The translations under genes were made by a program, and so were the position numbers. A stretch of 10,111 nt of DNA from Candidatus Dormiibacterota bacterium (GTDB lineage Bacteria; Chloroflexota; Dormibacteria; UBA8260; Bog-877). Positions within the stretch are counted from its first letter, which is position 1. Each line of letters opens with the position of its first letter. This document shows positions 1-10,111 of this stretch, piece by piece. The stretch spans positions 1-10,111 of the forward strand of contig PLTL01000072.1 in the NCBI GenBank assembly GCA_003164475.1. The letters are read 5' to 3'. A model generated the notes under the pieces. That model saw only the letters and a program-made list of their open reading frames with translations. It was not told the DNA's origin and did not search any database.

Positions 1-212
1 AGGGCCATCAGCACCGTGGCCTTGAGCAGCTGCTCGGGGGGCACGCTGTGCCGGCCGGTGGCGGCGTACATGGCGTCGAACTCCGGCTCCAGATCCGCCA
101 GGACCGCCTCCACCACCGGCTTGATCCGCCGGATCGGGTGGTCGGAGGGGATCAGGCTGTCCGTGGTCAGGGTGGACAGCATCGTCACCTGCAGGTTGGT
201 GGTGCCGCGCAT
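1..212 (-). CDS. IS5-family transposase, N-terminal fragment (DUF772 / InsH N-terminal domain)
   Basis: This is the first 70 codons of a transposase; the catalytic DDE part lies beyond the window. The peptide starts MRGTTNLQVTMLSTLTTDSL and continues through IPSDHPIRRIKPVV, EFDAMYAATGRHSVPPEQLL and KATVLMAL. That pattern (DHPLR, then FDxLYAxxGRPSIPPExLL) is the conserved N-terminal DUF772 domain of IS5-type transposases, which helps bind the element ends. The reading frame is open with no stops up to the edge. The ATG at 212 is preceded by GGAGA (positions 224-220, minus strand) at 7 nt spacing, which supports this start. Whether the full element is active cannot be judged here. Confidence 0.85.
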   Translation of the reverse strand, partial: MRGTTNLQVTMLSTLTTDSLIPSDHPIRRIKPVVEAVLADLEPEFDAMYAATGRHSVPPEQLLKATVLMA

Positions 213-308
213 GCTCTGATCTCCGCAAGGCCGTATTCGACACCCCAAGACTCGCACACCGGAGTCACCTTGTGGGGACCGAATCAGCCCGCGAAAATCA
301 CCACCCTG
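1..308 (-). mobile_element. Left end of an IS5-type insertion sequence (truncated by window edge)
   Basis: The transposase N-terminus at 1-212 shows that an insertion sequence enters the window from the left. Its outer end must lie between the transposase start (212) and the stop codon of the GGDEF-EAL gene (318). A CTAG tetranucleotide at 309-312 fits the YTAR target preference known for IS5-group elements, so I place the boundary at about 308. The other end and its terminal inverted repeat are outside the window, so this boundary is an inference. The element lies 3' of the signalling gene and does not interrupt its recognisable domains. Confidence 0.5.
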
Positions 309-317
309 CTAGGAGCT

Positions 318-2621
318 TCAGTTCGCTCCTGCAAGGGGGCTCTCGACCGGGAAGCGCTGAAGCTTGTCGCGATCGGCTGGCTCAGCAGCCCGCCCCAAGA
401 CTGCCTGGAAGACGTCGCAGTCCAAGGAGCTGAGACCCTCGGCTGGCAGGGGGTCATTCCACTGCAGGAAGGTGACCGCATCGCAGTCCAGCTCTTGAAG
501 CATGTGAAGGGTGGGTTCGTCGCAGACGCCCTTGGCGGTGACCGTCATCCCCATCGCGTGAGCCAACTCGATCATGCCGTGCATGATCTTGGCGTCGTCC
601 GGCGACGTGGTCAGCCGGCCCGTGACCCCGGCCTCGAGCCGGATCTCTGTGAACGGGGAGGAACGCAGGCGGAGAAGCGCTCCGGAGGTGAAGCCGTAAT
701 CGTCTATCCCCAGACGAAGCCCGGCACGCACAGCCGCTGCGAAGAACTCGGAGGCGCCGGGCGCGAACGCCGCGCTCTCGCCGGCCAGCAGCGTGAAGTT
801 GCCGGTCGGAAGGTTGTGTGCCCCGAGGAGCGCCGCGATGGTGGAGATGAGGCTCCGATCGCGGAGGTTGCGCGGCGAGATCAGGACTCCGATCGGGACC
901 TCGCCGCCGCTGTCTCGCCATTTCGCCTGCTGCTCGACCGCCATACGGACGACCGAACGGATCAGGGGCCGGATCACCTCGCTGCGCTCCGCCAGGGGCA
1001 TGAACCGCTCGGCCTCGAGCAGGCCCAGCTCGGGATGCTGCCATCGCACCCGGGCATCGACGGCGCGCAGGGAGTGGTCACGGAGGGCCATCACCGGGGT
1101 GCAGCGCAGCTCGAGCTCGTCGTCCTCGACGGCCCGTCGCAGGTCAGCTGGGGAGACGAGATCCACGCAGCCGTCGCGCACTGCCGTGGAGGCAGCGACC
1201 GCCCAGCCTCGACCGCTGTGCTTGGCGGCGTACATCGCGGCGTCGGCCTGGCGCATGAGGGAGTCGGCGTTCTCGCCGTGGTCGGGGAAGGTGGCGATGC
1301 CGACGCTGACTCCGGTGCTGATCAGGTCATCGCCTAGGCAGAAGGGCTCCTCGAACGCCTGGAGGATCTTCTCCGCAACGCGCAGGGCGGCGCTGAAGGA
1401 GCTGCCAGTGGGCGTCAGGAGGGCGAATTCGTCGCCGCCAACGCGGGCCACCAGGTCGCTCTCCCGCACCTGGTGTCTCAGCCGCTGCGCCGCCGCCTTC
1501 AGCAACTCGTCGCCGACATGGTGGCCCCTGGTGTCGTTGACCTCCTTGAAGTTGTCCATGTCCAAGAGGAGGACGCTGAAGCCCGCCTGGCCCTTCCGGG
1601 CGAGGGCGAGGCGGTCGAGCAGAGCATCGGTGAACTGGGTACGGTTCGGCAGGCCGGTGAGCCCGTCGTGGAGAGCCTGGTGGGAGAGGACGGCCGTCTG
1701 CTCGCGAAGCTCGGTAACGTCGCGCAGCACCAGGACTCGGATTGAGCCGCCATCCCCGACGACGAGGGTGGCCACCACCTCCGCGATAAAGGTGGTTCCG
1801 TCTTGGCGATACCCGCTGGCGTCGTCGCAGTGCGAGCGCCCCCCGCTCCGGACAAGCTGAATGACGGTCATGCCATCGGCAGTCAGCAGCTGATCGATCG
1901 TACAGTCCCGCAGCGCTGCCGGATCGTAGCCGAACAGCTCCCTAGCGGCTCGGTTGGCGGAGGCCACGTGGCTGGTGTCATTCACCGTGAGCACCGCTTC
2001 GCCGACGTTGTCGAGGACGGCGGCGAGGCTGGCGGTTGAGGCCCGTAGCTGCTGCCCATGGCGTGCGAGCTCATGGAAGAGGAAACCAAACGTTACCCCG
2101 AGGAGCGTCGTCACCGTGAATTCGAGCACGAGCTGCTCGCCCAGCTGGGGCACAGCGAGACCGCGGAAGCTGGCCAGGGTCACGATCCTATCCACGCAGA
2201 AGAACGCCAGGGCCAACCACACCCCCCGGAACTCCCACCTTGCCGCCGCGAGGAGCAGCGCTGGCAGGAAGGCGATCCACAGGGTGCTATCTGGCCGCTC
2301 GTACGCCCAGATCTGGAGGAAGATCAGGGCGGCCTGAAGGGTGAAGAGGACAAGCTGGAACCATGCCCGAGTCAGCAGTTGAGATCGGCGAAGGACGGCT
2401 ATCCCGGCGAGGACGACGTAGAGGAGGACGATCAGCTGGGAGGTCAAGGCAAGCAGGGGCGCGCGGCTCGGCAAAAGGAGCCAGCACGCGACCATCAACG
2501 GTGCGGCGGCCGCGGTGAGCGTGATCAGGAGCTGCTCGAAACGCCGGGCGCTGTCCTGTGCGGCGGACGGGAGAGAGGGTATGGGCGGACTAGGGGTGCC
2601 CAAGACCAGCCTGAGCGACAT
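318..2621 (-). CDS. Membrane PAS-GGDEF-EAL protein: probable diguanylate cyclase with a degenerate EAL domain
   Basis: A 767-residue cyclic-di-GMP signalling protein. Residues 31-184 hold about six hydrophobic segments, forming an N-terminal membrane sensor of no family I recognise. A PAS-like domain follows (about 195-305), then a GGDEF domain (about 311-475) starting HDGLTGLPNR. The active site GGDEF is intact at 395-399 and an inhibitory I-site RESD sits at 386-389, exactly five residues upstream, so synthesis of c-di-GMP with product feedback is likely. The EAL domain (about 485-735) is recognisable by RWQHPELGLL and DDYG (640-643), but its signature EAL reads DAR (522-524). The metal-binding Asn position is Leu580, the conserved Lys is Glu659, and the EGVE motif is KGVC (697-700). 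Phosphodiesterase activity is therefore unlikely, although binding or a regulatory role is possible. The ATG at 2621 has only a weak GAGGG upstream. The gene stands alone beside IS and pseudogene debris. Confidence 0.9.
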   Translation of the reverse strand: MSLRLVLGTPSPPIPSLPSAAQDSARRFEQLLITLTAAAAPLMVACWLLLPSRAPLLALTSQLIVLLYVVLAGIAVLRRSQLLTRAWFQLVLFTLQAALIFLQIWAYERPDSTLWIAFLPALLLAAARWEFRGVWLALAFFCVDRIVTLASFRGLAVPQLGEQLVLEFTVTTLLGVTFGFLFHELARHGQQLRASTASLAAVLDNVGEAVLTVNDTSHVASANRAARELFGYDPAALRDCTIDQLLTADGMTVIQLVRSGGRSHCDDASGYRQDGTTFIAEVVATLVVGDGGSIRVLVLRDVTELREQTAVLSHQALHDGLTGLPNRTQFTDALLDRLALARKGQAGFSVLLLDMDNFKEVNDTRGHHVGDELLKAAAQRLRHQVRESDLVARVGGDEFALLTPTGSSFSAALRVAEKILQAFEEPFCLGDDLISTGVSVGIATFPDHGENADSLMRQADAAMYAAKHSGRGWAVAASTAVRDGCVDLVSPADLRRAVEDDELELRCTPVMALRDHSLRAVDARVRWQHPELGLLEAERFMPLAERSEVIRPLIRSVVRMAVEQQAKWRDSGGEVPIGVLISPRNLRDRSLISTIAALLGAHNLPTGNFTLLAGESAAFAPGASEFFAAAVRAGLRLGIDDYGFTSGALLRLRSSPFTEIRLEAGVTGRLTTSPDDAKIMHGMIELAHAMGMTVTAKGVCDEPTLHMLQELDCDAVTFLQWNDPLPAEGLSSLDCDVFQAVLGRAAEPADRDKLQRFPVESPLAGAN

Positions 2622-3037
2622 GGGGTCAGGGATCCCTCAAGATGCAGAGGATGCTTCCCGCCCAGGCTAGGCGAGGCCCTGAACCATTACGCCTACCTAT
2701 ACGGTCACGGTTTGGGGACTGCCCGTCGCGGCCCTATGGTCTCGACCCCCTCCCCGTTGCCAACACGACCAGACGGACTCCATTCGCGATGGCCCGGGAC
2801 GCGGGTGCGGGGGACGTCGAGCGACCCTCAGGAGGGGTATGCTGGCCGGCACCTCGCCAAACGGCAGAAGCACAGGCTCCACGATGGCGTCGCTGTGCAG
2901 CGCCCACGGCAGGATCACCACCGAATGCCCGCGCCGCCCCCCAGCCACGACGAACTCCACGTCCTTCGGCGACCTGGTCACCCGCATGGCATGACGGTCC
3001 TCAAAGTCCTTGGGACCCGCCTGCGAGCGGCCCCAAG
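2622..3037. other. Gene-poor stretch with no intact gene
   Basis: No convincing complete gene is visible. The stretch separates the GGDEF-EAL start from the BtpA/HAD debris. Open frames on both strands are mostly low-quality (Pro/Arg-rich plus-strand translations). The exception is a short natural-looking minus-strand peptide at 2827-2987, listed separately. The promoter of the GGDEF-EAL gene should lie in the first 100 bases, but I see no clear -35/-10 pair. Confidence 0.5.
2827..2987 (-). pseudogene. Possible unrecognised gene remnant
   Basis: On the minus strand an open frame starts with ATG at 2987 and reads MRVTRSPKDVEFVVAGGRRG, then HSVVILPWALHSDAIVEPVL and LPFGEVPASIPLL, before turning into Arg/Pro-rich sequence typical of a non-coding frame (the frame closes at a TAG at 2697-2699). 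The alternation of hydrophobic and charged residues in this section looks like a real protein fragment, and the opposite strand reads as noise. I do not recognise the family. The frame also stays open upstream of the ATG, so the fragment may be longer at its N-terminus. It lies inside a stretch of degraded genes, so a remnant is more likely than an intact small gene. Confidence 0.25.
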
Positions 3038-3194
3038 GCGGGGGTCACCTTCGCCGTGAGCGACCTGCGCGCGGCGAAGGAGGCCGTCCCGCGACGCCGG
3101 TGTTCGCCAACACCGGGGTCCAGGCCGAACGGCTGGCCGAGACCCTGGCCATCGCGGACGGCGTGATCGTCGGCACCAGCCTCAAGGTGGGTGG
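3038..3194 (+). pseudogene. BtpA/SgcQ-family protein, C-terminal remnant with frameshift
   Basis: Two frames read in succession give the tail of a BtpA-family TIM-barrel protein. The first frame gives FAVSDLRAAKEAVP (about 3050-3091). After a frameshift near 3092-3097, the next frame gives TPVFANTGVQAERLAETLAI and ADGVIVGTSLKVGG (up to about 3194). The family signature is the ANTGV segment followed by ADGVIVGTS. Neither the N-terminal two-thirds of the barrel nor a start codon with ribosome binding site is present. The remnant runs directly into the HAD fragment, so two decayed genes appear fused by deletion. BtpA proteins are linked to photosystem I biogenesis in cyanobacteria; in other bacteria their role is poorly known. 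Nothing functional is expected here. Confidence 0.6.
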
Positions 3195-3430
3195 CCCGCC
3201 CCCGACGTCTACCTCACCGCGGCCCGACGGCTGGGCGTGAGCCCCGAGCGCTGCCTGGCGATCGACGACTCGCCGAGGTGCAAGCCGCCAAGGCGGCCGG
3301 GATGCGCTGCATCGCCGTCCCCGACCCCCTGCTCACCGATGACTCCCGCTACCGCGACGCCGATCTTGTCCTGGACGCGCTGACCGAGCTCAATGAAGAA
3401 ATAATGCGGTCTCTCGCGTGGGCGGAATGA
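3195..3430 (+). pseudogene. HAD-superfamily hydrolase (beta-phosphoglucomutase-like), C-terminal remnant with frameshift
   Basis: The peptide PAPDVYLTAARRLGVSPERC followed by LAIDDSP (3195 to about 3274) is the motif III/IV region of a HAD phosphatase of the phosphoglycolate phosphatase / beta-phosphoglucomutase group. The usual Lys before PAPD is replaced by Trp at the junction with the BtpA fragment. A frameshift near 3272-3280 removes the usual Asn-Gly after DSP. The next frame continues VQAAKAAGMRCIAVPDPLL and ADLVLDALTELNE to a TGA at 3428-3430. The nucleophile motif DxD and the cap domain are missing. With the N-terminal half absent and the frame broken, this is a dead gene. The break could in principle be a sequencing error, but the missing N-terminus argues against that. 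Confidence 0.7.
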
Positions 3431-3607
3431 CCCCACAGCACAGCAGCTGACGCACCGGGAAATCCCCTCCGCCCTTGATGAGCCCGCATCCGCACCAGAC
3501 TGGTCTAACGCACAGCCCTGGACCTCCCCCCCGACCTCGCCGCAGGATGAGCCCTCCGGCCCGTTCACGAACTTCAGGGCAGCGTGCCGGCACCTCGCCG
3601 TCTCATC

Positions 3608-3613
3608 TAGAGT
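3608..3613 (+). promoter_or_regulatory. Candidate -10 element of the moeA operon
   Basis: TAGAGT lies 8 nt before the moeA ATG, and no Shine-Dalgarno sequence lies between them. A TANNNT box at this distance is the pattern seen for leaderless transcripts in actinobacteria and Deinococcus-type bacteria, so moeA may be translated from a leaderless mRNA. No convincing -35 hexamer is visible. The call rests on pattern and spacing only. Confidence 0.3.
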
Positions 3614-3621
3614 TAACCTCC

Positions 3622-4869
3622 ATGCATCGTTTCGAGGCGACGGACCCGTCGATCGACCTCATGCCGGTGGCCGCGGCACAGGAACGCCTGCTTGAGCTGG
3701 TTTCGCGGCGAGTTACGGCGGAGGAGCTCGTACCTATTGATCGGGGGCGGGGCCGCGTGCTGTCGCGAGCCGTGACGAGCGCGTGGGCTCTCCCAGGCTG
3801 TGACAACTCGGAGATGGACGGTTTTGCGATCCTGACGACCGACTGCACCTCGGCGTCGCCGGCAACTCCCGTGCGACTTCCTGTCACCGGGGAGACCAAG
3901 GCCGGGGCGGTGGTGGGAATGCACGTCCCCGGTACGGCGATCGCGATCACCACCGGGGCAGCGGTACCCCTCGGCGCCGACGCCATCGTTCCGATCGAGG
4001 ACACCCGACAGGACGGCGAGGTCTACGTGCTCCTGCTCGCGGCGCCTCGTCCTGGTCAGTACATCCGACGGACGGGGGAGGATGTCGAATCGGGGCAGGC
4101 GATGCTCCCAGCGGGCCGCCGGCTGCGTCCGGTCGACATCGCGGCCTCAGCAGCCGTGGGAGCTTCGTCTCTATGGGTTCGACGGCGGCCCCGGGTTGCG
4201 GTCCTATCGGGAGGCGACGAACTGGTCCACGTGGGCGCAATCCCAGCGCCGCACCAAGTCACGGATAGCAACGCAGCGATGCTCGCTGCGGCCGTCAGCG
4301 AGGCGGGTGGTGAGGTGATCGACCTCGGCATCGTCGGGGACTCTCCTGATGCTCTGCGAGCGCGGCTGCTTGCCGCCAGCGGGTGTGATCTGATCGTCAC
4401 CAGCGGGGGGGTCAGCGTTGGCCGACACGACTACGTTCGGCAGGTGGTCGCCGAGCTGGGTACCATCGAGACATGGCGGGTGGCGATGCGTCCTGGCAAA
4501 CCAGTTCTCATCGGCAAGGTCGGCGACACGCCCCTGCTCGGATTGCCGGGGAACCCGAGCAGCAGCGCGGTGACGTTCGAGCTCTTCGGGAGGCCGGCGC
4601 TGCTTGCGCTCCAGGGTGCCACGCGGGTCCATCGCCGCCGTATCGCCTTCCGCCTTGGGGAGGACGTTGATACCCCGGTGGCATTGGAGACCTACCTGCG
4701 CGTCCGCCTCGCAGACGCCACCGACGGGATCCCGGTCGCAACCCTGAGTGGTGGCCAGAGATCATCCATGCTGCGGTCCCTCACCGACGCCGACGCCCTG
4801 CTCGTCGTCCCCGCCGGCACGTCGCGGGTTCCCGCAGGATCCGTGCTCGCCGGTTTTGAGCTCGAGTAG
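3622..4869 (+). CDS. moeA: Molybdopterin molybdotransferase MoeA
   Basis: A 415-residue enzyme, normal length for MoeA. It inserts molybdate into adenylylated molybdopterin in the last common step of Moco synthesis, in the cytoplasm. Family motifs appear in order: PGCDNSEMDGFAI (58-70), TGAAVPLGADAIVPIEDT (111-128), RRTGEDV (149-155), the LSGGDEL turn (195-201), the MPT-binding TSGGVSVGRHDY (260-271), RPGKP (290-294) and LPGNPSSS (308-315). A C-terminal beta domain ends at FELE. I chose the ATG at 3622 because homology begins soon after it (PVAAAQERLLELV). The frame continues upstream to 3475, but that part is Pro/Ser/Arg-rich and unlike MoeA. No Shine-Dalgarno sequence is visible and a TAGAGT box is 8 nt upstream. 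The gene is first of three on this strand, with 28 nt to the next start. Confidence 0.95.
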   Translation: MHRFEATDPSIDLMPVAAAQERLLELVSRRVTAEELVPIDRGRGRVLSRAVTSAWALPGCDNSEMDGFAILTTDCTSASPATPVRLPVTGETKAGAVVGMHVPGTAIAITTGAAVPLGADAIVPIEDTRQDGEVYVLLLAAPRPGQYIRRTGEDVESGQAMLPAGRRLRPVDIAASAAVGASSLWVRRRPRVAVLSGGDELVHVGAIPAPHQVTDSNAAMLAAAVSEAGGEVIDLGIVGDSPDALRARLLAASGCDLIVTSGGVSVGRHDYVRQVVAELGTIETWRVAMRPGKPVLIGKVGDTPLLGLPGNPSSSAVTFELFGRPALLALQGATRVHRRRIAFRLGEDVDTPVALETYLRVRLADATDGIPVATLSGGQRSSMLRSLTDADALLVVPAGTSRVPAGSVLAGFELE

Positions 4870-4897
4870 CCCGGTGGAGAGGAATCCGGAGGGTCCC

Positions 4898-6160
4898 GTG
4901 CACGTGGTCTGCTTCGGCTGGGTGCGAGAGCGCCTCGGAGCTGAGATCCTGGTCCGGGAAAGAGCGGCCACGGTCCTCGACCTCTGGTCGATCATCACGC
5001 GTGACCGGTCTGACCTCGGGGATCCGCGCGGGCGAGTGAGGGCGGCGCGCAACTTGGTGTACTGCGACTGGGAGACGCAGATCGAGCCCGGCGACGAGGT
5101 GGCGTTCATGCCTCCGGTGGCAGGTGGGTCGGTGGACGATGCGGCGGGGCGCCGGGTCCGCACGGCACTGGTGACCGATCCCATCGACGTTGGGCGCCTC
5201 ATGGACGAGACGCGTGGCGATGGCGACGGCGCTATCGCAGCCTTCGTCGGTGCGGTTCGCAACAGAAATCAGGATCGCTCAGTGCACAAGCTCGACTACG
5301 AGGCGTACCTGCCCATGGCCGAGCGAGAGCTGTTCCGCATTGCCGCCAACGTCACCGAGCGTCACGGCCTCAGCGCTCTCGCCATGGTCCACCGCATCGG
5401 CTCGCTGGCGGTTGGCGAGGTGAGCGTGGCGGTGGTTGCGGTGGCACCGCATCGACAAGCGGCGTTGGTGGCCTGCTCGGAGGCGGTGGAGGCCCTCAAG
5501 CGCGACCTGCCGGTATGGAAGCGCGAGCATCATGCTGACGGGGCGTTCTGGGTGGACGCCCGTGAGCCTGACACCGGTAGGAATCCCGACGGCGACGCGT
5601 CGACTGACGAGCGGGAGACCCGCCTCGGAGAGGCAACGACCGGCACGGATCCTCTGGAGCGCGATGCGAGAGCTGTGATCGATGCCTCTCGCCTCTCTCA
5701 CCTGGACCAGTCGGGCACCTTCCGCATGGTTGACGTCAGCGACAGGCCGTCCACGCTCCGTGCCGCCGTGGCCGAGGCGCTGGTGCGGTTCAGAAACCCT
5801 GCGACTCTGGCCCTCCTCCGAGAGGGATCGCCCAAGGGCGATGTGCTCGCAGCCGCGCGTCTCGCGGGGATCATGGGCGCCAAGCACACCCCCGAACTCA
5901 TCCCGCTCTGCCATCCGCTTCCGCTCACCCACCTGGACGTGAACGTGGAGGTCCAGGATTCCCCACCCGGCGTCCACATTGTGAGCTCGGCTCGCTGCGC
6001 CGCATCGACAGGTGTGGAGATGGAGGCCCTGACCGCCGCGGCCGTCGCAGGCCTCACCGTGGTCGACATGTTGAAGTCGGCAGACCCGTGGGTGACGATC
6101 GAGTCGGTGCGACTGCTCCGCAAGAGTGGGGGTCGCAGCGGAGACGTTCAACGGCCATGA
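4898..6160 (+). CDS. MoaD-MoaE-MoaC fusion: molybdopterin synthase small and large subunits plus cyclic pyranopterin monophosphate synthase
   Basis: One continuous 420-residue frame carries three Moco enzymes. Residues 1-77 are MoaD, the ubiquitin-like sulfur carrier, ending EPGDEVAFMPPVAGG with Gly-Gly at 76-77. Residues about 85-222 are MoaE, the catalytic subunit of molybdopterin synthase, with GAVRNRNQ (118-125), MVHRIGSL (163-170) and LPVWKREHH (204-212) including the catalytic-type Lys208. A charged linker (about 223-262) leads to MoaC (263-420), which makes cPMP from the MoaA product: KGDVLAAARLAGI (313-325), LIPLCHPLPL (334-343), GVEMEALTAA (372-381), VDMLK (389-393, with the catalytic Asp/Lys pair) and KSGGRSGD (409-416). 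All motifs look intact, so every domain may be active. The GTG at 4898 follows GGAGGG (4888-4893). An ATG far upstream in the same frame (4748) lies inside moeA and is unlikely. MoaD must expose its C-terminal Gly to be thiocarboxylated, so cleavage after Gly77 is inferred, as is known for mycobacterial MoaX (a MoaD-MoaE fusion). Confidence 0.92.
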   Translation: MHVVCFGWVRERLGAEILVRERAATVLDLWSIITRDRSDLGDPRGRVRAARNLVYCDWETQIEPGDEVAFMPPVAGGSVDDAAGRRVRTALVTDPIDVGRLMDETRGDGDGAIAAFVGAVRNRNQDRSVHKLDYEAYLPMAERELFRIAANVTERHGLSALAMVHRIGSLAVGEVSVAVVAVAPHRQAALVACSEAVEALKRDLPVWKREHHADGAFWVDAREPDTGRNPDGDASTDERETRLGEATTGTDPLERDARAVIDASRLSHLDQSGTFRMVDVSDRPSTLRAAVAEALVRFRNPATLALLREGSPKGDVLAAARLAGIMGAKHTPELIPLCHPLPLTHLDVNVEVQDSPPGVHIVSSARCAASTGVEMEALTAAAVAGLTVVDMLKSADPWVTIESVRLLRKSGGRSGDVQRP

Positions 6161-6249
6161 CCAGGCCGGCTCCTCCAGCGTCTGCAACTCCGAGGTGTCA
6201 GGACGGCGTGGCGGGTCCGCACGTTGCGCCGTCGAGCCGGTAGCCGGCG

Positions 6250-6744
6250 GTGGAGCAAAGGTGGCTGGCCGCGGTCATCACCGTGAGCGACAGCCGGGCG
6301 CGACACGACACTGAGAACGATCCGAGCGGTGACGCGATCGTCGCACGGCTCCGCGAGCTGCCTGCCGACATCATCGACCGCCAGCTGGTGGCTGACGTTG
6401 TCGATGACATCCGAGCGTCACTCCGCAGGGCCCTCACGCACGCGCAGTTGGTCGTGCTGAGCGGCGGCACCGGTCTGGGACCCCGGGACGTCACTCCCCA
6501 GGCCGTCTCGCCTCTCCTGGACTACGAGATCCCCGGCATGAGCGAGGTGATGAGGCGAGAGGGGGTTCGCAGCACACCTCACGCCGTGCTCTCGCGACAG
6601 GTGGCAGGGGTCAGCCAGGGACGACTGGTGATCGCCCTCCCGGGCAGTCCCCGTGCCGTTCGCGAATGCCTTGAGGCGATCTGGGAAGCCCTGCCCCACG
6701 CCCTGCGACTGCTGGCCGGTGAGACCGCCCATGGCGGTGGCTGA
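6250..6744 (+). CDS. moaB: Molybdopterin adenylyltransferase, MoaB/Mog family
   Basis: A 164-residue protein of the MoaB/MogA fold, which adenylylates molybdopterin before MoeA inserts the metal. The fold begins AAVITVSDSRARHDTENDPSG (from residue 7). The MPT-binding loop is SGGTGLGPRDVTPQA (about 71-85), and LVIALPGSPRAVRECL appears near the C-terminus. All are typical of the family. The MoaB versus Mog name is not decided by sequence alone. The GTG at 6250 is the first start after an in-frame TAG at 6241-6243, so a longer form is excluded. No good ribosome binding site is seen. Instead a short hairpin (GCCGG at 6236-6240, CCGGC at 6244-6248) sits just before the start and could limit translation. 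The gene is 89 nt after the MoaDEC frame and probably in the same operon. Confidence 0.92.
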   Translation: MEQRWLAAVITVSDSRARHDTENDPSGDAIVARLRELPADIIDRQLVADVVDDIRASLRRALTHAQLVVLSGGTGLGPRDVTPQAVSPLLDYEIPGMSEVMRREGVRSTPHAVLSRQVAGVSQGRLVIALPGSPRAVRECLEAIWEALPHALRLLAGETAHGGG

Positions 6745-6781
6745 GGGGCTCCCGAGCATGGAGGGACCAGCGGGAAGGTCA

Positions 6782-6797
6782 GAAGGGGAATCCCTTC
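6782..6797. terminator. Hairpin between convergent moaB and moaA
   Basis: GAAGGG (6782-6787) and CCCTTC (6792-6797) form a 6 bp stem with a GAAT loop, in the 95 nt between two convergent genes. There is no T-run on either side, so it is not a canonical intrinsic terminator. Its position makes a bidirectional transcription stop plausible. Confidence 0.35.
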
Positions 6798-6839
6798 CTG
6801 TCAGGCTGTCGCCGTGGTCCACGTCGGAACCAAGGTCTC

Positions 6840-7931
6840 TCATCCGCCGATGTAGGACATCTCGATGCGCTGGATGGGCTCCGTCCGGGTCGCTCTCGTC
6901 TCCGAGTAGCGGTCGCTGCGATGCTCCCAGCGGGAGCTGACCAGGCGGCGGATCTCCTCGTCGCCGGCGCCGTCCCGGAGCGGCCCTCGAAGATCCAGCC
7001 CGGAAGCCGCGAAGAGGCACGTGTACAGATGCCCGTCCGAACCGAGGCGGGCCCGGGTGCAGTCTCCGCAGAAGGGCCGGCTCACCGACGCGATGACACC
7101 CACCTCCCCGCGTCCGTCGGCGAACCGGTAGCGCCGGGCCACGGCATTCGGCTCGCGAACCTCCTCGAGCAACGGGTGATATCCACTCACCACGTCGAGG
7201 ATCTCCTCGGCGGTGACCACGCTCTCGCGGCGCCAGCCGTTGGACGATCCCACGTCCATGAACTCGATGAATCGCAGGATCAGCCCCTCGGAGCGGGCGA
7301 AATCGACCAGGCCGAGGATGCTGCCCTCATTGACCCCTCGCCGCACCATGCAGTTGAGCTTGATGGGATCGAGACCGGCTTCCCGAGCGGCGGTGATCCC
7401 GTCGAGCACCTTGGCAAGCTCCACCCGCGAGTCGCTCATGGCGGCGAAGGTGGCGGGATCGAGGGAATCGAGACTGACGGTTAGCCGGCGGAGTCCGGCC
7501 CGCGCCAGCCGGCCGGCCAGCTGAGCGAGCAGGGCACCATTGGTGGTCAGGGCCAGGTCGGGGATGCCAAGATCGTGCAGCTGGGTCACAATGTCGACGA
7601 GGTCGCGGCGGAGCAGCGGCTCGCCGCCGGTGAGACGGATCTTGGTCACCCCCAGGGAGACGAAGATGGCGGCGAGGCGGACGATCTCGTCCGCGCCGAG
7701 CAGCTCGCTGTCGGCACGGAACGGGTAGCCGGGCCTGTAGTGCTCACGGGGCATGCAGTATGGGCAGCGGAAGTTGCAGCGATCGGTGACCGAGATGCGC
7801 AGGTCGCGGAGCGGCCTGCCCAGAAGATCGTCAACCACGGCGACGTGTGGGCGGTCAGCCCGCCGAAGCACGCCGGCCCGATCGGTCGGGGCGCGACGCG
7901 CGGCGGCCGCGGTGCTCTTCGTTGGGCTCAC
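6840..7931 (-). CDS. moaA: GTP 3',8-cyclase MoaA (radical SAM)
   Basis: A 363-residue radical SAM enzyme that converts GTP to 3',8-cyclo-7,8-dihydro-GTP, the first step of Moco synthesis; MoaC of the fusion protein takes the product on. The N-terminal [4Fe-4S] motif is CNFRCPYC (Cys52, Cys56, Cys59). TGGEPLLRRD (101-110) follows as the SAM-binding region. The second cluster motif is FCGDC plus a later Cys (288, 291, 305; CX2CX13C), within the MoaA-specific segment SRPFCGDCTRARLGSDG. The chain ends MSYIGG, keeping the C-terminal Gly-Gly needed for MoaA activity. The GTG at 7931 is the first usable start after an in-frame TGA at 7962-7964. The roughly 40-residue extension before the core is normal for actinobacterial MoaA. 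The gene converges on moaB rather than joining the plus-strand operon. Confidence 0.96.
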   Translation of the reverse strand: MSPTKSTAAAARRAPTDRAGVLRRADRPHVAVVDDLLGRPLRDLRISVTDRCNFRCPYCMPREHYRPGYPFRADSELLGADEIVRLAAIFVSLGVTKIRLTGGEPLLRRDLVDIVTQLHDLGIPDLALTTNGALLAQLAGRLARAGLRRLTVSLDSLDPATFAAMSDSRVELAKVLDGITAAREAGLDPIKLNCMVRRGVNEGSILGLVDFARSEGLILRFIEFMDVGSSNGWRRESVVTAEEILDVVSGYHPLLEEVREPNAVARRYRFADGRGEVGVIASVSRPFCGDCTRARLGSDGHLYTCLFAASGLDLRGPLRDGAGDEEIRRLVSSRWEHRSDRYSETRATRTEPIQRIEMSYIGG

Positions 7932-7960
7932 CCCAGGTGGATGGATGGTCTCGGCGATCG

Positions 7961-7966
7961 ATCATA
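7961..7966 (-). promoter_or_regulatory. Candidate -10 element of moaA
   Basis: TATGAT on the minus strand lies 29 nt before the moaA GTG, close to the consensus TATAAT. A weak -35-like GTCGAT lies 18 nt upstream. The box overlaps an ATCGATCAT sequence that resembles the ATCGATGAT repeats upstream of the modA-like gene. Confidence 0.3.
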
Positions 7967-8071
7967 GCCGAGCGGGGGGCCAGCATCGACCGTCCGGGAG
8001 AACGCCCCGGGCTACGACACAACGGGTGCGCCGAGGCCGCCGGCGGTGGCGTTGCCGAGCCTGCCAGCTGT

Positions 8072-8875
8072 CTAGCTGGGATCTCCGAGGAGAGCTGCCG
8101 GCTGCGTCCGGCTCGCCTCCCCGGAGCCGGAGTGCGCGTTGGCAGTCTCGGTGACCCGGATCATCCGGTGGAGCAGCTCGAGGGCGGAGCGCTGAAGTGC
8201 GGCGACCGTCGGCCGGAGCGTCTCGCCGCGCATGGCGGCGGCCCAGGCTGCATCCGCGGTGGCGGCCCGGGCAGCCCCCATGGCGTCCCGGTTCACGCCG
8301 ACGGCCGCGATCCCGCCGGCAACCCCGGCGACTGCCCTGGCGGCGACCTCGCCGGCAGCCCTGGTCGCTTCGGCGGCGGCGGTTGCCGCCTCCGCCGACT
8401 CACCTGCGGCCACCTCGACGGCAGCCCGGGCAGCTTCGGCCCTGGCTTGTGCCCGCTCCAGCGAGTCCTGCGCGGCCAGCGCCGACGCCCTCCCGACGAT
8501 CGGAGCGGTGGCCTCCACCGCGCCGGCTTCGGCGATCAGCCCCGCGGAGCGCAGCCACGCCGGCAGCGACACCCGACAGTACCAGTCCAGGGCTTTCCAG
8601 GAGCGCTCGGTCTCCTGGTCGGACGTGCCTCGCGTGCCGACAATGCGGCCGAGGTACGGGCTCAGCATCTGGCGGCTCTCATCGTCGAAGTCGTCATTGA
8701 GGATGCGAACGAACTCGCCGATCGCCAGGCTGGCGCACTGCGGATGATCCGAGTGTTTCTCATGGGCCATCCAGGCGACGAGCTCCATCGCGCAGACACC
8801 CTCCTCGAAGGTCTCGTGCGTCCCCTGCTGCAGCTGGATGGTCTCGGGCGGCCGGCGAAGCGGTTCACTGATCAT
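8072..8875 (-). CDS. Ala-rich protein of unknown function
   Basis: A 267-residue predicted cytoplasmic protein with no signal peptide or membrane segment. The N-terminal part (about 15-115) has a distinctive pattern: GTHETFEEGVCAMELVAWMA (18-37), HSDHPQC (41-47), then a WYCRVSLPAWLRSAGL segment (98-113). I have a general impression of this arrangement in uncharacterised actinobacterial and phage proteins, but can name no function. Residues 128-215 are a long Ala-rich stretch (AAxxA spacing with Glu and Arg), likely helical or coiled coil, ending near ETLRPTVAALQRSALELLHR (218-237), which is again non-repetitive. The ATG at 8875 has GAGGA about 9 nt upstream. The gene is 140 nt upstream of moaA on the same strand, too far for tight coupling. 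A role in molybdenum metabolism is not supported by its sequence. Confidence 0.7.
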   Translation of the reverse strand: MISEPLRRPPETIQLQQGTHETFEEGVCAMELVAWMAHEKHSDHPQCASLAIGEFVRILNDDFDDESRQMLSPYLGRIVGTRGTSDQETERSWKALDWYCRVSLPAWLRSAGLIAEAGAVEATAPIVGRASALAAQDSLERAQARAEAARAAVEVAAGESAEAATAAAEATRAAGEVAARAVAGVAGGIAAVGVNRDAMGAARAATADAAWAAAMRGETLRPTVAALQRSALELLHRMIRVTETANAHSGSGEASRTQPAALLGDPS

Positions 8876-9113
8876 GCCGTGCGTTCCTCGGGCCCGGTCC
8901 CGCGACAGCGACGGATCGGTGTCGGGGGCGGCCGGCAGTTATCGAAGGGTGGCAGCAGCCACTCACCTGATCGTACTCCGTGTTCCGGCACCGCGGAAGA
9001 GTCGCCCGCGGTGAACCGCCTGCCCGCCATCTCATCCGTCATCCGGTCGCAGCGTCGCGCCCGGGCGTCCAGGGTGGCGGGTTCCCACCGCACCGGCCGG
9101 CTCCGAGCTGTGC

Positions 9114-9119
9114 TATGAA
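9114..9119 (+). promoter_or_regulatory. Candidate extended -10 element of the HTH-Mop gene
   Basis: TATGAA preceded by TGC forms an extended -10 (TGN-TATGAA) 13 nt before the ATG at 9133. No good -35 is visible. If it is used, transcription would start just before 9133, favouring that start codon over the ATG at 9115, which would overlap the promoter. Confidence 0.3.
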
Positions 9120-9132
9120 TCGGCAGGCGATT

Positions 9133-9519
9133 ATGGATAAAGACTTCACGCTAGGCGAGGCGGCGCGGACGATCGGGGTCAGCGTGGACACCCTGCGCCG
9201 CTGGGATCGCGCTGGGAAGCTGCGCACCCACCGCGATGAGGACAATCGGCGCATGGTCCCCGCCGCGGAGGTTCGCCGCCTCAGGGCGGTCCCGGAGCGC
9301 CACCGCACGGGGGCGCGGCTTTCCGCTCGCAACCGAATGTTGGGCCGGGTGCTCTCCATCGAGTCCGATGGGGTGATGGCTCTGATCGAGATCGAGGCCG
9401 GTCCCTTCCTGCTCACGGCGGCGGTCACCCGCGACTCGGTCGAGGACCTCGAGCTTCAGGTGGGCGACGAGGTGGTCGCGTGCGTGAAGGCCACCTCGAT
9501 GATGGTCGAGAAGCGCTGA
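9133..9519 (+). CDS. HTH-Mop (TOBE) molybdate-binding transcriptional regulator
   Basis: A 128-residue two-domain protein. Residues 5-50 are a MerR/excisionase-type helix-turn-helix: TLGEAARTIGVSVDTLRRWD (6-25), with RAGKLRTHRDEDNRRMVPAAEV completing the wing and helix. Residues 62-126 are a single Mop/TOBE domain starting LSARNRMLGRV (63-73), with GVMALIEIEAGP (80-91) and ending VKATSMMVEKR. Mop domains bind molybdate or tungstate, so the protein probably senses oxyanion and controls nearby genes, with the solute-binding gene downstream and moaA as likely targets. I chose the ATG at 9133 because homology starts directly after it and an AGGCG lies just upstream; the ATG at 9115 would add six residues. 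The gene diverges from the Ala-rich gene, with about 257 nt between them. Confidence 0.85.
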   Translation: MDKDFTLGEAARTIGVSVDTLRRWDRAGKLRTHRDEDNRRMVPAAEVRRLRAVPERHRTGARLSARNRMLGRVLSIESDGVMALIEIEAGPFLLTAAVTRDSVEDLELQVGDEVVACVKATSMMVEKR

Positions 9520-9814
9520 CCCCGCGCTGACCGCCGGCCGGCGGCGGCAGACGAGACCGTCGTCACCCGGACCGTGCCGCGGCGTCGCGACCCCCGGGAT
9601 CGGTGCGCCAGCAGCAGCCAGGTGCTGGGCACGATTCGGGTCACCAGGTGAACCGTTCGCCGGCACAGCATGGGCCCTTTGGGCGGCGCCGGGGAGGCCG
9701 CAGGCGGTGCTCCGCGGGGGCGGGATCCACCGTCCAGGCGGCTCCTGCGCCACGCACAACACGGCTCCGCGCATAGGCGATGGCGACGCTGTGCCTCATG
9801 ACGTCAACTCGGAT

Positions 9815-9828
9815 GCCTATGCTAGGCT
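9815..9828 (+). promoter_or_regulatory. Candidate promoter -10 with embedded palindrome, modA-like gene
   Basis: The segment contains TATGCT (9818-9823) and TAGGCT (9823-9828), both good -10 candidates. TGACGT at 9799-9804 lies 18 nt before the second. The bases GCCTA-TGC-TAGGC (9815-9827) form a perfect inverted repeat over the -10 region, a typical place for a repressor site. Its first eight bases, GCCTATGC, are the reverse complement of GCATAGGC at 9771-9778. The perfect palindrome TGACGTCA sits at 9799-9806. A metal-responsive repressor such as the HTH-Mop protein is the natural candidate; this is inference. Confidence 0.4.
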
Positions 9829-9850
9829 TATGCACGGTCGCTCATACGCC

Positions 9851-9886
9851 CATCGATGATTCGCTCCCTGCGGCATCGATGATTCG
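9851..9886 (+). repeat. Two direct repeats of CATCGATGATTCG upstream of the modA-like gene
   Basis: The 13-base sequence CATCGATGATTCG occurs at 9851-9863 and 9874-9886, a period of 23 bp, about two helical turns. Each copy begins with the palindrome CATCGATG. Both lie between the candidate -10 and the ribosome binding site, so they are in the 5' leader or act as downstream operator sites. Confidence 0.6.
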
Positions 9887-9906
9887 TCAACACGGAGGTG
9901 GAGTTC

Positions 9907-10111
9907 GTGCGTAGCTATCGGTTTAGATGTGGAGCGGCGCTGACGTCACTGGCAGCGCTGCTCCTCGTGGGCTGCGGATCCAGCAGCGGCGCGGTGACAT
10001 CCAAGTCTTCGTCCACGCCAGTTCCGTCCACGCCGTCACCCAGTGGCACGGGGACCCCGACCCTGGCCAACGTGGCGAGCGCCGGTTCGCTCCAGCTGCT
10101 GATGGACAAGT
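9907..10111 (+). CDS. Molybdate/tungstate ABC transporter substrate-binding lipoprotein, N-terminal fragment
   Basis: The first 68 codons are present; the gene runs off the right edge. Residues 1-23 are a lipoprotein signal peptide: Arg residues at 2, 5 and 7, a hydrophobic core ALTSLAALLL, and a lipobox LVGC with Cys23 to be lipidated. A Ser/Thr/Pro-rich linker follows (24-53), as usual for surface lipoproteins of Gram-positive-like bacteria. The mature domain starts TLANVASAGSLQLLMDK, where AGSL near the first beta strand matches ModA/WtpA-type oxyanion-binding proteins. The GTG at 9907 has a strong GGAGG (9894-9898) 8 nt upstream. Its place beside a Mop-domain regulator and Moco genes supports molybdate or tungstate uptake. 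Another solute-binding specificity is not excluded from so short a piece. Confidence 0.7.
   Translation, partial: MRSYRFRCGAALTSLAALLLVGCGSSSGAVTSKSSSTPVPSTPSPSGTGTPTLANVASAGSLQLLMDK

Follow-up and report, generated by a model that had tools for sequence, protein, structure and literature searches.

A MoaD-MoaE-MoaC chain of molybdenum cofactor synthesis encoded by one gene in two bacterial phyla, and its probable processing

In most bacteria MoaD, MoaE and MoaC, which serve in building the molybdenum cofactor (Moco), are separate proteins. The stretch of DNA analysed here, 10,111 nucleotides from contig PLTL01000072.1 of Candidatus Dormiibacterota bacterium (the window), contains a frame in which all three follow each other on one chain (order D-E-C). 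This raises the question of whether such a chain is a real gene product, from what it arose, and how three enzymes on one polypeptide could work.

The fusion gene (4898..6160, forward strand; basis translation, Pfam and homologs) starts with GTG, and its translation gives 420 residues and a single stop, at the end. On this protein Pfam (hmmscan) places ThiS/MoaD at residues 5-77 (5.3e-11), MoaE at 92-202 (6.4e-33) and MoaC at 277-412 (6.5e-47). The MoaD (ThiS family) domain, based on Pfam, is 4898..5128 (+; residues 1-77) and ends with Gly76-Gly77 (5123-5128). The MoaE domain, based on Pfam, structure alignment and fold match, covers 5141..5563 (+; residues about 82-222) and includes K201 (5498-5500) and K208 (5519-5521), and the MoaC domain, for which NCBIfam adds to the same three lines of evidence, is 5687..6157 (+; residues 264-420) and includes K313, H339, D390 and K393. 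The tether between E and C (5573..5689, +; residues 226-264) has a pLDDT under 50 and evolves fast. The true start may be either of two GTG codons, because there is a second one in frame at 4874, which would add eight residues and give 428, and such an extension is annotated in several close homologs (five have 428 aa); a GGAGGG is found four bases 5' of 4898.

An open frame by itself carries little weight in this DNA, because other long frames overlap the fusion, including one of 302 aa on the opposite strand. What has to be explained is one frame that matches three known domains, for each of which dN/dS in comparisons with four relatives is well below 1 (D 0.22-0.43, E 0.17-0.39, C 0.15-0.24; the relatives had been picked for an intact fusion). 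This is not chance. From these codon comparisons we conclude that purifying selection acts on each domain of the fusion. The D-E linker (14 codons) gives 0.42-1.18 and the E-C tether 0.37-0.69, the latter at 18-29% identity and with synonymous change above 1 per site. A protein 99% identical to the fusion (P0002) is encoded on a separate, shorter contig (3272 bases). The three-domain MoaD-MoaE-MoaC fusion in one chain is real.

The MoaC domain passes the NCBIfam and Pfam cut-offs (TIGR00581, 168.1 with cut-off 141.5; NF006870, 188.1 with 162; PF01967, 159.4 with 27). MoaE scores above PF02391 (113.8 vs 23.4) and below PRK10678 (85.5 vs 175), and MoaD above PF02597 (43.3 vs 22.5) and below the NCBIfam moaD model TIGR01682 (42.7 vs 66.15). 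Counted along the alignment with 4pyd, K51, H77, D128 and K131 of E. coli MoaC are K313, H339, D390 and K393 of the fusion. For MoaE, K119, K126 and R39 become K201, K208 and R121, a mapping made from the matched ranges only, since residues 23-144 of 1fm0_E and 105-226 of the query are paired without a net gap. The catalytic residues of the E. coli enzymes are K51, H77, D128 and K131 in MoaC and K119 and K126 in MoaE. The MoaD tail reads PPVAGG-S, so that its Gly-Gly, G76-G77, is internal to the chain.

The same positions are kept in other D-E-C proteins. Gly-Gly precedes E in all of the 173 collected (172 by pattern, P0004 by eye) and is followed by A or S in 151 of them (112 A and 38 S, plus the S of P0004). 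The MoaC patterns KG[DSE], PL[CA]H and DMxK are found in 172, 171 and 169 of the 173, and the MoaE pattern PxWKxE in 170, or 169 when the upstream K is included. In an alignment of 38 chosen D-E-C proteins G76, G77, K208, K313, H339, D390 and K393 are invariant and K201 is conserved at 90% or more; when E-C proteins are added (78 rows), D390, G76 and G77 stay at 90% or more. Judged by these alignments, the fusion has kept the catalytic residues that were checked as well as the Gly-Gly of MoaD, and the original prediction of D-E-C in one frame with intact motifs is borne out by translation, Pfam order and residue alignment. The D-E-C proteins of the Actinomycetota type lack about six residues of a MoaE loop just after R121 that the window's group has.

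An AlphaFold2 monomer model has confident domains, a pLDDT under 50 at residues 75-82 and 226-264, and a pTM of 0.42; because of this pTM and the low-confidence linkers the model does not give the relative arrangement of the domains. With Foldseek it matches MoaC and MoaE folds, among them Deinococcus MoaE (8hlg) and the MoaE-like domain of MoaX (9jbd). MoaD structures are absent from the 50 Foldseek matches listed and from the 27 sequence matches to PDB structures.

The original prediction knew of no described D-E-C arrangement. In sequence databases it is common. The 120 matches listed from a first protein search are 87 D-E-C, 22 C-E, 9 E-C and 2 D-E proteins, some of the E-C and D-E entries being perhaps partial sequences. 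With a second search, which is biased to D-E-C because its seed was a D-E-C protein, the pooled set holds 173 D-E-C among 206 proteins (window included, 85 new from the second search). Names on the records, where shown, are MoaC, MoaE-MoaD fusion, MoaC/molybdopterin converting factor subunit 1 and the like. Other domain partners occur as well: several MoaC-MoaE fusions (P0045, P0056, P0060 and others) also carry a nitrate-reductase-associated domain (PF09655), and precomputed Pfam matches of P0269-P0272, P0268 and P0267 indicate fusions of ThiF-rhodanese with MoaE, MoeA with MoaC, and PF00218 with MoaC.

A close relative of the window's protein (P0011) is from a Chloroflexi bacterium and a member of a second group (P0204) from a Solirubrobacterales bacterium; the phylum of the genomes discussed here was read from the named loci that served as centres (L078, L015) and from a small number of proteins with names. 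Across a sample of 400 Chloroflexota genomes no match at E <= 1e-50 spans all three domains, and the fusion is seen only on searching at the level of the order. In the 50 genomes of the order of the window's relatives, six have the fusion, intact in four (G412, G413, G416, G420) and interrupted in two (G414, locus L101; G415, locus L102), and at least nine have D-E and C adjoining in different frames. The break in G415 lies between residues 236 and 290, which is the tether and the start of C. The genomes of G414 and G415 are fragmented, and sequencing error and decay of the D-E-C gene are not separable there. A pattern scan of contigs found D-E-C in one frame in none of the 80 loci listed; it is uninformative on distribution because its patterns were for MoaC only. 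Via Actinomycetota, at least five of 399 genomes in the class of G721 have the three domains in one frame (G721, G906, G1001, G1053 and G1173), the fusion in G1173 running off its contig and its MoaC lying in two pieces at contig ends.

In G1001 and G1053 the chain is longer still, D-E-C being followed by a MoCF_biosynth domain (Actinomycetota genes at L140:1477-3438 and L147:1480-3198, both +). A search with one such four-domain protein gave 67 proteins, 31 of which have all four domains in precomputed Pfam; 33 of the 66 examined have the order D-E-C-B, where B is the MoaB/MogA domain, with Gly-Gly in 33 of 33. Two D-E-C-B records bear no MAG mark, Patulibacter sp. SYSU D01012, whose MoaC domain is that of G1001 (zero branch lengths), and Patulibacter brassicae (class Thermoleophilia, order Solirubrobacterales). 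From their names we presume that these Patulibacter strains are in culture.

Separate moa genes elsewhere in the genome would, according to the original prediction, count against the fusion; a check in relatives speaks for the fusion as regards MoaC and MoaE. Family searches of ten genomes found one MoaE in each and one MoaC in each except G414, which has two. The fusion is the only MoaC and the only MoaE found in G412, G413, G416 and G420 (Chloroflexota; incompleteness is possible), and the only MoaC found in G721, G906, G1001 and G1053 (Actinomycetota). For MoaD the answer is less clear: other ThiS-family genes are present in 10 of the 10 genomes tested, so the fusion is not the sole MoaD candidate.

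The fusion lies among other Moco genes. Directly upstream is moeA (3622..4869, +; ORF, Pfam and synteny), which ends 28 bases before it, and directly downstream, as a separate gene, a mogA/moaB-like gene with a MoCF_biosynth domain (6250..6744, +; Pfam and synteny). The gene for the GTP 3',8-cyclase, moaA, is convergent (6840..7931, -; Pfam, NCBIfam and synteny), and further on is a gene for a MerR-type helix-turn-helix with a TOBE/Mop domain (9127..9519, +; same basis), whose product is, from its domains, a probable molybdate-responsive regulator. The order moeA, D-E-C, mogA, moaA on the other strand and merR-TOBE is common to G412, where mogA was matched in two pieces, G413 and G416; G415 has the same order with its interrupted fusion. 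The window also contains an alanine-rich frame of 267 aa (8072-8875, -) that matches nothing in Pfam or NCBIfam at E <= 0.001 and, near the Moco genes, a PAS-GGDEF-EAL protein with a long N-terminal part (318-2621, -).

The unfused relatives suggest how the chain came about. In both phyla there are relatives with a D-E fusion and a separate moaC in which the D-E stop and the moaC start overlap, in most cases by four bases. Among 29 unfused relatives (31 rows minus one duplicate locus and the interrupted G415, starts being listed mechanically) a moaC start codon is found at -1 from the D-E stop, an ATGA or GTGA overlap, in 19 and within 30 bases before it in 26. The three remaining relatives have their nearest start past the stop, at +2, +3 or +61. 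In 28 of the 29, D-E ends with TGA. The origin would then be a MoaX-type D-E fusion with an overlapping moaC, where loss of the overlapping stop let moaC be read in frame. The tether of L097 contains an ATGA that might have been left over from the old overlap, but this idea was dropped because the ATGA is out of the right frame.

In a 110-row tree of MoaC domains the D-E-C label needs 7 changes, at least 6 of them forced by well-supported branches, and on a second tree (106 rows, four-domain proteins as their own label) 10 changes, at least 8 forced; part of these changes may reflect loss of the fusion, or a copy that is interrupted, as in G415. A single origin, with all D-E-C in one clade, is rejected on the 110-row tree (p-AU 1.5e-47), and the second tree agrees. 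The window's clade is nested in a Chloroflexota group of D-E/C relatives on the 106-row tree. On the evidence of these trees the D-E-C fusion arose several times, in two bacterial phyla.

How could the chain work? MoaD acts via a thiocarboxylate on its C-terminal glycine, and a MoaD inside a chain needs release because the thiocarboxylate forms there. The reading that we favour, and hold to be somewhat probable, is that the chain is cut once, giving free MoaD and a lasting, tethered MoaE-MoaC, and that it originated through the lost overlapping stop. The cut and the protease behind it, a lasting E-C and the stoichiometry given below are our inferences. By analogy with MoaX and the MoaD-MoaE of Deinococcus the chain of 420-428 residues would be cut once, after Gly76-Gly77. 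The released MoaD, with its C-terminal Gly-Gly, would be thiocarboxylated by a MoeB/MoeZ-type adenylyltransferase. MoaE-MoaC would be left as one bifunctional protein, in which MoaC produces cPMP and MoaE converts it to molybdopterin together with the released MoaD. The original prediction argued from the different oligomeric states that the assembly must be cleaved or adopt a new architecture. This argument is weaker than it was put. The D-E junction alone needs a cut on chemical grounds; at the other junction E and C could keep their own oligomeric states, because the tether that joins them is predicted to be disordered, and on the structure model such a tether would let each domain keep its usual oligomer. 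The symmetry of the MoaC hexamer is D3, and three MoaE dimers would fit on its twofold axes, which would give equal numbers of all three.

The predicted cleavage point, Gly77/Ser78 (5126..5131, +), is placed by comparison with Gly82/Ser83 of MoaX and lies in the stretch 75-82 where the pLDDT is under 50. Cleavage of MoaX between Gly82 and Ser83 has been demonstrated and is required for activity (PMC4326299), and a JAMM protease cuts the Deinococcus MoaD-MoaE (PMC8832034). By the same comparison the cutting enzyme would most likely be a JAMM/MPN+ metalloprotease, as for the MoaX-type MoaD-MoaE fusions. Of the 50 genomes of the order 45 have a JAMM gene (44 over the cut-off), including the four with an intact fusion. 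Across these 50 genomes no link of JAMM with the fusion was found, JAMM being present whether or not D and E are fused. In G416 the neighbours of a JAMM-type gene (L193) are a cysteine-synthase-like and a der-like GTPase gene (names by eye), and from this neighbourhood JAMM may serve CysO chemistry instead. JAMM is a candidate protease and no more, because it is as common without the fusion and because of the cysteine-synthase-like gene near it in G416. Of 11 genomes tested, 10 have a ThiF-family gene above the cut-off, the exception being G416, perhaps through incompleteness; the protein of G413 has an N-terminal rhodanese-like stretch (by eye).

The reading that comes closest to the favoured one takes the fusion as a co-expression device, cut at both D-E and E-C to give three ordinary proteins. 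The E-C tether would be easy to cut, because it is long, modelled with low confidence and weakly conserved, and the frame break of G415 falls in or near it. Furthermore the fusions recur where D-E and moaC overlap, as neutral frame changes would give, and frameshifts in syntenic blocks have been suggested for MoaC fusions (PMC11237513). However, no cut motif is evident by eye in the tether of the 38-row alignment, and in eight genomes from two phyla no MoaC was found outside the fusion, which fits a working joined form without proving it. We consider a double cut unlikely.

It might also be that the chain stays uncut with D idle, and that a separate ThiS/MoaD-like protein gives sulfur to MoaE. 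In view of the other ThiS-family genes, found in every one of the ten genomes tested, the D domain might be dispensable, and the MoaE freed from MoaX is able to function with a different MoaD (PMC4326299). An idle D is hard to reconcile with a Gly-Gly that no D-E-C protein of the 173 has lost and with the dN/dS of D (0.22-0.43). In addition, the uncleaved G81A variant of MoaX is inactive, although its authors allow for a direct effect of the mutation (PMC4326299). We hold an idle domain to be quite improbable.

Still less can be said for a MoaC that is also made alone from an internal start codon. L097, L098 and L099 have an ATG eight residues ahead of the MoaC LSH motif, but the scan gives these ATGs no purine-rich match, and the window has at that position only a nearby GTG, at residue 260. 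In L099 a start codon at residue 219, the end of MoaE, does have a purine-rich match upstream; no such match is flagged in the window, L097, L098 or L100. With one flagged start among the window and its four close relatives a separate MoaC is very unlikely. An assembly artefact or pseudogene, to which the fragmentation of most related genomes and the interrupted copies in G414 and G415 might point, is essentially refuted by the independent contigs, the four genomes with intact copies, the purifying selection and the same three-domain order inside the four-domain proteins of the two named Patulibacter records that bear no MAG mark.

The single cut with a lasting MoaE-MoaC can be carried further. 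After the cut E-C might be a standing assembly, perhaps three MoaE dimers round a MoaC hexamer with six MoaD, which hands cPMP straight to molybdopterin synthase; the lineages would converge repeatedly on this assembly, and the four-domain proteins of the Patulibacter type would extend it to the adenylylation step, which would put most of the pathway after MoaA on one polypeptide. We regard this extended version as doubtful. The original prediction had gone in the same direction and suggested channelling of an unstable intermediate, and for this we find no support in anything measured here. cPMP is the more stable intermediate of the Moco pathway, and the argument is weakened because the most labile one falls between MoaA and MoaC. 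Channelling of cPMP between MoaC and MoaE is thus a possible, unsupported addition.

The fusion is like MoaX of Mycobacterium and the MoaD-MoaE protein DR2607 of Deinococcus in having MoaD followed by MoaE with Gly-Gly at the junction (Gly77-Ser78 here, Gly82-Ser83 in MoaX). It differs from both by the added MoaC, none being reported in those, and the cleavage is experimental there and predicted here. In the bifunctional MoaC/MoaB proteins (NF002947) MoaC is likewise on a longer chain with another enzyme of the pathway, but their partner is MoaB, downstream of MoaC, whereas mogA of the window is a separate gene; the fusion scores 162.6 with this model against a cut-off of 285, the MoaC half alone matching. 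The MoaC-MoaE and MoaE-MoaC fusions (a fusion of MoaC with MoaE is reported in PMC11237513) also join the cPMP synthase to the large subunit of MPT synthase, but without MoaD on the chain. The D-E-C-MoaB/MogA proteins of Solirubrobacterales, Patulibacter included, have the same D-E-C order and Gly-Gly and add a fourth domain, MoCF_biosynth. Fusions of MoaD with MoaE, and of MoaC with either MoaE or MoaB, have already been published (PMC1779556, PMC11237513). A description of D-E-C or D-E-C-B was not found in the literature searched, most subscription papers lying outside its reach; as far as this goes, the architecture is undescribed although present in the databases.

Proteins of this kind are natural chains that combine cPMP synthase and molybdopterin synthase, and in eight genomes checked they hold the sole MoaC found. 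With both enzymes on one chain, a direct test becomes possible, in Patulibacter strains too, of whether successive Moco enzymes form a single working assembly. The proteins also enlarge the group of MoaD fusions expected to need proteolytic release, and a 4-base gene overlap appears to have been turned repeatedly into a fusion.
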